From Gammaproteobacteria bacterium (lineage in GTDB: Bacteria > Pseudomonadota > Gammaproteobacteria > Pseudomonadales > Pseudohongiellaceae): a stretch of 64,000 nucleotides of DNA. Below are positions 1-64,000 of this stretch, one piece after another. How positions within the stretch are numbered: position 1 is the stretch's first letter; each line of letters starts with the position of its first letter. Below the pieces are notes generated by a model. It was not told the origin of the DNA and did not search any database. It saw only the letters and a list, made by a program, of their open reading frames with translations. The stretch is from contig JAURIJ010000004.1 in the NCBI GenBank assembly GCA_030832825.1, positions 1 to 64,000 of the forward strand, read 5' to 3'. The position numbers were made by a program, and so were the translations under genes.

Positions 1-1
1 C

Positions 2-991
2 GAGGAAGAGCGGGTCAGTCCGGCCATTCGCAATGCCGAGGCCCGCTACGCGCCCTTCCTGCTGGCGGAAACCCTGCAGCGCTCCGGCAACTGGGGCGCG
101 GTGCGCGTGCTGCCCAATGAAACCTCGACCATGGATGTCTATATCCACGGCCAGATCCTGCAGTCCGATGGCGAAGGCATGCGCATCCACATCAGCGTGC
201 GCGATTCCACCGGGGCCATCTGGTACACCAAGGAATACGAGGAGCACATCAGCGAGTTCGCCTACGAAGCCTCCCAGCGTCAGGCCAATGACCCGTTCCA
301 GGTGATCTACAACACCATCGCCAATGACCTGCTGGCCTGGCGCAAGGCGAACCTCACGGAGCAGCGCATCGGCACCATCCGCACCGTGTCGGAACTGCAG
401 TTCGCCCGCAATTTCGCGCCAGAGCTGTTCGAGCAGTACCTGAGCGTGAACAATCGCGGCATCACTGAGGTGGTGCGCCTGCCGGCGGACAATGACCCGT
501 CGCTGCAACGTATCCGCGAGATCCGCCAGCGCGACAATCTGTTCGTGGATACCGTGCAGGACTACTACGCCAATTACGCCCGGCAGATGCGCGTGCCCTA
601 TGATTCCTGGCGCGAGCAGAGCTACCAGGCAACGATGACGCTGGATCAGGTCGAGGCCTCGGCCCGCCGCCGTTTCATCGCGGGCACGGTCGCGATCGTC
701 GGGGGCATCGCCGCCGCCACCAGCAGCAATGCGGCCGTGCAGACCGGCGCCCTGGTCGGCGTGGGAGCCGGTGCCTACATGATCAAGAGCGGCTTCGACA
801 AGAGCGCGGAGGCCGAGATCCACATTGCCGCCCTGCAGGAGCTTGGCGAGTCGCTGGAACAGGAAGTGGCGCCCAGGATGATCGATCTGGACGACCGCAC
901 CATCATGCTCAACGGCACGGTGGAGGAGCAGTACAAGCAGTGGCGCGACATTCTGGTGGAGATGTACCAGGCTGAAACAGGGGGCATCTGA
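2..991 (+). CDS. Envelope-associated protein of unknown function (5' truncated)
   Basis: The frame is open from base 2 and ends at TGA 989-991, so the N-terminus lies outside the window; 329 residues are visible. I do not recognise a family with certainty. The first ~80 visible residues (VRVLPNETSTMDVYIHGQIL, then a segment on ligand-like strands) resemble small lipoproteins that sum up stress or secretion components. Around visible residues 224-264 there is a Gly/Ala-rich hydrophobic stretch (FIAGTVAIVGG ... GVGAGAYMIKSG), possibly membrane-inserted. The C-terminus is charged and helical. It is followed 48 bases later by the TPR protein on the same strand, so it is probably part of the envelope operon running to 12243. 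Function unknown. Confidence 0.7.
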   Translation, partial: EEERVSPAIRNAEARYAPFLLAETLQRSGNWGAVRVLPNETSTMDVYIHGQILQSDGEGMRIHISVRDSTGAIWYTKEYEEHISEFAYEASQRQANDPFQVIYNTIANDLLAWRKANLTEQRIGTIRTVSELQFARNFAPELFEQYLSVNNRGITEVVRLPADNDPSLQRIREIRQRDNLFVDTVQDYYANYARQMRVPYDSWREQSYQATMTLDQVEASARRRFIAGTVAIVGGIAAATSSNAAVQTGALVGVGAGAYMIKSGFDKSAEAEIHIAALQELGESLEQEVAPRMIDLDDRTIMLNGTVEEQYKQWRDILVEMYQAETGGI

Positions 992-1039
992 CGTGCAGGG
1001 GTGGCCGCCGCGCGGCCGCCACTGCGGGTGCACAAGGCA

Positions 1040-2563
1040 ATGACAGAACATGATCTGAACGACAAGACTCTCCCCGGTGCCGCGCCCGCCGCCGGCCTGC
1101 GCCCGCTGGCGGCCCGGCCGGGCCCGTCCCCGCTGGTGTGGCTCATGCTTGGGGTGCTCATCCTGCTCGCTCTGGCGGTCATCTTCGTGCTGCCCGGCGT
1201 GGTGGCCGAATACGAACTGCCGCTGACCCCGCGCGCCCAGGTGGAACAGGTGCAGACGCCTGCCACTGCGGCCGCGCCCACCCTCAATCCTGTCTCGCCC
1301 TTCGAGGAAGCCCAGCGTGCGCGGCAGCGCCAGGAAGCGCAGGAGGTGCTCTCGTCCCTGCTGGAGCGGCAGACCGCCCTGGAGGATCTGCAGGTGAGCC
1401 GCTGGGCACAGCCGGCCTATGACGAGGCCCTGAGCTTCGCCCGCGCGGGCGACGAAGCCTATCGCACGCAGGTCTTCGATCAGGCCGCCGAACAGTACCG
1501 CCTTGCCGACACCGCGCTGGCGCAGCTGCAGGACTCCATTCCCCAGGTGCTCGCCGATGCCCTCGCCCGGGGCAATGCCGGGCTGGAGGCGGGTGATGCC
1601 GCCCTGGCCACCGATGCCTTCTCGCTGGCCCTGCTGCTGCAGCCCGGCGCCGCCGAGGCCCAGAGCGGCCTGCAGCGCGCCGCGACCCTCGACCAAGTGA
1701 ATGCGCTGCTGGCGCAGGCGGAACAACAGCGCAGTGCCGGCGCGCTGGACGACGCCCGCAGCACGCTGGAACAGGCGCTGGCGCTGGACGCTGCGCACGC
1801 CGGGGCGCGCGGCCAGCTCGACGCGGTTCGCCAGGCCATCAGTGACAATGCCTTCACCCGTGTGATGTCCAGCGGCTTCGCGGCCCTGCAGACCGGCGAC
1901 AGTGACGCCGCCATCGCCGCCTTCGAGCAGGCGCTGGTCATGCGCCCGGGCAATCCGGAGGCCCAGGAAGCCATCACCCAGACGCGCGATCAGCTGGCCG
2001 TCAGCCGCATCAACGAGCACCGCGATGCGGCGCAGAGCCATGTGGCCGCCGAGCAGTGGGAATCCGCCGTGGCCGAGTACGACGCCGCCCTGGCCATCGA
2101 CGCGGCGCTGGTCTTCGCCATCGACGGCCGCGACTACGCCGCCAAGCGGCTGCAGCTGGATCGCTTGCTGCAGGACGCCATCGACCAGCCGGAGCGCCTG
2201 GCCGACATCGCCGTGCATGCCCAGGCGGTGCAGGTCTACTACACCGGGCTGGCGCTGGAAAACCCCGGCCCCCGCCTGCAGCAGAAGCTGAGTCAGGTGG
2301 AAGTCCTGCTGGCCCGTGCCCAGGTGCCCGTGGATGTGCAGCTGCTTTCCGACAATCTCACCGAAGTCACGCTGTATCAGGTCGGCGTGCTGGGCCGCTT
2401 TCAGAGCCAGACGCTCAGCCTGAAGCCCGGTCGCTATGTCGCCGTGGGCACGCGCCCCGGCTATCGAGACGTGCGCACGGAATTCGAGGTGGGCTTTGAC
2501 AATCGCAGTGCGCCGGTAACGGTGGCCTGTACGGAAGAAATCGTCGCGGTCAACAGGCGCTGA
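1040..2563 (+). CDS. Membrane-anchored TPR protein with PEGA-like C-terminus
   Basis: A 507-residue protein if ATG 1040 is used; an in-frame GTG at 1001 is possible, but the extra residues are poorly ordered. A proline-rich cytoplasmic N-terminus is followed by one transmembrane helix at about residues 32-54 (VWLMLGVLILLALAVIFVL), then a periplasmic, Ala/Gln/Leu-rich helical region at about 95-390. That region has repeated TPR-like units, for example around FAALQTGDSDAAIAAFEQAL. The last ~65 residues are beta-rich with a PEGA-like pattern (LKPGRYVAVGTRPGY). TPR arrays usually hold protein partners, so a scaffold role in the envelope is inferred. The next gene starts 4 bases after the stop codon. 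Confidence 0.85.
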   Translation: MTEHDLNDKTLPGAAPAAGLRPLAARPGPSPLVWLMLGVLILLALAVIFVLPGVVAEYELPLTPRAQVEQVQTPATAAAPTLNPVSPFEEAQRARQRQEAQEVLSSLLERQTALEDLQVSRWAQPAYDEALSFARAGDEAYRTQVFDQAAEQYRLADTALAQLQDSIPQVLADALARGNAGLEAGDAALATDAFSLALLLQPGAAEAQSGLQRAATLDQVNALLAQAEQQRSAGALDDARSTLEQALALDAAHAGARGQLDAVRQAISDNAFTRVMSSGFAALQTGDSDAAIAAFEQALVMRPGNPEAQEAITQTRDQLAVSRINEHRDAAQSHVAAEQWESAVAEYDAALAIDAALVFAIDGRDYAAKRLQLDRLLQDAIDQPERLADIAVHAQAVQVYYTGLALENPGPRLQQKLSQVEVLLARAQVPVDVQLLSDNLTEVTLYQVGVLGRFQSQTLSLKPGRYVAVGTRPGYRDVRTEFEVGFDNRSAPVTVACTEEIVAVNRR

Positions 2564-2567
2564 GCTC

Positions 2568-4682
2568 ATGCAGGATCATTCGAAACCCACAGCCGCGCCC
2601 GGTGGCGATTCCGCCTCCGTCGAATTCGCGGAAGCCATCGTCCCCATCGACTTCACGCCGCCCGATGCGACACCGCGCCGCGCCGGCCTGCGCCTGCGCT
2701 GGCCGCACTTCCTGGTCGCCGGCTTCCTGGTGGTGGCGGGGGTGTGCGGCTGGTTTGTCCTCACCGCGCGCTCGGTGCTGGTGCAGGTCGAACCGATCAC
2801 CGCCAGCGTGGAGTTTCTCGACGGCTTCCAGCTGGCGCTGGGAGGGCGCACGCTCTTGCTGCCGGGCAGCTACGAGGTGCTTATCCGCAATCCCGGTTAT
2901 CACGAGGAACGCGTCACTCTCGCGGTGGGCGAGGAGCAGGCCCAGGACTTCCCCGTGCTGCTGCGCGAGCTGCCCGGACTGGTGAACATCGAGGCACAGG
3001 GCGAGAGCGGCCCGCTTGCCGGCGCCCTGGTGCTGCTTGACGGCCAGGAACTGGGCCGCACGCCCCTGCGAGGGCTGGAAGTGGAGCCGGGGGACTACGA
3101 ACTGAGTGTGCAGGCCGAGCGTTATCTGCCGTTGACGCAGCCGCTCACCGTGCTTGGCCGCTCCCAGCAGAACGATGTCGCGCTGAGCCTCGCGCCTGCC
3201 TGGGGCGACATCAGCTTCAGCACCACGCCGCCAGGGGCTGAAATCCTGGTGGACGGGCAGCTGATCGGCACCACGCCTTACACCGGCGAAATCCTGGAAG
3301 GTGAGCACGAGCTCACCCTGAAACTGACGGCACACAAGGCCTGGCAAGGCGAGCTGGTGGTGCGTGCGGGCGAGCCTCAGCAGCTGCCGCCCGTGAGTCT
3401 GGAGCGCGCCGACGGTCTGGTGTTCATCCGCTCCCAGCCCAGTGGTGCCAATGTCACCATCAATGGCGAATTCCGCGGGCAGACTCCTTTGGAAGTGGCA
3501 CTGGCGCCCGGTCGTGCCCACGAAGTCACGCTGTTCCGCAGCGGCTTCAACGCCGCCAGCCGCACCCTCGAGACCCGTCCCGACGAAGAGCAGGACATCA
3601 CCGTGCCGCTGGTGCCCATCACGTCCTCCGTGCGCATCGTTGCCGAGCCGGCCGACGCGCTGGTCTACGTGGACGGCGAGCTGCGCGGCCCGGCCAATCA
3701 GACGCTGGAGCTGATGGCGGCCAGCCAGGTCATCGAGATCCGTCAGGAAGGCTATGTGCCGCATACCGTCAGCTTCACCTCGCGTCCCGGGCTGGAGCAG
3801 GAGCTGCGCGTCACACTGAAGTCACTGGAAGAGGCGCGGCTGGAGGCGATCCGCCCGGTCATCACCACCGCTGCCGGGCAGTCCCTCACGCTGCTCTACC
3901 CTGGCCAGTTCACCATGGGCGCGTCGCGACGCGAGCCGGGGCGCCGGGCCAACGAGGACCTGCGCGAAGTGCGCCTGGAGCGTCCGTTCTATCTCTCCCC
4001 GCATGAAGTCACCAACCTGCAGTTCCGCGCCTTCCGGCCCGAGCATTCCTCGGGCACGCTGCAGGGGCAGACCATCGATCTGGACAACCAGCCGGTGGTG
4101 CAGGTCACCTGGAAGGACGCCGCGCTCTACTGCAACTGGCTGAGCGAACAGGAAGGACTGCCGCTGTTCTACCGGGTGGAAGGCGACGAGGTGGTGGGCT
4201 TCAACCCCGAGGCCACGGGCTACCGCCTGCCCTCTGAAGCGGAATGGGAATGGGCTGCACGCACCGACGGCAACGGCAACACCCTGCGTTTCCCCTGGGG
4301 CGAGCAGATGCCGCCGCCCGAGCGCGCCGGCAATTTCGCCGACGTCTCCGTGCGCAGCTTCATGGGCGCCTACATGGCCGGCTACGACGACACCTTCCTG
4401 GGCACCGCGCCGGTGGGGCAGTTCCCGGTGAATGCCCGCGGCATGCATGACATGGCCGGCAATGTCTCGGAATGGGTGCACGATCACTACGGCACCGTGC
4501 TGAGCGTGGGCAGCAGCGTGGAAGTCGACCCGCTGGGGCCGACCGAAGGCGCCTATCACACCATCAAGGGCTCGAGCTGGGCCCACAGCACCGTCACCGA
4601 GATCCGCCTGTCCTACCGTGACTTCGGCGATACCGCACGCAACGACCTGGGCTTCCGCATTGCCCGCTATCTGGAGGAATGA
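2568..4682 (+). CDS. PEGA-repeat protein with C-terminal SUMF1/FGE-like domain, catalytic Cys missing
   Basis: 704 residues. A short cytoplasmic N-terminus and one transmembrane helix (about 47-67, FLVAGFLVVAGVCGWFVL) anchor a periplasmic part made of several PEGA-type beta repeats. Examples are ISFSTTPPGAEILVDGQLIG near 215, VFIRSQPSGANVTINGEFRG near 285 and VRIVAEPADALVYVDGELRG near 355. From about residue 446 to the end is a formylglycine-generating-enzyme/SUMF1 fold: FTMGASRREPG, GYRLPSEAEWEWAAR, GMHDMAGNVSEW and GFRIAR. True FGE enzymes carry two Cys in the R-G-G-S-W-x-C region; here it reads KGSSWAHSTVTEIRLSYR, without Cys, so oxidase activity is unlikely and a binding role is more plausible. 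PEGA domains often bind cell-wall or surface layers (family knowledge). Confidence 0.88.
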   Translation: MQDHSKPTAAPGGDSASVEFAEAIVPIDFTPPDATPRRAGLRLRWPHFLVAGFLVVAGVCGWFVLTARSVLVQVEPITASVEFLDGFQLALGGRTLLLPGSYEVLIRNPGYHEERVTLAVGEEQAQDFPVLLRELPGLVNIEAQGESGPLAGALVLLDGQELGRTPLRGLEVEPGDYELSVQAERYLPLTQPLTVLGRSQQNDVALSLAPAWGDISFSTTPPGAEILVDGQLIGTTPYTGEILEGEHELTLKLTAHKAWQGELVVRAGEPQQLPPVSLERADGLVFIRSQPSGANVTINGEFRGQTPLEVALAPGRAHEVTLFRSGFNAASRTLETRPDEEQDITVPLVPITSSVRIVAEPADALVYVDGELRGPANQTLELMAASQVIEIRQEGYVPHTVSFTSRPGLEQELRVTLKSLEEARLEAIRPVITTAAGQSLTLLYPGQFTMGASRREPGRRANEDLREVRLERPFYLSPHEVTNLQFRAFRPEHSSGTLQGQTIDLDNQPVVQVTWKDAALYCNWLSEQEGLPLFYRVEGDEVVGFNPEATGYRLPSEAEWEWAARTDGNGNTLRFPWGEQMPPPERAGNFADVSVRSFMGAYMAGYDDTFLGTAPVGQFPVNARGMHDMAGNVSEWVHDHYGTVLSVGSSVEVDPLGPTEGAYHTIKGSSWAHSTVTEIRLSYRDFGDTARNDLGFRIARYLEE

Positions 4683-4685
4683 ACC

Positions 4686-4976
4686 ATGCGAATTGCCGTG
4701 GCAGTGGCCCGTATCCTGTTCCTCATGGCCGGCCTGTGGGCAGGCTCGGCACTGGCCCAGACCGCGACCGACCAGGCCGGTGACGCCGGCCAGACGCCGG
4801 CAGGGCAGACCGAGGAGCCGGCCGATGACGGTGCAGCCATGCCCGACGATGCCCTGAACCCCGACGCCCAGGATATCGCCCAGGTGGGGGATGACGCCGA
4901 CGCGTCGCCCGGGCGCTTCATTCCGACCGAGCAGCTCTCGCAGGATCTGGGCGCCTCCTTTCCGGTGGACATCTGA
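4686..4976 (+). CDS. Small acidic secreted protein
   Basis: 96 residues starting 3 bases after the previous stop. A signal peptide ends at about residue 25 (ALA before Q). The mature part is strongly acidic and probably disordered (Asp/Glu/Ala/Gln/Pro), then ends in a more ordered tail, GRFIPTEQLSQDLGASFPVD. Tails of this type (P-T-E-x-(L/I)-S ... SFPVDI) are, as I recall, common in small periplasmic proteins of gammaproteobacteria, but the function is not known to me. Its place between the SUMF1-like and ExbB-like genes suggests a periplasmic accessory of the same operon. Confidence 0.75.
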   Translation: MRIAVAVARILFLMAGLWAGSALAQTATDQAGDAGQTPAGQTEEPADDGAAMPDDALNPDAQDIAQVGDDADASPGRFIPTEQLSQDLGASFPVDI

Positions 4977-5027
4977 GGCCGGCGCGCCTCGCCACCGCCA
5001 CACAATGACTGACACAAGGGTCCGTGC

Positions 5028-5843
5028 ATGAAGCAGAACTATCTCTCCGAAGTGATCTACCAGGTTTTCGCCCTGATCATCTGCGTGATCGTGGTCCACA
5101 CGGTCTATGTGGCGGTGATCCTGCCCAATGCCGAGCTGGTGCTGGAACAGCAGGCCGCGCTGCAGGCGGCCGACGACACCTACGTCGCCGAGCGCTCGAT
5201 GTACGTGATCCTGCGCGACATCGAGCAGGAGACCTGCATCATCCTGATGTTCTGGGCCCTGTCGATCATCGGCATGAAGACCCGCCGCGTGCTGCAGGAG
5301 CGTGCGCTGCTGGATCGTGAACTGCTGCAGGTTTCCGATGGCACCAGCATCCTGCCGGAGGACGCCCGGCATTACGCCCGGCCGGTGCAGGCGTTGCCCG
5401 ATCAGGAGCGCAGCTTCCTGCTGCCGCGCGCGGTGCTGTCGGGCCTGCACCGTTTTGGCAGCACGCGCAGCATCCAGGACGCCTCCAACACCATCAAGGA
5501 CATCTGCACCGGCGAGGCCGATCGCCTGGACAGCGAGCTTAGCATCGTGCGCTACATCGCCTGGGCCATTCCCTCCATCGGCTTCATCGGCACGGTGCGC
5601 GGCATCGGCGCCGCGCTGAGTCAGGCACATCAGGCCGTGAGTGGCGACATCCTGGGCGTGACGGTGAGTCTGGGCGTGGCCTTCAACTCCACCTTCGTGG
5701 CGCTGGTCACCAGCATCCTGCTGATGTTCCTGCTGCACCAGCTGTTGCTGCTGCAGGACCGCCTGGTGCTGGATTCCCAGAATTACTGTGACGAGCATCT
5801 GCTGCGCTATCTGCAGGTGCCGGACAAGGAAGCCATGCAATGA
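5028..5843 (+). CDS. MotA/TolQ/ExbB-type proton channel family protein
   Basis: 271 residues with about four hydrophobic segments: residues 10-34, 70-88, ~172-194 and ~205-235. The third contains IPSIGFIGTVRGIGAAL, which matches the family pattern P-x-(I/L)-G-x-x-G-T-V-x-G-(I/M) of ExbB/TolQ and MotA. The fourth contains GVAFNSTFVALVTSI, with small residues and Ser/Thr at the place where ExbB and TolQ line the proton path. ExbB-type proteins form pentamers around a dimer of single-helix partners. No separate exbD/tolR gene is seen here; the two downstream VWA proteins carry the matching helix. The gene overlaps the next by 4 bases (ATGA). Confidence 0.88.
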   Translation: MKQNYLSEVIYQVFALIICVIVVHTVYVAVILPNAELVLEQQAALQAADDTYVAERSMYVILRDIEQETCIILMFWALSIIGMKTRRVLQERALLDRELLQVSDGTSILPEDARHYARPVQALPDQERSFLLPRAVLSGLHRFGSTRSIQDASNTIKDICTGEADRLDSELSIVRYIAWAIPSIGFIGTVRGIGAALSQAHQAVSGDILGVTVSLGVAFNSTFVALVTSILLMFLLHQLLLLQDRLVLDSQNYCDEHLLRYLQVPDKEAMQ

Positions 5844-7231
5844 GAGTGCGGGTGCTCGAACTCAACGATGCCGGGCTGCGCCTGAGCGATGAGAGCGGGG
5901 TGCTGCTCAGCAGCCCCGGCTATGCGTTGGTCATGCCCAAGCGCATCGAGTTCGGCGAGAGCGCCCGCAGTCAGAGCCGGCTCAATCCGCTGCATTGCTT
6001 CAATCAGTTCTGGCACCGGCTGAGCCTCGACCCGTTTCCCCGGCCTGTGGCCCATTTCCGTCACAACGCCGACCTGGCCTATTCCCACCTGCAGGACCTG
6101 GCCCGCACCGCCGAGCTTGAGGGGGATGTGCTGCTGGCTGTGCCCGGCAGCTTTTCCCGCACCCAGCTGGGCATCCTGCTGGGTCTGATCAAGAGCAGTC
6201 CGCTGCGTGCCGTCGGCATCGTCGACAGCAGCCTGGCCGCCGCGCTCGCCCAGCCCGTGCAGGACAGCCTGATCCACGTGGATCTGCACCTGCATCAGGT
6301 GGTGTTGACCCGCCTGCAGCGCCAGGGCGACGACATCGTGCGCGAGAACGTCGCGCTGGTGCCGGGCACGGGCTGGGTCAATCTCAGTGACAGCCTGCTG
6401 CAGCTGATCACCCAGGCCTTCATCGCCCAGTGCCGCTTCAACCCTCAGCACAATGCCGAGTCCGAGCAGAAACTGCTGGATGCGCTGCCCGGCTGGCTGC
6501 TGGAGGACGGCGACGCTGCGCAGGGGCAGAGCGCGCGCGATGAGGACGAGGTCCGCTCGACCCTGCAGATCCGTCTCGAGCACAACGGCACCGTGCACCA
6601 GGCCCGCCTGCCACGCAGCAGCCTGCAACAGCGCCTGCAGCCCTTCTACCAGAAGATCGTGCAGCAAATCGATGCGCTCGACCCGCAGGGCGAGAGCACG
6701 CTGCTGTTGTCCGAGCGGGTGCAGACCCTGCCGGGCCTGGCGGATCATCTGCGCAGCCACGCCGGCGGTGGCGTGCGCGGCCCGGCCAGCCATGACGAGC
6801 ACACCATTGCGCGTGTCTGCCGGGAGTACGGCAGTGCGCTGATCAGCCCCGCCGACACGCTCGCCCATGTCACCCGGCTGCGCCTGGGCGCGTCCGCGCA
6901 CACGACTTCCGCCGCTGTGCACAGCCCGCTGCCCACGCACCTGCTGCTGGCGCATCAGGCCCGCCGCCTGCGCGACGGTCTGCAGCTACTGCAGGATGAC
7001 GCCGGCGAGGGGCAGCTGCAGATGCCGCGGCCCGGCCAGACCCCGGCGGCCCGCCTGCTGGGCAGCATCGTGCGCGAGGACGGCCACTTCGCGCTGCACG
7101 CGGCGCAGGGGCTGCAGATCAACGGCCAGAGCGTGCACGGCGCCCATCGCCTGGCACTGGGCGACTGCCTGCAGACGGCGGATGGACGCCTGCGCCTCGA
7201 CGTGATCCGAGTGAGGGAGCACGATGAGTAG
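5840..7231 (+). CDS. Hsp70/actin-like (ASKHA) protein with FHA-like C-terminal segment
   Basis: 463 residues, overlapping the ExbB-like gene upstream and the VWA gene downstream, which points to translational coupling. The N-terminal ~330 residues have the layout of an Hsp70-like ATPase: a first strand pair (VRVLELNDAGLRL), VLLAVPGSFSRTQLGILLGL, GIVDSSLAAAL, a second phosphate-like segment (IHVDLHLHQVVLTRL) and a late Gly-rich turn (HAGGGVRGP). The nucleotide-binding motifs are degenerate compared with DnaK, so ATPase activity is uncertain. The last ~65 residues resemble the second half of an FHA domain (LQINGQSVHGAHRLALGDCL). There is no signal peptide, so it is probably cytoplasmic. The family assignment is an inference from pattern. 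Confidence 0.7.
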   Translation: MRVRVLELNDAGLRLSDESGVLLSSPGYALVMPKRIEFGESARSQSRLNPLHCFNQFWHRLSLDPFPRPVAHFRHNADLAYSHLQDLARTAELEGDVLLAVPGSFSRTQLGILLGLIKSSPLRAVGIVDSSLAAALAQPVQDSLIHVDLHLHQVVLTRLQRQGDDIVRENVALVPGTGWVNLSDSLLQLITQAFIAQCRFNPQHNAESEQKLLDALPGWLLEDGDAAQGQSARDEDEVRSTLQIRLEHNGTVHQARLPRSSLQQRLQPFYQKIVQQIDALDPQGESTLLLSERVQTLPGLADHLRSHAGGGVRGPASHDEHTIARVCREYGSALISPADTLAHVTRLRLGASAHTTSAAVHSPLPTHLLLAHQARRLRDGLQLLQDDAGEGQLQMPRPGQTPAARLLGSIVREDGHFALHAAQGLQINGQSVHGAHRLALGDCLQTADGRLRLDVIRVREHDE

Positions 7232-8315
7232 AAAGCGACGCGGCGCCTTCAGTCCCATGAGCCTGGCCTTTCTCGACGTGATGTCCTGCGGCTTCGGCGC
7301 TGTCGTGCTCATCTTCCTGATCCTCGACCATCAGCTGAGCGAACAGCCCCAGCCGGCCGATGTGGACACCTCGGCCGAGGTGCGTCTGCTGGAAGAAGAG
7401 ATCCGTATCGGCGAAGAGAACCTGGTGCGCGCCCGCAACATCCTGGCCGAAGTCGATCTTGAAGTGGTCGAAGCCCAGGGCCTGGCCGACCGCATCCAGG
7501 ACGAGATCAACAGCTTCCTGGCCCAGCTTGCCGCGCTGGAGAACACCGTGGCCAGCGAGGAGGCGCTGGAACAGCTGCGTGCCGACATCCGCTCGCTGGA
7601 GGAAGAACTGCTGCGCCTGCAGGCCAGCGCCGTGGAGCAGACGGGCACCAGTGCCCGGGCCTTCGTGGGCGAGGGCGACCGGCAATACCTGACGGGCATG
7701 TTCCTGGGTGGCAACCGCGTGCTGATCCTCATCGACACCTCCGCCAGCATGCTGGATGAAACCCTGGTGAACATCCTGCGTACCCGCAACATGGCCGACG
7801 AGAACAAGCGCAGTGCCGACAAGTGGCAGCGCGCCGTGCGCACGGTGGAGTGGATCAGCAGCCAGATGCCGGTGGCGAGTCAGTACCAGATCTACGGGTT
7901 CAACACCGATGTGACGCCGGCGCTGGCCGGCACCGAAGGCAGCTGGCTGGAAGTGGCCGACCGCGATCAGCTCAATGGCGCCATCACCAGCGTGAAGCAG
8001 ATGGTGCCCGCCAACGGCACCAATCTGGCCGAGGTGTTCCAGGCCGCCGCGCAGCTGTCGCCGCCGCCGGACAACATCTATCTGATCACCGACGGCCTGC
8101 CCACGCTCTCCAGCGTGGCCTCGAATGACACCCTGGTGACGCCGGCAAGAAGACTTGAACTTTTCGAGGACGCGGTGGAGTATCTGCCCAACCGTGTACC
8201 AGTGAACGTGATTCTGCTGCCCCTGGAAGGCGATCCGGCGGCGTCCGCTGCCTACTGGCAGCTGGCGCAGATCAGCAGGGGCTCGTTCCTCAGTCCAGCA
8301 CGAGATTGGCCCTGA
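7224..8315 (+). CDS. Membrane-anchored VWA protein 1 with ExbD/TolR-like N-terminal helix
   Basis: 363 residues. After a basic N-terminus comes a transmembrane helix that opens with AFLDVMSCGFGAVVLIFLI (Asp18). This resembles the F-I-D-V-M start of the ExbD/TolR helix, where the Asp carries protons. A coiled coil of about 100 residues follows (residues ~45-145, many Glu/Leu/Arg heptads). A VWA domain follows with a complete MIDAS: D-T-S-A-S near residue 171 (LILIDTSASML), a Thr in NGTNLAEVF and an Asp in LITDGLP. The C-terminal domain would face the periplasm. It follows the Hsp70-like gene with an 8-base overlap and a GAGGGA ribosome-binding site. Confidence 0.88.
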   Translation: MSRKRRGAFSPMSLAFLDVMSCGFGAVVLIFLILDHQLSEQPQPADVDTSAEVRLLEEEIRIGEENLVRARNILAEVDLEVVEAQGLADRIQDEINSFLAQLAALENTVASEEALEQLRADIRSLEEELLRLQASAVEQTGTSARAFVGEGDRQYLTGMFLGGNRVLILIDTSASMLDETLVNILRTRNMADENKRSADKWQRAVRTVEWISSQMPVASQYQIYGFNTDVTPALAGTEGSWLEVADRDQLNGAITSVKQMVPANGTNLAEVFQAAAQLSPPPDNIYLITDGLPTLSSVASNDTLVTPARRLELFEDAVEYLPNRVPVNVILLPLEGDPAASAAYWQLAQISRGSFLSPARDWP

Positions 8316-9322
8316 TGCCCAGACGACGCAACGACTCCGATACCGATGCCTCGAGCATCGCCTTTCTCGACGTCATGTCCTGCGGATTCGGCGCGATGGT
8401 CCTGTTGCTGATCATCACCGACAGCACGCCGCCCGCCTCGATCGAGACTGCGCTGGTGCCGCAGGAAGCGCCGATCCTCGACCTGCAGCAGCAGCTGTTC
8501 GAGATCCGTGGCGAGACCACGGTGGTGAACCGGGATCTGAACTCCAAGCGCGAGCAGCTCTCGGCGTATCAGGAACGCATCGCCAATCTGCAGCGCGAGC
8601 TCTACGCCGTGCAGGGCCGCTACAACAGCTCCACCAGTGTGGCCGACGAGCGCATCGTCGAGGCGCAGCGCCTGGCCAGTGCCAAGCAGTCTCTCACCGC
8701 CGAGATGGAGCGTCTGCTGGGCCAGGAGTTCTCGCGGCGCAACAATCTGGTGGGTGGCATCCCGGTGGACAGCGAGTACATCATCTTCGTGATCGACACC
8801 TCGGGCAGCATGTTCCAGAACGCCTGGCCCAAGCTGTTGCAGACGGTCAATGACACGCTGGATGTCTATCCGGAGGTCAAGGGCATCCAGGTCATGAACG
8901 ACATGGGCGACTACATGTTCGACTCTTTCCGTGGCCAGTGGATCGGCGATTCGCCCGAGCAGCGCGCCGTCATCATGCGCACGCTGCGCAACTGGAGCCC
9001 GTTCAGCAACAGCAGTCCGGTGGAAGGCGTCACGGCGGCCATCAACACGTATTATCAGCCCGACCGCAAGATCAGCATCTACGTGATGGGTGACGACTTC
9101 CAGCCCGGCGGCTCCGTCACCCAGGTGCTGCGCACCATCGACCGGCTCAATGCCAAGGATGCCGACGGCAATCCGATGGTGCGCATTCATGCGGTTGGTT
9201 TTCCGGTCATCTTCGCGTTGGAACCGCGCTATCATCAGAGCGTCTACCGCTTTGCCAATCTGATGCGGGAGATGACCCAGCGCAATGGCGGGACCTTTGT
9301 AGGATTGAACAGTTTCGAATAG
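8315..9322 (+). CDS. Membrane-anchored VWA protein 2 with the same N-terminal helix signature
   Basis: 335 residues from ATG 8315, whose A is the last base of the previous stop (TGATG coupling). The N-terminus repeats the signature of its neighbour almost exactly: AFLDVMSCGFGAMVLLLII, with Asp19. A helical stalk at about 55-140 leads to a VWA domain with MIDAS D-T-S-G-S near residue 161 (FVIDTSGSMF) and a later Asp in YVMGDDFQPGG. The two VWA proteins share the N-terminal signature but differ in their VWA domains, so they may be two non-identical partners in one complex. An upstream TTG at 8306 is in frame but less likely as start. Confidence 0.87.
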   Translation: MPRRRNDSDTDASSIAFLDVMSCGFGAMVLLLIITDSTPPASIETALVPQEAPILDLQQQLFEIRGETTVVNRDLNSKREQLSAYQERIANLQRELYAVQGRYNSSTSVADERIVEAQRLASAKQSLTAEMERLLGQEFSRRNNLVGGIPVDSEYIIFVIDTSGSMFQNAWPKLLQTVNDTLDVYPEVKGIQVMNDMGDYMFDSFRGQWIGDSPEQRAVIMRTLRNWSPFSNSSPVEGVTAAINTYYQPDRKISIYVMGDDFQPGGSVTQVLRTIDRLNAKDADGNPMVRIHAVGFPVIFALEPRYHQSVYRFANLMREMTQRNGGTFVGLNSFE

Positions 9323-9357
9323 ACCTTCACCACGACCATGTCGTCAAGAGAGGCACG

Positions 9358-10017
9358 ATGTTCGCAGTCACGGGGAACAGGAAGACGTCCGGCACGCGCT
9401 CGTGGCGGGCGCTGCTGCTGGTGGGCGTGCTTGCCCTGCTGAGCGCCTGCGGGGCCAGCTCGCTGGTGGTGGAGGGCAGCTATCCCACGCCGGCGGTGCG
9501 CAAGATACCGCTCTCCCTCGGCCTGTATTTGAGCGAGGATCTGCGCAATTTCCTCTACATCGAGTACACCGAGACTGGCGCGGAAGAATACCGGGTGTCC
9601 AGCGGTCAGACACACGTGCAGATGTTCAGCACCCTGCTGCCCGCCATGTTCGAGCAGGTGCAGGTGCTCGAGTCCATGGACGCCGCCCCCGGCGCCGGGG
9701 TGGATGCCGTGTTCGCCCCCAGCATCGAGGAATTCCAGCTGGCCCTGCCGCAGAAGACGCGGCTCGATTCCTATGAAGTCTGGGTGAAGTACAACATGCG
9801 TCTGCTGGGCCCGGACGGCGCGTATATCGCAGACTGGGTGCTCACCTCCTATGGCAAGACGTCGATGGAAGGGCTGCTCAGTGTCGAGGGCGGCATCAAC
9901 GAGGCCACGGTGAGCGCGCTGCGCGATCTGGCCTCCAATTTCGCCCTGAGTTTCGGTGCCGTGCCTGAAGTGCGGGACTGGCTGGCAAGCAGGCAGAACG
10001 TGGTGAGCAATCAATAG
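9358..10017 (+). CDS. Outer-membrane or periplasmic lipoprotein, unknown family
   Basis: 219 residues. A basic N-terminus and hydrophobic core end in the lipobox LLSAC, with Cys31 as the predicted lipidated residue. The mature part alternates strands and helices (LGLYLSEDLRNFLYIEY ... VWVKYNMRLLGPDGAYIADW), a pattern seen in small transport-associated lipoproteins such as the ABC auxiliary lipoprotein type, but I cannot place it in a family. It starts 35 bases after the second VWA gene and is probably co-transcribed. The residue after Cys is Gly, not Asp, which is compatible with outer-membrane sorting. Confidence 0.8.
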   Translation: MFAVTGNRKTSGTRSWRALLLVGVLALLSACGASSLVVEGSYPTPAVRKIPLSLGLYLSEDLRNFLYIEYTETGAEEYRVSSGQTHVQMFSTLLPAMFEQVQVLESMDAAPGAGVDAVFAPSIEEFQLALPQKTRLDSYEVWVKYNMRLLGPDGAYIADWVLTSYGKTSMEGLLSVEGGINEATVSALRDLASNFALSFGAVPEVRDWLASRQNVVSNQ

Positions 10018-10070
10018 GTTTTCCGGGTGACACAGGTGGATCTGCCCGCAGAGGCAGGCGAGAGGCGGTT

Positions 10071-10739
10071 ATGACTACCAGCAAATTCGTCCGGCAGGGA
10101 TTTCCACTCTGGCTTCTGGCAGTGCTGCTGACGGCCTGCACGACCACGACGGTCGATGAGTTCCGCCAGGGCGAGACGGGCATCGAATCCCACGAGGCCA
10201 TCGTGATCCTGGGCCGCCGTCAGGGCAGCACCTACGAAACCCGCGAGGAATTCGTCAATTGCGTGGGCGAACGCGTTTCCCGTGGCAGCGGTGCCATCCG
10301 CGTGATCCCCGAAAAGGAATTCGTCGACTCGCTCTTTCCCTGGTTCGAACCCCGCACGGCGCCGCTACGCACCAGTGATCTGCAGGCGTTGATGGAAGAG
10401 CAGGTGGTGGCGGACAAGATCGAGGAATACGGCGTGCGCTACATCGTATGGGTGGATGGCCAGACCGAGACCACCAACCGCACCGGCTCCATTTCCTGTG
10501 CCGTCGGGCCTGGCGGCGGGGGCTGTTTCGGCTTCGGCTCCTGGGAGGATGACGCCAATTTCGATGCCCGCGTGTGGGACGTGTCGTCCTTCGCCAACGT
10601 CGGCACCATCAGCACCGATGCCACCGGCCAGTCCTATGTGCCGGCGGTGGTGGTGCCCATTCCCCTGATCGCGCGGGTGGAAGCCAATGCCTGCAGCAGC
10701 CTGGCCACGCAGCTGCAGCAGTTCGTCAACGGCGATTGA
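10071..10739 (+). CDS. Second lipoprotein of the operon, unknown family
   Basis: 222 residues. A signal peptide with lipobox LLTAC gives Cys23 as the predicted lipid attachment site, followed by Thr residues. The mature protein has the segment EAIVILGRRQGSTYETREEF, two Cys in the middle (ISCAVGPGGGGCFGFG) that could form a disulfide, and a C-terminal helix. I do not recognise the family. It lies between the first lipoprotein and the M48 protease on the same strand with short gaps, so a role in the same envelope complex is likely. Confidence 0.78.
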   Translation: MTTSKFVRQGFPLWLLAVLLTACTTTTVDEFRQGETGIESHEAIVILGRRQGSTYETREEFVNCVGERVSRGSGAIRVIPEKEFVDSLFPWFEPRTAPLRTSDLQALMEEQVVADKIEEYGVRYIVWVDGQTETTNRTGSISCAVGPGGGGCFGFGSWEDDANFDARVWDVSSFANVGTISTDATGQSYVPAVVVPIPLIARVEANACSSLATQLQQFVNGD

Positions 10740-10761
10740 TCGTCTCAGCAGCAGGTGAGCC

Positions 10762-12243
10762 ATGAACAAGTCCTTCCCCGCCATGCGTGGTGTCCGTGCC
10801 CTGAGTCTCGTGCTGGCCGGCCTCTTCGTGCTGGAGTCCTGCGCCGTGAACCCGGCCACCGGCCAGGGCAATCTGGTGATGATGTCCGAGAAGCGCGAGC
10901 TGGAGATCGGTCTGGAGGAGCACAACAAGGTTCTGCAGACCATGCCGGTCATGCAGGACCCGGAGCTCACCGCCTATGTCAACGAAGTCGGCCGGCGCCT
11001 GGCGGCCGTGAGTCACCGGCCTGATCTGCCCTTCACCTTCACCGTCATCGACAGCCCCGAGATCAACGCCTTCGCGCTGCCGGGCGGCTATGTCTACATC
11101 AACCGCGGGCTCATGGCCTACCTGAATTCCGAGGCGGAACTGGCGGCCGTGCTGGGCCACGAGATCGGTCACATCACCGCGCGGCATGCCGTGCAGCAGC
11201 AGTCCAGCGGACGGCTCGCCAACATCGCCACCGGCGTGGGCGGCATCGTGGCGGCTGTCGCCACCGGCAGTGGCTACATCGGCTCGCAGATCATGGACAT
11301 CGGTTCCGTCTGGGCGCAGGCCGGGCTGAGCGGGTTCGGGCGGGAACACGAGCTGGAGGCCGACACTCTGGGCGCCGAGTACGTGCTGAAGGCGGGCTAT
11401 GACCCGCAGGCCGTCATCAAGGTGGTGACGGTGCTCAAGAACCAGGAAGACTTCAACACCAAGGTGGCGAACCAGCAGCCGAGTTACCACGGCCTCTTCG
11501 CCACCCACCCGCGCAATGACACGCGCTTGCAGGAGGCCATCGCCAGTGTGGGTGCGCTGCCGGAATCCTCGGCCACGCTGCTGGATGACACGCGCTTTCG
11601 CGCCGAAATGGACGGGCTGGTGGTGGGCGAGAGCCAGGCCACCACGGGCACCGAGGCCCGCAATCGCTACTACCAGACGCTGCTCGGCTACACCATGGTG
11701 TTCCCCGATGGCTGGACGCTGAACGAGACGCCCACCACGGTGTCGAGCAGCAGTGCCGAGGGCACGGCCAGCCTGCGCGTGGAGGTGCAGCGCATGCAGG
11801 AGAACAAGGAGCCGCGGCTGTACATCCGGGACAATCTGGGCATCGCCAATCTGCAGAAATCCGAGCCGCTGGAGCAGTTCCGCCTGCAGGGCTACACCGG
11901 CACTGCCGAGAAGGACGGTCGCCTGCAGCGCATTGCCGTGATCTACATGGGGCCGCGTGTGTTCACCTTCACGGGCGAGATCACCGACGCCACCCAGGCC
12001 GAGGCGCTGGATGCCCAGCTGCTGACAGCCATTCGCAGCTTCCGCGCCATCCAGACCAACGAGCGCTTCGCAGGCAACGAGAGTCGCCTGCGTTACGTGC
12101 AGGTGGGCGATGGCTTCAGTTGGGCGGCGCTGGCGCGCATCAGCCCCGTGGGCAATTACCCGGAGGAAACCCTGCGCCTGCTCAACGGCTATTACCCGAC
12201 GGGCAACCCGGAAACCGGCAGCTGGATCAAGATTGTGGAGTGA
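10762..12243 (+). CDS. M48 family metalloprotease lipoprotein with LysM-like C-terminus
   Basis: 493 residues. The lipobox VLESC puts the lipidated Cys at 27. The zinc motif HEIGH (His133, Glu134, His137) is followed by GREHELEADTLGAEYV, which supplies the third zinc ligand as in BepA/YfgC and LoiP-type M48 proteases. The C-terminal ~60 residues resemble a LysM or LysM-like fold (RYVQVGDGFSWAALARI ... LRLLNGYYPTGN), which would bind the cell wall. M48 lipoproteins typically handle outer-membrane protein quality control. Its place at the end of the envelope operon suggests a processing or surveillance role there, but it could also act alone. The stop is 3 bases from the convergent uup stop. 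Confidence 0.9.
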   Translation: MNKSFPAMRGVRALSLVLAGLFVLESCAVNPATGQGNLVMMSEKRELEIGLEEHNKVLQTMPVMQDPELTAYVNEVGRRLAAVSHRPDLPFTFTVIDSPEINAFALPGGYVYINRGLMAYLNSEAELAAVLGHEIGHITARHAVQQQSSGRLANIATGVGGIVAAVATGSGYIGSQIMDIGSVWAQAGLSGFGREHELEADTLGAEYVLKAGYDPQAVIKVVTVLKNQEDFNTKVANQQPSYHGLFATHPRNDTRLQEAIASVGALPESSATLLDDTRFRAEMDGLVVGESQATTGTEARNRYYQTLLGYTMVFPDGWTLNETPTTVSSSSAEGTASLRVEVQRMQENKEPRLYIRDNLGIANLQKSEPLEQFRLQGYTGTAEKDGRLQRIAVIYMGPRVFTFTGEITDATQAEALDAQLLTAIRSFRAIQTNERFAGNESRLRYVQVGDGFSWAALARISPVGNYPEETLRLLNGYYPTGNPETGSWIKIVE

Positions 12244-12246
12244 GCG

Positions 12247-14163
<1,917 letters not shown>

Positions 14164-14277
14164 GAAGGCATCCAGAGGGGTGAGGGCAGGGAAGGGCGCG
14201 GTTGGTAATTGGTGCCGCGCAGTATAAACTCGTTGCCACTTTCAGGACAGCGACAGACCGGGTGCGGGAGACAGACC

Positions 14278-14832
14278 ATGAGCTTCGTGACAGGCTCGAC
14301 GACACTGGCCAGAGCGCCCGGCACGCCAGTCTACCTGCCCGGCCTGCTGGCCGCGCTGTGTGCCACAGGGCATCTCGCAGAGGACACGGCACAGCACCTG
14401 CTGACCCAGCGCCGGGATCGCGAGGCCGTGCGCAAACCCGTCCTCGCCTGGCTCGCCGAACAGAATCTCACAGATTTGGCGACTCCACACCGCTTCCCCG
14501 CAGTACTGATTGCCTGCGCCGAGCCGTGGACTCATGTCGAGCCAATCCGCTTAAAAGAGAACGTAAGATTCAGAATGGCGGGTTTGTTCTACACTTTCTA
14601 TTCCCTGCCAGAAAGGGTGACGAGTAAAGTTACCAGTTGCCCGAAGATCCTGGGGCGAAAGCATGGCGCCGTGACGCTCCGTACCCTGTCCTTCACGCAT
14701 CAGAACCATCAGGAACCCCGAGAGAGACCATGCTGGATATCACGCTCTTCCCCTCCGCCATCGCCGCCATTCTGGAACGCTACTGGCAACGTCTGTGTGA
14801 AACGGAAGCCAGCGCTGCCGAGCCGCGTCTGA
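14278..14832 (+). pseudogene. Possible relic of a PilB/GspE-type N-terminal (MshEN-like) domain
   Basis: The 566 bases between uup and glnE contain an open frame from ATG 14278 with a good ribosome-binding site (GGGAGA). Its residues ~18-68 (VYLPGLLAALCATGHLAEDT, then RRDREAVRKPVLAWLAEQNL) resemble the first helices of type IV pilus or type II secretion ATPases, where a ligand-sensing MshEN domain begins. After about residue 75 the resemblance stops, and the frame runs on into glnE in a different reading frame. It could be a broken pilB-like start or a short unrelated protein. A TATAAA box lies at 14223-14228. The rest of this gap (14164-14277) holds only promoter-like sequence. Confidence 0.28.
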
Positions 14833-17678
14833 GCACGCTGGCGCAGCAGGACCCGGTGTTCGGCCGCCAGCTGCTGCAGCTTTGGAGTGCCAGCGACTAT
14901 GCGGCCACGCTCTGTGTGCAGACGCCCAGCCTGCTGCTCGATCTCATCGCGCGCGGCGAACTGCAGCGGGCTGACAAGCACGATTACCATGACGAGCTGG
15001 CGGAGCGCCTGCACCTGCTCGATCGCGTTGACCCTGCCGAACAGGACGCTGTGTTAAAACGGGAGCTGCGGCGCTATCAGCAGGCGCAGATGCTGCGCAT
15101 CCTGTGGCGCGATGTCTGCGTGCAGGCCGACGTGCAGCAGATCTGCGCCGAGATCTCCAGCCTGGCCGCCGCCCAGCTCGACAATGCCCTGCGCGTGCTG
15201 CACGGCTGGGCCGTGCGGCAGTGGGGCGAACCCATCGGCGAGCGCAGCGGTGCGCCCCAGCAGCTGATCGTGCTGGGCATGGGCAAGCTCGGCGCCCACG
15301 AACTGAATCTGTCCTCGGACATCGACCTGATCTTCGCCTTTCCCGAAGGGGGAGAGACCCGTCGCGCGTCTGGCGAACCGCTGCACAATCAGCAGTTCTT
15401 CATGCGCCTGGGGCAACGCCTGATCGACGCGCTGGACACGGTGACCAGCGACGGCTTCGTCAATCGCGTCGACATGCGGCTGCGGCCCTATGGCAGCGAA
15501 GGCGCGCTGGTGTGCAGCTTCGACGCCATGGAGAACTACTACCAGAACCAGGGACGTGACTGGGAGCGTTACGCGCTGATCAAGGCCCGCGTCGTCGCGG
15601 GCGACCTGGCAGAAGGGCAGGAGCTGCTGCAGCGTCTGCGCCCCTTTGTGTATCGCCGTTATCTGGACTTCTCGGCCTTCGAGGCCCTGCGCGACATGAA
15701 GCGGCAGATCAACAAGCAGGTGCGGCGCAAGGGCCTGGCCACCGACATCAAGCTCGGGCCGGGCGGCATTCGCGAAGTGGAATTCATCGTGCAGGCGCTG
15801 CAGCTGGTGCACGGCGGGCGCGACCGCCGCCTGCAGGAAGCCTCGCTCTACAAAGCGATGGCCGTGCTGTGCGACAACGACTACCTGCCGGCGCAGGCCG
15901 TCAGCGAGCTGCGCGGGGCCTATGCCTTCCTGCGCTCGCTCGAGCACAAACTGCAGGGGCTGGCGAACAAGCAGACCCAGCAACTGGTCAGCGACCCGTT
16001 GGAGCAGCAACGCGTGGCACTGGCCATGGGCTTTGCCGACTGGCCCGCACTGCTCACGGCGCTGGACGTGCACCGCGTGCGCGTGCGCCAGCACTTCGCG
16101 GCAGTGATCCATGCGGAGGACGAAGACAAGCCCGCGGCGCAGGCTCTGGAAGACACCGACTGGGGCAATCTGTGGCGCGAGGAGATGAGCCGCAGTGCGG
16201 CCGAAGCTTTCCTGCAGCAGCACGCCTTCGAGGCCCCGGAGAAATCCGTCAGCCAGATCGAGACCTTCCGCCGCGACAAGAGCTTCCTGATGCTGCCCGC
16301 CGAGAGCCGGCAGCGCTTCGAGCGCTTCATGCCGGTGCTGCTGCATGCCGTCGCGCATTCGGGAACGCCCAGTCTGGCCTTCGAGCGTGTGCTGGTGCTG
16401 ATCAGCGCCGTGAGCCGGCGCACGGCCTATCTGGTGCTGCTGCTGGAGAATGCCCACGCCCTGCGCGAGGTGGTGCAGCTGTGCACCGCGAGCCCCTTCG
16501 TCACCGAGTTTCTCAGCAAGCACCCTGTGCTGCTGGACGAGCTGCTGGATGGCATCGACCAGCCGCCGGTGAAGCAGGTGCTGCAGGCCGAACTGGCGCA
16601 GCAGCTGCTGCGCATCGAGCCGGACAACTTCGAAGAGCAGATGGAGACCCTGCGCTACTTCAAGCAGTCGCACACCCTGCAGGTGGCGGCGGCGCAGATC
16701 AGCGGCCGGCTGACGGTGATGAAGGTCAGCGACTACCTGACCTTCACGGCCGAGGCGATCCTCGAACAGGTGCTGGCCCTGAGCTGGCAGTTCCTGGTGC
16801 GCAAGCATGGCTATCCGCGCAACACCCGGGGTCGGCATGGCGAGATGGATTTCGTGGTCATCGGCTACGGCAAGCTGGGCGGCATCGAGCTGAGCTACAT
16901 CTCCGATCTGGACCTGGTGTTCCTGCATGACGGCGCGCTGGACCAGGACACCGAGGCCGGGCAGGGCCAGCGCAGCATCAACAGCCGCGAGTTCTACACC
17001 CGGCTGGCGCAGCGCGTGATCATGATGCTGGGCACCTACACCGTGTCGGGCAAGCTCTACGAGGTGGACATGCGGCTGCGCCCCTCCGGCGAATCCGGCC
17101 TGCTGGTCAGCTCCATGGAGGCCTTCGCCTCGTACGAGCGCGACGAGGCCTGGACCTGGGAACATCAGGCCCTGGTGCGGGCGCGCGCGGTGGCGGGCAG
17201 CAAGGCGCTGCACGAGCACTTCGACCGGCTGCGCGCGCAGACCCTGGGCAAGGTGCGCGACCGCCTGGCACTGGCGCGGGAAGTCACGGCCATGCGTCAG
17301 CGCATGCGCGACGAGTTCGCGAAGAAGCCGGCGGCCGAGCGGGAGAAACTCTCCTTCGTCATCAAGCAGGGGCGGGGCGGCATCGTCGACATCGAATTCA
17401 TGGTGCAGTACCTGGTGCTCGCCCATGGGGCCGAGTATCCCACGCTGCTGACCTGGCCCGACAACGTGCGCATCCTGGAAACCGCGCACGACTGCGGCCT
17501 GCTGAGCACGGCGCAGTTCCGTCTGCTCACCGATGCCTATCTGGCGCTGCGCTCGTCCCTGCATCAATTCGCGCTGGAGCACCGCGACAGCGAGGAGACC
17601 CCCCACAGCCTCGCCGAGTATCAGCTTGCCGTGGCTGACGTCTGGGACGCGATGTTCGCCGACGTGGTGGCCGCATGA
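14730..17678 (+). CDS. glnE: Bifunctional glutamine synthetase adenylyltransferase/adenylyl-removing enzyme
   Basis: 982 residues from ATG 14730, close to the usual ~950. It attaches or removes AMP on glutamine synthetase in response to PII signals. Both nucleotidyltransferase domains show the G-x-G-K-x-G-x-x-E-L-x-x-x-S-D-x-D-L motif: GMGKLGAHELNLSSDIDL in the N-terminal half and GYGKLGGIELSYISDLDLVF in the C-terminal half. An upstream TTG (14637) is in frame but lacks support. The gene overlaps waaF by 4 bases (ATGA). In Pseudomonas, as I recall, ilvE lies between glnE and waaF; it is absent here. Confidence 0.96.
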   Translation: MLDITLFPSAIAAILERYWQRLCETEASAAEPRLSTLAQQDPVFGRQLLQLWSASDYAATLCVQTPSLLLDLIARGELQRADKHDYHDELAERLHLLDRVDPAEQDAVLKRELRRYQQAQMLRILWRDVCVQADVQQICAEISSLAAAQLDNALRVLHGWAVRQWGEPIGERSGAPQQLIVLGMGKLGAHELNLSSDIDLIFAFPEGGETRRASGEPLHNQQFFMRLGQRLIDALDTVTSDGFVNRVDMRLRPYGSEGALVCSFDAMENYYQNQGRDWERYALIKARVVAGDLAEGQELLQRLRPFVYRRYLDFSAFEALRDMKRQINKQVRRKGLATDIKLGPGGIREVEFIVQALQLVHGGRDRRLQEASLYKAMAVLCDNDYLPAQAVSELRGAYAFLRSLEHKLQGLANKQTQQLVSDPLEQQRVALAMGFADWPALLTALDVHRVRVRQHFAAVIHAEDEDKPAAQALEDTDWGNLWREEMSRSAAEAFLQQHAFEAPEKSVSQIETFRRDKSFLMLPAESRQRFERFMPVLLHAVAHSGTPSLAFERVLVLISAVSRRTAYLVLLLENAHALREVVQLCTASPFVTEFLSKHPVLLDELLDGIDQPPVKQVLQAELAQQLLRIEPDNFEEQMETLRYFKQSHTLQVAAAQISGRLTVMKVSDYLTFTAEAILEQVLALSWQFLVRKHGYPRNTRGRHGEMDFVVIGYGKLGGIELSYISDLDLVFLHDGALDQDTEAGQGQRSINSREFYTRLAQRVIMMLGTYTVSGKLYEVDMRLRPSGESGLLVSSMEAFASYERDEAWTWEHQALVRARAVAGSKALHEHFDRLRAQTLGKVRDRLALAREVTAMRQRMRDEFAKKPAAEREKLSFVIKQGRGGIVDIEFMVQYLVLAHGAEYPTLLTWPDNVRILETAHDCGLLSTAQFRLLTDAYLALRSSLHQFALEHRDSEETPHSLAEYQLAVADVWDAMFADVVAA

Positions 17679-18766
17679 CTCGTCGCATCCTGATCGTGGG
17701 GCCGTCCTGGGTGGGCGACATGGTGATGGCGCAGGCCCTCTTCATCAGCCTGCAGGACGACGCGCGTGCGGCGGGCACCGAGCTGGCCATCGACGTGCTG
17801 GCGCCGGCCTGGAGTCGGCCGCTGCTGGAACGCATGCCCCAGGTGCGGCGCGCCATCGACCTGCCGTTCCGGCATGGCGAGCTGAATCTGGCGGGCCGCT
17901 ATCGGCTCGGGCACTCGCTGCGCAAGCAGGGCTACGAGCAGGTGATCGTGCTGCCCAATTCCTTCAAGTCCGCCCTGCTCACGCTGTTCGTGCGCGGTGC
18001 CCGGCGCACCGGCTGGCGGGGCGAGGCCCGCGGCCTGCTGCTCAATGATGTGCGCGACCTGGAGCGTGCGGCGCTGCCGCTGATGGTGCAGCGCTTCGTG
18101 GCGCTGGGGCGTGCGCCTGAAGCGCCGCTGCCCGTGCCTCTGCCGCGCCCGCAGCTGGTGACACGGCCGCAGGATGTCGCGGCGGCGCTGGAGGCCCTCG
18201 GGCTGTCGCAGGAACGGCCGGTGCTGGTGATCTGCCCGGGCGCCGAGTTCGGCGATGCCAAGCAGTGGCCCGCCGAACACTATGCCGCCGTCTGTGCCGA
18301 GCGCATGGCTGCCGGCTGGCAGGTGTGGGCCCTGGGCTCGGCGAAGGACGCCACGGTGGCCGCGCAGATCCGCGCGCGGCTGCCCGACGCCGCCCACGCC
18401 CACTGGCATGATCTGACCGGGCGCACCTCGCTGGCGCAGGCCATCGACGTGATGTCACTGGCCACGGCCGTGCTGAGCAATGACTCCGGTCTCATGCACG
18501 TCGCGGCCGCCCTCGGCCGCCCGATCGTGGCGCTGTACGGCTCGACGTCCGCCGACTTTACGCCGCCCCTGGCCGATAACGTACAATTGCTGGCCATTGA
18601 CCTGGCCTGCCGCCCCTGTTTCAAACGCACCTGCCCGCTGCAGCACAAACGCTGTCTCGTGGACCTCTCGCCCGCCCTGGCGCTGAGCGCGCTGGAACGG
18701 GTCGTGGCCGCCGGCGCCAGCCCAATCACCTCTGCCGGGGAGCCCAACGCAACTTGCGCGTCCTGA
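17675..18766 (+). CDS. waaF: ADP-heptose:LPS heptosyltransferase II
   Basis: 363 residues, GT9 family. It begins RRILIVGPSWVGDMVMAQAL and has the C-terminal sugar-nucleotide motif NDSGLMHVAAALGRPIVALY followed by GSTS. WaaF adds the second heptose to the inner core of LPS on the cytoplasmic face of the inner membrane. It overlaps glnE by 4 bases and the waaC frame by 13 bases, so it belongs to a tightly packed core operon. Two Cys pairs near the end (CRPCFKRTCPL) are usual for WaaF. Confidence 0.95.
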   Translation: MTRRILIVGPSWVGDMVMAQALFISLQDDARAAGTELAIDVLAPAWSRPLLERMPQVRRAIDLPFRHGELNLAGRYRLGHSLRKQGYEQVIVLPNSFKSALLTLFVRGARRTGWRGEARGLLLNDVRDLERAALPLMVQRFVALGRAPEAPLPVPLPRPQLVTRPQDVAAALEALGLSQERPVLVICPGAEFGDAKQWPAEHYAAVCAERMAAGWQVWALGSAKDATVAAQIRARLPDAAHAHWHDLTGRTSLAQAIDVMSLATAVLSNDSGLMHVAAALGRPIVALYGSTSADFTPPLADNVQLLAIDLACRPCFKRTCPLQHKRCLVDLSPALALSALERVVAAGASPITSAGEPNATCAS

Positions 18767-19821
18767 TCGTCAAGGTCTCCTCCCTGGGAGACGTCATCCA
18801 CACGCTGCCCGCCGTGACCGACGCCTGGCGGGCCGATCGCCGCCTGCGCTTCGATTGGGTGGTAGAAGAGAACTTCGTGGAAGTGCCGGGCTGGCATCCC
18901 GCGGTGGAGCGCGTGATCCCGGTGGCCCTGCGGCGCTGGCGGCGCGATGTGCCGGGCGCACTGCGCAGCGGCGAGTTCGCGGCTTTTCGGCGCAATCTGA
19001 AGCAGGAGCACTACGATCTGGTGATCGACGCCCAGGGCCTGATCAAGAGCGGCATCATCAGCCGCCTCGCGCGCGGCCTTACCGTGGGCCTGAGCGACAG
19101 CACCGCACGCGAGCCCCTGGCGACGCTGTTCTACAACAAGGTCTATTCCGTGTCTCGCGACAGCCACGCCGTGCAGCGCGTGCGCGAACTGTTCTCGCGG
19201 GCCCTCAATTACAGCCTCGACGACGCTGCCACCTCACAGGTGGACTATGGTCTGGACCCGCGTCGGCTCGACATGGCGCCGAAGACCTCGCCCAGTGGCG
19301 TGCTGGTTTTCCTGCATGGCACCACCTGGCCCACCAAGCACTGGCCGCTGAGCCACTGGAAGGAGCTCGCGCAGCTGGCCACGCGCGCCGGTTACAGCGT
19401 GCGCCTGCCCTGGGGCAGTGCCGTCGAGCAGCAGCGGGCGCAGGAGATTGCCCGCGATCTGCCCGGCGTGAGTGTGCTGGAGCGGCAGACGCTCACCGGC
19501 ATGGCGCGGCAGATCGCCCACGCCGATGGCGTGGTGGCCGTGGACACCGGACTCGGCCATCTGGCGGCGGCGCTTGCCACACCCACGGTGTCGCTCTATG
19601 GCGCCACCAATCCGGGGCTGTCAGGCACCTTCGGCCGCGCCCAGCAGCATCTCGCCTCCACGCTTGCCTGCGCGCCCTGCATGAGCAAGCAGTGTCGCTA
19701 CAGTGGCCCGGCGCTGGGCGTCGAGCCGGCCTGCTACAGCAGTCATCCGCCCGCCGCCGTGCTCGCGGCGCTGCAGACCCTGATCGCGCAGAACGCCTCC
19801 GCCGTGCAGGTGCAGCCATGA
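18754..19821 (+). CDS. waaC: ADP-heptose:LPS heptosyltransferase I
   Basis: 355 residues, GT9 family; it transfers the first heptose to Kdo2-lipid A. The start is a TTG at 18754 inside the end of waaF; it gives the expected N-terminus RVLIVKVSSLGDVIHTLPA, and no nearby ATG is in frame. The C-terminal motif DTGLGHLAAALATPTVSLYG and a following GATNP match the family. It overlaps waaG by 4 bases. TTG starts with overlaps suggest translational coupling to waaF. Confidence 0.95.
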   Translation: MRVLIVKVSSLGDVIHTLPAVTDAWRADRRLRFDWVVEENFVEVPGWHPAVERVIPVALRRWRRDVPGALRSGEFAAFRRNLKQEHYDLVIDAQGLIKSGIISRLARGLTVGLSDSTAREPLATLFYNKVYSVSRDSHAVQRVRELFSRALNYSLDDAATSQVDYGLDPRRLDMAPKTSPSGVLVFLHGTTWPTKHWPLSHWKELAQLATRAGYSVRLPWGSAVEQQRAQEIARDLPGVSVLERQTLTGMARQIAHADGVVAVDTGLGHLAAALATPTVSLYGATNPGLSGTFGRAQQHLASTLACAPCMSKQCRYSGPALGVEPACYSSHPPAAVLAALQTLIAQNASAVQVQP

Positions 19822-20963
19822 AGCTGGCCTTCGTCATCTACGGCTATTTTCCCTACGGCGGACAGCAGCGCGACTTCCTGCGCGTGGCCCTGGCCTGTGC
19901 CGAGCGCGGGCACGAGATCGACGTCTACACCATGAAGTGGCAGGGCGAGACTCCGGAAGGGCTTCGCGTGCACCTGCTCGACATCCGCTCCTGGCGCAAT
20001 CACGCGCGCTACGAACGCTTCGTGAAAGCGGTGCAGGCGCAGCTGCAGCAGACTCGGGCGGACGCGGTCATCGGCTTCAACAAGATGCCGGGGCTGGACG
20101 TCTACTTCGCGGCCGACCCGTGCTTCGCCGAGCGTGCCGTCAAGGAACGAGCCTTCTATTACCGCTTCACGCCGCGCTACCGGCATTTCCTGCGTTTCGA
20201 AGAGGCGGTGTTCGGTGCCTCCGCCCACACGCAGGCGCTGCTTCTCTCGCCGCTGCAGCGTGAACAGTTCCTGCAGCACTACCCCCAGAGCAGGCGGCGT
20301 CTGCACGACATTCCGCCCGGCATCGCGCGGGATCGACAGGCACCGGAGAACGCCGCGCAGATCCGCGCGCAATGGCGTGCCGAGTTCAGCCTCGATGCCG
20401 GGCATCTGGCGGTGCTGCAGATCGGTTCCGGTTTCGTGGTGAAGGGTGTGGACCGCTCGCTGCACGCCCTGGCCGCGCTGCCGCCCGCCGTGCGCAAGCG
20501 CGTGCGCTATTTCCTGGTGGGACAGGACAAGCCCGAGCGCTTCCAGCGCCTGGCGCGCAAGCTCGGCCTGCTGGAGCAGTGCGTGTTCCTGAGCGGGCGC
20601 GACGATGTGCCGCGCTTCCTGCTGGGCGCCGATCTGCTGCTGCATCCGGCCTACAGCGAGAGCGCCGGCTATGTGCTGCTCGAAGCGGTGGTGGCGGGGC
20701 TGCCGGTGCTCACCACCGACACCTGCGGCTATGCCTTCCATGTGCTGAACGCGGGGGCAGGGCAGGTCTGCGAGTCTCCGTTCAGTCAGGATGATCTCAA
20801 CGGTCGCCTGCTGCACATGCTCACCAGCAGTGAGCGGCTGATGTGGCAGCGCGGTGGCATCGACTACGGGCGCCGCGAGGATCTGTACAGCATGCCGCAG
20901 CGGGTGGCGCAGATGATCGAGCAGTTCGCGCAGGCACGCACCGCCGGGCGAGGTGCCGCATGA
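19818..20963 (+). CDS. waaG: LPS core glucosyltransferase WaaG (GT4)
   Basis: 381 residues from ATG 19818. The N-terminus KLAFVIYGYFPYGGQQRDFL and the segment GFNKMPGLDVYFAADPCF are typical of WaaG. The donor-binding GT4 domain shows GSGFVVKGVDRSLHALAAL and the E-x7-E region PAYSESAGYVLLEAVVAGLP. It adds the first outer-core hexose to heptose II. It sits between waaC and waaP with 4-base overlaps on both sides. The exact sugar donor cannot be read from sequence; in Pseudomonas the orthologue is assigned a galactosaminyl-type role by some authors. Confidence 0.93.
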   Translation: MKLAFVIYGYFPYGGQQRDFLRVALACAERGHEIDVYTMKWQGETPEGLRVHLLDIRSWRNHARYERFVKAVQAQLQQTRADAVIGFNKMPGLDVYFAADPCFAERAVKERAFYYRFTPRYRHFLRFEEAVFGASAHTQALLLSPLQREQFLQHYPQSRRRLHDIPPGIARDRQAPENAAQIRAQWRAEFSLDAGHLAVLQIGSGFVVKGVDRSLHALAALPPAVRKRVRYFLVGQDKPERFQRLARKLGLLEQCVFLSGRDDVPRFLLGADLLLHPAYSESAGYVLLEAVVAGLPVLTTDTCGYAFHVLNAGAGQVCESPFSQDDLNGRLLHMLTSSERLMWQRGGIDYGRREDLYSMPQRVAQMIEQFAQARTAGRGAA

Positions 20964-21754
20964 CCCTTTATCTGCGCGAGGACTTCGCCCGCGCCTGGCA
21001 TGGCCAGGACCCGTTCCTTGCCGTGCAGGCCCTGCAGGGCGAGGTCTACCGCAACGTGAAGGGGCGCCGCACGCTGCGCTTCGAGCTGGGGGGGCGCGCC
21101 TACTTCGCCAAGATCCATCTGGGCGTGGGCTGGGGCGAGATCCTGAAGAATCTGCTGAGCCTGCGGCGGCCCATCCTCGGCGCGCGCAATGAATGGCAGG
21201 CGATCGCCCGCTTGCGTGAACTCGGCGTGGCGAGCATGACGGCGGTGGCCTATGGCGAGCGCGGCTGGAACCCGGCGCGTCGGCTGTCCTTCATCGTCAC
21301 CGAGGCGCTGGAACACACCGTCAGTCTGGAGGACTATTGCGCGCCCTGGCCGCAGCAGCGTCCGCCGCTGGCACGCAAGTGGCAGCTCATCGACGCGCTG
21401 GCGCGCATCAGTCGTCAGCTGCACGAACACGGTCTCTGCCATCGCGACTATTACCTCTGCCACTTCCTGTTGCACGAGGCGGCACAGTTCGAGGCGGGAG
21501 CCGCACCGACACTCTCGCTGATCGACCTGCACCGAGCGCTGATCGACACCGCACTGCCGCGCCGCTGGATCGTCAAGGATGTGGCCGGTCTGTATTTCTC
21601 GGCCCTGCACGTCGGGCTCAATCGGCAGGATTTCCTGCGCTTCGTGCGCGGCTACACCGGCAAGTCCGTGCGCGCGGCGCTGCGCGAGAACGCGCCCTTC
21701 TGGAACGAGGTGCAGCGCAAGGCGCTGCAGCTGGACAAGAAGATCAATCACTGA
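20960..21754 (+). CDS. waaP: LPS core heptose I kinase WaaP
   Basis: 264 residues from ATG 20960, the usual length. A kinase-like fold: a Lys in a glycine-poor beta lobe (RAYFAKIHLGVGWGEILKNL), the catalytic loop HGLCHRDYYLCHFLL with His-Arg-Asp, and a metal Asp in LSLIDLHR. WaaP phosphorylates heptose I and in Pseudomonas is essential for outer-membrane integrity (family knowledge). The chain overlaps waaG by 4 bases and is followed by a double kinase homologue. Confidence 0.94.
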   Translation: MTLYLREDFARAWHGQDPFLAVQALQGEVYRNVKGRRTLRFELGGRAYFAKIHLGVGWGEILKNLLSLRRPILGARNEWQAIARLRELGVASMTAVAYGERGWNPARRLSFIVTEALEHTVSLEDYCAPWPQQRPPLARKWQLIDALARISRQLHEHGLCHRDYYLCHFLLHEAAQFEAGAAPTLSLIDLHRALIDTALPRRWIVKDVAGLYFSALHVGLNRQDFLRFVRGYTGKSVRAALRENAPFWNEVQRKALQLDKKINH

Positions 21755-21766
21755 GATGCCCAGGCC

Positions 21767-23269
21767 ATGAACAGTCTCGACACGCATGATCTGTTTGCCC
21801 AGGGGCGGGAGCTGTCACTGCCGGCCACGCTGGAAGTCTGCCTGGCGGAGACGCCGGAAAAGGTGGACACGCTCACGCTGCTGCAGACCTTCCGCGTGCT
21901 GCCAGGCAAGCGCGTGGTCGCGCTGGCGCGCTGGAAGGAGGATCTGGCCGTGGTGAAGATCTTCATCGCGCGCAGCCGCTGGGAGCAGCATGTGCAGCGC
22001 GAGGTGGAGGGCATCGGCCTGCTGCTCGATGCCGGCCTCCCCACGCCGGCCCTGCTGGGCTCGGGGCAGTGCCTGGACGGCGAGAGCGGCTTCGTGCTGC
22101 TGGAGTATCTGGCCGAGAGCGAGGGTGTGCGCGAGCGCTGGGAGCGTGGTGACGAGCCGGCCCGCGCGGCGCTGCTGCGCGACGTGGTCACGCTGATCGC
22201 GCGCTGTCATGCCCACGGCCTGCTGCAGAAGGACCTGCATCTGGACAATTTCCTGCTGCAGGGCGAGGCTCTCGCCCTGCTGGACGCCGCTGCGCTGGAA
22301 CAGCACGCGGGCGATGCCGAGGGTGTCGACAACGTGAATTCCCTGCGCAATCTGGCCCTGTTCTTCGCGCAGTTTCCTCTGAGCAATGATCCGGCGGTGC
22401 CGGCTCTCTACGAGCATTACCGCGCCCTGCGCCCCGGCGCCCAGATCAGTGCCGATGCCGGCGTGCTCACCGCCCTGCTGCACAAGAAGCGCATGGCGCG
22501 GCTCAAGCTGGTGTTGCAGAAGCTGTTCCGCGAGACCAGCGCGAATGTGTGCGAGCAGGATTTCGCCCACTTCCTGGTGCGCCGCCGCGAACTGTCGACG
22601 CCCGGCTGGCAGCGCTTCATCGCCGACCCGGATGCCGTGATGGCCGGCGGCCGGATGCTCAAGAACGGCAATTCCGCCACGGTGGTCAGACTGCAGATCG
22701 ACGGCCGCGACGTCGTCGTCAAACGCTACAACCTCAAGACCTGGTGGCACGTGCTGAAGCGTCTGTTCATGCCGACACGCGCCGCCCATTGCTGGCGCAA
22801 CGCGCACATGCTGGAGCTGCTGGGCGTCGCCACGCCCGCGCCGCTGCTGCTGCTCGAACGGCGCTGGGGCCCGTTGCGGCGCGAGGCCTGGTATGTCAGT
22901 GACTACGTGATGGGCGCGGACGTGCAGACCCTGCTGCTGCAGAGGCCAGCGGACTCCGCCGAGTCGCAGGCCCTGCTCGCGCAGTTCCAGACGCTGTTCA
23001 GCGCGCTGCGCGCGTACGGCATCGTGCACGGCGACACGAAGCTCACGAATTTCCTGCTGGCGCAGGGTGCGCTGCAGGTGCTCGATCTGGACGTCATGCG
23101 CCAGGAGAGCGACGCTCGCCGCTTCCGTCGTGCCGGCGAGCGCGACATCGCACGCTTCGCGCGCAACTTCACCGACGGCACGCCGCAGCACAAGGCCGTG
23201 AAGGCCATGTTGAGCCAGCTGCTGCAGGACACCGAACAGGACATTCAGTCGCAAGACAAAGGGGCATGA
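21767..23269 (+). CDS. Tandem LPS kinase-like protein (two kinase folds in one chain)
   Basis: 500 residues with two kinase-like modules. Module 1 (about 1-250) has a catalytic loop LLQKDLHLDNFLL and a metal-binding LLDAAAL. Module 2 (about 285-500) has VVVKRYNLKTWWHVLKRLF as a Lys-bearing lobe, the loop IVHGDTKLTNFLL and LDLDVM. This arrangement fits proteins found in the Pseudomonas core cluster beside waaP (the PA5006-like/InaA family) thought to phosphorylate core sugars. Module 1 has Lys-Asp in place of the usual His-Gly-Asp start, so the two halves may differ in activity. It overlaps the carbamoyltransferase gene by 4 bases. Confidence 0.85.
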   Translation: MNSLDTHDLFAQGRELSLPATLEVCLAETPEKVDTLTLLQTFRVLPGKRVVALARWKEDLAVVKIFIARSRWEQHVQREVEGIGLLLDAGLPTPALLGSGQCLDGESGFVLLEYLAESEGVRERWERGDEPARAALLRDVVTLIARCHAHGLLQKDLHLDNFLLQGEALALLDAAALEQHAGDAEGVDNVNSLRNLALFFAQFPLSNDPAVPALYEHYRALRPGAQISADAGVLTALLHKKRMARLKLVLQKLFRETSANVCEQDFAHFLVRRRELSTPGWQRFIADPDAVMAGGRMLKNGNSATVVRLQIDGRDVVVKRYNLKTWWHVLKRLFMPTRAAHCWRNAHMLELLGVATPAPLLLLERRWGPLRREAWYVSDYVMGADVQTLLLQRPADSAESQALLAQFQTLFSALRAYGIVHGDTKLTNFLLAQGALQVLDLDVMRQESDARRFRRAGERDIARFARNFTDGTPQHKAVKAMLSQLLQDTEQDIQSQDKGA

Positions 23270-25020
23270 TGGCACACATTACTCTGGGACTCTGGGGCGC
23301 GCTGGGTCACGATGCCTCGGCAGCACTGTTCATCGATGGCGAGCTGGTGGCGGCCGTCGAAGAGGAACGACTGGTCAGGCGCAAGCACGCCAAGGGCTGC
23401 ATGCCGCGCGAATCCGCGCGCTTCTGCATCCGGGCGGCGAAGATCAAGCCGCGCGACATCGACACCGTGGCCATTCCCTGGGCGCCCATCTCGATCTTCA
23501 GCCGCGCGCGCTGGCATTACGCCAAGCGTTACTGGTATGCGCCCGATCGCGCGCTGGACGCGCTGTTCAATGGCAATCGCCGCTATCGCCGCCACCTGCA
23601 GGAGATCCGCGTGCTGCTCGACGACCTGCGCATTCCCTGGGACAAGGTGAAGCTGGTGCCCGTGCAGCATCAGCTCGCCCATGCCGCCAGCGCGTACTAC
23701 ATGAGCGGCTTCACCGACAAGACGGCGATCCTCACCATCGACATGAAGGGCGAGTACGCCTCGATGTTCCTGGGCTATGGCGAGAACGGTCGCATCACGC
23801 GCATCAAGGAATTTAACGACCCGGATTCCCTGGCGGGCATGTACGGCGCCATCACCGATTATCTGGGCTTCGACATGCTGGATGGCGATGCCAAGGTGAT
23901 GGGCATGGCGGCCCACGGGGACCCGGACAAGTACGATCTCTCGCCGCTGGTCAAGTGTGACGGCAAGCGCTTCGAGGTGAACACGAAGCTGATCGCCACC
24001 GTCGGGCTGCGCCGCTTCAAATACAAGAACCGTGGCCACTTCTACAGCCGCAAGCTGATCGAGCTGCTCGGCCCGCGCCGCGCGGGCGATCTGATTCAGG
24101 ACCCTTACGTCCACTACGCCGCCGGGGTGCAGAAGCTTTACGAGGAGTGCACGGTGCGCCTGGTGGCGCATTATCTGGCGGACATCATCAAGACCAACGG
24201 GCGGCTGGTGTTCGCCGGCACAGGCGCCATGAACATCAAGCTGAACCAGCGTCTGGCGGAACTGCCCTGGGTGAAGGAACTCTACGTGCCCGTGGCGCCA
24301 GGCGATGCCGGCACGGCCATTGGCGCGGCCGCCTCCGCCCAGGCGGCGCAGAAGGTGCCGGTGCAGGCGCGGCGCAATCCCTATCTCGGGCCGCGCTACA
24401 CCACCGAGCGTTGCCTGCGCGCCTGCGAGCAGCATCGTGAAAAGCCCATCATCGAGATTCTCAAGAATCCGTCGCGCAAGGCGGCGCAGCTGCTGGCCGA
24501 GGGCAAGCTGGTCGGCTGGTTCCAGAACCGCATGGAGTTCGGGCCGCGTGCGCTGGGCAATCGCAGCATTCTGGCCAATCCTTTCCACCCCGGTGCGGTG
24601 GAGGAATTGAATCGCAAGATCAAGTTCCGCGAGGGCTGGCGCGCGTTCTCGCCGGCCCTGCTGGACACCCTGGCGCCGGAATTCCTGCAGAACCCGCACC
24701 CGGCCGACTACATGGCCATGAGTTTCGACGTCACGCCCCAGTGGCAGGAGCGCTTGCCCGGGCTGGTGTACCAGGATGGCACTGTGCGTGCGCAGGTGGT
24801 GAGCCGGGCGGGCAATCCACGCTTTCACCGGTTGTTGCGCCAGTTCCAGAAGCTCAGCGGTCACGGCATCGTGCTGAACACGTCGCTGAACCGGCCGGGC
24901 GAGGCGCTGGTGTGTTCTCCGGAGGATGCGCTGAATCTGTTCTTCGGCTCCGATCTGGAGTACCTGATCATGCAGCGTGTGCTGGTGACCAAGCGACCGG
25001 AGCTGGACTGGGAGCGCTGA
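23266..25020 (+). CDS. NodU/CmcH-family carbamoyltransferase of the LPS core
   Basis: 584 residues. The N-terminal domain starts LGLWGALGHDASAALFIDGE and AVEEERLVRRKHAKG, with the metal/substrate His in QHQLAHAASAYYMSGF; the C-terminal domain has EFGPRALGNRSILANPF and LNTSLNRPGEALVCSPEDA. These are the signatures of O-carbamoyltransferases. In the Pseudomonas core the orthologue (PA5005, called WapO as I recall) carbamoylates heptose II. The position after waaP and the double kinase supports that role. Two adjacent ATGs (23266 and 23269) are possible starts. Confidence 0.9.
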   Translation: MMAHITLGLWGALGHDASAALFIDGELVAAVEEERLVRRKHAKGCMPRESARFCIRAAKIKPRDIDTVAIPWAPISIFSRARWHYAKRYWYAPDRALDALFNGNRRYRRHLQEIRVLLDDLRIPWDKVKLVPVQHQLAHAASAYYMSGFTDKTAILTIDMKGEYASMFLGYGENGRITRIKEFNDPDSLAGMYGAITDYLGFDMLDGDAKVMGMAAHGDPDKYDLSPLVKCDGKRFEVNTKLIATVGLRRFKYKNRGHFYSRKLIELLGPRRAGDLIQDPYVHYAAGVQKLYEECTVRLVAHYLADIIKTNGRLVFAGTGAMNIKLNQRLAELPWVKELYVPVAPGDAGTAIGAAASAQAAQKVPVQARRNPYLGPRYTTERCLRACEQHREKPIIEILKNPSRKAAQLLAEGKLVGWFQNRMEFGPRALGNRSILANPFHPGAVEELNRKIKFREGWRAFSPALLDTLAPEFLQNPHPADYMAMSFDVTPQWQERLPGLVYQDGTVRAQVVSRAGNPRFHRLLRQFQKLSGHGIVLNTSLNRPGEALVCSPEDALNLFFGSDLEYLIMQRVLVTKRPELDWER

Positions 25021-25023
25021 GGT

Positions 25024-26553
25024 TCAGCGGGCGAGCCGCTGGTAGATGGCGAAGTCGGGCCGCCCGTCGGGCGCTCCGTCCTCTTGCGGGAAGGCGGCCA
25101 GCAGGGTCAGTTGCCCGGCATTGACCCGTTCCTCCAGCCACTGCTGCATGCCGCGATCCAGACTCATGGCCAGCAGGGTGCCCGGTGCTGCCGAGTCGGC
25201 CAGCGTCGGGTCCACGTAGCGATACACCTTGTCGTAATCCGCCACCATGCCGCTGTAGTAGGCCACGTAATTGCTGTTGGTCAGCAACGCCGCGCCCGGC
25301 GCCGCCTGCTCGCGCAGCCAGACACTGGCCTGCTCCAGGGAATGCTTGCTGCGGCCGAAGCTGATGTGGGCGTCCACGGCGCAGAACAGCAGCAGGAACA
25401 GGGCCATGCCGCGCAGCAAGCCGGCGCGCGGCAGTGTGGGCAGGCGTTCCAGCGCGGTGTCGAGCACCAGGGACAGCAGCGGCAGCAGCAGCACGCAGAA
25501 CAGCAGCGTGTAGCGCGTGGAGAGAAAACGCGTCAGCAGCAGAAAGCCCAGCAGGATGGCGAAGGCGATCAGCGCATTGCACAGCAGCGGCCGCAGTGCC
25601 GGGTCGCGCAGGGGCAGGGTGCCCGTGCGCCAGCCGTAGAACAGCACCAGCAGCGCCGGGCCGCCAAAGCCCGCTGCCAGCTTGACCAGCAGCAGGGCGC
25701 TCATGCCGCCCGCCATGAACAGCCACAGATATTCTCCCGAGAACTCCGCGGCGTATTCGCCGAAGACGGCATCGGCCACCGGACTCACCGCGCTATTGGA
25801 CGAATTCAGCACGGCGGTCACGAAGGGCAGGTAGACGGCCGCGATGCGCTGCAGCGTGCCCACCACGTCAACTCCGCCCAGCCCCAGCACGATGATGCCC
25901 GCTATCCCGAGGCCCGCCACCAGTCCCTGCAGCCGCAGCCAGGCTGCCTTCGCGTGGGACCCTGGCACCGCCCCCGCCAGCAGCACCAGCGGCGAGCAGA
26001 CCAGATACACCAGTGCCTCGGACCGGAACAGCGCCGCGCCCAGCAGGCAGAGGCAGAACAGGCCCGCCTCGCGCCAGGCCGGCGCGCGGGCATAGCGCGT
26101 CAGCTGCAGCGTGCCGGCCAGCACCAGGGCGATGCAGGCGATGTCACGGATCATGTAGAAGCGGTATTCATTCAGCTGGGGAAACACCAGCACCACGGTG
26201 GCGGCCAGCAGAGCGATGCGCCGGGTGTCGCGGATGGCCAGCACCAGGCTGATGAACACATTCACCAGCAGGGCATAGAACGCGGCGTTGAGCACCTGGC
26301 CCGCCACGAAGGGGTCGAGGCCCGCGCCCTGCAGCAGGCCGATCAGCACCGGATAGGTGGCGGACGGGTAGAGCGCGAAGGCGGCGCCGAGGCCCTGCTC
26401 GAGGAACACCTCGGCCACGCGCACGTATTCGAAGCCGTCAGGGTTGGGAATCGGGTTGACCAGGGCATGCCACAGCGACAGCAGCAGACTCAGCCCCACG
26501 GCCCCCAGGCGGATGTCCTTGCTGGCACTGACGCTGTGGGCGGCGGGGTTCAT
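25024..26553 (-). CDS. Multi-spanning membrane glycosyltransferase-like protein (ArnT/PMT style)
   Basis: 509 residues from ATG 26553 with about ten transmembrane helices. An early periplasmic-loop motif NPIPNPDGFEYVRVAEVFLE resembles the first loop of GT-C enzymes (Asp in the D-x-x-(Y/E) position), and FRSEALVYLVCSPLVLL and FLSTRYTLLFCVLLL lie in later helices. The C-terminal ~110 residues are soluble (LREQAAPGAALLTNSNYVAY). GT-C enzymes use lipid-linked sugars at the periplasmic face, so addition of a sugar to LPS or another envelope glycan is inferred. It overlaps the upstream acyltransferase gene by 4 bases and is convergent with the carbamoyltransferase. Confidence 0.75.
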   Translation of the reverse strand: MNPAAHSVSASKDIRLGAVGLSLLLSLWHALVNPIPNPDGFEYVRVAEVFLEQGLGAAFALYPSATYPVLIGLLQGAGLDPFVAGQVLNAAFYALLVNVFISLVLAIRDTRRIALLAATVVLVFPQLNEYRFYMIRDIACIALVLAGTLQLTRYARAPAWREAGLFCLCLLGAALFRSEALVYLVCSPLVLLAGAVPGSHAKAAWLRLQGLVAGLGIAGIIVLGLGGVDVVGTLQRIAAVYLPFVTAVLNSSNSAVSPVADAVFGEYAAEFSGEYLWLFMAGGMSALLLVKLAAGFGGPALLVLFYGWRTGTLPLRDPALRPLLCNALIAFAILLGFLLLTRFLSTRYTLLFCVLLLPLLSLVLDTALERLPTLPRAGLLRGMALFLLLFCAVDAHISFGRSKHSLEQASVWLREQAAPGAALLTNSNYVAYYSGMVADYDKVYRYVDPTLADSAAPGTLLAMSLDRGMQQWLEERVNAGQLTLLAAFPQEDGAPDGRPDFAIYQRLAR

Positions 26554-27506
26554 GGCGACTCGGCGGTGGCTCGTTTGTGGTAGGGGCTCGCGGTCTTGCC
26601 GGCGGCCTGGGTCTTGAAGCGCTTGTGCAGCCACAGGTATTGCTCGGGATGCTCGCGCACCGCAGCCTCGATCACGGCATTGATGCGCGTGGCGTCGGCG
26701 AGCTCGTCGCCGCTCGGATAGTCCTGCAGCGGGGCGCTGAAGTCCAGATGATAGCCCGAGTCATCCGGGCGTCGGTAATGACTGAAGAAGATCACGGCGG
26801 AGTCATTGAACGAGGCGAAGCGGGTGGTGGCAGTGATGGTGGCGGCGGGCACGCCGAAGAAATCCACGAACACCGAGTGCTTCGCGCCGTAGTCCTGGTC
26901 GGGGGCGTACCACAGGGTGTGCCCCTGCTGCAGGCTGCGCAGGGCCTGACGCACATCGCCCCGGTCGATCACGGCGCCATAGAGTCTCTGGCGGGCGCGG
27001 AACATCAGGGTCTCGAACAAGGCGTTCTTGTGCGGGCGGTAGGTCACGTCCATGCGATGAAACAGGCTCAGCAGGCTGCCGCAGAATTCCAGCGTGGTGA
27101 AGTGCGCGCACACCAGCAGCACGCCCTTGCCGCGCGCGGCCGCCGCCTCCAGCCGCTCCAGCCCGCTGACAGTGACGCGGCTGCGGAAATCCGCCGGATG
27201 GCGGCACCAGGCCATGCCCACTTCCAGCACGCCGATGCCGTTGGAGATGAAGGTGTCGCGCACCAGGCGCCGGCGCTGCTCGGCGCGCAGTTCGGGAAAG
27301 CACAGGTCAATGTTGATCCGACAGATTCGGCGCCGCTCGCGGGCCAGCGCGTAACTGAGCCAGCCGAGGCCGCGCCCGAGCCGGATCTGCAGGGCGAAGG
27401 GCAGCTGGGCCACCAGCCAGATCACCCCGAAGCTGAGCCAGGTGGGCCAGTAGCGGGGGCTGAGGAAATCGCCCAGGTTGTCGGACTTTCTGGATTTCTT
27501 GCTCAC
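26550..27506 (-). CDS. Lipid A late acyltransferase (HtrB/LpxL family)
   Basis: 318 residues if GTG 27506 is used, which fits the usual ~305-320; longer in-frame starts upstream are unlikely. One membrane helix near the N-terminus (WLSFGVIWLVAQLPFALQIR) and the H-x4-E catalytic motif CAHFTTLEFCG identify the LpxL/LpxM/HtrB family, which adds a secondary acyl chain to Kdo2-lipid A. Further family blocks are TYRPHKNALFETLMFRARQR and WYAPDQDYGAKHSVFVDFFG. It is divergent from hldE and overlaps the following membrane glycosyltransferase-like gene. Whether it prefers laurate or another chain cannot be read from sequence. Confidence 0.92.
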   Translation of the reverse strand: MSKKSRKSDNLGDFLSPRYWPTWLSFGVIWLVAQLPFALQIRLGRGLGWLSYALARERRRICRINIDLCFPELRAEQRRRLVRDTFISNGIGVLEVGMAWCRHPADFRSRVTVSGLERLEAAAARGKGVLLVCAHFTTLEFCGSLLSLFHRMDVTYRPHKNALFETLMFRARQRLYGAVIDRGDVRQALRSLQQGHTLWYAPDQDYGAKHSVFVDFFGVPAATITATTRFASFNDSAVIFFSHYRRPDDSGYHLDFSAPLQDYPSGDELADATRINAVIEAAVREHPEQYLWLHKRFKTQAAGKTASPYHKRATAESP

Positions 27507-27550
27507 AGGGGTTCCGTTGCGGACTGGCCGTGGCCAGCGAAAGTGCGGCG

Positions 27551-27559
27551 ATTGTAGCA
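27551..27559 (-). promoter_or_regulatory. Extended -10 promoter for the acyltransferase gene
   Basis: On the minus strand the sequence reads TGCTACAAT, an extended -10 element 45 bases before GTG 27506. No good -35 was found, as is usual for extended -10 promoters. Confidence 0.4.
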
Positions 27560-27623
27560 AACCTTTCCCGCAGCCGGCGCCGCCCCGTCCGAGCGCCCGG
27601 TCTGCGGCGTGCCATGGGCCCTG

Positions 27624-27632
27624 TGCTATGAT
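27624..27632 (+). promoter_or_regulatory. Extended -10 promoter for hldE
   Basis: TGCTATGAT on the plus strand is an extended -10 element about 35 bases before the hldE start codon, back-to-back with the acyltransferase promoter. Similar TATGAT boxes precede the cupin gene and the lipocalin-like gene in this window. Confidence 0.45.
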
Positions 27633-27666
27633 CGCGGCCACTTTTCGGCCATGTGGACACTGAACG

Positions 27667-29088
27667 ATGAAACTGGAAATGCCCCCCTTTCAACAGGCGC
27701 GCGTGCTCGTGGTGGGCGACGTGATGCTGGATCGCTACTGGCACGGCAAGGCCACGCGCATCTCGCCGGAAGCGCCGGTGCCGGTGGTGCGGGTGGGCAC
27801 GCGGGAGGATCGCCCGGGCGGCGCCGGCAACGTGGCGCTGAACATCGCGGCGCTGGGCGCGGCGGCCTCGCTGGTGGGCATCGTCGGGGACGACGAGGCC
27901 GGCGCAGAGTTGCAGGAGCGGCTGCAGGCGGCCGGCGTGCTGTGTGCTTTCGCGCGCTGCGACGCGGCGCCGACGATCACCAAGCTGCGCGTCATCAGCC
28001 AGCATCAGCAGCTGCTGCGGGTGGATTTCGAGCAGGATTTCCACGTCGACGCGGTGGCGGCCCTGGAAGAGCGCGCGCTGGCGCTGCTGGCCGACACCCA
28101 GGTGCTGGTGCTCTCCGACTACAACAAGGGCGCGCTGCGCCACACCCAGCCGCTGATCAAGGCGGCGCGGGCGCGCGGTCTGCCGGTGATCGTCGACCCG
28201 AAGGGCCATGATTTCACCAAGTATCGCGGCGCCACCCTGATCACGCCCAATCTGAGCGAGTTCGAAGCCATTGTCGGCAAGTGCCACACCGAGGAAGAGC
28301 TGTCCTCGCGCGGCCTGCGCCTGCTGGCGGACCTGGAGCTGGACGCGCTGCTGATCACCCGCGGCGAACACGGCATGACGCTGCTGCGCAGTGGTCAGCC
28401 GGAACTGCACATGCCCACGCGGGCGCAGGAAGTCTTCGATGTGACCGGTGCCGGCGACACGGTGGTGGCGGTGCTGGCGGCGGCACTGGCGGCGGGCGCG
28501 ACGCTCGACGTGGGCACCGCGCTGGCGAATCTGGCGGCCGGTCTGGCCGTGGGCAAGCTGGGCACGGCGGCCATCAGCGGGCCGGAACTGCGCCGGGCGA
28601 TCCAGCGCGAGGACGGCACGGGCCGTGGCGTGATGACGGCGGAGCAGCTCAAGCTGGCCGTGGAAGACGCCCGCGCCCATGGCGAGAAGGTGGTGTTCAC
28701 CAACGGCTGCTTCGACATCATTCACGCGGGCCATGTGGGCTACCTGGCCGACGCGCGCCGGCTCGGGCAGCGGCTGATCGTGGCCATCAATGACGATGCC
28801 TCGGTGCGGCGCCTCAAGGGCTCGGGCCGCCCCATCAATCCGGTGGATCGACGCATGGCCGTGCTGGCCGGGCTGGAGGCGGTGGACTGGGTGGTGAGTT
28901 TCGCCGAGGACACGCCCGAGGCGCTGCTGCGCCTGCTGCACCCGGACATTCTGGTGAAGGGCGGGGACTACAGTGTGGAGCAGGTGGTGGGCGGCGACTA
29001 TGTGCTGGGTTACGGGGGCGAGGTGCGGGTGCTGGCGTTCCTGGACAATTGTTCGACCTCCGCCATCGTGGAGAAGTTGAGGGGCTGA
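27667..29088 (+). CDS. hldE: Bifunctional heptose-7-phosphate kinase / heptose-1-phosphate adenylyltransferase
   Basis: 473 residues with both domains expected of HldE. The N-terminal PfkB-type kinase (about 1-320) has [15 protein letters not shown] and the anion-hole motif [16 protein letters not shown]; the C-terminal nucleotidyltransferase (about 335-473) has [20 protein letters not shown] with the HxGH signature. It makes ADP-heptose, the donor for WaaC and WaaF upstream. Its own promoter lies in the gap to the divergent lipid A acyltransferase. Confidence 0.97.
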
Positions 29089-29132
29089 GGCGCTTTTCTG
29101 TTTGCGATCCTGCGCGCTCACTTACGGAGAGT

Positions 29133-29215
29133 GGCGGGTGGGGGAGTGCCGGAAATGCAGGAGCATTTTCCGGCCCTGGCGGGCGACGGTCCTGAACGCC
29201 CCGCCCCCACCCGCC
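29133..29215. repeat. Nested palindrome downstream of hldE
   Basis: Two nested inverted repeats occupy the start of the 437-base gap between hldE and chrA. The outer arms 29133-29146 and 29202-29215 match at 13 of 14 bases (GGCGGGTGGGGGAG); the inner arms 29148-29158 and 29163-29174 match with one bulged base (GCCGGAAATGC). It could be a terminator-like structure or a mobile repeat; there is no T-tract. Confidence 0.6.
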
Positions 29216-29382
29216 ATCGACGTGCAGTGGGGCGCGGTCGACTCGCCTGGTTCTGCGCCTCAGTCCGGGGGTGCGGAGAGAGGGTGCCACCCTCTGGACC
29301 TGCCGCGGACCCTTGGCCTCCCCCCGCGGTGCGGGCATACAGATGCCACGTCTGGCATCGCGAACTGTTGACGCGACGTCAT

Positions 29383-29485
29383 GGGGAGCGGGCTGCGGGT
29401 TTCGGACCGTCTGCCGCCAGGGATGGCGGCAGGCGAGCCTACATGGACGTATTCACGGCGTGTCCGAAACCCGCAGCCTGCTCCC
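29383..29485 (+). repeat. Palindromic intergenic repeat, copy 1
   Basis: A structured repeat before chrA. Outer arms 29384-29406 and 29463-29485 match at 22 of 23 bases. An inner hairpin (9-bp arms 29411-29419 and 29424-29432, loop GGGA) is followed by a conserved core running to TTCACGGCGTGTC. The same core is found in reverse orientation at 62391-62506. The remaining bases of this gap (29216-29382) contain no gene I can support. Confidence 0.8.
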
Positions 29486-29525
29486 AATGACCACCACGAA
29501 CAAATCATCGATCACGAGGTTTTGA

Positions 29526-30818
29526 ATGCCCGGACCCATTCCCTTTCTGGATGCTGTCGCCATCTGGTGGCGCATCGGCCTGCTCAGCTTCGGCGGCCCC
29601 GCCGGGCAGATCGCCCTCATGCACCGCATCCTCGTGGAAGAGAAACGCTGGATCGACGAGACCCGCTTCCTGCACGCCCTCAATTACTGCATGTTGCTGC
29701 CCGGTCCCGAGGCCCAGCAGCTCGCCACCTACATCGGCTGGCTGCTGCACGGCGTGCGCGGCGGACTGGTGGCGGGGCTGCTGTTCATCCTGCCCGGCGC
29801 CTGCGCCATCCTCGCGCTGTCCTGGCTGTATGTGCTGCTCGGCGATCTGCAGGTGGTGGAAGGCCTGTTCTTCGGCATGAAGGCCGCCGTGCTCGCGATC
29901 GTGGTGCAGGCCCTGCTGCGCATCGGCGGACGCGCTCTGCGCGGGCCGCTGCAGGTGGCGCTGGCGGTGGCCGGCTTCGTGGCCCTCTTCGCCATTGCGC
30001 TGCCGTTTCCGCTGGTGGTGCTGGGTGCGGGCGTGCTCGGCTACATCGCCGCCCGCCTGCGTCAGCACGAGCAGCTCGCGGTCGAGGCGCTGCCCGCGCC
30101 CGAGCGGCGGCCGGGCACGCGGCGGGCCGCGCTGGTCTGTCTGCTGCTGTGGCTGGGCACGGTGCTGGGGCTGCATCTGCTGCTGGGGCCGCAGAGCGTC
30201 TTCACCCAGCTGGCCGACTTCTTCTCACGCATGGCCGTGGTCACCTTCGGCGGCGCCTATTCGGTGCTCAGCTATGTCGCCCAGCAGGGTGTCGAGCAGT
30301 ACCAGTGGCTGCAGCCGGGCGAGATGCTGGACGGGCTGGGCCTGGCCGAGACCACACCCGGGCCGCTGATTCTCGTCACCCAGTTCGTGGGCTTTCTGGC
30401 TGCCTGGCGCGATGGCGGGTCCGAGCCTTCCCTGCTGACGGCAACGCTCGGCGCGCTGCTGACCACCTGGGTCACCTTCCTGCCCTGTTTCCTGTGGATC
30501 TTCGCCGGCGCGCCCCATGTGGAGCGCCTGCGCAGCCAGAAGGCGCTGTCGGCGGCGCTGGCCGCCATCACGGCGGTGGTGGTGGGCGTGATCGCCAACC
30601 TCGCGCTGTGGTTCGCGCTCAATCTACTGTTCCGCGAGACCTGGCGGATCGCCTCGTTCGGGCTGGACATGCAGCTGCCAGTGCTCGCCAGCGTCAACCT
30701 GCCGGAACTGGGGCTGTCGGCCATCGCCTTCGGGCTGCTGTTCGTGCTGCGGCTCGGCATGCTGTCCATGCTGGCGGTGTGTGCGCTGCTGGGCATGGCC
30801 TGGACGCTGCTGGTCTGA
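29526..30818 (+). CDS. chrA: Chromate transporter family protein
   Basis: 430 residues, about twelve membrane helices in two homologous halves. Half 1 starts RIGLLSFGGPAGQIALM with EKRWIDETRFLHALNYCMLL and LPGPEAQQLATYIGW; half 2 has MAVVTFGGAYSVLSYVAQQG and GLAETTPGPLILVTQFVGF. These are the CHR signature motifs. ChrA lowers cytoplasmic chromate using the proton gradient; many chromosomal homologues have no proven chromate role. It stands alone after the palindromic repeats. Confidence 0.9.
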   Translation: MPGPIPFLDAVAIWWRIGLLSFGGPAGQIALMHRILVEEKRWIDETRFLHALNYCMLLPGPEAQQLATYIGWLLHGVRGGLVAGLLFILPGACAILALSWLYVLLGDLQVVEGLFFGMKAAVLAIVVQALLRIGGRALRGPLQVALAVAGFVALFAIALPFPLVVLGAGVLGYIAARLRQHEQLAVEALPAPERRPGTRRAALVCLLLWLGTVLGLHLLLGPQSVFTQLADFFSRMAVVTFGGAYSVLSYVAQQGVEQYQWLQPGEMLDGLGLAETTPGPLILVTQFVGFLAAWRDGGSEPSLLTATLGALLTTWVTFLPCFLWIFAGAPHVERLRSQKALSAALAAITAVVVGVIANLALWFALNLLFRETWRIASFGLDMQLPVLASVNLPELGLSAIAFGLLFVLRLGMLSMLAVCALLGMAWTLLV

Positions 30819-30908
30819 GCCGCGTGCCTGCCCGTGGCGCGGCCGCAGGCCAGCTTCTATACTCGCTGCAGATGACCCTCAACCGCGACTGATCGCCCAG
30901 GAATCCCC

Positions 30909-32738
30909 ATGTCTCAACGCTCACTTCTCGGCCGTGTCTTCGGATGGCTCGGGCGCGGCCTCGACGCCCTGCGCGTGTTCTTCGGCCGGCTCGTCTTCCT
31001 GCTGCTCCTGCTGGTGCTGCTGGGAGCGCTGTTCAGCGGGCCCGCCACGGTCACGGTGCCCGAGGGCGGGCTGCTGGTGCTGAACCCGCGCGGCGCCATC
31101 GTCGAGCAGCCGGCACTGCTCGACCCGCAGAGTCTGCTGCTGGGCACCTCCGAGGTCACGGCCACGCCGCTGCGCGATGTGCTCGATGCCCTGGAGCGGG
31201 CGGCGGCCGATGCCCGCATCATCGGGGTGGTGCTGGATCTCGACGAACTGACGTCCGCCACGCCCGTGGCGCTGGAGAGCATCGGTGCGGCGCTGGAGCA
31301 CGTGCGCGAGAGCGGCAAGTCCCTCATCGCCCATGGCGACTACTTCAGCCAGGCGCAGTATTTCCTGGCCTCCCATGCCGACACGATCTACCTGCACCCC
31401 ATGGGCCAGCTGATGCTGCCGGGCTATGGCGGCAGCCAGCTGTTCTTCGCCAGTGCGCTGGAGCGCCTGGGCATCAAGGTGCACGTGTTCCGCGTGGGCA
31501 CGCACAAGGCGGCGGTGGAGCCCTTCACGCTCGACGCCATGTCCGAGCTCTCCCGCGCCAACATGCAGCAGCTGGTGGACGAACTCTGGCAGCGCTATCT
31601 GAACACCGTGGCCGTGAACCGGGGGCTGAGCGTCGATGCCCTGCGCACCTATGCCAATGAGTATCCAGCGCATCTGCAGGCCGTCGGCGGCGACACGGCC
31701 CAGGTGGCACTGGCGCATGGCCTGGTGGACGAGCTGGTCAGCCTGCCGCAGTTCCGCGCGCGGCTCAGTGCCCTGGCCGGGGCGGCGGGCGGCAATCCGC
31801 GCAGCATCGGCATGCAGGATTTCCTCGCGGCCACCGATAGCGTGCCGCTGCCGGCCGAGAACGAGATCGGGGTCATCGTGGCCGAGGGCAGCATCGACAT
31901 GGGCGAGCAGCCGCGCGGCGTGATCGGCGCCGACAGTCTGATCGCCCTGATCCGGGACGCGCGCCGCGACGAGCGCATCAAGGCCGTGGTGCTGCGCGTC
32001 GATTCGCCCGGCGGCTCGGCGCTGGCCTCGGAGCTGATCCGGCAGGAGCTGGAGCAGCTGCAGGAGTCCGGCAAGCCCGTGGTGGTGTCCATGGCGGGCA
32101 CGGCGGCCTCGGGCGGTTACTGGATTTCCGCCACGGCCGACGAGATCTGGGCCTCGCCCACTACGGTCACAGGCTCCATCGGCATCTTCGGCCTGATCCC
32201 CACGCTGGAGGACAGCCTCAGCCGCATTGGCGTCTTCGCCGACGGCGTCAGCACCACGCCGCTCACCCGGGCGGATGTGCTCTCCGGCATGAGCGAACCC
32301 ATGGCGGCCGTGTTCCAGGCCAGTGTCGAGGATGGCTACCGGCGCTTTCTGCAGCTGGTGGCCGACGGGCGCAACCTGAGTCTGGCGCAGGTGGATGCTG
32401 TGGCGCAGGGGCAGGTGTGGAGCGGCGCCCAGGCGCAGGCCTTCGGGCTGGTGGACAATCTGGGGGAACTCGACGACGCCATCGCTGCTGCCGCGCAGCT
32501 GGCGGGGGTGGAGGCGTATGAGTGGCGGTACATCGAGAAACCGCTCACGCCGAGCGAGCAGTTTGCTCAGGAGCTGATCCGCAATTTCGGGCTCACCGGG
32601 CTGGCGCCAGCGTCCTGGCTTGGCGACGCGGGGGGCGGCGCGCTGCAGCAGACGCTCGGGCAGTTGGGCACCCGTGCCCGCTTCAACGACCCGCGCAGCC
32701 TCTATGCGTTGTGCGAGTTCTGCGCTTTCCTCGACTGA
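30909..32738 (+). CDS. sppA: Signal peptide peptidase SppA, 67 kDa type
   Basis: 609 residues, the long tandem form. A membrane anchor lies at about residues 18-38 (FFGRLVFLLLLLVLLGALF). The catalytic Lys is Lys200 in VGTHKAAVEPF and the nucleophile is Ser401 in AASGGYWISATADEIWA, as in the E. coli Ser/Lys dyad built from both halves. It cleaves remnant signal peptides in the inner membrane. A TATACT box at 30858-30863 could be the -10 of its promoter. Confidence 0.95.
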   Translation: MSQRSLLGRVFGWLGRGLDALRVFFGRLVFLLLLLVLLGALFSGPATVTVPEGGLLVLNPRGAIVEQPALLDPQSLLLGTSEVTATPLRDVLDALERAAADARIIGVVLDLDELTSATPVALESIGAALEHVRESGKSLIAHGDYFSQAQYFLASHADTIYLHPMGQLMLPGYGGSQLFFASALERLGIKVHVFRVGTHKAAVEPFTLDAMSELSRANMQQLVDELWQRYLNTVAVNRGLSVDALRTYANEYPAHLQAVGGDTAQVALAHGLVDELVSLPQFRARLSALAGAAGGNPRSIGMQDFLAATDSVPLPAENEIGVIVAEGSIDMGEQPRGVIGADSLIALIRDARRDERIKAVVLRVDSPGGSALASELIRQELEQLQESGKPVVVSMAGTAASGGYWISATADEIWASPTTVTGSIGIFGLIPTLEDSLSRIGVFADGVSTTPLTRADVLSGMSEPMAAVFQASVEDGYRRFLQLVADGRNLSLAQVDAVAQGQVWSGAQAQAFGLVDNLGELDDAIAAAAQLAGVEAYEWRYIEKPLTPSEQFAQELIRNFGLTGLAPASWLGDAGGGALQQTLGQLGTRARFNDPRSLYALCEFCAFLD

Positions 32739-32765
32739 CGCGCTGCGCAGGTGGCGGGGCCTGAC

Positions 32766-33557
32766 TCAGCGCCCGCCGCTGGCGCGCACGGCAGCCTCGA
32801 TGTTGTCCCGCAGATGCGCGGGGGTGATGCTGCCGATGATCACCGCGCTCACGCCCTCCTGCCGGAAGATGAATTTCAGGCTGGACTCCACGTCGCCATG
32901 CCCACTGTTCAGCGCCTTTTTGATCAGCACGCCCTTGTGCTGCGCATGGGCCTGCGCGATCACCGGCAGGTCGTCCGTGCTGGCCGGGTTCAGGGTCACC
33001 ATCACCACATCGGTGTGTTCCAGAGCCAGCAAGCCGCCGGCCACCGTCTTGCTGGACATGCCGATGGCGCGCACCAGCCCCGCCTCGCGGCAGCGCTGCA
33101 GGGCCTCCACGCATTCGCCCCGGCGCAGGATCGCCTCGTCGTCGCCATCAGAGTGAATCAGCACCAGGTCCAGATAGTCCGTGCGCAGACGCCGCAGGCT
33201 GCGTTCCACACTGCGCCGCACATGCGCGGCCGTGAAATCGAAGTGCGACACGCCGGCAGCGAATTCCTCGCCCACCTTGGAGCAGATCACCCAGTCCTGC
33301 CGCTGCGTCAGCAGCTCGCCCAGACGCTCCTCGCTGCTGCCGTAGGCCGGTGCAGTGTCGATCAGGTTCATGCCGGCGCCCCGGCACAGGGCCAGCACCT
33401 CGCGCACGCGGGCGTCGTCCGGCAGCTGGAAGCTCTGCGGGTATTTGACGCCCTGGTTGCGGCCGAACTTGACGGTGCCCAGGCCCAGGCAGGACACCTC
33501 GAGGCCGGTGCTGCCGAGGGCGCGACGGGGCAGGGGGGCGGAAAAGGCAGTGGTCAT
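32766..33557 (-). CDS. Aldo/keto reductase family oxidoreductase
   Basis: 263 residues from ATG 33557. The catalytic Tyr is in NLIDTAPAYGSSEERLGEL, the Lys in VICSKVGEEF and the His in VLIHSDGDD; the C-terminal NADP-binding part includes GVSAVIIGSITPAHLRDNIE. It overlaps the FAD oxidoreductase gene upstream by 4 bases, so the two are coupled. From memory, Pseudomonas has the same pair near waaA (PA4992-PA4991). The substrate is unknown. Confidence 0.88.
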   Translation of the reverse strand: MTTAFSAPLPRRALGSTGLEVSCLGLGTVKFGRNQGVKYPQSFQLPDDARVREVLALCRGAGMNLIDTAPAYGSSEERLGELLTQRQDWVICSKVGEEFAAGVSHFDFTAAHVRRSVERSLRRLRTDYLDLVLIHSDGDDEAILRRGECVEALQRCREAGLVRAIGMSSKTVAGGLLALEHTDVVMVTLNPASTDDLPVIAQAHAQHKGVLIKKALNSGHGDVESSLKFIFRQEGVSAVIIGSITPAHLRDNIEAAVRASGGR

Positions 33558-34816
33558 GGGGCGGACTCCCAGCGCGGCACGGCATGGCCGGGGAAGGGGA
33601 AATGCGCGGCCAGAGCGGCGGCTGCACTCGGCGCGCTGCCGGGTGTCAGGCCCTGGCGCTGCAGTTCGGCGCAGACGCTGTCGCCCAGATCCGGGCTCAG
33701 GGTCAGCTTGGTCGGCCAGGTCACCAGCAGCGGGCCCGCCGCGTGCAGATAGGCGGTGTCGGGCCGCTGCAGGTTCGGCAGGCGGGGTTCGGCGCGGTTG
33801 ATGAAGAAGCTGCCCCAGCGCGCCTGGCTCATGTCCAGCCAGGGGAAGGTGTCCTGCAGCTGGCGGGCGGCCTCGTCCTGCTGCTGGGCCGCACTGCGCT
33901 GCACGCCGCTCTCGGCGATCTCGCCGCCCAGATACCAGGTCCAGCCGGCGCCGTCGGGCACGCTCTCCTCCGGGGCTGTGGCTGAGGGGTGGGCCGTGAT
34001 GGTCAGCCGGGGGGTCATGCCGAAACTGTCGCCGATGCAGTGCACGAAGGCGGGTGCCGGGTGGTTCAGGCGCACGAAGACCATGTGCAGCGGACGCGTC
34101 TGCATGGCTGGCAGCGTGCTTTGCAGATGGCCGCCCAGACACTGCATCAGGGCGGCATTGCCTTCGCCGGCGGCCAGAATGTAGCGCTGTGCTTGCAGCG
34201 TCACAGCTTGCCCATTCGAGGCCATGACATGGATCTGCTGCACGCTGCCGGCGGCGTCATGCACGGCAGCCACGGCCTCGGCCGGCACCTGGAAGATGCG
34301 GTCGCGGTGCGGCGCGGCGAGCGTCTGCACCAGGGAGGGCGTGTCCACCACGAAGTCCGTGAGCTGGTACAGCGCGCCTTCCAGCGTCCGGCCCTGGAAG
34401 AAGGGCGGGTATTGCGCGGGCTGCAGCGCGTCGATGCGCCCGCGCAGCGCCTTGCTGCCCAGGAAGGACTTCAGCCGCGAGCGATAGCCGCCGCCCGACC
34501 ACATGAAATAGTGCGGGGCCAGCACGCGCACCCCGCGCAGGTCGATCTCGCCCTCGCCCTGCAGGCACTGTCGCCAGCGCTCGGGCATGCCGGCGATGGC
34601 GCTGCTGGCGGGGCTCAGCACGCCGTTGAGCGCGTATTTCAGCCCGCCGTGAATGATGCCCTGGGAGGCCAGAGTCTGGCCGCCGCCCAGCGCATCGCAT
34701 TCCAGCAGCACCACGTCCAGCCCCTGTCGGCGCAGCCGGTGCAGCAGCCACAGCCCGGCGATGCCGCCGCCGAAAATGACGATGTCTGTCTGCACTGGGG
34801 AAGCCGGGACTTGCAT
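33554..34816 (-). CDS. FAD-dependent oxidoreductase (DAO family)
   Basis: 420 residues from ATG 34816; longer starts are unlikely. The N-terminus has the dinucleotide motif IVIFGGGIAGLWLLHRLRRQ followed by VVLLECDALGGGQTLASQG, a DAO/GlpO-type FAD site. Further blocks include VQRSAAQQQDEAARQLQD and FFINRAEPRLPN, and TWPTKLTLSPDLGD near the C-terminus. It is divergent from waaA (167 bases apart) and coupled to the aldo/keto reductase. The substrate is unknown; a small amine or hydroxy acid is possible. Confidence 0.85.
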   Translation of the reverse strand: MQVPASPVQTDIVIFGGGIAGLWLLHRLRRQGLDVVLLECDALGGGQTLASQGIIHGGLKYALNGVLSPASSAIAGMPERWRQCLQGEGEIDLRGVRVLAPHYFMWSGGGYRSRLKSFLGSKALRGRIDALQPAQYPPFFQGRTLEGALYQLTDFVVDTPSLVQTLAAPHRDRIFQVPAEAVAAVHDAAGSVQQIHVMASNGQAVTLQAQRYILAAGEGNAALMQCLGGHLQSTLPAMQTRPLHMVFVRLNHPAPAFVHCIGDSFGMTPRLTITAHPSATAPEESVPDGAGWTWYLGGEIAESGVQRSAAQQQDEAARQLQDTFPWLDMSQARWGSFFINRAEPRLPNLQRPDTAYLHAAGPLLVTWPTKLTLSPDLGDSVCAELQRQGLTPGSAPSAAAALAAHFPFPGHAVPRWESAP

Positions 34817-34982
34817 GCGTGGGGTCTGCCTTGGTCGTCGAAGGTTTTTTGCCGGGGCGCGCGACTCGCCCGCCGCCAGAAGTGGGCGCCATGGTAGCAT
34901 GGCCGGGCCCTGCAGAGGCTCCGGCCCCCGGCCTGCGGCCTTCTGCGCGTTGCCACCTCTGACCCGGAACCAGACCAGACCC

Positions 34983-36272
34983 GTGAATCGATTCGCCTAC
35001 AACCTGCTGTTCACCCTCATCCTGCCGCTCATCGTGCTGCGCCTGCTCTGGCGCGCGCTCAAGGCCCCGGCGTACGCCCGGCGCTGGGCGGAGCGCTTCG
35101 GCCTGGTGCGGCTCTTGCCGCAGCAGCAGGCCCAGCGCGGCCAATGGCTGTGGGTGCACGCCGTGTCGGTGGGCGAGACCCTGGCCGCCGCGCCCTTGAT
35201 CCGCAAGCTGCGCGCCGAGCACCCGCAGATCCCGCTGGTGGTCACCACCATGACGCCCACCGGCTCGGAGCGTGTGCGCGACCTGTTCGGCAGCGATGTC
35301 TGCCACGTCTATGCACCCTACGATCACCCGTGGTCCGTGCAGGCCTTTCTCGCCCGTTTCCAGCCGCGCCTGTTGGTGATCATGGAAACCGAGCTGTGGC
35401 CCAACATCATCCATTGCACGAAGCAGCGCGGCGGGCAGGTGATCGTGGCGAATGCGCGTCTGTCGGAGAAATCCGCGCGTGGCTACGAGAAATTCCCCGC
35501 GTTGGGCAAGCCCATGTTGCGGCAGATCGACTGCATCGCCGCGCAGGCACGCAACGACGCCGAACGCTTCGTGCGCCTGGGCGTCACCGCGCAGCAATTG
35601 CAGATCACCGGCAGCATCAAGTTCGAGATCGAGCTGCCGGAGGACCTGGCCCCGCGTCAGCGCGAGCTGCAGCAACTGATCGGTCGCAATCGCCCCGTGC
35701 TGATCGCCGCCAGCACGCGCGAAGGCGAAGAGGAAAAAGTGCTGCAGGCCTTCCGCCAGTGCCTGAGCCAGGTGCCCGAGTTGCTGCTCTTGCTGGTGCC
35801 ACGTCACCCCGAAAGATTCAAGACGGTGGCGAAGCTGTGCGCCGATCAGGGGCTGAGTGTGGTGCGGCGCAGCGATGGCCTCGAGGCCGGGCCGCTCACC
35901 AAGGTCTTTCTGGGCGACAGCATGGGCGAGATGCTCACCTTTTTCAGTGTGGCCGACATCGCCTTCGTGGGCGGCAGTCTGGTGAACACCGGCTGCCACA
36001 ACGTGCTCGAACCTGCCGCCATGGGCCTGCCGGTGTTCGTCGGCCCGTCCCAGTTCAATTTCCAGACCATCTGTGAGCAGCTGGAGGAAGCCGGCGCACT
36101 GCAGACCTGCGCCGACGCCTCGGCGCTGGCTGCGGCCGTCATCGCCGCATGTCAGGACCCGGCCCTGCGTCAGCGCATGGGCCAGGCCGGCCGCACCCTG
36201 GTGGCGCAGAACCGCGGCGCCTTGCAGCGCACCTTCGACCTTGTCCTGCAGCATTACGGAAACGTGCCATGA
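34983..36272 (+). CDS. waaA: Kdo transferase WaaA
   Basis: 429 residues from GTG 34983, the standard size. A membrane anchor (RFAYNLLFTLILPLIVLRLL) is followed by the GT30 blocks LWVHAVSVGETLAAAPLIRK, METELWPNIIHCTKQRGG and VGGSLVNTGCHNVLEPAAMG. WaaA transfers Kdo from CMP-Kdo to lipid IVA and is essential in most gammaproteobacteria. Its stop overlaps the start of the next gene (ATGA), so the beta-lactamase-dipeptidase fusion is translationally coupled to it. Confidence 0.96.
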   Translation: MNRFAYNLLFTLILPLIVLRLLWRALKAPAYARRWAERFGLVRLLPQQQAQRGQWLWVHAVSVGETLAAAPLIRKLRAEHPQIPLVVTTMTPTGSERVRDLFGSDVCHVYAPYDHPWSVQAFLARFQPRLLVIMETELWPNIIHCTKQRGGQVIVANARLSEKSARGYEKFPALGKPMLRQIDCIAAQARNDAERFVRLGVTAQQLQITGSIKFEIELPEDLAPRQRELQQLIGRNRPVLIAASTREGEEEKVLQAFRQCLSQVPELLLLLVPRHPERFKTVAKLCADQGLSVVRRSDGLEAGPLTKVFLGDSMGEMLTFFSVADIAFVGGSLVNTGCHNVLEPAAMGLPVFVGPSQFNFQTICEQLEEAGALQTCADASALAAAVIAACQDPALRQRMGQAGRTLVAQNRGALQRTFDLVLQHYGNVP

Positions 36273-38563
36273 AGCCCTTTCACTTGCTTGTGTTCCTGCT
36301 TGCTTCTCTGTGCTCTGCCCTCACGCTGGCGCAGCCCACCCTGACGGAATTGCCCGCCATCGAGCGCCTCGCGGCCCGCACCGGCTACACCGGCACCGCG
36401 CTCGTGCATGACGCCGCCAGCGACACCTGGTACACCGGCAATGCCGCGCTGGCGCAGCAGCGTTTCATTCCCGCCTCGACGTTCAAGATCTTCAGCGCCC
36501 TGGTGGCGCTGGAAACCGGCGTGATCGCCGGCGTCGACAGCGTGATGCCCTGGGACGGCGTGGTGCGCGGTCGCACCGAGCTGAACCGCGATCTCACGCT
36601 GCTGGAGGGCTTTCGCCTTTCGGCCGTGCCGCACTTCCAGGCGCTGGTGCGCGAGATCGGCGCGCAGCGCATGCAGCAGCACATCGATGCGGTGGGCTAT
36701 GGCAATCGCGACATCTCCGGCGGCATCGACCAGTTCTGGCTGACGGGCGCGCTGCGCATTTCGCCGCTGGAGCAGGTGCAGTTCCTGCAGCGTCTGTACC
36801 ACAACGAGCTGCCGTTCTCACAGCGCAGCATGGACGCGGTGAAGACGCTGATGCTGTCGGAAGACACGCCGCAGCAACGCACGCGCGGCAAGACGGGCCT
36901 GGCCGTGCTCGACGGCGACGAGAACACCGGCTGGTGGGTAGGCTGGTTGGAGTCCGAGCGCGGTGTGCGTTTCGTGGCAGCCCTGCTGCAGGCGCGTGCG
37001 CCCGGTGAGGATTTCATTCCCGCGCGTCAGACACTCGCCCGCGCGGCGCTGGACGAAGTGACGTACGAGCGCGACATCCGCCCGCTGGCGCAGCAGGTGC
37101 GAGACGAGCAGGGCGAGGCGGCGCTGCACATGCTGCGCGAGCTGGTGGCGATTCCCACTTTCAATGTCGAGGGCCTGCCCCAGCACGAGAACCCCGAGTT
37201 CCTGCGCTTCGCCGCCACACTGGAACGTCTGGTGGAACTGTTCGGGCTGCAGTGGCGCAATGTGGACAATCGCGTGTACGAGATCAGCCTGCGCAACAGC
37301 GACGCGCCGGCCGACAGCGCCTTGATCGGCATCCACGCCCACGCCGACGTGGTGCCGGTGAACCCTGACGAATGGGTGCTGGCCGATGGCACGCGGCTCG
37401 ATCCGTTCACCGTGACGCAGATTGGCGACCGGCTCTACGGACGCGGCACCGAAGACGACAAGAACGGCATCGTGGCCGCACTGTTCGCGATGCGCGCGCT
37501 GCAGGACTCCGGCCTGCCGCTGCGGCGCCAGTTCCGCCTCTTGATCGACACGCGCGAGGAAACCGGCGGCGACGCCATGCCGTACTACCTCGAGCGCCAC
37601 CCCACGCCCGATTACAACATCGCGCTTGACGGCAGTTACCCCGTCATCATCGCCGAGAAGGGCTATGGCACCGTGATGGCGAACTTCCCCGCACGGCAGG
37701 CGACGGGCGAGGGCGCCGAAGTGGTGGCCCTGACCGGCGGGCTCGCCACCAACCAGATCCCGGCTTCGTCCACGGCCACGCTGTTGAGTGAGCGTCCCGA
37801 CGCCCTGGTCACGCTGCTGAACGAGCGCGGTGCGGTGTTCGCGGCGACTCACGGCAGCGACTTCCAGATCCAGGCCCGGCGCGACGGCGACGCGGTGCTG
37901 CTGGAGGTGTTCGGCGTGTCCGCGCACTCCTCCGAGCCGGAGACGGGCATCAACCCCGTGGCGCGTCTGCTGGCCTTCATGGATTCCCTGCGCGGGCAGA
38001 GCGTGTTCAAGACCAATCAGTTCACCGACGCCGCGCGCTACGCCACCGAGAACTGGGGCCTTGACCACTACGGCGAGACGATGGGCATCGCCTATCGTCA
38101 CGAGTTCATGGGCCCGCTGACCACGGCCCAGACCTTCGTTTCAACCGACACCGACGGCCTGCGCACCGCCGTGAATCTGCGCCTGCCTGTGGGCCGCGAG
38201 CCCGAGGCGCTGCAGCAGCAGGTCGAGGCGCGGCTCAACGAGTGGAAGGCCGCGACCGGCGTGGACGTGACGCTGACCCTCAGCGCCGGTGCGCCCATGT
38301 ACCGCAATCCGGAAGGCGCCTGGGTGAATGCGCTGCTCGACATCGCCGTGGCCAATCTCGACATTCCGCGCGAGTTCGGCTCCTCTGCCGGCGCCACGTC
38401 CATCCACGACCTGCCCAACGGCGTGCAGTTCGGCCTGGCCATGCCCAACGAGAAATACACCGGACACAATGCCAATGAGTTCAAGCGTCTGGACCAGTTC
38501 CTGACCGACCTGCAGATCGTGACGGAGATGTTCGCGCGCCTGGGGACGATGGGGGAGTTGTAG
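36269..38563 (+). CDS. Fusion protein: class D (OXA-type) beta-lactamase domain + M20 dipeptidase
   Basis: 764 residues. Residues 1-21 are a signal peptide (cleavage after ALTLA). Residues ~25-255 form a complete class D beta-lactamase: Ser70-Thr-Phe-Lys73 (IPASTFKIFSALVALE), Ser118-Ala-Val (LSAVPHFQALVREIG), Tyr144-Gly-Asn146 (VGYGNRDISGGIDQFWLTG), Trp157 and Lys208-Thr-Gly (RGKTGLAVL); numbering matches the class D scheme for the first three motifs. Residues ~275-764 are an M20/PepV-type metallopeptidase: HAHADVVP (His358, Asp360), GRGTEDDKNG, TREETGGD (Glu430/431), ALDGSYPV and a late His in NEKYTGHNANEF. Both active sites look intact. It is periplasmic and coupled to waaA. I know of no described protein with this architecture; a role in peptidoglycan turnover or beta-lactam handling is an inference. 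Confidence 0.93.
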   Translation: MKPFHLLVFLLASLCSALTLAQPTLTELPAIERLAARTGYTGTALVHDAASDTWYTGNAALAQQRFIPASTFKIFSALVALETGVIAGVDSVMPWDGVVRGRTELNRDLTLLEGFRLSAVPHFQALVREIGAQRMQQHIDAVGYGNRDISGGIDQFWLTGALRISPLEQVQFLQRLYHNELPFSQRSMDAVKTLMLSEDTPQQRTRGKTGLAVLDGDENTGWWVGWLESERGVRFVAALLQARAPGEDFIPARQTLARAALDEVTYERDIRPLAQQVRDEQGEAALHMLRELVAIPTFNVEGLPQHENPEFLRFAATLERLVELFGLQWRNVDNRVYEISLRNSDAPADSALIGIHAHADVVPVNPDEWVLADGTRLDPFTVTQIGDRLYGRGTEDDKNGIVAALFAMRALQDSGLPLRRQFRLLIDTREETGGDAMPYYLERHPTPDYNIALDGSYPVIIAEKGYGTVMANFPARQATGEGAEVVALTGGLATNQIPASSTATLLSERPDALVTLLNERGAVFAATHGSDFQIQARRDGDAVLLEVFGVSAHSSEPETGINPVARLLAFMDSLRGQSVFKTNQFTDAARYATENWGLDHYGETMGIAYRHEFMGPLTTAQTFVSTDTDGLRTAVNLRLPVGREPEALQQQVEARLNEWKAATGVDVTLTLSAGAPMYRNPEGAWVNALLDIAVANLDIPREFGSSAGATSIHDLPNGVQFGLAMPNEKYTGHNANEFKRLDQFLTDLQIVTEMFARLGTMGEL

Positions 38564-38580
38564 GGGGCGAAAAGGGCGTG

Positions 38581-38994
38581 TCAGGCTTTGGGCATGTCGG
38601 CGGCGCGGTCGTCGGCAAGACCAAAGCCACCGAAGTTGAGTCCGAACTCCAGCGTAAAGTCCGTGGCCAGCACCGTGGGGATTAGGCGATGATCTTCCTT
38701 GACCACTGACACGATGCCATGACGTTCCAGCATCTTCAGCGTGCGCGATAGATTGCTCTTCTTGCGCCCTGACAGCTGCTCCAACTCCGCCAAGGATTGC
38801 GGCTTCTTTTCCACGATCAATCTCAGAAGCGTTTGATTGTCGTTGCTCAGGGTCTCGGCCATCGACCGCAGCGAATCAAACCAGATCTTCGGCTCGTCAC
38901 GACGAGGCGTGTAGATTCCCTTGGCGATCGCGATGGATCGCTTGGCGTAGTCCTCTCGGGAGAGTACCCCGAGCTTGATGGCGTGCGTTGTCAT
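38581..38994 (-). CDS. Winged-helix antitoxin-like regulator (TumA-like)
   Basis: 137 residues from ATG 38994, which overlaps the toxin stop by 4 bases. The central part is a winged helix-turn-helix (KPQSLAELEQLSGRKKSNLS, then RTLKMLERHGIVSVV), with flanking helices. Proteins of this type follow DUF6516/TumE-like toxin genes in toxin-first modules. It would neutralise the toxin and repress the operon; the palindrome at 39391-39411 is a candidate operator. The C-terminus (GLNFGGFGL) is unusual and may be strain-specific. Confidence 0.75.
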   Translation of the reverse strand: MTTHAIKLGVLSREDYAKRSIAIAKGIYTPRRDEPKIWFDSLRSMAETLSNDNQTLLRLIVEKKPQSLAELEQLSGRKKSNLSRTLKMLERHGIVSVVKEDHRLIPTVLATDFTLEFGLNFGGFGLADDRAADMPKA

Positions 38995-39347
38995 GGTAAC
39001 TCCTTGGTGTTCGCGACGATGGCATCGACTGCGGTCCAGAATTCCTGCACAAGCGCAGCAGGTGTATCGAAATCAAAGGCGATCACCAGGTGGGCGTCGT
39101 GGCGGTGGTCCCATTCGATTCGTCTTGATTCGAAGCGCTTTGTCTTCTTCACGGCGTGCGCGTTATCAAACCCCAGGAGTCGCCTGCCTTGGCGATCATG
39201 GAGCGTCAGACAGTAGCGAATACCGTGTGGTATTTCGATGCATGGAGTGACCAGTCTGGCCTCGAACTTCGTCCAATGGCCCGACTCCATGTAAAAGCGC
39301 TCGCCATCAAGCTCGAGCAGGCTCTGCAATCCATTGTCAGAAGCCAC
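38991..39347 (-). CDS. TumE/DUF6516-like toxin
   Basis: 118 residues from GTG 39347; an in-frame stop lies directly upstream, so this is the longest possible form. An alternative start is ATG 39290. The family pattern is visible in HGIRYCLTLHDRQGRRLLGF, DNAHAVKKT and WDHRHDAHLVIAFDFDTPAA, which match TumE-like (DUF6516) toxins that accompany HTH antitoxins. The mechanism is not established for most of them. It lies in the accessory island downstream of the waaA operon, on the opposite strand. Confidence 0.75.
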   Translation of the reverse strand: MASDNGLQSLLELDGERFYMESGHWTKFEARLVTPCIEIPHGIRYCLTLHDRQGRRLLGFDNAHAVKKTKRFESRRIEWDHRHDAHLVIAFDFDTPAALVQEFWTAVDAIVANTKELP

Positions 39348-39390
39348 ACATCACCAGTCGTCAAGAACTTGAACAATTCCGTGAAGTCCT

Positions 39391-39411
39391 TGTTATCGTC
39401 TGTTGATAACA
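39391..39411. promoter_or_regulatory. Candidate operator of the TumE/TumA-like operon
   Basis: TGTTATC and GATAACA form perfect 7-bp arms (39391-39397 and 39405-39411) around a 7-base spacer, 44 bases upstream of the toxin start. This is the usual place and shape for an autoregulatory antitoxin site. Confidence 0.45.
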
Positions 39412-39551
39412 CGAGCCTATCACAGCATTTGCGGGGTAGTCACGAAGGAGGAGCCCCGTGATTCAAGCGTAGTATCCAATGGGGAATTGTGAGAACTATG
39501 AGTCGGATCCGCTCAAGCAGAAGGGCCCGGCCACAACGCGAAAGAGTGCAG

Positions 39552-39626
39552 GCGTCTGGAAGCGTTGACGAACGAACTGCAGATCGTGACGGAGATTTTG
39601 AGAGGGTGGGGACGATGGCCGAGTTA
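39552..39626 (+). pseudogene. Decayed copy of the 3' end of the M20 dipeptidase gene
   Basis: This stretch repeats the end of the fusion gene (38485-38563) about 1.07 kb downstream. It reads RLEALTNELQIVTEIL in the matching frame, against RLDQFLTDLQIVTEMF in the intact gene. It shares CTGCAGATCGTGACGGAGAT and GGGGACGATGG, with a one-base deletion between them that destroys the frame. The TumE/TumA-like pair lies exactly between the two copies. The rest of 39348-39646 contains no gene I can support. Confidence 0.7.
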
Positions 39627-39646
39627 ACGGGAATCCAGCAAGTACT

Positions 39647-40786
39647 TCACAGCCGCACCTCGTCAGCGAACCGCCGCAATTTTGCGGGATTGATCCCCAA
39701 CAGGTCGCCGGCCTCCCGCAGCGCCAGCTGGCCATTGAAGGCTTGTGACAGCACCGCCCGGGAGAAGTGCTTGCTGAGCTGTGCGTTTCTGTTTCTGTGA
39801 CAACTGGGGCCGCCGTCACCGTGCTTAGTGCGCTCCGCCCACAGCGCCGTCTGTCGGGCTACATACTGCCGATACTGGTCGTCCGTGATGAAGCCGAGGG
39901 TCATCGCGCGGCGTGCACGTGTCCAGGTGCTGACGTGAAAGTGCGCTGCCAATGCCGGCAGATTCTCCGTCCACTCCGGCAGGTCCTGCCAGAGCTGACG
40001 GAACTCCTGCTCTGGCACCAGAAACTCTGCAGCCACCGCATTGCAAACGGTCTCGCTTCGATGCGCAGAGGATTCCTCGCCATCGGAGATTCCGGAAACG
40101 CCTGTCCAGATGTGGCAAAGCTCATGAATCAGCGTGAAGAGTCGCGCACCCGGCGCATCGGCATGGTTCACGAATATCACCGGCGCCATGTCATCCGCGA
40201 TCGCGAATCCACGAAGCTCGTCAACGCGCAGAGGCCGCGTGTGATGCCCGAGACTGGCCTCGCGCATCACCAGCACACCGATGCCTTCGATGCGCGAAAT
40301 CAGGTCACGGTAATAATCGTCCCACGCCCCGCGCACGGGATGCGCCGCCACTTTCAGCACGCGGCGCATGTCATTCACCAGTTCATGCACGGGGGCATCG
40401 GTGGGCATGCGAGCGGCCACAGGGCAGGGGCCGAGCAATTCGTTTTGCCGATAGTCCTTGTACCACTGCTGGCGATAGAGGGTGAGCTTGATCAGGTCGA
40501 GCAGCTCGGCGCTGGGCCGCCTGACCCCGCGATTCTCGAGTGTACGCAGGTCGGGAATCGGCAATTCCTCCTGCGGCGGCTCGCGAAGAAACAGATAACC
40601 GAATGGCACATGCGCCTTGCTGGCGAACACCTGCGCCTGCTTGAAGCTCAATGTCTCCTCACCAGATTCCCAACGCAACAGCCGCTCGGTGTCGACATCG
40701 CAGCGCCTGGCGAAGTGAGGCAAAGAAATGCCTGAGCGCTCTCGCGCCCAAGTCAGCATGCGGTGATTGATGAGGGCTGTTGGCAT
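39647..40786 (-). CDS. XRE-ImmA/IrrE family metallopeptidase regulator
   Basis: 379 residues. The N-terminus is an XRE helix-turn-helix (MLTWARERSGISLPHFARRC, then LLRWESGEETLSFKQAQVFA). A central linker precedes an ImmA/IrrE zinc peptidase with LFTLIHELCHIWTGVSG (HELCH zinc motif) and ETVCNAVAAEFLVPEQEF. The C-terminus ends GINPAKLRRFADEVRL. Such proteins usually sit next to a DUF4411/PIN-like toxin and act as its antitoxin and regulator; no such partner is found here, and the gene ends beside the decayed M20 fragment. The partner may have been lost. Confidence 0.88.
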   Translation of the reverse strand: MPTALINHRMLTWARERSGISLPHFARRCDVDTERLLRWESGEETLSFKQAQVFASKAHVPFGYLFLREPPQEELPIPDLRTLENRGVRRPSAELLDLIKLTLYRQQWYKDYRQNELLGPCPVAARMPTDAPVHELVNDMRRVLKVAAHPVRGAWDDYYRDLISRIEGIGVLVMREASLGHHTRPLRVDELRGFAIADDMAPVIFVNHADAPGARLFTLIHELCHIWTGVSGISDGEESSAHRSETVCNAVAAEFLVPEQEFRQLWQDLPEWTENLPALAAHFHVSTWTRARRAMTLGFITDDQYRQYVARQTALWAERTKHGDGGPSCHRNRNAQLSKHFSRAVLSQAFNGQLALREAGDLLGINPAKLRRFADEVRL

Positions 40787-40816
40787 GGCATTGCTCGAGA
40801 TTTGCCTTGGGTATAG

Positions 40817-41131
40817 TCAAGAAGTCGCGGTAGAGCCTCCCTTGCGCTGTCGCGCCACATACCTGCGCAAGACCTCATCCATGCGGACCTGCCAACCATC
40901 GCCAGTGCCTCGAAAATACTCAATGACTTCCTGGCTGTAACGAACGGACACCAGCAATTTCGGCTTCTCCACCTTGGGTCTGCCACGCAGTGACTTCATG
41001 GGGACCATTGCCTTGAGCTGCTCATCGGTCAATGGAGTTGCGTGCGGATCGCTTTCTGCGGCAGCGACGATGCGGCGGTTCTCGGCTTCCGACGGCATGA
41101 TGATCGTGGGCTTATTGAATGTTCTCGACAT
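40817..41131 (-). CDS. brnA: BrnA-type antitoxin
   Basis: 104 residues. The N-terminal part resembles the toxin-binding half of BrnA (DPHATPLTDEQLKAMVPM) and the C-terminus is the ribbon-helix-helix-like DNA-binding part (VSVRYSQEVIEYFRGTGDGW, then QVRMDEVLRRYV). It overlaps the end of brnT by 20 bases, the normal order in brnTA. BrnA neutralises BrnT and represses the operon through a palindrome over the promoter, which is present at 41389-41402. Confidence 0.88.
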   Translation of the reverse strand: MSRTFNKPTIIMPSEAENRRIVAAAESDPHATPLTDEQLKAMVPMKSLRGRPKVEKPKLLVSVRYSQEVIEYFRGTGDGWQVRMDEVLRRYVARQRKGGSTATS

Positions 41132-41384
41132 AGTGACTCACCTCTCGACGGGTGGCTGGGCGCAAACTGATGATTCTTCGCGTTGAAGTTGTTTCCACAA
41201 AGGCCACGTAGTAGACCGTCCTGGTTTCAGGAGCGAGAGCAATCATTCGACACTCCGCATAGCGAAACCGTTCGTCAACCGCAACCAGGGCAGCATCCCA
41301 CTCCAGGTGTCTGGCCAGTGCCAGAGACACCCCATGCTTGAGGATGTTCGCCTTGTCCTTCCTTGGATCAAAGGTAATATCCAT
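41112..41384 (-). CDS. brnT: BrnT-type ribonuclease toxin
   Basis: 90 residues from ATG 41384, the family length (DUF497). The N-terminus is FDPRKDKANILKHGVSLALA, with the conserved K-x-x-x-N-x-x-K-H-G motif, followed by RMIALAPETRTVYYVAFVET and a Arg-rich ISLRPATRREVSHYVE end. BrnT is a RelE-like ribonuclease inhibited by BrnA. The promoter sits directly at the start codon, so the message may be nearly leaderless. A longer in-frame start at 41447 would add an unlikely tail. Confidence 0.9.
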   Translation of the reverse strand: MDITFDPRKDKANILKHGVSLALARHLEWDAALVAVDERFRYAECRMIALAPETRTVYYVAFVETTSTRRIISLRPATRREVSHYVENIQ

Positions 41385-41388
41385 TTTA

Positions 41389-41416
41389 ATTGTAGCTACA
41401 ATAAATGAGCTGTCAA
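41389..41416 (-). promoter_or_regulatory. brnTA promoter with operator palindrome over the -10
   Basis: On the minus strand TTGACA (41416-41411) is followed after 16 bases by TACAAT (41394-41389). The perfect 14-bp palindrome ATTGTAGCTACAAT (41389-41402) covers the -10. Transcription would begin about at the brnT ATG (41384). This fits autorepression by BrnA. Confidence 0.75.
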
Positions 41417-41578
41417 ATGTCGAAGTGCGCGGAACTGCCAGCGCCACGACTTAAGTATAGGCGCTGATCGTGACCTGCCCGGCTATTTTCGGACCAGTTA
41501 AAACTTGAGGTAATCCTCCCCTGAAAGCATGCTGCTCATAAGTAGAATTTTCTCGCGCCATCGTCCGAGGAGATTCAC

Positions 41579-41845
41579 ATGAAGTAATCACGTTTTAGCG
41601 ACTGCCAGATACTGGCGATATTGAAGCAGGCGGACTCTGGAGTGCCGATAGCAGAGCTGTGCCGGGAGTACGGGATGCGCAGCGCCAGTTTTTACAAATG
41701 GCGAGCGAAATTCGGAGGAATGGACGCCTCTCTGATGGCTCGGATGAAGGAGCTGGAGGAGGAGAACCGACGGTTGAAGAAGATGTACGCTGAGGAGCGA
41801 CTGAAGTCGGAGATCATTCAGGAAGCCATGGCAAAAAAGTCGTGA
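41579..41845 (+). pseudogene. IS3-family orfA, stop codon at codon 3
   Basis: The natural start ATG 41579 has a strong ribosome-binding site (GAGGAG) but reads Met-Lys-stop (TAA 41585-41587); the frame then continues SRFSDCQILAILKQADSGVP into a normal helix-turn-helix and a leucine-zipper-like [21 protein letters not shown] single substitution restores the frame (for example CAA or AAA to TAA). Translation could only restart at TTG 41621. OrfA normally regulates and, by frameshift, forms the OrfAB transposase. Confidence 0.85.
41833..41839 (+). other. -1 frameshift slippery site of the IS element
   Basis: A-AAA-AAG just before the orfA stop, with orfB in the -1 frame. This is the usual programmed frameshift signal of IS3 elements producing the OrfAB transposase. 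Confidence 0.7.
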
Positions 41846-42666
41846 AGCCATCTCCGCGCAAAGAGATGGCTGCCCAGGCGGTGAGTGTTCGGGGCATAAG
41901 CATCTGGTTAGCCTGTGAGATATTTCAGTTCAGTCAAAGCTGTTTTCGCTACACCCGGGTATTGAATAGCGAGAATGCCATAATTGCCGATTGGTTGGTG
42001 CGTCTGACGCATGCTTGGCGCGACTGGGGTTTGGGGCTGTGCTACCTGCATCTGCGCAATGTCAAAAGCTTTACGTGGAACCATAAGCGTGTCTATCGGA
42101 TCTACAAGGAGTTGGAGTTGAATCTGCGGATCAAACCGAAGAAGCGATTGGTGCGCGAGAAGCCAGAGCCCCTGGCAGTGCCCGACTCGATCAACCAGTG
42201 CTGGTCGATGGACTTCATGCATGATCAGTTGTCTGATGGACGCAGCATTCGACTGTTCAATGTGATTGACGACTTCAACAGAGAAGGCCTAGGAATTGAA
42301 GTTGATTTTTCGCTACCCAGCGAGCGTGTGATACGGACATTGGATCAGATCATCAATTGGCGAGGAAAGCCCAAAATGATCCGCTGCGACAATGGTCCGG
42401 AGTACATCAGTGCTGCGCTTTGTACATGGGCTGAGAAGCATCGGATCACGTTGCTCCACATTCAGCGTGGCAAGCCACAGCAAAATGCATATGTGGAACG
42501 CTACAATCGAAACGTAAGATACGGTTGGCTAGCGCAGTACTTGTTCGACACCATTGAGGAAGTACAGGAGTTTGCGACTCGATGGTTATGGAGTTACAAC
42601 AACGAGAGACCGAACATGGCTCTTGGTGGCATTACCCCGAAACAGAAGTTGGCCATGGTGGCCTGA
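41842..42666 (+). CDS. IS3-family orfB transposase (DDE)
   Basis: 274 residues, integrase-type catalytic domain. DDE residues are visible: Asp in [12 protein letters not shown], Asp in [16 protein letters not shown] and Glu in [15 protein letters not shown]; the C-terminus reads [19 protein letters not shown]. The pattern fits the IS407-like branch of IS3. It follows orfA in the -1 frame. The gene is intact, but the orfA nonsense codon should block normal OrfAB production. Confidence 0.92.
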
Positions 42667-42734
42667 CTCTACTTCTGAGCTCGGTTAAAAATGGGGGGAT
42701 TACCGGACTGGCTCTGTGTTTTTAGCGCTTTAAG

Positions 42735-43292
42735 CTAGCAAACTTTCGCCTCAAGAAACTCATCCACGACAGCTTGAACAATAGTTCGGTCGATCATGTG
42801 TCCCTGTCCTTCGAATATCGAAAAACGGTCTGCTTGAAGCGTTTTGGCAATCTCTTGCAATGCTGACAAATCACATTGATAGTCCAAGCTCCCCACACAC
42901 ATCACAAAATACTCGGGCTTTTTTAGATCATGGCTGCGCAATGATGCTGGGATTCGCTCTTTGTGCGGCGGTCTGAAATAGCCAATTTTTGACACCAGCG
43001 CACCAACGACAGGACTTAACAACAAGACCTTCGTTCTTAACTGCGATAAGCCAATTAAGCTGTTCAGCAGCAGATATGCGCCATACGAGTTAGCAATCAC
43101 GGGAATTCTCTCTTTCTCGATGCGCTGGAAGTGAGTGCGTATGGCTGCGAGCTGATCTTCGAACTCCCCTTTTAGAAATTCCTCTGATAAACCAATACCA
43201 CTGACCGCTTTCGCTCGCTCTTTGAGGAAGACGCCCAAGCCTTCATTAATCGATCCACCACGACCCGTCACATAAAAGATTTCTTCAACCAT
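42735..43292 (-). CDS. Small alpha/beta hydrolase-like protein
   Basis: 185 residues from ATG 43292 with a ribosome-binding site GGGGAA. The nucleophile elbow PVIANSYGAYLLLNSLIGL has Ser in an N-S-Y-G context, an Asp occurs in MCVGSLDYQCDL, and a His in EGQGHMIDRT, consistent with a catalytic triad. The base composition is visibly more AT-rich than the flanking core genes, which suggests foreign origin. Similar short hydrolases are common in cassettes and islands. Substrate unknown. Confidence 0.75.
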   Translation of the reverse strand: MVEEIFYVTGRGGSINEGLGVFLKERAKAVSGIGLSEEFLKGEFEDQLAAIRTHFQRIEKERIPVIANSYGAYLLLNSLIGLSQLRTKVLLLSPVVGALVSKIGYFRPPHKERIPASLRSHDLKKPEYFVMCVGSLDYQCDLSALQEIAKTLQADRFSIFEGQGHMIDRTIVQAVVDEFLEAKVC

Positions 43293-43486
43293 ACTAATTC
43301 CCCAATTTGGGTAAAGTGTCGTGTGACACTACACTTGCAAGCGGGTTCTACCCCGTTGTCAGTGGCAAATGCATAGATCCATCCAGAAGTTTCGACCCAA
43401 TCCAAATGTGCGGGCTTGATTCTGTCATGGCGAATTTCCCATTCTGTCAATTCTTCGAAGCCGGACTCTAATAAAGGCGTATTCAT
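43268..43486 (-). CDS. Hypothetical 72-residue protein, possibly a truncated GIY-YIG domain
   Basis: 72 residues, overlapping the hydrolase start by 25 bases. The middle part SGWIYAFATDNGVE resembles the start of GIY-YIG nuclease-like domains (G-(V/I)-Y-A-F-V), but the expected Y-I-G does not follow; the sequence breaks into an unrelated end. It may be a remnant joined to the hydrolase by a deletion. No ribosome-binding site is visible. Confidence 0.35.
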   Translation of the reverse strand: MNTPLLESGFEELTEWEIRHDRIKPAHLDWVETSGWIYAFATDNGVEPACKCSVTRHFTQIGELVWLKKSFM

Positions 43487-43671
43487 ATCGTGTGATGCAC
43501 TCTCCGACTAATTAATTGCTGCATAGAAACAGAACATTTTAAAAGGGCGCTCCAATTGGTTGGCAGGTAGCCTACACCGCCCCTCTCGTGTCGGGCCAGC
43601 AAACATTCTCGCAATTCTGCATTTCCCACCATCCACTGCTTCGCCAAAGCAAGTCGCTGATCGATCAACAT
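43483..43671 (-). CDS. Possible small protein, uncertain
   Basis: 62 residues, ending in a TGA that overlaps the ATG of the 72-residue frame. No family recognised. It may be coding or chance sequence in the island. The remaining 48 bases up to pepQ hold nothing I can identify. Confidence 0.18.
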   Translation of the reverse strand: MLIDQRLALAKQWMVGNAELRECLLARHERGGVGYLPTNWSALLKCSVSMQQLISRRVHHTI

Positions 43672-43719
43672 GGCCCGCCTGCATGTCGAGCCAAATCCTC
43701 CGAAAATCCGATCCTTCTT

Positions 43720-45063
43720 TTAAATCCTCACCCTCGTCAAATTCTCCACCCCGCCCGCCGTCACCAGCACATTGTCCTCGATGCGGATGCCACCCAGCGG
43801 CGTCAGTTCATCCACCAATCCCCAATTGATCAACTTGCCACGCGCGCTGCTGCGCTCCGGCTCCAGCAGCACGGGAATGAAATACAGCCCGGGCTCGATG
43901 GTGAACACCTGGCCCACCGCGGTGGAACGGGTGGTTCGCAATGAGGGGTATTCGGGCGGTGGCGTCTGCGTCTCGCCGCGCGCGTTCTTCAGGCGGCCGC
44001 CGACGTCGTGCACCTGGATGCCGAGCAGATGGCCCACGCCGTGGGGCATGAACAGCGTGCTCACCTTGTGGGCCAGCAGTTCCTCGGCGCTGCCGTGGCA
44101 GAGGCCGGACTGCAGCAGGATGTCGGTGATGCCCTCGTGGCAGGCCACGTGGATGTCGGGGTAGGGGATGCCGGGTCGCACTCTTTCGATCAGGCCCTGC
44201 TGCAGTTCGCTCATGGCGTCGACGAGTGCGACGAAGCGCGGGTCGGTGTGCGGGCGCGTCCAGGTGCGGGTGATGTCGGAGCAGTAGCCGTGGGTCTTGC
44301 AGCCGGCGTCGATCAGCAGCACCTGGCTGTGCTCGCCGCTGCGCCGGCGCTTGTTCTGGTAATGCAGGATCGCGGCCTTCTCGTCGAGGGCGACGATGTT
44401 GGTGTAGGGCGTCTCCTCATCAAGAATGTGGCAGGCCTGCAGATAGGCCATGTGAATCGCGTACTCGCTGCCGCCGGCCTCGAAGGCGTGGCGCGCGGCG
44501 GTGTGGCCCTGCAGGGCCAGGCGGTTGGCGGCGCGGATGCAGGCCACCTCGTACTCGGATTTCACCGCGCGCTGGAAGTCTAGCCAGTGCAGCAGGGCGG
44601 AGGGGTTGTGACTCTCGGGCGGCAGGCCGATGGCGGTGGCGAAGGGGGTGTTCTCGCCGAGAAACGCGATGCGGGCCAGCGGTGGAATCTCCACGCCGCT
44701 CAGGCCCTGCAGGGCGTCGGCCACGCCCTGGCTGCGCTCCAGCGTGTGCACCTGCCATTGCGAGCGCACCCAGTCGTCGAGGTGGGCAGTCTGTTCGTAC
44801 CAGAAGTCGCGCGGCACCACCTGAAAATACACGGGCGTCTGGCCGGGCAGGATCAACACCACCTGCTCGGGCCTGTTCACCGGCAGCCAGTGGCTGAAGT
44901 GGCCGTAGGCGCGGAAGGGGGGTGTCTGGTCGTCGGCATAGTGGTAGCGGGCCGAGCCGCTGTGGATCAGCACGGCGTCGAAATGGCCGGTGGCGAGCAG
45001 GGCGTCGGTGTAGAGCGCCTGCAGGCGCTCGATGTGCTGGGCGTAGTGCGTGGCGAAGGGCAT
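43720..45063 (-). CDS. pepQ: Xaa-Pro dipeptidase PepQ
   Basis: 447 residues from ATG 45063, the standard size. Metal ligands of the pita-bread fold are visible: Asp in VLLIDAGCKTHGYCSDITRT, His in FMPHGVGHLLGIQVHDVGG and Glu in FTIEPGLYFIPVLLEPERS, plus the final Glu in GGIRIEDNVLVT. It hydrolyses dipeptides ending in proline and some organophosphates. It marks the return to core genome after the island. A TGCTATCGT extended -10 lies about 30 bases upstream on the minus strand (45095-45103). Confidence 0.95.
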   Translation of the reverse strand: MPFATHYAQHIERLQALYTDALLATGHFDAVLIHSGSARYHYADDQTPPFRAYGHFSHWLPVNRPEQVVLILPGQTPVYFQVVPRDFWYEQTAHLDDWVRSQWQVHTLERSQGVADALQGLSGVEIPPLARIAFLGENTPFATAIGLPPESHNPSALLHWLDFQRAVKSEYEVACIRAANRLALQGHTAARHAFEAGGSEYAIHMAYLQACHILDEETPYTNIVALDEKAAILHYQNKRRRSGEHSQVLLIDAGCKTHGYCSDITRTWTRPHTDPRFVALVDAMSELQQGLIERVRPGIPYPDIHVACHEGITDILLQSGLCHGSAEELLAHKVSTLFMPHGVGHLLGIQVHDVGGRLKNARGETQTPPPEYPSLRTTRSTAVGQVFTIEPGLYFIPVLLEPERSSARGKLINWGLVDELTPLGGIRIEDNVLVTAGGVENLTRVRI

Positions 45064-45194
45064 GGTGTGTCTCTGTCTGTGTGATGATGCCCTGACGATA
45101 GCACAGACATGGTGAGAGCGGCTTGGCCGCAACCGTTCGCTGACGGCGCCTCGGGGCCGGTTCGCAGTGTTTGCCGCCCCGCCGGATGTGCAGC

Positions 45195-45200
45195 TATGAT
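45195..45200 (+). promoter_or_regulatory. -10 box for the cupin gene
   Basis: TATGAT, 30 bases before ATG 45231. Same box type as before hldE and the lipocalin-like gene. Confidence 0.4.
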
Positions 45201-45230
45201 GCGGCTCAGCCCCTTCGACAGGTCACTGGC

Positions 45231-45638
45231 ATGAGCACAAACCCCGGCCCCTTCAACATGAGAACCGCCTATGCACGTCTGGGCCCCGACGGCAGTGCGC
45301 AGAGCCTGCCCGTGGACGCCGATTTCTGGCAGGACCTCTCCGCGGGCAAGTTCGGCGACTTCCACAACGAGTATCTGGTGACCACGCAGAGCTTCACGCA
45401 GAACTGGCCGCTGTGGGAGATGCACCCGAAGGGCGACGAGATCGTGGTGTTGATCGCCGGTTCCGTCGACGTGATTCTGGAAAAGAAGGCCGGCAACAAG
45501 ATCCTGCCGCTGCGCGAGCCCGGCAGCTGGGTGCTGGTGCCGAAGGGGCTCTGGCACACCGCACGCGTGCACGCCCTGAGCGTGCTGTTGTTCATCACGG
45601 CAGGCGAGGGCACACAGCATCGCCAGGTCGATTTCTGA
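45231..45638 (+). CDS. Cupin-domain protein
   Basis: 135 residues. Strands of a small cupin barrel: WPLWEMHPKGDEIVVLIAGS and LREPGSWVLVPKGLWHTARV with His and Glu in metal-ligand positions. Such proteins often bind metal and sense or modify small molecules; substrate unknown. It starts 167 bases from the divergent pepQ and is followed 12 bases later by a GST, so they may be co-transcribed. Confidence 0.85.
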   Translation: MSTNPGPFNMRTAYARLGPDGSAQSLPVDADFWQDLSAGKFGDFHNEYLVTTQSFTQNWPLWEMHPKGDEIVVLIAGSVDVILEKKAGNKILPLREPGSWVLVPKGLWHTARVHALSVLLFITAGEGTQHRQVDF

Positions 45639-45650
45639 GGCAAGTCCATC

Positions 45651-46337
45651 ATGCTGACCCTGTTCATCGCCAACAAGAATTACTCGTCCTGGTCCCTGCG
45701 CCCCTGGGTGCTGATGAAGGCGCTCGACATTGCGTTTCAGGAACGTCTGGTTCCTTTCACCGCCAATTCCAACTGGGAGGAGTTCCGTCGCTTCTCACCC
45801 AGCGGCAAGGTGCCCGCGCTGGTCACGGAGAAGGGTACGATCTGGGATTCGCTGGCCATCGCCGAGTTCCTGGCCGAAGAGCACAGCCGGGTGTGGCCGC
45901 AGGAGCGCATGACGCGGGCCTGGGCGCGTTCGGCCGCGGCCGAGATGCACTCCGGATTCTTTGCCTTGCGTGAGCACTGCTCCATGAGTTGCGGCGTGCG
46001 CATTCGCCTGCACGACTGGGTGCCGCCGCTGCTGCGTGACATCGCGCGCCTGAATGAGCTGTGGGGCGAGGGCTTGAAGCGCTATGGCGGGCCTTTCCTG
46101 GCGGGCGCCGACTTCACGGCGGTGGATGCCTTTTTCGCGCCGGTGGCCTTCCGCGTGCAGACCTATGGCATCGGGCTGAGTGCGCCGGCGCAGGCCTATG
46201 TCGATCACCTGCTGCAAGTGCCGGCCATGCAGCAGTGGTACCAGGAGGCCCTCATTGAGCCCTGGCGCGATGAAGAGCACGAACACGATTGCCTGCGGCG
46301 CGGGGTGCTGACGGCCGATCTTCGCAGCGGCGCCTGA
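45651..46337 (+). CDS. Glutathione S-transferase family protein
   Basis: 228 residues. N-terminal thioredoxin-like domain with IANKNYSSWSLRPWVLMKAL (Ser in the active-site region) and GKVPALVTEKGTIWDSLAIA (the cis-Pro and glutathione-binding Asp-Ser), then an all-helical C-terminal domain (FLAGADFTAVDAFFAPVAFR). It is a paralogue of the GST at 62610-63275, which begins with nearly the same motif. The substrate is unknown. Confidence 0.92.
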   Translation: MLTLFIANKNYSSWSLRPWVLMKALDIAFQERLVPFTANSNWEEFRRFSPSGKVPALVTEKGTIWDSLAIAEFLAEEHSRVWPQERMTRAWARSAAAEMHSGFFALREHCSMSCGVRIRLHDWVPPLLRDIARLNELWGEGLKRYGGPFLAGADFTAVDAFFAPVAFRVQTYGIGLSAPAQAYVDHLLQVPAMQQWYQEALIEPWRDEEHEHDCLRRGVLTADLRSGA

Positions 46338-46380
46338 ATGCCGAAAACCTGCGCCGCGGGCCGACACCCGCGGCGCGCAC

Positions 46381-47247
46381 TCACTTCTTCGCGTGCACGC
46401 GAATCAAGCCTTCCTGCGCCACCGACACCACCAGCTCCCCGTTCTGCCGATAGATGTTGCCGCGACTGAAGCCGCGTGCGGCCGAGGCCGAGGGGCTGTC
46501 CTGCACGTAGAGCAGCCATTCGTCCATGCGGAAGGGGCGGTGGAACCACATGGCGTGGTCCAGGCTGGCAATCTGCAACTGCGGCGAGAACAGGCTCATG
46601 GCATGGGGCAGCAGGCTGGTGTCGAGCAGAGTCATGTCCGAGGCGTAGGCCAGCATGTGGGTGTGCAGTGCATAGTCCTCGGGCAGGTCGGTGGCCACGC
46701 GCATCCACACGCAGCGGCTCGGCGGGCGCGCCTCGGGATGCATCATGTTCTCCACCACCGTGTGACGCAGATCGATGGCGAAGGGGCGTGAGAAGGCGGC
46801 ATGCAGTTCCGGCCCCAGGCTCTCGCGCAGCTGCTCGGCGAGCTGGGCACGAGTGAGGCAGGCTTCGGGCGGCGGCACCTCGGGCATGGGCTCCTGATGC
46901 GAGAGGCCGGGCTCGGGAATCTGGAACGACGCATCCAGCGTGAGGATGGCCGCGCCGTGCTGCACGGCGGTCACGCGCCGCGTGCAGAAGCTCTTGCCGT
47001 CGCGCAGGTTCTCCACCTTGAACAGGATGGGGTGGGCCTTGTCGCCGGGGCGCAGGAAGTAGGCATGCAGGGAGTGCGGTTTGCGCGCGTCGTCCACGGT
47101 GCGACTGGCACTGAGCAGGGCCTGGGCCAGCACCTGGCCGCCGAAGATCTGTCGCCAGCCTTCACTCTTGTGACGCGTCTGGAACAGGCCGTCGTCGAGG
47201 GCTTCCAGGTCGAGGTGGTCGAACAGTTGTTGCAATTGCTGATTCAT
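46381..47247 (-). CDS. tesB: Acyl-CoA thioesterase II
   Basis: 288 residues from ATG 47247, the usual TesB length, with a double hot-dog fold. Recognisable blocks are FGGQVLAQALLSASRTV, HSLHAYFLRPGD and the catalytic C-terminal MTLLDTSLLPHAM and ASLDHAMWFHRPF (Asp and nearby Ser/Thr and Gln). It hydrolyses medium and long acyl-CoAs. It is divergent from the lipocalin-like gene. Confidence 0.94.
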   Translation of the reverse strand: MNQQLQQLFDHLDLEALDDGLFQTRHKSEGWRQIFGGQVLAQALLSASRTVDDARKPHSLHAYFLRPGDKAHPILFKVENLRDGKSFCTRRVTAVQHGAAILTLDASFQIPEPGLSHQEPMPEVPPPEACLTRAQLAEQLRESLGPELHAAFSRPFAIDLRHTVVENMMHPEARPPSRCVWMRVATDLPEDYALHTHMLAYASDMTLLDTSLLPHAMSLFSPQLQIASLDHAMWFHRPFRMDEWLLYVQDSPSASAARGFSRGNIYRQNGELVVSVAQEGLIRVHAKK

Positions 47248-47353
47248 GGGGTGTCCGCGGGGGTGAACGGTGGCTCGGAATGGCCGGCAGTGTAGCAGGA
47301 CGAGCCGAGGCGGGCACACGGCGCGCGGCTTTACGCCCGCTGCAGCCGCCGCG

Positions 47354-47359
47354 TATGAT
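47354..47359 (+). promoter_or_regulatory. -10 box for the lipocalin-like gene
   Basis: TATGAT, 42 bases before ATG 47401, followed by CGCCGC as at hldE. Confidence 0.4.
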
Positions 47360-47400
47360 CGCCGCACAACAATGACAACACGCCTTGCAGGGGGCACATC

Positions 47401-47895
47401 ATGCGCAAGATTGCACTATTCACCGGACTCGCTGCCGTGGCAGCCGCCGCCATGCTCGTGGGCACCGGCGCCGAACTCAATGCCGCCGACGCCGATCTCG
47501 AGGCCGTCAAGAAGCAGTTCGTGGGGCACTATGAACTCGTCAGCTATGTCTCCTTTCCGGAAGGCGGGGGCGTGGTCGACAACAATTACGAAGGTCGCAT
47601 CACTTATGACGAGCACGACAACATGACGGCCCAGGGCATGCCCAAGGACCTGCCCGCCCGCGCGGCGGCGTCATCCACCAATGTCAGCGGCGGCTTCGCC
47701 TATTACGGCAGCGTGACCTGGGACATCGAGAACCAGATCGTGACGCATCACGTGGAAGGCTCGCCTTCTCGCGGCAGCTGGGTGGGCGAGGACAACGTGC
47801 GCCACTACGCCTGGGAAGACGGGCTGTTGAAACTTTCCATCGTGAACGCCGAGGGCCGCACCACGGGCACCTTGACCTGGCGTCGCTTCGAGTAA
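47401..47895 (+). CDS. Secreted lipocalin-like domain protein
   Basis: 164 residues. A signal peptide covers about residues 1-28 (ALFTGLAAVAAAAMLVGTG). The mature part is a lipocalin-like barrel: FVGHYELVSYVSFPEG, YEGRITYDEHDNMTAQGM and GSWVGEDNVRHYAWEDGLLK, a pattern of the lipocalin_5-type family. Ligand unknown. It ends 4 bases before the DUF2868 gene. Confidence 0.83.
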   Translation: MRKIALFTGLAAVAAAAMLVGTGAELNAADADLEAVKKQFVGHYELVSYVSFPEGGGVVDNNYEGRITYDEHDNMTAQGMPKDLPARAAASSTNVSGGFAYYGSVTWDIENQIVTHHVEGSPSRGSWVGEDNVRHYAWEDGLLKLSIVNAEGRTTGTLTWRRFE

Positions 47896-47899
47896 GGCA

Positions 47900-49297
47900 T
47901 TGACGACACCGGACACGGACACCTTTTCCCCCTTCGACGCGTGCTGGCTGGCCGAGGCCATGCGCCTGCACGCGCTCGACACCGCCGATCCGGCGCGGCC
48001 CGCAAGACCAGGGGCCGCGCCAACTGATGCCGCCACCATTCTCGCCCTCACGCACTCCCTCGCGCAGCAGCACGGCTACCCCGAACGCGTGCAGCGCTGG
48101 CATCGCCATGCCGGCTGGTTGCTGGGCGGACTCGGGTTGCTCGCCGTACTGGCGGGCTTCTCGGCGGGACTGACGCTGGTGGGCGGCGCGACACGCAGCG
48201 TGAATGTGCTGTGGGCGCTGCTCGGGCTGATCGGCGTGCACAGCGTGGCGCTGCTGTTCTGGCTGCTGCTCGGCCAGGCCAGCGGGGGCGCGGCGGGGCG
48301 GCTCTGGTTTGCGCTGCTGCAGCGCTGGGGTCTGGGTGCGAGCCCGCTGCCCGGAAAGTCCGATCCGCTGGGTCGGGCACTGGCCGCCCTGCTGGCCCGC
48401 GATGGGATTGGGCGCTGGTGGTTCGGCATGAGCACCCACGCGCTGTGGCTGCTCGCCCTGGCTGCTGCCCTGCTGGCGCTGCTGGCCGTGCTGAGCCTGC
48501 GCAGTGTGACCTTCACCCTGGAAACCACCATTCTTCCTGCCACTGTCTTCGCTGCCGTCGTCGAGGGGCTTGGCGCAGCGCCGGCCTGGCTGGGCTTTGC
48601 CGTGCCGACCCCGGCGATGATCGACGCGGCGCTTGGCCCGGCCTCCGCCCTGCAGGACGCGGTGGCCGGCCGTGCCTGGGCGTCCTGGCTCAGCGGCTGT
48701 GTGCTGGTCTATGCCTTGCTGCCGCGCGCCTTGGCCTTTCTGGTGTGTCAGACCCTGCTGCGCCGCCGCCGCGCCCGCTGTCAGCCGGCCCTGCATCTGC
48801 CTGGTTTCGCGCTGTTGCCCGGGCTGACGCCCGCAGGCCCCGGCATCGTCGACCCGGCCCCTGCGCCGCAAGTCATCGGCCAGGTGGCGCCCCTGCATCA
48901 TGTGCACAGCCACGGCAGCCTGCTGGCCGGGCTGGAACTGGGCGCCGACATGAGCTGGCCGCCGCGTGGCATGGGGCTGCAGCCGACGGTGGCCGTGGAA
49001 GAACATGTCGACACTCGCGAGCAGCGTCGCGCGCTGCTGTCTCGGCTGAAATCGGCCCCGCCGGCGCGCCTGTTGCTGTGCGTGGATGGCCGGCTCTCGC
49101 CCGATCGGGGCAGCCTGCGGGCGCTGGTCGACTGTTCCTTCTTCGCGGGGGAGCTGCGCGTGCTGTTGCTGCCCGCCAGCTGCCCGCCCGAGCGGCGCGA
49201 CGCCTGGCTGCAGGGCTTCACCGACATTGGTCTGGGCGGCGAGCGCGTCTTCACCGACGCGGCGCTGGCGGGAGGCTGGCTGAATCATCATGACTGA
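47900..49297 (+). CDS. DUF2868 membrane protein
   Basis: 465 residues from TTG 47900. About four to five membrane helices in the first 290 residues (WLLGGLGLLAVLAGFSAGLT, VLWALLGLIGVHSVALLFWL, ALWLLALAAALLALLAVLSL and another near 260), then a soluble C-terminal domain. DUF2868 proteins are, in many gammaproteobacteria, paired with the DUF3482 GTPase that follows here with an 8-base overlap; together they are thought to form an envelope GTPase system of unknown role. Confidence 0.88.
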   Translation: MTTPDTDTFSPFDACWLAEAMRLHALDTADPARPARPGAAPTDAATILALTHSLAQQHGYPERVQRWHRHAGWLLGGLGLLAVLAGFSAGLTLVGGATRSVNVLWALLGLIGVHSVALLFWLLLGQASGGAAGRLWFALLQRWGLGASPLPGKSDPLGRALAALLARDGIGRWWFGMSTHALWLLALAAALLALLAVLSLRSVTFTLETTILPATVFAAVVEGLGAAPAWLGFAVPTPAMIDAALGPASALQDAVAGRAWASWLSGCVLVYALLPRALAFLVCQTLLRRRRARCQPALHLPGFALLPGLTPAGPGIVDPAPAPQVIGQVAPLHHVHSHGSLLAGLELGADMSWPPRGMGLQPTVAVEEHVDTREQRRALLSRLKSAPPARLLLCVDGRLSPDRGSLRALVDCSFFAGELRVLLLPASCPPERRDAWLQGFTDIGLGGERVFTDAALAGGWLNHHD

Positions 49298-50738
49298 CGC
49301 CACGCGCTCCGCCGCACTGCGCATCGCCGTGGTCGGCCACACCAATACCGGCAAGACCTCGCTGCTGCGCACCCTGACCCGCGACAGCCATTTCGGCGAG
49401 GTGTCCGCACGCCCCAGCACCACGCGCCATGTCGAGGGCGTCAGCCTGGGCATCGGCGCCACCCGGGTGATGGACTTGTATGACACGCCAGGCATGGAGG
49501 ACTCCATCGCCCTGCTGGAGACCCTCGACGCCCAGGCCGCCGGCGCGCGGCAGCGTCTGGACGGCCCCGCCCGCATCCAGCAGTTCCTGGGCAGCGGGGC
49601 GGCCGCCGGGCGCTTCGAGCAGGAGGCCAAGGTGCTGCGGCAGCTGCTGCAGTGCGACGCGGGGCTCTACGTGATCGATGCGCGCGACCCGGTGCTGGCG
49701 AAATACCGCGACGAGCTGGCGATCCTGGCCAGCTGCGCCGTGCCGCTGCTGCCTCTGCTCAATTTCGTGCGCGACGCACGTGCCAACGAGTCCGCGTGGC
49801 GCGAGGCGCTGGCCCGGCTCGGCCTGCATGTGGTGGTGAGTTTCGACACCGTGGCGCCGGCGCGCGGGGGCGAGCGGCTGCTGTACGAGCGTCTGGCCAC
49901 GCTGCTGGATACCCGTGGACTGGCCCTGCTGCGCCTGGCCGAGCATCACGAGCAGGAGGCCCTGAGCCGGCGTGGCGCGGCCACCCAGGTGCTGGCCGAT
50001 CTGCTGATCGATGTGGCGGCCTGCCGCCTCAAGGTGGCCCATGGCAACGACGCGGCCGCACTGGCAAGGGCGCTGGACGGGCTCAATCGGCAGGTGCGCG
50101 AGCGCGAGCAGGCAGCCGTCGATGCGCTGCTGGCGCTCTACCGCTTCGGCCGCGAGGACCTCGACGCCAGCCATCTGCCCCTGAGCGACGGGCGCTGGCA
50201 GGAAGACCTGTTCGACCCGACCACGCTCACGGCGCTGGGCATCACCCTGGGCGGCGGTGTCGCGGCGGGGGCGGCTGCGGGCTTCGGCATCGACCTGATC
50301 CTGGGCGGCACGACGCTCGGCTCCGGCGCCGCCATCGGCGCGCTGCTGGGTGGCGGGCTGCCGACCCTGAAGCGCTTTGGCCGGCGCATGCTGCGCGGGG
50401 TGGGGCAGACACTGAGCAGCGCCGTCACCGGCAGTCGCTATCTGCGCGTGGACGAGACCATCCTGCGGGTGCTGCTGACTCGGCAGGTGCAGCTGGTGCT
50501 GGCCCTGGAGGCGCGCGGGCATGCGGCGGTGGCGCGCATCGCGCTGTCGCAGAGTCTGCAGGCGGACTTGTGGCAGGGCGCGTTGCCGGCGGCGCTGCGG
50601 CGGTGTCGTGAATACCCGGTGTGGTCGTCCCTGAGCGGGGAGCCGCGCGACAACCTGGCGCGGCAGCAGATGCAGGAGCGCATCGCCGAGGCTACACTGC
50701 GCGCCATCGGTCGACCCACGGGAGGGAGCGCCCCTTGA
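49290..50738 (+). CDS. DUF3482-containing GTPase
   Basis: 482 residues. P-loop VVGHTNTGKTSLLRTL (G1) and DLYDTPGME (G3) identify a TRAFAC GTPase; the C-terminal half is the DUF3482 region with a glycine-rich hydrophobic hairpin (GVAAGAAAGFGIDLILGGTT) that could insert in membrane. It overlaps the DUF2868 gene and the next gene (TTGA). The function is unknown. Confidence 0.9.
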   Translation: MTDATRSAALRIAVVGHTNTGKTSLLRTLTRDSHFGEVSARPSTTRHVEGVSLGIGATRVMDLYDTPGMEDSIALLETLDAQAAGARQRLDGPARIQQFLGSGAAAGRFEQEAKVLRQLLQCDAGLYVIDARDPVLAKYRDELAILASCAVPLLPLLNFVRDARANESAWREALARLGLHVVVSFDTVAPARGGERLLYERLATLLDTRGLALLRLAEHHEQEALSRRGAATQVLADLLIDVAACRLKVAHGNDAAALARALDGLNRQVREREQAAVDALLALYRFGREDLDASHLPLSDGRWQEDLFDPTTLTALGITLGGGVAAGAAAGFGIDLILGGTTLGSGAAIGALLGGGLPTLKRFGRRMLRGVGQTLSSAVTGSRYLRVDETILRVLLTRQVQLVLALEARGHAAVARIALSQSLQADLWQGALPAALRRCREYPVWSSLSGEPRDNLARQQMQERIAEATLRAIGRPTGGSAP

Positions 50739-51097
50739 ACAACCCCATTCTGCTGTCGATTTCCCTGCTCACGCTCAGCAATGTCTTCATGACCTTCGCC
50801 TGGTATGCCCACCTGAAGGAGTTGAACAACAAGCCCTGGCTCATCGCCGCGCTGATCAGCTGGGGCATCGCCCTGTTCGAGTACCTGCTGCAGGTGCCGG
50901 CCAACCGCATCGGCTACACCGTGCTCTCGGTGGGGCAGCTCAAGATCATGCAGGAAGCCATCACGCTGACGGTGTTCGTGCCCTTCGCCTTCTTCTACCT
51001 GAAGGAGCCGCTGAAACTGGATTATCTGTGGAGCGGGCTGTGCATCATGGGCGCGGTGTACTTCGCCTTCCGCAGCCGCTTCGCCGAAATGGTCTGA
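50735..51097 (+). CDS. DUF486/DMT-type small membrane protein
   Basis: 120 residues from TTG 50735, with a GGAGGG ribosome-binding site and a 4-base overlap with the GTPase stop. Four membrane helices: ISLLTLSNVFMTFAWYAHL, WLIAALISWGIALFEYLLQV, LKIMQEAITLTVFVPFAFFY and YLWSGLCIMGAVYFAFRS. It belongs to the DUF486 branch of the drug/metabolite superfamily. Function unknown. Confidence 0.88.
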   Translation: MNNPILLSISLLTLSNVFMTFAWYAHLKELNNKPWLIAALISWGIALFEYLLQVPANRIGYTVLSVGQLKIMQEAITLTVFVPFAFFYLKEPLKLDYLWSGLCIMGAVYFAFRSRFAEMV

Positions 51098-51179
51098 ACC
51101 GGTGCCGGCATTGCTTCTTCAGGGCAGGTGGTTTACTTTCGCCGCAACCCGAATTCTCAACAACAACAAGAAGATCGCC

Positions 51180-52448
51180 ATGAAATCACGCCCTTCCATG
51201 TCGCAGAATCGCTCCGGTTTGCTCACCTCCCTGCGTGTCGTCGTCGCCCTCGTGCTGCTGGCGCTGACGCCGCTCAGCCTGGCCCAGCAGGATGACCTGA
51301 ACTGGGTCACCACCTGGTCCGCCGCACCCAGTTCGCTGCCGCCCGGTCTGCTGCCGCCCGAGGCCATCACCGATGCCTTCGACAACCAGACCCTGCGCCT
51401 GATCGTGCACAGCAGTGCCGGCGGCGATGTGGTGCGGGTGCGCCTGTCGAACACCCACGGCAACAAGCGTCTGCAGATCGGCGCCGCCACCATCGCCCTG
51501 CAGGCCGAGGGCAGCGCCATCGTGCCCGAGACGCTGACCCGGCTGACCTTCGGCGGCGAGGAGAGCGTCACCATCTCCCGTGGCGGCCTGGTGTTCAGCG
51601 ACCCGGTGGCCTTCACCGTGCCGCAGCTGAGCAATCTGGCGGTGAGCCTCTTCATTCCCGCACCCAGCGGCACCGTGACCACGCATCTCGCGGCGGCGCA
51701 GACCAGCTATGTCTCGGCCCCTGGGGACTTCACGGGCAGTGTTCCTTTCAACACGGCGCAGGAGATTCCGGTGTGGAACTACCTGACGGCCATCGACGTG
51801 GGCCGCAGCGATGACATCACCACCATCGTCACCCTGGGCGATTCCATCACCGACGGCGTGGGTTCCAATGCCAATCTGAACAACCGCTGGCCGAATTACC
51901 TGGCGCGCCGCCTGCTGCTCGACCCGCAGGTGCCCGACTTCGCCGTGGCCAATGCCGGCATCAGCGGCAACCGCGTGCTGCAGGAACTCTCGCCGCGTTT
52001 CGGGGAAAACCTGCAGGTGCGGTTCGAGCGCGACGTGCTGGCACTGTCGAACGTCAGCCACATCGTGCTGCTGGAAGGCATCAACGACATCGGCATGCCG
52101 GCCCTGCTGGCGCCGGGCGAGGACGTGACGCCGGAGGAGATCATCGCGGGCTATCGCCAGATCATCACCCGGGCCCATGCGCGCGGCATCAAGATCATCG
52201 GCGCCACCCTGACGCCCTTCGAGGGCGCGGCCTACTACACGCCGGAAGGCGAGGTGAAGCGGCAGGCCGTGAACGCCTGGATCCGCACCAGCGGCGAGTT
52301 CGACGGGGTCATCGACTTCGAGATCCCGGCGCGGGACCCGTCCCACATCACCCGGCTGGTGCCGTCCTACACGGCGGACAACCTGCACCCCAATGACGAA
52401 GGCTACAAAGCGATGGCAGAGGCCGTCGATCTCGATCTGTTCCGCTGA
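51180..52448 (+). CDS. Secreted SGNH/GDSL hydrolase
   Basis: 422 residues from ATG 51180 with a signal peptide (cleavage after about residue 35, LSLAQ). Residues ~36-215 form a beta-rich domain; the SGNH hydrolase follows with TLGDSITDG (block I Ser), NAGISGNR (block II Gly), LEGINDIG (block III Asn) and DNLHPNDEGY (block V Asp-x-x-His). It is likely an esterase of the extracytoplasmic GDSL type; the substrate could be a polysaccharide acetyl group. Confidence 0.9.
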   Translation: MKSRPSMSQNRSGLLTSLRVVVALVLLALTPLSLAQQDDLNWVTTWSAAPSSLPPGLLPPEAITDAFDNQTLRLIVHSSAGGDVVRVRLSNTHGNKRLQIGAATIALQAEGSAIVPETLTRLTFGGEESVTISRGGLVFSDPVAFTVPQLSNLAVSLFIPAPSGTVTTHLAAAQTSYVSAPGDFTGSVPFNTAQEIPVWNYLTAIDVGRSDDITTIVTLGDSITDGVGSNANLNNRWPNYLARRLLLDPQVPDFAVANAGISGNRVLQELSPRFGENLQVRFERDVLALSNVSHIVLLEGINDIGMPALLAPGEDVTPEEIIAGYRQIITRAHARGIKIIGATLTPFEGAAYYTPEGEVKRQAVNAWIRTSGEFDGVIDFEIPARDPSHITRLVPSYTADNLHPNDEGYKAMAEAVDLDLFR

Positions 52449-52489
52449 CGTATAGGGAACACTTCCGTTTCACTCCACAAAGGTCACGC

Positions 52490-53566
52490 ATGAAATATCA
52501 CGGCAGTCCCACGTTCACCCATCAGCAGGAGGACCGCATCGGCGTCCTGATCACCAATCTCGGCACCCCGGATGCCCCCACGCCCAAGGCGCTGCATCGC
52601 TATCTCAAGGAGTTCCTGTGGGACCCGCGCGTCGTGGAGGTGCCCCGTCTGATCTGGTGGTTCGCGCTCAATGGCGTGATCCTGCGCATTCGTCCACGCC
52701 GCTCGGCCAAGGCCTATGCCGGCGTGTTCACCGAGGAAGGCTCGCCGCTGCTGGTGCACACCCGCAATCAGAGCGCCGCGCTGCAGGCACTGCTCGCCGA
52801 GCAGGGCCACGGCAATGTGGTGGTGGACTTCGCGATGCGCTACGGCAATCCGTCCATCCCCAGCGTGCTGGAAGCCATGTTCAACAAGGGCGTGCGCAAG
52901 CTGCTGGTGCTGCCGCTCTACCCGCAGTATTCCGGTTCCACCGCGGCGTCCACCTTCGATGCCATCGCCAAGGACTTCACCACTCGGCGCTGGATTCCCG
53001 ATCTGCGCTTCGTGTCGCACTACCATGACTATGCGCCGTTCATCGCCGCCGCCGCTCAGCGCATCCGCGAACACTGGGAGACTCACGGCCGCGCCGACAA
53101 GCTGCTGTTCTCCTATCACGGCGTGCCGATGCGCTATCTGCACAACGGCGACCCTTACCACTGCGAGTGCTACAAGACCTCGCGGCTGATCGCCGAGGCC
53201 CTCGGGCTGGGCAAGGACGAGTACATCACCACCTTCCAGTCCCGCTTCGGGCGCGAGGAGTGGCTGAAGCCCTACACCGATGCCACCCTCAAGGCCTTCC
53301 CCGCACAGGGCGTGAAATCCGTGCAGGTGTTCTGCCCGGGCTTCTCGGCCGACTGCCTGGAGACCATCGAGGAGATCGGCGAAGAGAACAAGCACTACTT
53401 CGAGGAAGCGGGCGGCGAGCGCTATGAATACATCACCGCGCTGAATGACCGCCCGGACCACATCGCCGCACTGGCCTCCCTGGTGCACGCGAACCTGCAG
53501 GGCTGGCAGGTGCAGCCTGTGCCGGAACGCGACGCGCTCGCCCGCGACCTTGGAGCCACACGTTGA
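52490..53566 (+). CDS. hemH: Ferrochelatase
   Basis: 358 residues. It inserts iron into protoporphyrin IX. The catalytic His is in LFSYHGVPMRYLHNGD and the conserved acidic pair in VFCPGFSADCLETIEEIGEE; LPLYPQYSGSTAASTFDAI is another family block. A ribosome-binding site AAAGG precedes ATG 52490. It stands alone between the SGNH hydrolase and the sulfatase-family gene. Confidence 0.96.
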   Translation: MKYHGSPTFTHQQEDRIGVLITNLGTPDAPTPKALHRYLKEFLWDPRVVEVPRLIWWFALNGVILRIRPRRSAKAYAGVFTEEGSPLLVHTRNQSAALQALLAEQGHGNVVVDFAMRYGNPSIPSVLEAMFNKGVRKLLVLPLYPQYSGSTAASTFDAIAKDFTTRRWIPDLRFVSHYHDYAPFIAAAAQRIREHWETHGRADKLLFSYHGVPMRYLHNGDPYHCECYKTSRLIAEALGLGKDEYITTFQSRFGREEWLKPYTDATLKAFPAQGVKSVQVFCPGFSADCLETIEEIGEENKHYFEEAGGERYEYITALNDRPDHIAALASLVHANLQGWQVQPVPERDALARDLGATR

Positions 53567-53585
53567 GCATCACTCGGGAGCCCGC

Positions 53586-55613
53586 ATGAACGTCCTGCTT
53601 TCTCGCCGTCTGGGCTATTTCGCCGGCGGCACGGCCATCTTCTTCCTGCTGCTGGCGGCCATGCGGATGCTGTTCTTCGTGGGCTTTTCCGGCGTGGCGC
53701 CGGACGAGAATCCGGAGGCGGTCTGGCCCACGCTGCGCATCGGTCTGCAGTTCGACGTGCGTCTCGCCTTGCTGCTGATGCTGCCCATTGCGCTGGCCCT
53801 GCTGCTGCCGCGACTGCGGCTGCGCTTCCCCGGGCAGCTGCGCTGGGCCCTGCGCGGCTATCTCGCCGTGGTGCTGATTGCCCTGGTGCTGCTCTACATC
53901 TTCGACTTCGGCCACTATGCCTATCTGGGCGTGCGCCTGAACGCCTCGGCCTTTCGCTACACGGCCGATGCGCAGATCTCCACGGACATGATCTGGCAGA
54001 CCTACCCGGTGGTCTGGATCACCCTGGGCTGGATCGCCACCGTGGCCCTCACGCTGTTCGCCTTCCTGCGCCTGGAGCGCGTGACGCTGGACCGCCCGCA
54101 AGTGCCGGTGCCGCGTCTGGCCGCCGGGCTTGGCGGAGCCGTGGTGACCGCGCTGGTGCTGATCGGCCTGTTGGGGCGCTACACCAACATCAATCTGGAG
54201 AACCCGGTGCCGCTGCGCTGGAGCGATGCCTTCTTCTCGGGCGACAGCCAGATCGGCGCGCTGGGTCTGAACCCCTTGTTGTTCCTCTATGACACCTGGG
54301 GCGTGCAGGACGCTGGCCACGATGCCGAGGCGCTCACGGCGCTCTACCCGGTGGTGGCCAATTACCTCGGTGTCACGCCGTCCGGCCAGGGCATCAGCTT
54401 CGAGCGCCATGTGGGCGTGCAGCCCCATGCGCTGCCCGGCGAGCGCAAGCCGAACATCGTCTTCATCATGCTGGAGTCGCTGGGCGCGTCTGCGGTGGGG
54501 GCCTATGGCAATCCGCTGAACCCGACGCCTATCCTTGACGCCCTGGCCCCGCAGAGCTGGTTCTTCAAACACTTCTACGTGCCCGTCACCGGCACGGCCA
54601 AGACGGTCTGGGCCAGCATCACGGGCATTCCCGACGTGACCCGCCAGGAAACCGCCAGCCGCAACCCGTTCATCATCCGGCAGAACACGCTGATCAATGC
54701 GCTGGCGGATTACCAGAAGATCTACACCGTGGGTGGCAGCGCCGGCTGGGCCAACATCAATGGCGTGATCATGCAGAGCATCGACGACATCACGCTGTAC
54801 GAGGAAGGCTACTGGCAGGCGCCGAACGTGGACGTGTGGGGCATCTCCGACCTGGACCTGTTCAAGGAGAGCGATCAGATCATCCAGGCCCTGCCCAAGG
54901 AAAAGCCGTTCTTCGCCTACATCCAGACGGCGGGCAATCACCGCCCGTTCACCATTCCCGAGAACAACGACGATTTCGAGACGCTGGACCTGCCGCTGGA
55001 GCAGGTGCAGGAGTTCGGCTCGCGCAGCCTGGAGCAGTACAACGCCGTGCGCCTGCTGGACTACAACATCGGCCGCTTCATGGAGATGGCCAAGGCGGGG
55101 GGCTATTACGAGAACACGATCTTCGTGATGTTCGGGGACCACAACACCCGCATCTCCCAGCTGCCGCACATGCCGCCGGCCTTCGAGCAGCTGGGGCTGG
55201 AGAGCAATCACGTGCCGATGTTGATCCACGCGCCCGGCCTGCTGGAGCCGCGCTTGTTCGAGGAAGCGACCGGCCTGGCGGATCTGCTGCCGACCGTGGC
55301 AGGGCTGGCGGGGGTGGAATACACCACCCGCACCATGGGAAGGGACATACAGCTGCCGTCACCGGAGGGCGAGCGTGCCATTCCGGTGGTGCTGCGCGAG
55401 GGGAGTTTCCCGTTGATCGGCGTGGTGACGAAGGATTTCCTGGTGCAGATGAATCACGACGGCTCCAGCCCGTCGATGCATGACCTGGCTTCGCTCGAGC
55501 CGCTGCAGAACGTGGCCGATCAGCATCCCGAGGAGTACCAGCGCCTGCTCGATCTCGGCCGCGGCCTCTACGAAGCCGCGCGCTTCATGCTGACCGATAA
55601 CGTGAGGGAATGA
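53586..55613 (+). CDS. LtaS-like sulfatase/phosphotransferase membrane protein
   Basis: 675 residues from ATG 53586. About five helices in the first 215 residues (LGYFAGGTAIFFLLLAAMRM, ALLLMLPIALALLLP, AVVLIALVLLYIF, VWITLGWIATVALTLFAFLR, AAGLGGAVVTALVLIGLLG), then a periplasmic sulfatase-fold domain from ~305. Metal and nucleophile sites: NIVFIMLESLGASAVGAYGN, Thr in PVTGTAKTVWASITG and VMFGDHNTR with HVPMLIHAP. Family members transfer phosphoglycerol or phosphoethanolamine to envelope glycans. The 3' end overlaps the convergent small membrane gene by 29 bases. Confidence 0.9.
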   Translation: MNVLLSRRLGYFAGGTAIFFLLLAAMRMLFFVGFSGVAPDENPEAVWPTLRIGLQFDVRLALLLMLPIALALLLPRLRLRFPGQLRWALRGYLAVVLIALVLLYIFDFGHYAYLGVRLNASAFRYTADAQISTDMIWQTYPVVWITLGWIATVALTLFAFLRLERVTLDRPQVPVPRLAAGLGGAVVTALVLIGLLGRYTNINLENPVPLRWSDAFFSGDSQIGALGLNPLLFLYDTWGVQDAGHDAEALTALYPVVANYLGVTPSGQGISFERHVGVQPHALPGERKPNIVFIMLESLGASAVGAYGNPLNPTPILDALAPQSWFFKHFYVPVTGTAKTVWASITGIPDVTRQETASRNPFIIRQNTLINALADYQKIYTVGGSAGWANINGVIMQSIDDITLYEEGYWQAPNVDVWGISDLDLFKESDQIIQALPKEKPFFAYIQTAGNHRPFTIPENNDDFETLDLPLEQVQEFGSRSLEQYNAVRLLDYNIGRFMEMAKAGGYYENTIFVMFGDHNTRISQLPHMPPAFEQLGLESNHVPMLIHAPGLLEPRLFEEATGLADLLPTVAGLAGVEYTTRTMGRDIQLPSPEGERAIPVVLREGSFPLIGVVTKDFLVQMNHDGSSPSMHDLASLEPLQNVADQHPEEYQRLLDLGRGLYEAARFMLTDNVRE

Positions 55614-56187
55614 AGCGGCGCGCGTGGCGCCGCAGCAGCACCCCCATGCAGAAGGTGGCCAGTGCCGGGTCGATCAGGTAGTCCCAGTAATTGGTGGAAC
55701 CCTTGAGCTGCAGCACGAAGCCGAGGGTCGCCACGCTCAGCAGCAGGCAGCCCAGGTAATGCCGCTGCCACAGCAGTCCCAGACTCAGCAGCCCCACGCC
55801 CGCCAGCAGCAGCCGCGGTGCAAAGCCCAGGCGGTAAGGGTCGACGAAGGTCAGCCCCAGTGCTGCCGGGTACAACACCACCGCCATCCCCGCGAACAGC
55901 CACAGCAGCAGCGTCAGCTGCGCCTCGGGCGGGCGCGCCATCCACCCCAGTCGCACGACAGTGCCCAGCAGCAGCGCCAGGCTGGTGGTCAGCGCCAGAT
56001 CGTCGAAGACGCTGCGCAGATAGGTCGCCGGCGAGAGGCCGTTGATGGGCACGAGTGCCAGCGCCAGCAGGGCCAGCAGCAGGGCGTGACGCAGGGGGGG
56101 CGACAGCCGCGCACTGGGCAGCAGCAGAAACAGGGGCAGGGCAGCACTGGCCAGGGACTGCCAGAACACGAATTCCAGCGGCGTCAT
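55585..56187 (-). CDS. Small multi-spanning membrane protein
   Basis: 200 residues from ATG 56187, coupled to the sialidase-like gene by TGATG. About six hydrophobic helices (FWQSLASAALPLFLLL, HALLLALLALALVPI, LALTTSLALLLGTVVRLGW, LTLLLWLFAGMAVVLYPAAL and two more). No family recognised. Its coupling to the secreted sialidase-like protein, which as I recall is a conserved pair, suggests a joint envelope role. Confidence 0.75.
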   Translation of the reverse strand: MTPLEFVFWQSLASAALPLFLLLPSARLSPPLRHALLLALLALALVPINGLSPATYLRSVFDDLALTTSLALLLGTVVRLGWMARPPEAQLTLLLWLFAGMAVVLYPAALGLTFVDPYRLGFAPRLLLAGVGLLSLGLLWQRHYLGCLLLSVATLGFVLQLKGSTNYWDYLIDPALATFCMGVLLRRHARRFIPSRYRSA

Positions 56188-57485
56188 CAGTTGCGCGACT
56201 CCAGCCAGTCTTCCGTGAAGCTCACGTGCTTGATGAAGCTGTTGTTCCAGGAATACACCAGATGGAAGATGCCTTCGCGGGTGTGCACGAGGTAGGGGTA
56301 TTCGTACTCGAACTCGCAGCCGGCGCGGCGGCACATGCGCTCGTCCACCTCGGCCAGGAAGCCGCCCAGCAGGTCGTCACGATCGGCGCCGCTGGAGGCC
56401 ATGAACTGGCGCCGCAGGGCCGGGGTGAAGCTGCTCTCGGGCAGCGGGTCCCCGTCCGGATCGGGCGAGGCGTCCAGGTCGATCAGATGCTCCCAGTTCT
56501 CCATCTCCAGGTCGGTCTCGTAGAGGCTGAGACGGAAGCGGCCGTCGCGCAGATTGTTCAGCGCCACCAGCAGGGTGTTGCGATGGGTCATGGCGGCGGC
56601 GAGGGAGGAGTTCGGGTTGAAGGGTTCCAACGGCACCGGCTTCGACCAGCTGCGCCCCGCATCCTCGGTGCGGCTGGCCAACACGCGGTGATGCTCGGTG
56701 CCGGCGTAGCGCAGCATGGCGATGGCGGACTCGGGCCCCGTGGGCACGATGGTGGGCTGCAGGGAATGGTTGCCACGACTGATGCGGTACTTGTCGAGCA
56801 CCTCGCCGTCAGCCGAGAGATAGAGGTATTCCGCGAACTTGCCGATGAACTCGTGGTAGACGGGCAGGCCGATGGAGCCGTCGTCGTGGAACACCGGTGC
56901 GCCACGCACCAGGGTGCTGATGTTGAAGAAGGGCGAGGTCACCAGGCGCCGCGGGGTGGACCAGGTCGCCCCCATGTCCTCGGAGTGCATGGCGTTGATG
57001 GCGCTGCCGCCCCAGCCGCCGATGGATACCGAGACATAGAACAGCCACAGGCGCTGGTCCGGCGCCAGGGCCACCACCGGGTTGCCCAGCTTGCGCACAT
57101 AGCGATCCAGCCCCTGCTGGGTGGACTCGCGGGTGGCGAGCACGAATTCCTCCTGCCAGGTTTCTTCGCTCACATCGAAATGAGCGCCGCGGATCTGCAC
57201 ATCGGCCGCACCTTCGCGCGAGCCTGCAAACCACACCGAGAGCAGGGTGTCCTCCGACAGCTGGGTCAGCGCGGCGGCGTGCACGTAGTCGTCCACATCG
57301 GAGGACGCGAAACTGTTGACGAAAGGGGAGCTGGGGGAGAGTGCCAGGGTCGGCGACCCGGCCTGTTCATCCAGGAATGCCGCGGGCACGGCGGCCGGGT
57401 GTTGAACCCAGGCAACGGCGAAAAGAACCAGGATGAAAGGCGCAAGACCAAGGCGCCAGAGCAGAGATCGATCTGCGAATGACAC
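56187..57485 (-). CDS. Sialidase-like (BNR/Asp-box) exported protein
   Basis: 432 residues from GTG 57485. A signal anchor at about 9-28 (WRLGLAPFILVLFAVAWVQ) precedes a six-bladed propeller with two clear Asp boxes, SEDMGATWSTP and TEDAGRSWSKP. Arg-rich and Glu residues for sialidase catalysis are not fully identified, so a true sialidase is uncertain; Asp-box propellers also bind or hydrolyse other sugars. It is coupled to the small membrane protein downstream. Confidence 0.82.
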   Translation of the reverse strand: MSFADRSLLWRLGLAPFILVLFAVAWVQHPAAVPAAFLDEQAGSPTLALSPSSPFVNSFASSDVDDYVHAAALTQLSEDTLLSVWFAGSREGAADVQIRGAHFDVSEETWQEEFVLATRESTQQGLDRYVRKLGNPVVALAPDQRLWLFYVSVSIGGWGGSAINAMHSEDMGATWSTPRRLVTSPFFNISTLVRGAPVFHDDGSIGLPVYHEFIGKFAEYLYLSADGEVLDKYRISRGNHSLQPTIVPTGPESAIAMLRYAGTEHHRVLASRTEDAGRSWSKPVPLEPFNPNSSLAAAMTHRNTLLVALNNLRDGRFRLSLYETDLEMENWEHLIDLDASPDPDGDPLPESSFTPALRRQFMASSGADRDDLLGGFLAEVDERMCRRAGCEFEYEYPYLVHTREGIFHLVYSWNNSFIKHVSFTEDWLESRN

Positions 57486-57613
57486 GGACGAAACAACCTT
57501 TTGCTAATTGTTTTTATGTGAGCGATTTCACATCCTGTCCATCGCAGCTGCCCGGAGGATAAACGACTGCATACGTCGAGTCCACCGGGCATTTCGTCGT
57601 GTCGGGGGCGATC

Positions 57614-58963
57614 TTACTGGGCTGAGGCAGGCTCCTGCTCCAGCCATTCGTTGAGTTCGAGCACGTCCTGCGGGCTCAGCAGTCCGGACACCTGCTTCAG
57701 TCGCAGGGTGTTGAGCACATAGTTGTAGCGCGCGTCGGAGTAATTGCGCAGGGCCACGAACAGCTGACGGCGCGCCTGCAGCACGTCGACGATGTTGCGG
57801 GTGCCCACTTCATAGCCCACCTCCACGCCTTCCAGTGCGCTCTGGGCTGAGGTGATGGCCTGCTGGCGCTGGGCCACCACGAGGGCGTCGGTATTGACGC
57901 GGCGATAGGCATTGCGGGCGTCCTGAGTGGTCTGGCGCCGTGTCAGGTTGACCTGCTCCTGCTGGGCCACGACGTCGTACTCGGCGGCGCGGCGGCGCGC
58001 CGAGGTGCCGCCCCCGGCGAACAGGGGGATGTTGACGTTGACGCTCAGCGTGGTGCCGTCGATGGCGCCGGTGCTGCGCAGACCGCCGTCGGCGCCCTGG
58101 CCGCCGGCCGTCACGTTGTGGTTGAAGCCGCCGGTCAGGGAGATGGTGGGCAGGTGGTCCGACTTGCGGGCCTTCAGGTTCTCCTGCTGGGCTTCCAGGT
58201 TGTAGCGGGCGGCGATCAGGGCCAGGTTGCCGTTCAGCGCCTGCTCCGTCCAGGACTCGGCCGAGCCCTCGGCATTGATGATGGGGAAGTCCTCGCGCAG
58301 CACTTCCACGTTCGGGTGCGGCTGGCCGGTGATGGCTTCCAGCGCCTCGAAGGCGGCGGCCAGCTCGTCCTCGGCAATCAGCGTGTTGTTGCGGGCCAGG
58401 TCATACGCGGCCTGACTCTCATAGACTTCGGTGATGGTGATCAGGCCGACTTCCTCGCGCTGGCGGGTCTGTTCGAACTGGCGCTCCGCGGCCTGCTCTT
58501 CCTGCACGCTGGTCTCCAGATCGTCCATGGCGCGCAGCACATTGAAGTAGGCGGTGGCCACGCGAATGATCAGAGCCTGCTCCTGGGCGGCATACCCGAT
58601 GGCGCCGGCCTGGTCCTGCAGCTTGGCGCCCTGATAGGTGTACCAGGCGCTCATGTTGAACAGGGCCTGGTTGATGTTCAGGCGGTAACCGTGGGAGTTC
58701 TGTCCGGGGCGGAAGCTCATCTCGCCCGCCGGGCCGAAAGTCTGCCGTGTGGTGCTGCCCTGCAGCGCGATATTCGGCAACAGCACAGCGCGGCCCTGAT
58801 CCAGCAGCGTGCGGCGTGACTGGTACTGAGCCTCGGCCTGACGCAGCGTGGGGTCATTGCGCATGGCGAGTTCGAGGATGGAGACCAGATCGTCGGCCAT
58901 GACGGCCGTGGAAGCTGTCGAAAGGCAGAGCAGCATTCCGAGGCGTTGAGTGAAGCGTCCCAT
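57614..58963 (-). CDS. tolC: Outer-membrane efflux protein TolC
   Basis: 449 residues from ATG 58963, with a signal peptide (cleavage after ~residue 22, VMADD). It has the two-fold OEP pattern: AMRNDPTLRQAEAQYQSRRT and NLALIAARYNLEAQQENLKA, with ISLTGGFNH and GTRNIVDVLQARRQLFVALR near the second half. TolC forms the trimeric outer channel for RND, ABC and type I systems. It is divergent from thiC, as in Pseudomonas. Confidence 0.93.
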   Translation of the reverse strand: MGRFTQRLGMLLCLSTASTAVMADDLVSILELAMRNDPTLRQAEAQYQSRRTLLDQGRAVLLPNIALQGSTTRQTFGPAGEMSFRPGQNSHGYRLNINQALFNMSAWYTYQGAKLQDQAGAIGYAAQEQALIIRVATAYFNVLRAMDDLETSVQEEQAAERQFEQTRQREEVGLITITEVYESQAAYDLARNNTLIAEDELAAAFEALEAITGQPHPNVEVLREDFPIINAEGSAESWTEQALNGNLALIAARYNLEAQQENLKARKSDHLPTISLTGGFNHNVTAGGQGADGGLRSTGAIDGTTLSVNVNIPLFAGGGTSARRRAAEYDVVAQQEQVNLTRRQTTQDARNAYRRVNTDALVVAQRQQAITSAQSALEGVEVGYEVGTRNIVDVLQARRQLFVALRNYSDARYNYVLNTLRLKQVSGLLSPQDVLELNEWLEQEPASAQ

Positions 58964-61209
<2,246 letters not shown>

Positions 61210-61261
61210 AAATGGGAGCTTGCTTGCAAGCGAAGCGACCCAGCCCCATGAAGCAGAATCA

Positions 61262-61275
61262 GCCCCCTCGGGGGC
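61262..61275. other. GC hairpin between thiC and aroG-like gene
   Basis: GCCCCC-TC-GGGGGC in the 93-base gap. No T-tract follows, so it is not a classical terminator. Confidence 0.35.
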
Positions 61276-61302
61276 ACACCACTTTGGAAGAGACACCAAG
61301 AC

Positions 61303-62376
61303 ATGCCGAACCAACGCACTGACGACACCAACATCGCGTCGATCGAGACCCTGATCACCCCGGCGCAGTTGAAGACTGAGCTGCCGCTTGAAGGTGCCAC
61401 CCTGGAATCGGTGAGCGCCGCACGCCAGACCATCTTCGATATCCTGGATCGCAAGGACCCGCGCCTGTTCGTGGTGATCGGTCCCTGCTCCATCCACGAC
61501 GTCAATGCCGCGCTGGAGTACGCGCGCCGCCTGCGCACGCTGGCCGACGAAGTGAAGGACACGCTCTATCTCGTGATGCGCGTCTACTTCGAGAAGCCGC
61601 GCACGTCCGTGGGCTGGAAGGGTCTGATCAACGACCCGTACATGGACGACACGTTCAAGATCCAGGATGGCCTGCGCATCGGCCGCAAGCTGCTGCTGGA
61701 CATCGCGGCCATGGGCCTGCCCACTTCCACCGAGGCGCTCGACCCGATCTCCCCCCAGTACCTGCAGGACATCATCGCCTGGTCGGCCATCGGCGCCCGC
61801 ACCACGGAGTCGCAGACTCACCGCGAGATGTCGAGCGGTCTGTCGTCCCCCGTGGGATTCAAGAACGGCACCGACGGCGGCCTGACCGTAGCCATCAATG
61901 CCATGCAGTCCGTGCGCAGCTCGCACCGTTTCCTGGGCATCAACAGCCAGGGGCAGGTGTCGGTGGTCACCACCAAGGGCAATCCTTACGCGCACGTGGT
62001 GCTGCGGGGCGGCAGCTCGGGCCCGAACTACGATTCGGTGCACGTGGCGCAATGCGAGGCGGCGCTCAAGAAGGGTGGCGTGAGCAGCAACATCATGATC
62101 GACTGCAGCCATGCCAACTCGAACAAGGATCCATCCGTGCAGCCGCTGGTGCTCAAGGACATCACCCATCAGATCCTGGAAGGCAATCAGTCGATCATCG
62201 GCGTGATGGTGGAAAGCAATCTGAACCACGGCAACCAGAGCATTCCGAAGGATCTGGCAGCGCTGCAGTACGGGGTGTCCGTCACCGATGCCTGCATCGC
62301 CTGGGATGAAACGGAACGCGCCATCCGCGAGATGGCGAACAAGCTCAAGGATGTGCTGCCGGGCCGGGCGGGTTGA
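61303..62376 (+). CDS. aroG: 3-deoxy-7-phosphoheptulonate synthase (type I DAHP synthase)
   Basis: 357 residues. Motifs VIGPCSIHDVNAALEYARRL, MRVYFEKPRTSVGWKGL, GARTTESQTHREMSSGLSSP and IMIDCSHANSNKD (metal ligands Cys, His, Glu, Asp) place it in the AroF/AroG/AroH type I family. It catalyses the first step of the shikimate pathway. Which aromatic amino acid inhibits it cannot be told from sequence alone; the length and N-terminus fit a feedback-regulated enzyme. It is followed by palindromic repeat copy 2. Confidence 0.93.
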   Translation: MPNQRTDDTNIASIETLITPAQLKTELPLEGATLESVSAARQTIFDILDRKDPRLFVVIGPCSIHDVNAALEYARRLRTLADEVKDTLYLVMRVYFEKPRTSVGWKGLINDPYMDDTFKIQDGLRIGRKLLLDIAAMGLPTSTEALDPISPQYLQDIIAWSAIGARTTESQTHREMSSGLSSPVGFKNGTDGGLTVAINAMQSVRSSHRFLGINSQGQVSVVTTKGNPYAHVVLRGGSSGPNYDSVHVAQCEAALKKGGVSSNIMIDCSHANSNKDPSVQPLVLKDITHQILEGNQSIIGVMVESNLNHGNQSIPKDLAALQYGVSVTDACIAWDETERAIREMANKLKDVLPGRAG

Positions 62377-62390
62377 ACGCTCCTGAATCC

Positions 62391-62506
62391 GGTCCCACGC
62401 CGGGGAGCGGCCGGTCAGGACACGCCGTGAACCCATCCATGGGGGCTCGACTCGCCGCCATCCAGGCGGCTCACGGTCCTGCCCGGCCGCTCCCCGGCAT
62501 GGGACC
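62391..62506 (-). repeat. Palindromic intergenic repeat, copy 2
   Basis: Arms 62391-62421 and 62476-62506 match at 29 of 31 bases (GGTCCCACGCCGGGGAGCGG ...). An inner hairpin GCCGCC/GGCGGC lies at 62454-62470. Read on the minus strand, the middle contains GGATGGCGGC ... TTCACGGCGTGTCC as in copy 1 (29383-29485). It lies 15 bases after the aroG stop and may act as terminator. The rest of 62507-62609 holds nothing recognised. Confidence 0.8.
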
Positions 62507-62609
62507 TCACTTCAGCAGTTCGTCGACACTTGAGGTTCGATCGAGTGGCATGAGCTGTGGCCGGCGCAGGGCCGGCTCGAAGTCTTAAGAGGCTCTTCGC
62601 TTGCAACGC

Positions 62610-63275
62610 TCACCCTGCCAGGCTGCTGACCATGGCCATGCTGGTGGGCTCCTTCTCGGCGCGACCCTGCTCCACCCACGCCACCACATGCGGGTTGGCG
62701 AGCAGGGTGTTGCAGTAGCGCTGGGCCTCCAGACTCAATTTGGCGCCGTAGGAACGGAAGCTGATGGCGATGGGCGCCATCATGCAGTCGGCTATAGAGA
62801 ATTTCCCGAACAGATAATCCCCCCCGGTGCCATGCTTGCGGCGGCAGCAACTCCAGATGCCGTCGATGCGGGCGATCTCGTCGGCCAGGCCTCCCGAGAC
62901 ATGCATGGCCACCGCCGCCTTGCAGTTCATCGGCCAGTCCTTGCGCAGGTGCGGAAACTCCGCATGCACTTCCGCCGCCACGGAGCGGGCGCTGGCACGC
63001 TTCTTCGGGTTGGCGGGCCAGCCGCGTCCTTCCAGCAGCTGCTCCGAAACGTATTCGCAGATGGCCAGGGATTCCCACACAGTCGTCTCGTTGTGCAGCA
63101 GGGCCGGTACCTTCAGGGAGGGGGAATAGGGGCCGAGCTTCTCGGCGGTGTCGCCGCGATACAGGGCGATGTTGATCTCCTCGAAGGGAATGCCGAAGGC
63201 CTTGAGAAGCAGCCACGGCCGCATGGACCAGGAGGAGTAGTTCTTGTTGCCGATAACCAGTTTGATCTGACTCAT
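62610..63275 (-). CDS. Glutathione S-transferase family protein (paralogue)
   Basis: 221 residues. It begins IKLVIGNKNYSSWSMRPWLL, almost the same as the GST at 45651, followed by LKVPALLHNETTVWESLAIC and a helical C-terminal domain (GKFSIADCMMAPIAISFRSY). Both belong to the same GST branch with Ser in the active site. Substrate unknown. It is divergent from the response regulator. Confidence 0.92.
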   Translation of the reverse strand: MSQIKLVIGNKNYSSWSMRPWLLLKAFGIPFEEINIALYRGDTAEKLGPYSPSLKVPALLHNETTVWESLAICEYVSEQLLEGRGWPANPKKRASARSVAAEVHAEFPHLRKDWPMNCKAAVAMHVSGGLADEIARIDGIWSCCRRKHGTGGDYLFGKFSIADCMMAPIAISFRSYGAKLSLEAQRYCNTLLANPHVVAWVEQGRAEKEPTSMAMVSSLAG

Positions 63276-63478
63276 CCGAGACGCTCCTTGGTGAACACTG
63301 CCGGTCGTTGCAGTCAGGGCAAGATTCTGCGCGCCGACCTTGATTTAGGCGACTTGCAGCGGCGAAAGTTCCACGGCGAACTGGGCGATCCGCTGATTCA
63401 ATGTGGCAGAAAAAAGGCGTGCCCTGGTGGCCGCAAAGGCAGGCGCTGCGCGGTTCCCCATTGATTCGGGAATTGCGG

Positions 63479-63484
63479 TATAGT
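63479..63484 (+). promoter_or_regulatory. -10 box before the response regulator
   Basis: TATAGT, 41 bases before ATG 63525; no clear -35. Confidence 0.35.
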
Positions 63485-63524
63485 CCCCGCCAATCGCACC
63501 GCAGCAACAGATGCAGGAGTGTTC

Positions 63525-64000
63525 ATGGCCAGACGCATTGCAATCGTGGAAGACGAAGCCGCCATCCGGGAAAACTACGCGGATGTCCTGCGCAAGCAGG
63601 GCTATGACGTGCAGACCTATGCCAATCGTCGCGACGCCATGCGCTCCTTCGACCTGCGGCTGCCCAATCTGGCCATCATCGACATCGGGCTGGAGAACGA
63701 ATACGACGGCGGCTTCACGCTGTGCCAGTCGCTGCGCTCGATGTCCGAGACCCTGCCCATCATCTTCCTCACGGCGCGGGACAACGACTTTGACACCGTC
63801 AGCGGCCTGCGCATGGGCGCGGACGACTACCTCACCAAGGACATCAGCCTGCCGCACCTCTCGGCGCGCATCGCCGCGCTGTTCCGCCGCCTGGACGTAC
63901 TGGACCAGCCGCCTTCGCCCGAGAACCTGCTGCAGCGCGACAAGCTCACGCTCGACATCGGCCGCCTGACCATCCAGTGGGATGGCCACCCGGTGCCGCT
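63525..64000 (+). CDS. pdsR: Response regulator of the proteobacterial dedicated sortase system (3' truncated)
   Basis: 158 residues visible before the window end. Receiver domain: acidic pair Asp10-Glu11 in IAIVEDEAAIRENYADVL, phosphoacceptor Asp53 in LAIIDIGLENEYDGG, Thr83 in IIFLTARDNDFDT and Lys105 in GADDYLTKDISLPHLSARIA. The run LTARDNDFDTVSGLRMGADD is characteristic of the PdsR family (TIGR03787-type) that accompanies a dedicated sortase and its target. A winged-helix output domain should begin at about residue 135 and continues outside. The sortase genes would be expected downstream, beyond 64000. Confidence 0.88.
   Translation, partial: MARRIAIVEDEAAIRENYADVLRKQGYDVQTYANRRDAMRSFDLRLPNLAIIDIGLENEYDGGFTLCQSLRSMSETLPIIFLTARDNDFDTVSGLRMGADDYLTKDISLPHLSARIAALFRRLDVLDQPPSPENLLQRDKLTLDIGRLTIQWDGHPVP

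Follow-up and report, generated by a model that had tools for sequence, protein, structure and literature searches.

Class D beta-lactamases (OXA enzymes) have mostly been studied as resistance genes, and the sole related fusion that we met in the open-access literature is the LRA-13 group, in which a class C and a class D beta-lactamase are joined (PMC5967600). Overexpression of OXA-23 changes peptidoglycan composition, and residual hydrolysis of DD-peptides has been reported in all beta-lactamase classes (PMC8649759). Among M20 dipeptidases, PepV of Lactococcus lactis connects the use of dipeptides with wall synthesis by way of alanine supply (PMC7117943), and a pepV mutant of Staphylococcus aureus has an unchanged oxacillin MIC (PMC12723384).

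The locus described here, which lies in a window of 64,000 nucleotides (the whole stretch of DNA that was analysed), encodes a class D beta-lactamase and an M20 dipeptidase in one chain. This fusion is a new combination of two known enzyme families, found so far only in one uncultured genus of Pseudomonadales type. The preliminary description of this DNA had stated that no such enzyme was known, and in agreement with it no OXA::M20 fusion was found in the open-access literature, where absence is weak evidence. As judged from its sequence, the product may best be read as a soluble periplasmic two-enzyme chain that was made by gene fusion and has two largely independent activities, to which we assign a probability of roughly 0.55.

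Architecture of the fusion protein

The fusion gene OXA::M20 (36269..38563, + strand, stop codon included) was delimited with domain profiles and three further orthologous fusions. It encodes a single chain of 764 aa in which a signal peptide is followed by a class D domain and then by an M20 dipeptidase domain, with the join at residue 262/263; its Pfam content is limited to Transpeptidase, Peptidase_M20, and M20_dimer. The putative signal peptide (36269..36331, + strand, approximately residues 1-21), judged by eye from the sequence, ends with T-L-A before Q and has no lipobox; its region is hydrophobic and fast-evolving across the four fusions known. The gene is preceded by waaA, which encodes a Kdo transferase (34977..36272, + strand; NF004388, 564 bits at a cut-off of 438). 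The ATG of the fusion gene (36269-36271) shares bases with the TGA stop codon of waaA (36270-36272), and this ATGA overlap is present in 4/4 fusions. A promoter scan, which carries little weight, revealed no promoter between waaA and the fusion gene. Thus, the preliminary description was right in that both enzymes and a signal peptide occur in one chain, as domain profiles and sequence indicate, and in that the gene starts within the waaA stop codon.

The class D domain (36332..37054, + strand, residues 22-262; nucleophile S70 at 36476-36478) is matched by the NCBIfam class D model NF012161 over residues 34-264 (E 7.5e-66). Its score of 221.8 bits is below the 250-bit cut-off of this model, which is a naming threshold and no biochemical definition, and free-standing OXAs of the same family are likewise below it (181-233 bits). 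All class D residues were found, namely S70 and K73 (STFK), S118-x-V120, Y144-G-N146, W157, K208-T209-G210, and R253, with W157 and R253 as the equivalents of W154 and R250. Across 22 sequences, S70, K73, S118, N146, W157, KTG, and R253 are invariant, and V120 and Y144 are nearly so. The AlphaFold2 model of this part superimposes on OXA-48 with a Z score of 36 and an rmsd of 1.4 A over 242 residues, as expected of a class D fold, and the top-scoring solved sequence is 6nhs of Nostoc (43% identity in structural alignment). Elsewhere in the genome there is one match of a class A model (51 bits, in a 447-aa frame).

The M20 dipeptidase domain (37055..38560, + strand, residues 263-764) was assigned with NF004809, an alignment with PepV 1LFW, and Foldseek. 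The match to NF004809 (PRK06156 'dipeptidase') extends over residues 257-762 (E 3.4e-200, 666.8 bits, above the cut-off of 438) and covers positions 73-571 of the 573 in the profile, so that the leading 72 profile positions are absent. TIGR01887, which describes the M20/Sapep family Mn-dependent dipeptidases, scores 213.4 bits and exceeds its cut-off of 207.95, and the PepV equivalogs NF005591 and TIGR01886 score 233.4 and 178.3 bits, under their cut-offs of 435 and 632. The PepV/Sapep set of metal-binding and catalytic residues is complete by position (H358, D360, D396, E430, E431, D454, H733, H553, and R638) when referred to the PepV residue numbers, and these residues are invariant in the relatives aligned. 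Foldseek matches this part to Sapep 3ki9 (TM 0.81, by target) and PepV 1lfw (0.79); the fold assignment of the M20 half is based on Foldseek and on residues, the rows of VIA-align being filled by the OXA domain. In sequence, the M20 half is 56-70% identical to free-standing enzymes of congeners and Pseudomonas. Residue alignment thereby confirms that the OXA motifs and the M20 metal ligands are both complete, as had been noted earlier.

Conservation of the join and its predicted structure

As the genome is fragmentary (72 contigs), an artefact of assembly or sequencing that joins two genes could be considered, and an error near codon 260 had been named in the preliminary description as the finding that would undo its proposal. 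A search of 57 related genomes revealed the same in-frame chain in three more of them (G005, 92% identity; G007 and G002, 86%), which brings the fusion to four species-level genomes within the genus, at 85-92% identity. The identical in-frame join recurs without the intergenic stretch in all four genomes, of which three were traced to separately named MAG records (L038 of G005, L039 of G007, and L040 of G002); this recurrence rules out an assembly chimera and makes the probability of any such artefact negligible. The title of record L039 (Klebsiella pneumoniae) looks wrong, as the record carries the syntenic locus of the fusion-bearing genus. The title of another record, L067 (Pantoea), looks wrong as well, its M20 gene resembling one of Pseudomonas.

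Synonymous divergence among the four fusions reaches 0.6 in both halves. The dN/dS values are 0.10-0.25 for the OXA half, 0.075-0.125 for the M20 half, and 0.04-0.22 for the junction (residues 251-285), which is a short region with some dS values near saturation. Low dN/dS in both halves and across the join, despite this divergence, indicates that the chain has been kept as one protein.

The AlphaFold2 model predicts a continuous helix at the junction (37013..37147, + strand, residues 249-293), with mean pLDDT over 10 residues of 87-96; the measure that covers the predicted arrangement of the two domains is the pTM of the whole model, 0.77. Residues 249-262 form the end of the OXA domain, including R253, and residues 263-293 correspond to M20 helix 80-110 of the G001 protein. 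In stand-alone M20 enzymes, a signal peptide comes first, then three short helices, and after these the long helix (80-110 in G001). The fusion lacks both the M20 signal peptide and the three-helix N-terminal cap, and about 10 C-terminal residues of the congeners' OXA are also missing in it. In the model, the OXA domain occupies the place of the M20 cap, and no flexible linker is predicted.

The exact replacement of the three-helix cap by the OXA domain, with two helices joined end to end, would fit an accidental fusion that was kept as each half is useful, with the OXA part serving the M20 part mainly as a folding module or as a new cap at its N-terminus. We consider this improbable, since the conservation of all OXA catalytic residues and a dN/dS of 0.10-0.25 are more than a cap needs. 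The two-enzyme chain with independent activities, which we prefer, would retain both catalytic sites.

The slot downstream of waaA and the origin of the fusion

The gene order sppA, aldo/keto reductase and FAD oxidoreductase genes on the other strand, waaA, a variable slot, and pepQ is found genus-wide. The slot contains the fusion in G000, G002, G005, and G007, separate OXA and M20 genes in the sister species G001 and G003, and M20 alone in G006 and G012, where OXA is absent. It contains neither gene in G008, G010, and G013, in which OXA is located elsewhere. In G004 and G009, OXA is also located elsewhere and there is no slot-type M20, and in G011 OXA is present, the slot-type M20 is absent, and waaA was not found. 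In total, OXA is present in 12 of the 14 genomes of the genus, six genomes have OXA without the slot-type M20, and two have M20 without OXA. In the waaA-OXA-M20 tandem of G001 and G003 the gaps are 17-20 nt, and the M20 gene has a clear ribosome-binding site.

The right border of the slot is formed by the conserved pepQ (M24 Xaa-Pro dipeptidase; 43720..45132, - strand). Between the fusion gene and pepQ, the window contains an insert of toxin-antitoxin-like and integrase genes (38581..43719, strand unassigned; HTH/TumE, M78 with HTH, BrnT/BrnA, and rve integrase core), which is separate from the fusion, partly common to G005, and not detected in G007 or G002. Upstream of sppA, a 503-aa ORF (window 29381-30892) has no Pfam or NCBIfam match; its position is conserved genus-wide, at 32-54% identity.

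In the species tree, built from four syntenic proteins and with every branch at 100/100, (G001,G003) and (G006,G012) stand against the fused clade plus the OXA-only clade. The fusions form one clade in the OXA tree and one in the M20 tree, and neither tree conflicts with the species tree. As each of the two halves of the genus tree holds OXA and M20, both genes are probably ancestral, and we infer that the position of OXA in the operon is ancestral too. Given the fit of the OXA and M20 trees to the species tree, the simplest origin is one deletion in an inherited tandem: in the simplest history, the operon waaA-OXA-M20 was ancestral, one deletion fused OXA and M20, and losses or relocation took place elsewhere. 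In one lineage, such a deletion would have removed about 250 bp that began at the OXA stop codon and included the M20 start, signal peptide, and three-helix cap. A recent acquisition of OXA is unsupported, as both halves have the same G+C content as waaA (0.67) and the OXA tree agrees with the species tree. An origin from a mobile element was rejected as well, since searches of 72,556 plasmids, 50,697 phage records, and viral contigs gave no full-length match to the fusion.

A search for class D and M20 domains in one chain, which the preliminary description had proposed as a check, recovered four genomes of the genus and none outside it among the approximately 1,100 Pseudomonadota genomes sampled. 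No other OXA::M20 chain occurs among the class D genes of 391 genomes of the order, 369 of the class, and 398 of the phylum, these samples being overlapping. Two other unusual class D frames were seen in them, one of 635 aa and one that encodes an OXA::esterase chain. In the latter, from a genome of the same order (G044, L030:646-2250:-), a single frame of 535 aa holds an OXA domain followed by a PF00756 esterase domain. Near stand-alone M20 genes, mostly of Pseudomonas, OXA was found within the flanks at 0 of 76 loci, and the neighbours of these genes vary and gave no clue to the substrate. Tandem duplicates of M20 dipeptidase genes occur in Pseudomonas marginalis and P. simiae (L106:5656-9424 and L108). 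OXA genes were seen directly downstream of a gene for DUF885, a possible hydrolase (L128:6482-9092 in G016, and L130 in G027), with an SSF symporter gene after OXA in G016 (L128). In G032 (L124:10569-12005), OXA is convergent with a gene for a BlaR1-like M56 peptidase that bears a TonB_C domain.

The preliminary description had suggested that the enzyme opens beta-lactams and then cleaves the product. In such a two-step breakdown, serving detoxification or nutrition, the OXA domain would open the ring and the M20 domain would hydrolyse the product amide. It might explain why a slot-type M20 was found beside a class D gene in one genus only and ended there in a fusion, and an aminopenicillin, once opened, resembles a dipeptide through its free amino group. 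On the other hand, PepV-type enzymes grip a dipeptide at its carboxylate as well as at its free amino end, and penicilloates that lack a free amine do not present both groups. Step-by-step penicillin breakdown is unsupported, since OXA and M20 are apart in eight congeners and PaaA/PaaC family proteins are absent from the genome, which is 91% complete, although other routes exist. In the open-access literature on beta-lactam catabolism, no M20 enzyme tied to penicilloate was found. We therefore regard this explanation as improbable too.

Possible function and comparison with known systems

According to the preferred reading, a two-enzyme chain with largely independent activities, one signal peptide would export both enzymes. 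The OXA domain would hydrolyse beta-lactams via acyl-Ser70 with carboxylated Lys73, and the M20 domain would use a two-metal centre to hydrolyse dipeptides or small peptides, as their residues suggest. The two sites may be largely independent, held together by the OXA helix that continues into the first M20 helix, and the benefit would lie in co-export at a 1:1 ratio, with no common reaction path.

Purifying selection over the join, together with the continuous helix, could mean that the arrangement itself matters, that is, that the domains are coupled. The OXA and M20 domains might then work one after the other on a single periplasmic substrate, for instance a peptidoglycan peptide or an opened beta-lactam, and the helix would set both sites. 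We hold this to be doubtful; congeners that keep OXA alone or M20 alone argue against obligate coupling.

A role in processing peptidoglycan peptides during envelope assembly with LPS had also been suggested. The LPS part is unsupported, since the link is one of gene position, and the slot after waaA varies: it may hold the fusion, a pair of genes, a single gene, or neither of them. The peptidoglycan part is retained as a tentative alternative, unlikely in our judgement, though the least so of the alternatives considered: the OXA domain would bind or trim D-Ala-D-Ala stems as a weak DD-peptidase or sensor, the M20 domain would cleave released or recycled dipeptides, and resistance would be secondary. 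It is consistent with both domains facing the periplasm, as would be expected, with the retention of OXA in 12 of 14 genomes, and with the reported effect of OXA-23 on the wall, the residual DD-peptide hydrolysis (PMC8649759), and the connection of the M20 relative PepV with wall synthesis (PMC7117943). However, PepV of Lactococcus serves alanine supply and nitrogen metabolism and is no periplasmic wall peptidase, the oxacillin MIC of the S. aureus pepV mutant is unchanged (PMC12723384), six congeners have OXA without the slot-type M20, and the sequence bears no sign of D-amino-acid specificity.

The fusion lineage offers a natural experiment on a non-clinical role of class D enzymes. Most stages (tandem, fused, and each partner alone) are visible within the genus, which makes the question of a common pathway testable; if only co-export matters, the locus would still be a clean case of operon fusion by deletion. 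Moreover, a beta-lactamase fused to another hydrolase could be missed or half-annotated where the best single model names the protein, as the dipeptidase model scores 667 bits and the class D model 222 bits in the fusion.

BlaR1 and MecR1 resemble the fusion in that a class D-like domain is joined to a metallopeptidase domain. In BlaR1, however, a membrane-bound M56 domain is N-terminal of the sensor, whereas the fusion starts with a signal peptide and has its M20 domain at the C-terminal end; Pfam detected no M56 domain, and the BlaR1 model scores 164.8 at a cut-off of 400. With LRA-13, the fusion shares a class D domain and a second complete hydrolase in one chain, in environmental bacteria. 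The partner in LRA-13 is a class C serine beta-lactamase, which widens the drug range, whereas here it is a metallo-dipeptidase, in another lineage, and Pfam detects no class C domain. The free-standing class D enzymes OXA-48, OXA-10, and YbXI of Nostoc have the same fold and all the catalytic motifs, but the C-terminal helix of the fusion's OXA domain continues into a 500-residue peptidase. Finally, the PRK06156/NF004809 enzymes of Pseudomonas and relatives, as well as Sapep and PepV, share with the fusion a full M20 domain with the complete metal-binding and catalytic set; in the fusion, the OXA domain replaces their signal peptide and cap (profile positions 1-72).
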